A stretch of DNA of 11,340 nucleotides from Xanthobacteraceae bacterium (lineage in GTDB: Bacteria; Pseudomonadota; Alphaproteobacteria; Rhizobiales; Xanthobacteraceae), in the NCBI GenBank assembly GCA_030044035.1, contig JASHWN010000166.1, positions 1 to 11,340 of the forward strand. Direction: 5' to 3'. Every line of letters starts with the position of its first letter. Position 1 is the first letter of the stretch. Positions 1 through 11,340 of this stretch are shown in pieces. Below the pieces are notes generated by a model. It searched no databases, was not told where the DNA came from, and worked only from the letters and a program-made list of their open reading frames with translations. Both the position numbers and the translations under genes were made by a program.

Positions 1-2
1 CC

Positions 3-440
3 GGCATTGCGGCCGCTTCAGTCGACCGCGCCCGCGCGTTCGTGCGCAAGGCGGCGCATCGCTCCGGCGGTACGCTGCCGCCCGGCGCGGCGCATTTGAC
101 CCGCGCATTGGCTACCCACCGGACGCTGCGCGGCCTGATCGCCGCGGCGCTGACGCGCTTCGAGACGGCCTCGGCCGATCCGGCGCTGCTTGAATCCGTC
201 GATTTCCAGACCGGCATGAACATGCACAAGGTCAACGCTTCGGAGCTCGCGGTGGCGACCGTGATGAGCGCGATGCAGGCGTGTGGGCTCGCCGGTTACC
301 GCAATGACGGCGATTTCACCATGGGCCGGCATCTGCGCGATGTGCTGTCCGCACCGATCATGATCAGCAACGACCGCATTCTCGCCAATGTGGCGGCGGC
401 GTCGTTGCTCGGCGGCACGCCGGCGTCGCTGCGCGATTAA
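3..440 (+). CDS. Acyl-CoA dehydrogenase-like flavoprotein, C-terminal part (5' truncated by window)
   Basis: The reading frame is open from base 3 to a TAA at 438-440, giving 145 residues. Only the C-terminal alpha-helical domain of an acyl-CoA dehydrogenase-like protein is visible; the family is usually about 380 residues, so the N-terminal and FAD-binding middle parts lie upstream. The recognisable stretch is the helix containing MQACGLAGY, then RHLRDVLSAPIMISNDRI, which matches the family region around the last active-site loop and FAD-contacting helix. Aligned by eye, the place where medium-chain enzymes carry the catalytic Glu (IYEGT) reads IMISN, with no acidic residue. Some family members use a Glu elsewhere, upstream of this window, so loss of activity cannot be concluded. 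It sits 62 bp upstream of the amino acid:[carrier protein] ligase in the same direction, so a carrier-protein-bound rather than a CoA-bound substrate is a reasonable inference. Confidence 0.82.
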   Translation, partial: GIAAASVDRARAFVRKAAHRSGGTLPPGAAHLTRALATHRTLRGLIAAALTRFETASADPALLESVDFQTGMNMHKVNASELAVATVMSAMQACGLAGYRNDGDFTMGRHLRDVLSAPIMISNDRILANVAAASLLGGTPASLRD

Positions 441-502
441 CGGACAGAGGCAACGAGACAGGGCAGGGGCGGCGAAAAGCTCGAACAGGAGGCGTTCTGG
501 CA

Positions 503-1426
503 ATGAATGTCGCATTCAAACAACCGATCAAAACGACGCGCAAGCTCGACTCGATCGCCGAAGCGCTGCTGGTACCGTCCGGCATCGACGGCATTTACGC
601 GCGCACCGCCGCTTTCGAGCAGGTGATCAACGGCCTCACTGACCTGATCTCGCAATACCGCGATCCGAATACCGAAGTCTTGCGCTTTCCTCCGGTCATG
701 AGCCGGCGGCAGGTGGAGAAATCCGGTTACCTGAACAGCTTCCCGCACTTTCTCGGTTGCGTCAGCTGCCTTTCGGGCAGCGACTCGGAGATCCATGCCG
801 CGGTCGATCGCCATGCGGCCGGCGAGGATTGGACGCCGTCGCTTACTGCGGCCGACCTCGTGCTCAGCCCGGCTGCCTGTTATCCGGTGTACCCATTGGT
901 CGCGAGCCGCGGCCAAATGCCCGCCGAAGGGCTATTGTTCGACGTCGCCTGCGACTGCTTCCGCCGCGAGCCCTCGAAAATGCTCGACCGGCTGCAATCG
1001 TTCCGCATGCGCGAATACGTACGCGTCGGCACGCCGCAGCAAATCGACGAGTTTCGGCGGCGCTGGATGAAGCTTGCCGAAGGCTTTGCGGCTCGGCTCG
1101 GCTTGAGCTGGCGCATCGATTACGCCAGCGATCCGTTCTTCGGCCGCGGCGGCAAGCTGATGGCGGTCAGTCAGGTCGAGCAGGCGCTCAAGTTCGAGCT
1201 GTTGATCCCGGTGCACTCGGCCGAGCAGCCGACGGCATGCATGAGCTTCAACTATCACCGTGACCATTTCGGCGCGACCTGGAATATCCACACCGCGACT
1301 AACGAAGTCGCCCATACCGGCTGCGTCGCCTTCGGCCTCGACCGGTTGGCCCTGGCGCTGTTTGCCACCCATGGACTCGATTTCGCCGCTTGGCCGGCGC
1401 CCACGCGTAAGGCGCTGGCGCTTTGA
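503..1426 (+). CDS. Amino acid:[carrier protein] ligase (class II aaRS-like)
   Basis: This 307-residue protein resembles the catalytic core of atypical seryl-tRNA synthetases without the tRNA-binding arm. Characterised homologues from Bradyrhizobium and Agrobacterium activate glycine or alanine with ATP and load it on the phosphopantetheine thiol of a small carrier protein; they do not charge tRNA. Visible motifs are the motif 2 region (CFRREP at 152-157 and FRMREYVRVG at 167-176) and motif 3 (GLDRLALALF at 278-287, with R281). The three zinc ligands I recall for the Bradyrhizobium enzyme (C131, E176, C279) correspond here to C126, E171 and C274, a constant offset of five residues, so the metal site that holds the substrate amino group looks intact. 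ATG 503 is preceded by AGGAGG at 487-492. The likely carrier-protein partner is encoded at 2409-2654. The amino acid specificity cannot be read from the sequence by eye. Confidence 0.93.
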   Translation: MNVAFKQPIKTTRKLDSIAEALLVPSGIDGIYARTAAFEQVINGLTDLISQYRDPNTEVLRFPPVMSRRQVEKSGYLNSFPHFLGCVSCLSGSDSEIHAAVDRHAAGEDWTPSLTAADLVLSPAACYPVYPLVASRGQMPAEGLLFDVACDCFRREPSKMLDRLQSFRMREYVRVGTPQQIDEFRRRWMKLAEGFAARLGLSWRIDYASDPFFGRGGKLMAVSQVEQALKFELLIPVHSAEQPTACMSFNYHRDHFGATWNIHTATNEVAHTGCVAFGLDRLALALFATHGLDFAAWPAPTRKALAL

Positions 1427-1433
1427 TGGCGCG

Positions 1434-1461
1434 CGTGCTGGGCGCTTAGACGCCCAGCACG
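1434..1461. terminator. Perfect 11-bp hairpin between convergent genes, likely bidirectional terminator
   Basis: CGTGCTGGGCG (1434-1444) pairs perfectly with CGCCCAGCACG (1451-1461) around the 6-base loop CTTAGA. It starts 7 bp after the stop of the ligase gene and overlaps the 3' end of the convergent GNAT gene, whose TAA stop (minus strand, 1446-1448) lies in the loop. Its position between two gene ends suggests a bidirectional transcription barrier or 3'-end protecting structure. There is no T-run on either side, so it is not a textbook intrinsic terminator. Confidence 0.55.
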
Positions 1462-2318
1462 GCGAATTCCGTGTAGGCCAGATCGCCGAGCCGCGGCCGT
1501 TCGCCGCCGCGAAAATATTTCGGCATGCGGCCGCCGCGAAAAACGCCGGCGAGGCCGGTAATCGGGCCGTTGGCATCGACGATGACCAACGGCTTGCCGC
1601 GCCGCGCCAGGCAGCGTCCGAGCGGGCCGGCAAAACGGATAAAATCGCCGATCTCGCGGCAATAAATCAGCCGCGCGCACGGCACGAACTTTTTGACGAT
1701 GCGCGGCCGGAATACGAACGGATAGGCGCGCGCTCCGCTGACGCACCACAGGCTGATGCAGCCGAGTTCGGCGTGCTTCACCAGAATTTCGCGCTCGAAC
1801 GTATCGATCTCGACCGGGATAGGCTCATGCGCTTCGATCACCTGCGCGGGCTCGCCGCCGAACAGGTTTTTGAGCATCGGCACGGCGACGAACAGCCCGT
1901 CGCAGTAGCGGGCAAAGCCCTGCGCCTCGATGATCGGCGTGGTGTGCGGCGCCGGCGATACGTTCAGATACGTCACATCCTTGTGGGCGAGCGCGCGCGA
2001 CACCAGAAACGGTGCGTAGAGCCGGAACGCCGGCTCGACATACCAGCTCGACAGGTTGCAACGGACCGCAAAGCCGTCGCCGGCACGCATCGTCGAGCAG
2101 ATCAGCAAAATCGCGCCGACCGGCTCGCCATCGCTCTCCAGCAGGTAACCATATTGCGGCAAGCCGAGTGGCGGCCGGCGTTTTGCGAGCTGCTCCAGCG
2201 CGTGCTGCCAGAATGCGCGGCCGCGACCGGGAAATCCGCGCGCCAACAGCGCCACGACCGCCGGCACGTCGGCATCGGCGATCTGACGGCAGCGGATTGC
2301 CGGCGCGGAAGCAACCAT
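1446..2318 (-). CDS. GNAT-family acyltransferase-like protein
   Basis: This gives 290 residues from ATG 2318. A TTG start at 2390 would add 24 residues, but these are Ser/Thr/Arg-rich and lie over the spacer before the carrier protein gene, so I prefer 2318. The N-terminal half has the GNAT fold signature: RQIADADVPAVVALL (first helix), YGYLLESDGEPVGAILL (beta hairpin), SSWYVEPAFRLYAPFLVSRA (acyl-donor-binding motif A region) and PHTTPIIEAQGFARY (motif B). The motif A pyrophosphate loop is not the classic Q/RxxGxG/A, so acyl-CoA binding is uncertain. The C-terminal half may be a second, degenerate acyltransferase-like domain. It interrupts the plus-strand cluster, converges on the ligase gene and diverges from the carrier protein gene. 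Inference: it may use the aminoacyl or acyl carrier protein as donor, transferring the tethered group to an acceptor amine. The substrate is unknown. Confidence 0.75.
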   Translation of the reverse strand: MVASAPAIRCRQIADADVPAVVALLARGFPGRGRAFWQHALEQLAKRRPPLGLPQYGYLLESDGEPVGAILLICSTMRAGDGFAVRCNLSSWYVEPAFRLYAPFLVSRALAHKDVTYLNVSPAPHTTPIIEAQGFARYCDGLFVAVPMLKNLFGGEPAQVIEAHEPIPVEIDTFEREILVKHAELGCISLWCVSGARAYPFVFRPRIVKKFVPCARLIYCREIGDFIRFAGPLGRCLARRGKPLVIVDANGPITGLAGVFRGGRMPKYFRGGERPRLGDLAYTEFAVLGV

Positions 2319-2346
2319 TCGCGTTGACCACGACCCAGTCGTGAAC

Positions 2347-2374
2347 TTGATTGTAAGTGTTGCGCGACTATACC
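2347..2374 (+). promoter_or_regulatory. Candidate sigma70-type promoter for the carrier protein operon
   Basis: In the 90 bp spacer between the divergent GNAT and carrier protein starts, TTGATT (2347-2352) and TATACC (2369-2374) are separated by 16 bp, four of six matches each to the -35 and -10 consensus. The position fits a start of transcription about 30 bp upstream of the carrier protein ATG. Weak matches, so tentative. Confidence 0.33.
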
Positions 2375-2408
2375 GGCTCGAAATGAACAAAGCGTAGGTG
2401 CGGCAATC

Positions 2409-2654
2409 ATGTCGATAAAGTTAACCATAATGGACGAGATGGCGCGGGTGGCGCGCGAGCACGGCAAGACGCTGGCGCCGCTCAATGACGATGTGGCGCT
2501 GCTCGATTCCGGCCTCGACTCGCTCGGGCTCGCGGTCCTGGTGGCGCGGCTGGAAGATCGGCTCGGCCTCGATCCGTTCACGACCTCCGATGACGTGCAG
2601 TTTCCGGTGACGGTCGGCGATTTCGTCAAGGCGTATGAGCACGGCGGTCACTGA
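2409..2654 (+). CDS. Stand-alone acyl/aminoacyl carrier protein
   Basis: This is an 81-residue acidic helical protein of the ACP/PCP family. The phosphopantetheine attachment site is S38 in LLDSGLDSLGLAVLV (31-45), the standard DSLG motif at the start of helix 2. ATG 2409 has AGGTG (2396-2400) as a ribosome-binding site. The 3' end overlaps the start of the ANL ligase by 20 bp, indicating co-transcription and probably coupled translation. Because an amino acid:[carrier protein] ligase is encoded about 1 kb upstream and an adenylating ligase directly downstream, this protein could be loaded by either or both. Its sequence is not that of the fatty-acid-synthesis AcpP (no close match to the DSLDTVEL-type helix 2), which supports a specialised role. 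Confidence 0.93.
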   Translation: MSIKLTIMDEMARVAREHGKTLAPLNDDVALLDSGLDSLGLAVLVARLEDRLGLDPFTTSDDVQFPVTVGDFVKAYEHGGH

Positions 2655-4035
2655 CGCGCAGCCGCCGCTGCGCGCGCGCGTGGCAGGCGCGTCGGCGGAC
2701 GCTTGCTTCTTCGATCGCGCGGCGAGCGTACGCCTCGCCGATCTCGTTCGCGGAACGAGCCTTTGCGGCGAGCTCGCAAAGCTGAGCTGGCGCTCCGTTC
2801 TGATCGCCACGGCAAGCCAGCTGACCGCCGCGCTGGCGCTGATCGAGCTCGACGGGGTCGCGCGACGGCTGATGGTTCTGCCGCCGGACGTCGATCCCGA
2901 TCACCTCGGCGCGCTGATCGCCGGTGCCGAAATCGATGCCATTGTGACCGACGGGACTGTGCCGCCGCAGCTTGCCGGCCTGCCGGTCCATGTCGCCTGC
3001 ACGCCGCGCATCACCCCGCTCGCGGAGCCGCCGCGTGCGTGTGAGCGCACCGAATGGGTGCTGCTGACGTCCGGCACGACCGGCGTGCCAAAGATGGCCG
3101 CACACAGCGTTGCCGGTCTCACCGCTGCGATTGCGCCGCGCGCGCCTGCGGACCCAATCGTGTGGGGCACGTTCTATGACATTCGCCGCTATGGCGGCCT
3201 GCAGATTTTTTTGCGCGCCCTGCTCGGCGGCGCTTCGCTCGTGCTGTCGAGCGCCGGCGAACCGGTTGCCGAGCATCTGTCGCGGCTGGCGCGGCATGGC
3301 ATTACGCATCTTTCCGGTACGCCGTCGCATTGGCGCCGCGCCCTGATGTCGCCCGAGATCGCCAACATCGCGCCGCGTTACGTGCGCCTTTCCGGCGAGA
3401 TCGCCGATCAGTCGGTACTCAATGCGTTGCGCACTGCGTTTCCGCACGCCGCCATCGGCCACGCCTATGCGTCGACCGAGGCCGGTGTCGTGTTTGCGGT
3501 CGACGACGGCCGCGCCGGATTTCCCGCGGCGTTCCTCAAGCGCGCGCGCAACGGCGTAGAGGTCAAAATCGTCGACGGCGTGCTGCGCATCCGCTCGCCG
3601 GGGGCCGCTTCACGCTATATCGGCGCCGGCGCACAGATCGCGGCGTTGCACGACGGCGACGGCTTCGTCGACAGCGGCGACATGGTCGAGCGCCACGGCG
3701 ACCGCTATTTCTTCGTCGGCCGCAAGGGCGGCATCATCAATATCGGCGGCCTGAAGGTCCATCCCGAGGAGGTCGAAGCCGTCATCAACGGGCATCCGCG
3801 CGTGCGCATGTCGCTGGTGCGGCCGAAGCGCAGTCCGTTCACCGGCGCCATCGTGGTCGCCGACATCGTTTTGACGGCGCCGTCCGCAGCTGCCGACGAC
3901 CAGGCGGAACTGCGCGACGATATTCTAAAACTCTGCCGCGGCGCTCTGCCGCGCCACAAGGTTCCAGCCGCCATCAGCTTCGTGCCGGCGCTTGCGGTCG
4001 CCGCGACCGGCAAGCTGGCGCGGCGCGGCGCTTGA
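2635..4035 (+). CDS. ANL-superfamily adenylating ligase (AMP-binding enzyme)
   Basis: The product is 466 residues, short for the superfamily (usually 500 to 550), with the shortening in the N-terminal part. Motifs occur in the normal order: P-loop LTSGTTGVPK (144-153), A5 YASTEAG (278-284), A7 DSGDM (346-350), A8/hinge GRKGGIINIGG (362-372), and the C-terminal catalytic Lys K460 in ATGKLAR. All parts for acyl-adenylate formation and thioester transfer are therefore present. ATG 2635 lies inside the carrier protein gene (20 bp overlap) with a weak AAGG Shine-Dalgarno at 2628-2631. The overlap makes the upstream carrier protein its probable acyl acceptor, rather than free CoA; this is inference. 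The activated acid may be a fatty, aromatic or amino acid; the binding pocket cannot be assigned by eye. The SDR gene follows after 17 bp. Confidence 0.9.
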   Translation: MSTAVTDAQPPLRARVAGASADACFFDRAASVRLADLVRGTSLCGELAKLSWRSVLIATASQLTAALALIELDGVARRLMVLPPDVDPDHLGALIAGAEIDAIVTDGTVPPQLAGLPVHVACTPRITPLAEPPRACERTEWVLLTSGTTGVPKMAAHSVAGLTAAIAPRAPADPIVWGTFYDIRRYGGLQIFLRALLGGASLVLSSAGEPVAEHLSRLARHGITHLSGTPSHWRRALMSPEIANIAPRYVRLSGEIADQSVLNALRTAFPHAAIGHAYASTEAGVVFAVDDGRAGFPAAFLKRARNGVEVKIVDGVLRIRSPGAASRYIGAGAQIAALHDGDGFVDSGDMVERHGDRYFFVGRKGGIINIGGLKVHPEEVEAVINGHPRVRMSLVRPKRSPFTGAIVVADIVLTAPSAAADDQAELRDDILKLCRGALPRHKVPAAISFVPALAVAATGKLARRGA

Positions 4036-4052
4036 GCGCAGACGGGTATTTT

Positions 4053-4799
4053 ATGAGCGAAAAGCCGCACAACGTCCTCGTCACAGGAGCGAGTCGCGGT
4101 CTCGGCCTTGCCATAGCGCGCCGGCTGAGCGCGGCCGGCTATCGGGTGATCGCGGTCGCGCGCAGCAAAAGCAAGCCGCTGACCGAGGCGATCGCCGAAG
4201 CCGAGCAAAGCGGGCGCGGGCCGATGCACTTCGCGCCGTTCGATCTCGGCAAGATCGAAGCCATTCCCGATCTCGTCAAAAATTTGCGCAAGGAGTTCGG
4301 TCCGCTCTACGGCCTCGTCAACAATGCCGCAGTCGGTCACGACGGCGCGCTTGCCATGATGCACAATTCACGCATCGAAGAGCTCGTGCGCCTGAACACG
4401 CTGTCGCCCATCGTGCTGACCAAATACGTGGTGCGCGCGATGATGGCGGAAGGGGCCGGACGCATCGTCAACGTCGCCTCGATCATCGGCTTCACCGGCT
4501 ATAGCGGGCTTGCCGCCTATGCGGCGACCAAGGCGGCGATGCTCGGCTTCACCCGGTCGCTGGCGCGCGAAGTCGGGCGGCTCGGCATCAATGTCAACGC
4601 CGTGGCGCCAGGCTTTTTGGACACCGAGATGACCCACGGACTGGCCGGCGAGCAGCGCCAACGCGTGATCCGCCGCAGTGCGCTGCGCCGCCTCGCCGAC
4701 GTGGACGACGTCGCCAACGCGGTCGAGTTCCTGCTCGGCGACAAGGCGCGCAGCATCTCCGGCACGGTGCTCACCGTCGACGCCGGCACGACCGCCTAA
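4053..4799 (+). CDS. Short-chain dehydrogenase/reductase, FabG-like
   Basis: This is a 248-residue classical SDR of normal family length. The cofactor-binding loop TGASRGLG is at 11-18, and the basic residue in VARS (R37) after the second strand suggests preference for NADP(H). Further motifs are NNAA (90-93), N115, and the catalytic S143 (NVASIIG), Y156 and K160 (YAATK); the full Asn-Ser-Tyr-Lys set is present. The C-terminal SGTVLTVDAG is typical of 3-oxoacyl-ACP reductase (FabG)-like proteins. It starts 17 bp after the ANL ligase and so is probably the last gene of the carrier protein-ligase-SDR operon. The likely role is reduction of a keto group, or oxidation of a hydroxyl, on a carrier-protein-bound intermediate. 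No strong Shine-Dalgarno is visible. Confidence 0.92.
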   Translation: MSEKPHNVLVTGASRGLGLAIARRLSAAGYRVIAVARSKSKPLTEAIAEAEQSGRGPMHFAPFDLGKIEAIPDLVKNLRKEFGPLYGLVNNAAVGHDGALAMMHNSRIEELVRLNTLSPIVLTKYVVRAMMAEGAGRIVNVASIIGFTGYSGLAAYAATKAAMLGFTRSLAREVGRLGINVNAVAPGFLDTEMTHGLAGEQRQRVIRRSALRRLADVDDVANAVEFLLGDKARSISGTVLTVDAGTTA

Positions 4800-4817
4800 A
4801 GCCCGCCACATTGCACC

Positions 4818-4919
4818 GCTTCGTCGCTGCGATCGGCATAGCCTCCACGGCTCTAAGTCGCTAAAACCCCCGCCCATTGCAGGGGCGGGCGTCGCCTGCC
4901 TACTTGCCTGCGACGAAGC
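4818..4919. repeat. Long-range 10-bp inverted repeat enclosing a smaller hairpin
   Basis: GCTTCGTCGC (4818-4827) and GCGACGAAGC (4910-4919) are exact reverse complements 82 bp apart. Between them lie a 7-bp hairpin (4869-4889) and a partial copy of the left arm, CGTCGC (4890-4895), which could pair with the same right arm (GCGACG, 4910-4915) instead. The element begins 19 bp after the SDR stop and ends before the TTGACA box, so it most likely belongs to the 3' end of the SDR operon transcript. Confidence 0.5.
4869..4889. terminator. GC-rich hairpin after the SDR operon, possible terminator
   Basis: CCCGCCC (4869-4875) pairs with GGGCGGG (4883-4889) around a 7-base loop, 70 bp beyond the SDR stop. 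Read on the plus strand there is no T-run after it. Read on the minus strand it is followed by GGTTTTAG, which is terminator-like, but no minus-strand gene ends here. A role in ending the SDR operon is plausible but weakly supported. Confidence 0.3.
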
Positions 4920-4937
4920 ATGGAACCGGGCTCCGCA

Positions 4938-4970
4938 TTGACATCGTGAGCCGATCGGGCCTGAAAGGCC
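4938..4970 (+). promoter_or_regulatory. Candidate promoter/operator region of the ABC transporter gene
   Basis: A perfect TTGACA (4938-4943) lies 60 bp upstream of the transporter start. The expected -10 position (around 4961-4966) reads CTGAAA and is poor. A small inverted repeat, GGCCT-GAA-AGGCC (4958-4970), covers that position and could be an operator or a chance palindrome. The weak -10 with a perfect -35 would fit an activator-dependent promoter; this is inference. Confidence 0.3.
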
Positions 4971-4980
4971 GCATAACCGC

Positions 4981-5002
4981 CTGGACATCATCTGGACATC
5001 AT
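4981..5002 (+). repeat. Exact 11-bp tandem duplication at the ribosome-binding region
   Basis: CTGGACATCAT occurs twice in direct succession (4981-4991 and 4992-5002), ending one base before the ATG at 5004. Each copy has a GGA core; the second lies 7 bases before the ATG and is the only visible Shine-Dalgarno-like element, so the duplication doubles the putative ribosome-binding site. Confidence 0.8.
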
Positions 5003-5003
5003 C

Positions 5004-7124
5004 ATGAAACGATTGAGCATCGCCGTTGGCTTGTTCGGGATCGCTGCCTTGGTGCAGCCGATCCTGGAGCACGATTTTGCCGCAGCGGATCTGGGTGTGG
5101 TCGCACTGTTGTGTGCCTTCACGACCTATCGCTCCGCCGCCATCTCCAGCTTTCTCAAAATTTTCGTCGGCATCTTTTCGACCGAGACGATCATCTTCGG
5201 CCTGGCCGTCGTTGTTGACCGAACCGAGCTTTGGCCTTCCTACTTCGGGCAGGAACGACTGCCAAATTCGCTGCCGCTTACCGTCGCGATCTTCTCGATC
5301 CTGGTCTATGCGGTGGCGCAGCTGCAGACGGTCGGTGAGGTCATGCGCGTCGCCGACCGCTACTTCGACGCCGCGGATAGTGGAACCGCGCGGATCTGGC
5401 CGTTGCGGCCGTTCACCACGTTGGAGCGCCGCATTGCCGTAGCCATGGTGGTGTTTCTGGTCGTTCTTAATCAGGCCGAGGTCGGCATCACCGTGCGGCT
5501 GAATTTCTTCAACCGCGACTTGTTCGACGCCCTCCAGCACCGCGACGCCCACGTGTTCTGGCAGCAGCTCCTGTTCGTGTTCACGCCATGGGTCTTCGTC
5601 TTAGTGGCCATGGTCGTGGTCGAATATTTTACCCAGTTCATGCTGGTGATCCGCTGGCGGCGCTGGCTGACCGACCACTTCGTGTCGCGCTGGCTCACGA
5701 GCCACAATCACTACCGCATCAGTCTCGTCGCCGGCCAAACCGACAACCCCGACCAGCGTATTTCCGAGGACATTTTCCGCTTCATCAACGGCGGCAGCGA
5801 CGGCTCGATCCAGGCGTTTGGGCTTTACGATTTCTCCATCCTGTTGATCTCGACCATCACGACTTTGGTGTCGTTTTCCATCGTGCTGTGGACGCTGTCG
5901 CAATCGTTCACCTTCCCCGGCACCAACATCGTGTTGCCCGGGTTTTTGTTCTGGATCGCCTTGATATACGCGGCAGCGGGGACGCTGATCACGCACTTGA
6001 TCGGCCGGCCGCTGATCCGGCTGTATTTCCGGCGCCAGCACATGGAGGCCGACTTCCGCTTCTCGCTGGCGCGGTTGCGTGAATATACCGAGCAGGTGGC
6101 GCTGCTCGGCGGTGAGAGCGCGGAGCAAAATATGTTGGGCTCGCGCTTCGGCGCGCTGGTCGCCAATTTTCTCGACGTCATCTATCGCAGCATGCGGGTA
6201 CGCGCGTTCACCCAGACTTTCAACCAACTGTCGCCGATCATTCCTTTAATCTTCACGGCGCCGTTCTATTTTTTCGGCAAGATCGAGCTTGGCGTCATGA
6301 CGCAGACCGCAGAGGCGTTCGGCCGCGTGGCCGATTCGCTGACCTTCTTCGTCAATTATTATACCTACCTCGCCGGCTTCAAATCGGTGGTCGACCGTCT
6401 CAACTCGTTCGACGTGGCGATCGACCAGGCGCAGGCGCTGGCCGACGCCGGCCCGGCGCGCATTCCCGCCGGCGGGGGCGACATCGTGCTCGATGATGTG
6501 GCGCTGGCGTTGCCGGACGGCCGGCGCATTGTCGATGTCCAGCATCTCGATTTCGCCGCCGGTCAAAGCGTCGCCGTGTCCGGTCCGTCCGGATCGGGCA
6601 AGTCGACGTTGTTCCGCGCCATATCGGGGCTGTGGCCCTACGGCGCCGGCCGCATCAAGGAACCGGACGGCGCCCGTATCATGGTGATCCCGACCAAGCC
6701 GTACATTCCGATCGGCACGCTGCGTGCCGCGGTCACTTATCCGGCGGTGCCCGGCACCGACCGCGACGACGAGATCCGCGCCGCGCTTGTCGATGCGAAT
6801 CTCGGCGCGCTCGCCGACGAGCTCGACCGCGAGGAGGTCTGGTCGCAGCGCCTGTCGAGCGGCGAGCAGCAGCGGCTGGCGCTGGCCCGCGCGCTGTTGC
6901 GGCGACCGGACTGGCTCTTGCTCGACGAAGCAACCTGTGCGGTCGAAGAAAAACTCGAAGCCGACCTTTACGCCAAGCTGATCAAGCGGCTGCCGAAGAC
7001 CACGATCGTGTCGATCGGCCACCGCTCGACATTGGTCCCGCTGCATCACCGGCATCTGGAAATGTCGCCGCAGGGCGATCACTTCACGCTGCGTGAGGCC
7101 GCGAAGGCGGACGCGGCGGAGTGA
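5004..7124 (+). CDS. Fused ABC transporter permease/ATPase, BclA/YddA/SbmA-like family
   Basis: This 706-residue protein has extra hydrophobic segments at about 5-20, 28-45, 50-71 and 90-108, then a six-helix permease (about 140-460) of the SbmA/BacA-like ABC_membrane_2 type, then one ATPase domain (about 490-690). Membrane landmarks include VRLNFFNRDLFDALQHRD and the cytoplasmic WRRWLTDHFVSRWL with NPDQRISEDI (248-257), both hallmarks of the family. ATPase motifs are Walker A GPSGSGKST (527-535), signature LSSGEQQR (617-624), Walker B LLLDE (638-642) and switch H673. The Q-loop reads IPTKPYIPIGTLR, with Thr564 where relatives have Gln (PQ-PY), and the D-loop is CAVE instead of SALD. Characterised relatives import peptides (BclA, BacA) or vitamin B12 (Rv1819c). 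It acts as a homodimer in the inner membrane. Location after the carrier-protein operon allows, but does not prove, a link to its product. Confidence 0.92.
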   Translation: MKRLSIAVGLFGIAALVQPILEHDFAAADLGVVALLCAFTTYRSAAISSFLKIFVGIFSTETIIFGLAVVVDRTELWPSYFGQERLPNSLPLTVAIFSILVYAVAQLQTVGEVMRVADRYFDAADSGTARIWPLRPFTTLERRIAVAMVVFLVVLNQAEVGITVRLNFFNRDLFDALQHRDAHVFWQQLLFVFTPWVFVLVAMVVVEYFTQFMLVIRWRRWLTDHFVSRWLTSHNHYRISLVAGQTDNPDQRISEDIFRFINGGSDGSIQAFGLYDFSILLISTITTLVSFSIVLWTLSQSFTFPGTNIVLPGFLFWIALIYAAAGTLITHLIGRPLIRLYFRRQHMEADFRFSLARLREYTEQVALLGGESAEQNMLGSRFGALVANFLDVIYRSMRVRAFTQTFNQLSPIIPLIFTAPFYFFGKIELGVMTQTAEAFGRVADSLTFFVNYYTYLAGFKSVVDRLNSFDVAIDQAQALADAGPARIPAGGGDIVLDDVALALPDGRRIVDVQHLDFAAGQSVAVSGPSGSGKSTLFRAISGLWPYGAGRIKEPDGARIMVIPTKPYIPIGTLRAAVTYPAVPGTDRDDEIRAALVDANLGALADELDREEVWSQRLSSGEQQRLALARALLRRPDWLLLDEATCAVEEKLEADLYAKLIKRLPKTTIVSIGHRSTLVPLHHRHLEMSPQGDHFTLREAAKADAAE

Positions 7125-7274
7125 AATGGCTACAATTCGTGAATGTCTGCAACTCGGATGCCGGCCTAAGTCGAAAACATGGCGAACGCCGCGGCGTTTT
7201 GCTGAGCGACACGGCGCGCACCTTCCGCCACGGCGCCGACCAGTTGATGTCGGCGGATGGCGCAGGCACGTCTG

Positions 7275-7874
7275 CTACGGTGGGCAATTGCCGCCGGAGA
7301 GGACCCCGGCGGCGCAGGTCGTCACAGCAAGGCTAGAGACGGTGCTGACGTTGCCGTAATTGGTGGCCTTGCCCGTGTAGGTCGTGGTTCCGAGCATCGG
7401 CACATTGCTGCCGCATGCCGTCACCGCGGCGGCTGTGGGGCCGCTCACCCAGTTGAAGTAGTACGGCAGGAAGGCCTGCGTATAGACTTGGTTGCCGGCC
7501 ATGATCGGAAAAGTGGCCGTGGTCGCGGCGATCGAATAGGTGAACGGGTGTGTTTCCGTATAGCGTCCACGATTGCCGTTGCAGATCGCCTTGCCCGTTG
7601 CGCTCAATGAAATAGTTTTTATTCCCCCCGTCTCCTGCGACTGGAAGGTAACGTCGTAATTGTCACCCGGGTTGATGAAGGTGGTTGCTAACGACCCCGC
7701 CGGCACTAGGTTTGGGTTGGAGCCGGCGGCGGTGGTCTGATCATAGAGCACCCAGTAGACCGACGGCGGCGTTGGATTGTTGGTCTGCACCGGACCGGTC
7801 GAGCAGGCTGCGAGAAGGCCGCAACCCGCAAGCGCGATTGCCAGTAGCGTGATTGCCGTGCGTTGGATTGACAC
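7275..7874 (-). CDS. Small secreted lipoprotein of unknown function
   Basis: The product is 199 residues starting with GTG at 7874, preceded by the strong purine run AAAGGGGGGAG (7886-7876, minus strand), which supports this start; there is no ATG in frame until residue 126. The N-terminus is a lipoprotein signal: a short basic region, a hydrophobic stretch, and two overlapping lipoboxes, LAGC (15-18) and LAAC (21-24), so the acylated cysteine is C18 or C24. The mature part is rich in Thr, Ala, Gly and Asn and has four further cysteines (C98, C154, C187, C197) that could form two disulphides in the periplasm. A predicted beta-rich fold (VYWVLYDQ, YDVTFQS, KTISLSATG) is an impression only. I do not recognise the family. 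It converges with the ABC transporter gene (150 bp apart) and has its own candidate promoter. Confidence 0.75.
   Translation of the reverse strand: MSIQRTAITLLAIALAGCGLLAACSTGPVQTNNPTPPSVYWVLYDQTTAAGSNPNLVPAGSLATTFINPGDNYDVTFQSQETGGIKTISLSATGKAICNGNRGRYTETHPFTYSIAATTATFPIMAGNQVYTQAFLPYYFNWVSGPTAAAVTACGSNVPMLGTTTYTGKATNYGNVSTVSSLAVTTCAAGVLSGGNCPP
7290..7313 (-). repeat. Perfect 8-bp inverted repeat at the 3' end of the lipoprotein gene
   Basis: GCCGCCGG (7290-7297) and CCGGCGGC (7306-7313) flank an 8-base spacer. On the minus strand the hairpin sits just before the TAG stop (7275-7277). There is no following U-run, so it may be coding-sequence structure or part of a weak terminator. Confidence 0.4.
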
Positions 7875-7997
7875 ACTCCCCCCTTTCGGCGGCCGATGCC
7901 GCTACCGTGATCTCAAAGTGCTGAAAATCGTTTTGCCCCCGGTATCGCGGACCGCATGGCGCCCGTTTTATCCGACTGCCGGTTCGCGATTGTGCGC

Positions 7998-8026
7998 AAC
8001 CTAGCACATGTTAAGATTGATCGCAA
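7998..8026 (-). promoter_or_regulatory. Candidate promoter of the lipoprotein gene
   Basis: On the minus strand TTGCGA (8026-8021) is followed after exactly 17 bp by TAGGTT (8003-7998), the latter preceded by TGC (extended -10). An inverted repeat TGTGC-N8-GCACA (7991-8008) overlaps the -10 and could be an operator. The predicted transcript would have a leader of roughly 115 bases, which is long, so a nearer promoter is not excluded. The rest of the 259 bp gap (7875-8133) shows no gene I can support. Confidence 0.38.
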
Positions 8027-8133
8027 TTCTTGTTCAACCTCAATTCCAGCGCGGCTTACCGTTGGCAATAGCGGCGCTCCCGCAAATGCCGATCGCATTC
8101 ACTTAAAATGAACAACCAGTGGTAGCCAGTGAC

Positions 8134-9954
8134 CTAAAGGCGTATTGCGCCGGCCCGGATGCGCTCATAGAGCGCTCGGTCGAGCGGGACAAAAGCCTGC
8201 CGCGCCGGATCGTCGAAATAGATGGCATCGTCCGTTGCGGAGGGATCGTAGCCCTGGCGCGCCAGGTCGGCGGTCTTGTGCTTGAACGTGGCAGTGGTCT
8301 CGATGCGGTCCTTGATGCGCAGGAACAGCGGGCGTGCATAAGTCGGCAAGTGCTGCGCGAGGTGTTTGCGCAGCGCGGCTAAATCCAGCGCGCCGTCCGG
8401 CACCACCGTCGCCATGCCGGCTGCGCCTTCGCAGCCCGGAACCGCGACGCCGTAAACTGTGGTTTCCAGGATGCCGGGAAATGCGCTGATCGCGGCGGCG
8501 ACCTCCGAGGTCGCCACGTTCTCGCTCTTCCAGCGAAAGGTGTCGCCGATCCGGTCGACGAAATAGAAGAACCCGTTCTCGTCCTTGCGCATCAGATCGC
8601 CGGTGCGATACCAGGCGTCGCCCGGCGCGAACACGTTGCGCAGGATTTTGCGCGCGGTGTCCTCGCCGCTGGTATAGCCCTCGAAAGCGGCACCGGATTG
8701 CGCTGCGCCGTCACTGATGCGTCCGATCGCCTCGCCGCTCTCGTCGGCCGCGCAGCGGATGCAAAACCCGTCGGCGCCGCGCGCCGGTTCGCCGGTCGCG
8801 TGATCGAATTGCACCAGCGCCAGCGGAAAGCGATGCGCCAAGAATGACGGCACGCGGCCGATGGCGCCGATCTCGCCTTCGATATTGTAGAGCGAGACGT
8901 TGCCTTCGGTCGCGGCGTAAAACTCCAGAATGCGCGGGATGGCAAAGCGCTCGGCAAAGCGCGGCCACACGTCGGCGCGCAAACCGTTGCCGCAGGCGAG
9001 ACGCAGCCGATGCTCGCGCTCGCGCCGATGCTCGGGTGCGCTCGTCAAATAGCGGCAAAGCTCGCCGATATATTGAAACAACGTGCAGTTCCAATCGTAC
9101 ACGTCATCCCAGAAATTTTTCGCCGAGAATTTCTCGCGGATCACCACCGAGCCGCCGTTAACCAACAGCGCGCCGGTTGCCACCACGCCGCCGATCGAGT
9201 GATAAAGCGGCAGGCAATCGTACATGCGGTCGTCGGGACCGGTGTTCATCAGCCCGGCGAACCAAAAGCTCCATTGCAGCAGGCGGCGGTGGCTGACATT
9301 GGCGGCTTTCGGCAATCCGGTCGTGCCGGACGTGTAAATCGCCAGCGCGCGGTCGGCTATGTTGGTGCCGCGGCGTTCCGTTGGCGCGAGCGGCGATGCG
9401 GCAAACCGTTCGATCTCACGATCGATGCGGGCAAACGCATCCTCATCGCCACCATGGACCCAGATTCGCGGCCGGCTCGTGATGTGCTGCGCGGCGGAGC
9501 GGTGTGCGTCGACCAACTCGGCAGCGACGATAACATGCCTGGGCGCGACGATGTCGATGCAATGCGCCAGCGCCGCCCCGTGCAGATTGGTGTTGAGCAG
9601 CGCGACGCCGCCGCCGACGCTGGTGATGCCGAGCCAGATCGCCATGTATTCGGGTCGGTTCGGCATCAAGAGGCCGACCGTCTCGCCTCTGCCGAGGCAA
9701 TGCGCCAGCGCCCAGCGCGCGTAGCGGTTGGCGCGCTCGGTGAGGCCGCGATAGGTCAGATATTCGCCGGCCGAAAGCAGTGCCGGCGCCTCGCCGCGGC
9801 TCTGCGCGATCTCCTCGATGACACACGGCAACAGCCGCCGCGGCTCGCGCGCGATCGGCGCGGTCGCCTCGAGCGCGCGCACCCAGTCGCGCAGCGCGGT
9901 GTCGGAGCCGCGCGCCGGCCGCTGCTTCGGTTCCGGAAAGTCGACGAGGGCCAT
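8134..9954 (-). CDS. Long-chain acyl-CoA synthetase, FATP/VLCS-like
   Basis: The product is 606 residues from ATG 9954 (TTG 9960 would add two residues). It converts fatty acid, ATP and CoA to acyl-CoA via an acyl-adenylate. ANL motifs occur in order: YTSGTTGLPK (207-216), the A5 motif FYAATEGN (345-352), YRTGD (449-453), and the FATP/VLCS-type hinge DRIGDTFRWKSENVAT (467-482), where DTFRWK-ENV is typical of fatty-acid-transport-protein-like synthetases rather than FadD. The C-terminal catalytic lysine is in TTATFKHK (K558). Length and motifs are complete. The upstream side faces the divergent sulfhydrylase gene; downstream, 259 bp separate it from the lipoprotein, so it is probably monocistronic. 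It is likely a housekeeping or catabolic enzyme that is peripherally membrane associated and vectorially activates exogenous fatty acids. It is unrelated in motif detail to the shorter ANL ligase at 2635-4035. Confidence 0.92.
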   Translation of the reverse strand: MALVDFPEPKQRPARGSDTALRDWVRALEATAPIAREPRRLLPCVIEEIAQSRGEAPALLSAGEYLTYRGLTERANRYARWALAHCLGRGETVGLLMPNRPEYMAIWLGITSVGGGVALLNTNLHGAALAHCIDIVAPRHVIVAAELVDAHRSAAQHITSRPRIWVHGGDEDAFARIDREIERFAASPLAPTERRGTNIADRALAIYTSGTTGLPKAANVSHRRLLQWSFWFAGLMNTGPDDRMYDCLPLYHSIGGVVATGALLVNGGSVVIREKFSAKNFWDDVYDWNCTLFQYIGELCRYLTSAPEHRREREHRLRLACGNGLRADVWPRFAERFAIPRILEFYAATEGNVSLYNIEGEIGAIGRVPSFLAHRFPLALVQFDHATGEPARGADGFCIRCAADESGEAIGRISDGAAQSGAAFEGYTSGEDTARKILRNVFAPGDAWYRTGDLMRKDENGFFYFVDRIGDTFRWKSENVATSEVAAAISAFPGILETTVYGVAVPGCEGAAGMATVVPDGALDLAALRKHLAQHLPTYARPLFLRIKDRIETTATFKHKTADLARQGYDPSATDDAIYFDDPARQAFVPLDRALYERIRAGAIRL

Positions 9955-10190
9955 GCGCAATGATCGCCCAATACCGTTAGTCTTCCGCTCCGCAATTATC
10001 TAAAATTCGAATGATCATGGTTGCGCTGCCAGCTTTTTCTGCAGTCGCGCCGCCGCGCCTTCCGCGCATGGCAAACGGTTAAGGTTATTCTTTTCAATTT
10101 ACCGCGCTTGTGTTGTTCGGCCCGCGGGCCACGGATAAGAAACCGAAATTGCCTACAATTGCGCTCGTTTCGACCGAGCGGCGGGAGAAC
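9955..10190. promoter_or_regulatory. Divergent intergenic region between acyl-CoA synthetase and sulfhydrylase genes
   Basis: This 236 bp is clearly more AT-rich than the genes and must hold two divergent promoters. For the minus-strand gene, GATAAT (10000-9995) is a good -10 match without a clear -35. For the plus-strand gene TACAAT (10154-10159) is a -10 candidate, also without a clear -35. Overlapping palindromes ATTCGAAT (10005-10012) and ATGATCAT (10011-10018), the 12-bp palindrome GGCCCGCGGGCC (10119-10130), and a 6-bp hairpin CGCTCG/CGAGCG (10162-10167/10175-10180) just before the sulfhydrylase ribosome-binding site are possible regulatory sites. I do not recognise a SAM riboswitch here. 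Confidence 0.45.
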
Positions 10191-11340
10191 ATGAGACGCG
10201 AAACCATCGCCATTCACGGCGGCTACGAAACCGATCCCACCACCAAGTCGGTTGCGGTGCCGATTTATCAGACCGTGGCCTACGAGTTCGACAGCGCCGA
10301 CCACGGCGCCGCCTTGTTCAATCTCGAAGCGCCCGGCTACCGCTATAGCCGCATCGCCAATCCGACCGTGCAGGTTTTGGAGCGTCGTGTTGCCGCGCTT
10401 GAAGGCGGCGTCGACGCACTGTGCGTGAGCACCGGCCAGGCCGCGCTCAATTACGCGGTGCTCAACCTGACGCAGATGGGCAGCAACATCGTCTCGGTGC
10501 CGCAGCTTTACGGCACCACATACACGCTGTTCGCCCACATCCTGCCGGGGCAGGGCATCGCCGTGCGCTTTGCCGAATCCGATCAGCCTGCCGCCATCGA
10601 GCAGCTGATCGACGGCAACACCCGCGCCATCTTCTGCGAGAGCGTCGGCAATCCGGCCGGCAATATCTGCGACATCGAGGCGCTGGCCGCGGTCGCCGCC
10701 CGCCACGGCGTGCCACTCGTCGTTGACAACACCGTGGCGACGCCGCTCCTCCTGCGGCCGATCGAATACGGCGCCGACATTGTCGTGCACTCGCTGACCA
10801 AATTTCTGGGCGGCCACGGCACCACGCTGGGCGGCGCCATTGTCGATTCCGGCCGCTTCGACTGGAACGCGCAGGCGCGGCGGTTCCCGATGTTTTGCGA
10901 GCCGGACTCGTCCTATCACGGCCTCGTCTACACCGAGCATTTTGGCGCCGGTGCCTATATTGCGCGCTGCCGCAGCGTCTATCAGCGCACCACCGGCGCG
11001 GTGATCGCGCCGCTCTCGGCGTTTCTCTTGCTGCAGGGCGTCGAGACCGTGGCGCTGCGCGTCGAGCGCCACATCGCCAATGCGCGCCGCGTCGCTGAAT
11101 TCCTGCGCGCCGATCGGCGCGTTGCCTGGGTCAATTACGCCGGCTTCGCCGACAGCCCATATCACGCGCTGGCGCAGAAATATTTCGGCGGCCGCGCCTG
11201 TTCGCTGCTGACCTTCGGTATCGCCGGCGGACTCGAGGCGGGGAAACGCTTTTACGACGCGCTCAAGCTGTTCAAGCGGCTGGTCAACATGGGTGACGCC
11301 AAATCGCTAGCCTGCCATCCGGCCTCGACTACGCATCGGC
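10191..11340 (+). CDS. metY: O-acetylhomoserine sulfhydrylase (MetY-like), 3' truncated by window
   Basis: The frame is open from ATG 10191 to the window end, 383 codons; the family is usually about 425 to 445 residues, so roughly the last tenth is missing. This PLP enzyme of the Cys/Met metabolism family makes homocysteine from O-acetylhomoserine and sulfide in the cytoplasm. Motifs are YRYSRIANPT (50-59, phosphate and substrate contacts), STGQAALNY (80-88), VVDNTVATP (177-185, with D179 contacting the PLP ring nitrogen), and the PLP lysine K204 in HSLTKFLGGHGT. The EPDSSYHGL and KYFGGRACSLLTFG segments are typical of the longer MetY type and argue against the shorter O-succinylhomoserine enzyme MetZ. 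GGGAG (10183-10187) is the ribosome-binding site. The gene is divergent from the acyl-CoA synthetase, with no evident functional link to the carrier-protein cluster. Confidence 0.93.
   Translation, partial: MRRETIAIHGGYETDPTTKSVAVPIYQTVAYEFDSADHGAALFNLEAPGYRYSRIANPTVQVLERRVAALEGGVDALCVSTGQAALNYAVLNLTQMGSNIVSVPQLYGTTYTLFAHILPGQGIAVRFAESDQPAAIEQLIDGNTRAIFCESVGNPAGNICDIEALAAVAARHGVPLVVDNTVATPLLLRPIEYGADIVVHSLTKFLGGHGTTLGGAIVDSGRFDWNAQARRFPMFCEPDSSYHGLVYTEHFGAGAYIARCRSVYQRTTGAVIAPLSAFLLLQGVETVALRVERHIANARRVAEFLRADRRVAWVNYAGFADSPYHALAQKYFGGRACSLLTFGIAGGLEAGKRFYDALKLFKRLVNMGDAKSLACHPASTTHR

Follow-up and report, generated by a model that had tools for sequence, protein, structure and literature searches.

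The window analysed here is an 11,340-nucleotide stretch of DNA from a soil bacterium that starts at the first base of its contig, within a 68%-complete assembly of 637 contigs. Among named relatives, MAGs of the Xanthobacteraceae come closest. With the window's last base the contig seems to end as well, because the frame of the last gene, which is MetY-like, is open to that base and its open frame stops there. The features annotated along the window are as follows.

3..440, + strand: ACAD-fold flavoenzyme, C-terminal 145 residues (PF00441, E 3e-8), the remainder lying off the contig
503..1426, + strand: class II aaRS-like amino acid:[carrier protein] ligase of the Bll0957 type (NF005479; ligase of PDB 3mey/4h2s)
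1446..2390, − strand: tandem-GNAT-like acyltransferase, by predicted fold (longest ORF; likely start 2318, 290 aa)
2409..2654, + strand: stand-alone carrier protein CP-D, 81 residues, with a DSGLDSL attachment site (PF00550)
2635..4035, + strand: ANL-family adenylating ligase, 466 aa (PF00501, PF13193; TSGTTG and TGK motifs)
4053..4799, + strand: FabG-like SDR (PF13561, E 5e-52; TGxxxGxG and YxxxK motifs)
5004..7124, + strand: SbmA/BacA- and ABCD-like ABC transporter (PF06472, PF05992, PF00005)
8134..9960, − strand: FATP-type acyl-CoA synthetase FACS, PRK08279 type (NF006134, above cut-off)
10194..11340, + strand: MetY-like O-acylhomoserine sulfhydrylase-type PLP enzyme, cut by the window end (PF01053; TIGR01326, above cut-off)

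The first six of these had been described in a first-pass annotation of the sequence, and the ORF listing, the sequence itself and Pfam/NCBIfam models confirm them, position for position. The extent given there, which ended at 4799, proved too short, as two genes beyond that point, FACS (8134–9960, −) and the MetY-like one (from 10194 on), also belong to the recurring set. The transporter, a fused SbmA/BacA-like protein, stands beside the set in near relatives only (5 of 80 related loci) and is best regarded as a lineage-specific neighbour with a weak claim to membership. For the SDR, the best NCBIfam model, a 3-oxoacyl-ACP reductase, stays below its cut-off. No condensation domain of the nonribosomal peptide synthetase kind was found in the nine window proteins scanned.

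The GNAT protein has no Pfam match and no sequence match in the PDB; its predicted structure is GNAT-like over residues 30–158 and, more loosely, that of a tandem GNAT. The gene probably starts at 2318 (1446–2318) and not at 2390, because a length of 290 aa prevails among the 120 homologues listed.

Two further observations concern the downstream half of the window. The close relative L031, in which the two flanks join up directly in the alignment, lacks a stretch of about 1 kb (7125–8132) with a putative lipoprotein ORF (7275–7874, −), and L032 lacks most of it. In a second contig of the same assembly (C385 of G000, L148), positions 2–194 overlap the end of the window, matching it at 176 of 193 bases; the assembly may mix near relatives. 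This contig carries a MetA-like gene at 374–1369.

The aminoacyl ligase, its flavoenzyme neighbour and two carrier proteins

The aaRS-like ligase scores 452.5 bits against NF005479, for which the curated cut-off is 357, and matches Bll0957 in the PDB at E 4e-130, with residues 14–306 aligned. Its 307 residues make up a short class II catalytic core without a tRNA-binding domain, which aligns to type 2 SerRS over the C-terminal part of SerRS only. Identity to the ligases of named Bradyrhizobium strains is 65–66%, and a FastTree tree of the 30 best ligases places the window's protein in a 16-genome clade of the Bll0957 type with a support of 0.973. Bll0957 itself, amino acid:[carrier protein] ligase 1, is known together with an aminoacyl carrier protein (PDB 3mey, 4h2s and others) and falls under the same family model. 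We take its substrate to be glycine, and the window's ligase probably activates an amino acid, glycine, too. What is new here is a pathway context for Bll0957-type ligases and not a new enzyme class; in the literature within reach we found no pathway for Bll0957.

The neighbouring ACAD-fold fragment is 86% identical to residues 275–419 of a 419-residue relative in L034. It had been called acyl-CoA dehydrogenase-like, a description that holds for the fold and the domains and fails at the catalytic base. The catalytic Glu at the MCAD-type position is absent; by inspection of the alignment to 8i4p, the position corresponds to Ile395, which is invariant in all 25 rows of the ACAD alignment, the window's included. 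At residue 265, which we take to be the IVD-type base position of this fold, the full-length rows carry Ala, Ser, Thr or Cys and no acidic residue. With no acidic residue at either of the usual base positions, the protein need not be a dehydrogenase. Among ACAD-fold enzymes, ColB1 (PDB 7xp7) and the prolyl-ACP dehydrogenase 4irn oxidise carrier-tethered aminoacyl groups; the window-type protein differs from both in lacking an acidic residue at the usual base positions, and the KijD3/DnmZ N-oxygenases and DszC/TdsC are as close to it as ColB1 and 4irn are.

The first-pass annotation had suspected a second carrier protein just upstream of the window, and relatives of the locus bear this out. Each of L033, L034, L035, L036, L037, L038 and L039 has a divergent carrier gene, CP-U, before its ACAD-like gene, and the ligase of L033 is 91% identical to the window's. 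By tblastn, which here reports presence within a locus and not position, 75 of the 80 related loci have a CP-U homologue, among them every one of the 56 that span at least 20 kb. Where position was followed, CP-U is usually divergent and just before the ACAD gene, although L043 has it on the same strand as ACAD and L053 has it behind the ligase. A search for CP-U in the window's own 68%-complete assembly did not find it (best match 34%, E 2e-4).

The two carriers have different kin. The CP-U proteins of L034 and L035 belong to PF00550, and the best PDB match of the latter is 4h2s_C, 'aminoacyl carrier protein 1' (E 1.4e-13), which is the carrier solved with a Bll0957-type ligase. For CP-D the nearest PDB match is MacpD (E 7e-7), and no aminoacyl carrier chain (4h2s, 4h2w, 2jq4) is among its 27 PDB matches with E up to 10. 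Residues D37, S38 and L39 of CP-D are invariant in 12 of 12 aligned sequences. In the window the ANL and CP-D genes share 20 bases at the start of ANL. CP-D, ANL and SDR are on the same strand in 24 of the 24 ANL-bearing loci among the 80, and in the gene-order survey described below they keep one order. Since CP-U stands beside the ACAD gene and is kin to the solved aminoacyl carriers, and CP-D is not, the two ligases most likely do not share a carrier: the aaRS-like ligase would work with CP-U and ANL with CP-D. Dual loading of the single visible carrier, which had been offered as an alternative, loses its footing here, as it is CP-U and not CP-D that is related to the carriers solved with these ligases.

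Distribution of the gene set

The same 297 genomes of the order were searched with the ligase, ANL, GNAT, MetY-like, FACS and MetA-like proteins, the MetA-like query being that of L039. The ligase has matches in 65 genomes (E 1e-30), 16 of which make up the Bll0957-type clade. ANL is found in 18 genomes (1e-50), GNAT in 30 (1e-15) and FACS in 77 (1e-120), the latter two including all 18 ANL genomes, with 59 others for FACS. MetY-like matches occur in 34 genomes (1e-120), 16 of them at 70% identity or more and the next at 61% or less, and MetA-like matches in 16 (1e-40). All 16 genomes of the Bll0957 clade hold ANL, GNAT, FACS, MetY-like and MetA-like proteins, and the sets of genomes with MetY-like (at least 70%) and MetA-like proteins are exactly these 16. 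Hypergeometric figures for the co-occurrence range from 1e-11 to 1e-26 (17 ligase genomes, G255 included); they treat genomes as independent and, because the genomes are related, overstate that independence and serve as a guide only.

Thus the genes that had been read together as one locus do co-occur, with ANL and GNAT in 16 of 16 clade genomes, and an amino-acid-tethering locus with two activation chemistries, aaRS-like and ANL, is supported. The association across the order holds at the level of whole genomes, but adjacency is not general, as ANL lies close by in 24 of the 80 related loci. The 12 genomes with a GNAT match and no ANL all belong to one genus, and their GNAT homologues are distant (29–37% identity). 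Separately, L142 and L144, from another genus, have GNAT homologues of 33–34% identity at most about 2 kb from a different AMP-dependent ligase, which is 25–26% identical to ANL.

The 80 loci are the best 80 of at least 565 ligase relatives and are weighted to Bradyrhizobium. Gene calling in them relied on a codon-usage ORF caller of our own together with blastp families and tblastn cut-offs, not on a standard annotator, and short loci have genes hidden by contig ends. The presence count over the 80 loci and the gene-order survey (L031–L144) used different cut-offs, and their counts differ. ANL lies within the fetched stretch in 24 loci, and the other 56, mostly Bradyrhizobium, are without it. 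Among the 24, SDR and CP-D are present in 24 each, FACS in 21, CP-U and GNAT in 20 each, the MetY-like gene in 17, the MetA-like gene in 10, an alpha/beta-hydrolase and a class IV aminotransferase in 8 each, and a TPP enzyme in 4. Throughout the gene-order survey, which spans alphaproteobacterial isolates as well as betaproteobacterial MAGs (L042, L043), the same genes occur in many orders, and in L031, L032 and L039 the MetA-like gene follows MetY.

The set can also be scattered. Genus g2, which we infer to be Bradyrhizobium-like from its closeness to named loci, contains five genomes with the full set and three without a match to the ligase, ANL, GNAT, MetY-like or MetA-like proteins. In the carriers of the set within this genus the genes lie in unlinked places (by coordinates in G253 and G035); for example, G253 has the ligase at 6.91 Mb, ANL at 0.96 Mb and the MetY-like gene at 0.57 Mb.

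A proposed pathway and its alternatives

Our preferred reading, to which we give a probability of about 0.62, is that the window holds most of a dispersed two-carrier pathway that combines a tethered oxidised glycine, a second acid and a homoserine-derived unit. By sequence and distribution, one unit comprises the aaRS-like ligase, the ACAD-fold flavoenzyme and, in relatives, CP-U. The other comprises CP-D, ANL and SDR, usually with the tandem GNAT and the FATP-type acyl-CoA synthetase, and the MetY- and MetA-like genes travel along. In the proposed scheme, the aaRS-like ligase would load glycine on CP-U, and the flavoenzyme would oxidise the tethered aminoacyl group, for which oxygenation or C–N oxidation appears likelier than alpha,beta-dehydrogenation. 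ANL would load the second acid on CP-D, where the SDR would reduce it. GNAT may then join both by acyl transfer to an amine, a guess from its fold, and the MetA-like and MetY-like enzymes would supply a gamma-substituted 2-aminobutyrate unit from homoserine. The first-pass annotation had proposed that an amino acid and a second acid are tethered, combined and redox-modified; distribution is what supports this as one pathway. As in the Bll0957 system, a carrier of the same type stands beside an ACAD-fold gene in the window's relatives; different from that system are ANL, the second carrier, SDR, GNAT and the MetA/MetY-like partners, here assigned by co-occurrence.

More tentatively, the set could represent a new class of module-free natural-product pathways in which a carrier-oxidised glycine and a carrier-reduced acid are joined by GNAT and a gamma-substituted homoserine unit, vinylglycine-like or hydroxylamine-containing, is added by the O-acylhomoserine/MetY pair, with the genes lying at three separate places on the chromosome in some Bradyrhizobium-like genomes. 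Studied since 2010, the aaRS-like carrier-protein ligases have been orphan enzymes with structures and a published activity; they now have a testable pathway. Co-occurrence names about ten likely partner genes; the window holds eight, of which two are truncated at its edges. The pattern also pairs each ligase with a probable carrier, separates two settings that share the ligase–carrier–flavoenzyme unit, and points to culturable Bradyrhizobium strains for knock-outs. The pathway is recognisable even though its genes can be unlinked, and screening restricted to gene clusters would overlook such pathways.

The second of the two settings bears on the nature of the end product. In a sister ligase clade the carrier, ACAD-like and ligase genes are followed by DUF1839 and GH2 genes, as annotated in Rhizobium leguminosarum, and among the loci of this type (L017–L030) DUF1839 is present in 14 of 14 and GH2 in 12 of 14. 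The carrier–ACAD–ligase unit is thus common to these Rhizobium loci (Atu2571–Atu2574 type) and to the window's type, and none of the window's other partners is annotated in the R. leguminosarum stretch. A note in proof to PMC2922099 proposed that such ligases take part in forming an amide on a surface sugar, citing as neighbours the uncharacterised protein Atu2574, a glycosidase and liposaccharide genes. The product might accordingly modify the cell surface, as an amino acid or acyl-amino acid attached to an amino sugar, and not be a free metabolite, and a distant carrier–ANL–SDR trio on a Qingshengfaniella plasmid (L153, 7384–9705) does adjoin a glycosyltransferase and an acyltransferase, with a TIGR03032 protein beside it. 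However, the neighbours on which the note in proof rests its proposal are missing from the window's type, as DUF1839 and GH2 occur in none of its 80 loci, and a MetA/MetY pair would be unexpected for sugar decoration. We regard a surface product as improbable, if the strongest of the competing explanations.

Slightly less probable still is that the locus brings together two separate neighbouring pathways, CP-U/ACAD/aaRS-like ligase on one side and CP-D/ANL/SDR/GNAT/FACS on the other, perhaps with a loosely common end product. Two genomes, G188 and G255, hold CP-D, ANL, SDR, GNAT and FACS but have neither a ligase of the Bll0957 clade nor MetY/MetA-like genes, so the CP-D/ANL unit can stand by itself; G188 has no ligase match at all, and the ligase of G255 is outside the clade, beside DUF1839 and GH2. 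The separation of the units in genus g2 and the occurrence of the ligase unit with DUF1839 and GH2 in the sister clade point the same way. Against this, ANL and the MetY-like and MetA-like genes are in all 16 of the sampled Bll0957-clade genomes, and GNAT bridges the units, standing beside the ligase in many Bradyrhizobium loci and beside CP-D elsewhere.

For the MetY-like and MetA-like genes, both from families used in methionine synthesis, one could suppose ordinary methionine genes that share the lineage by chance. We surveyed methionine genes in 18 genomes, namely 15 of the 16 clade genomes (G106 was left out) and the three genus-g2 genomes without the set. Besides the cluster's genes, MetZ is above its family cut-off in 11 of the 15 clade genomes, and a MetX-like protein is found in 14 of 15 (13 by one match of 468–491 bits, for a cut-off of 500, and the window's own assembly by fragments). 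The pair might serve methionine in G186, where no MetX-like protein was found, and in G000, G196, G218 and G272, where no MetZ is above the cut-off. All three genus-g2 genomes without the set have MetZ and a MetX-like protein, and the pair is absent from these genomes, which lack the ligase; elsewhere it stays close to other genes of the set across many gene orders. An everyday methionine role seems rather unlikely. An extra maker of O-acylhomoserine and an extra gamma-replacement enzyme besides MetZ/MetX suggest a homoserine-derived unit in the product, in most clade genomes. Gamma-replacement of O-acylhomoserine is used in natural products, as by RtxA in rhizobitoxine, Fub5/Fub7 in fusaric acid and LolC in loline biosynthesis. 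As in those systems, an O-acylhomoserine maker and a MetY-type enzyme stand beside a specialised pathway; unlike them, the MetY-like gene is unfused in the loci examined and two stand-alone carriers are present.

Finally, a single-carrier arrangement in which both ligases charge CP-D has very little in its favour. The scan of nine window proteins turned up no carrier besides CP-D, and the search of the incomplete source assembly did not reveal CP-U, but a CP-U homologue is present in 75 of the 80 related loci, and the solved aminoacyl carrier proteins match CP-U and not CP-D.

Returning to the two-carrier pathway, some loci vary in gene content. The CP-D/ANL/SDR/GNAT/FACS unit of L118 and L122, from genomes without Bll0957-clade ligase or MetY/MetA-like matches, is possibly a simpler form of the pathway. 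A member of the pyridoxal-dependent decarboxylase family lies between the MetY-like gene and CP-U in L043 (PF00282), L056 and L087, and SnoaL-like genes are present in L042, L043, L045 and L056; both are possible tailoring variants.
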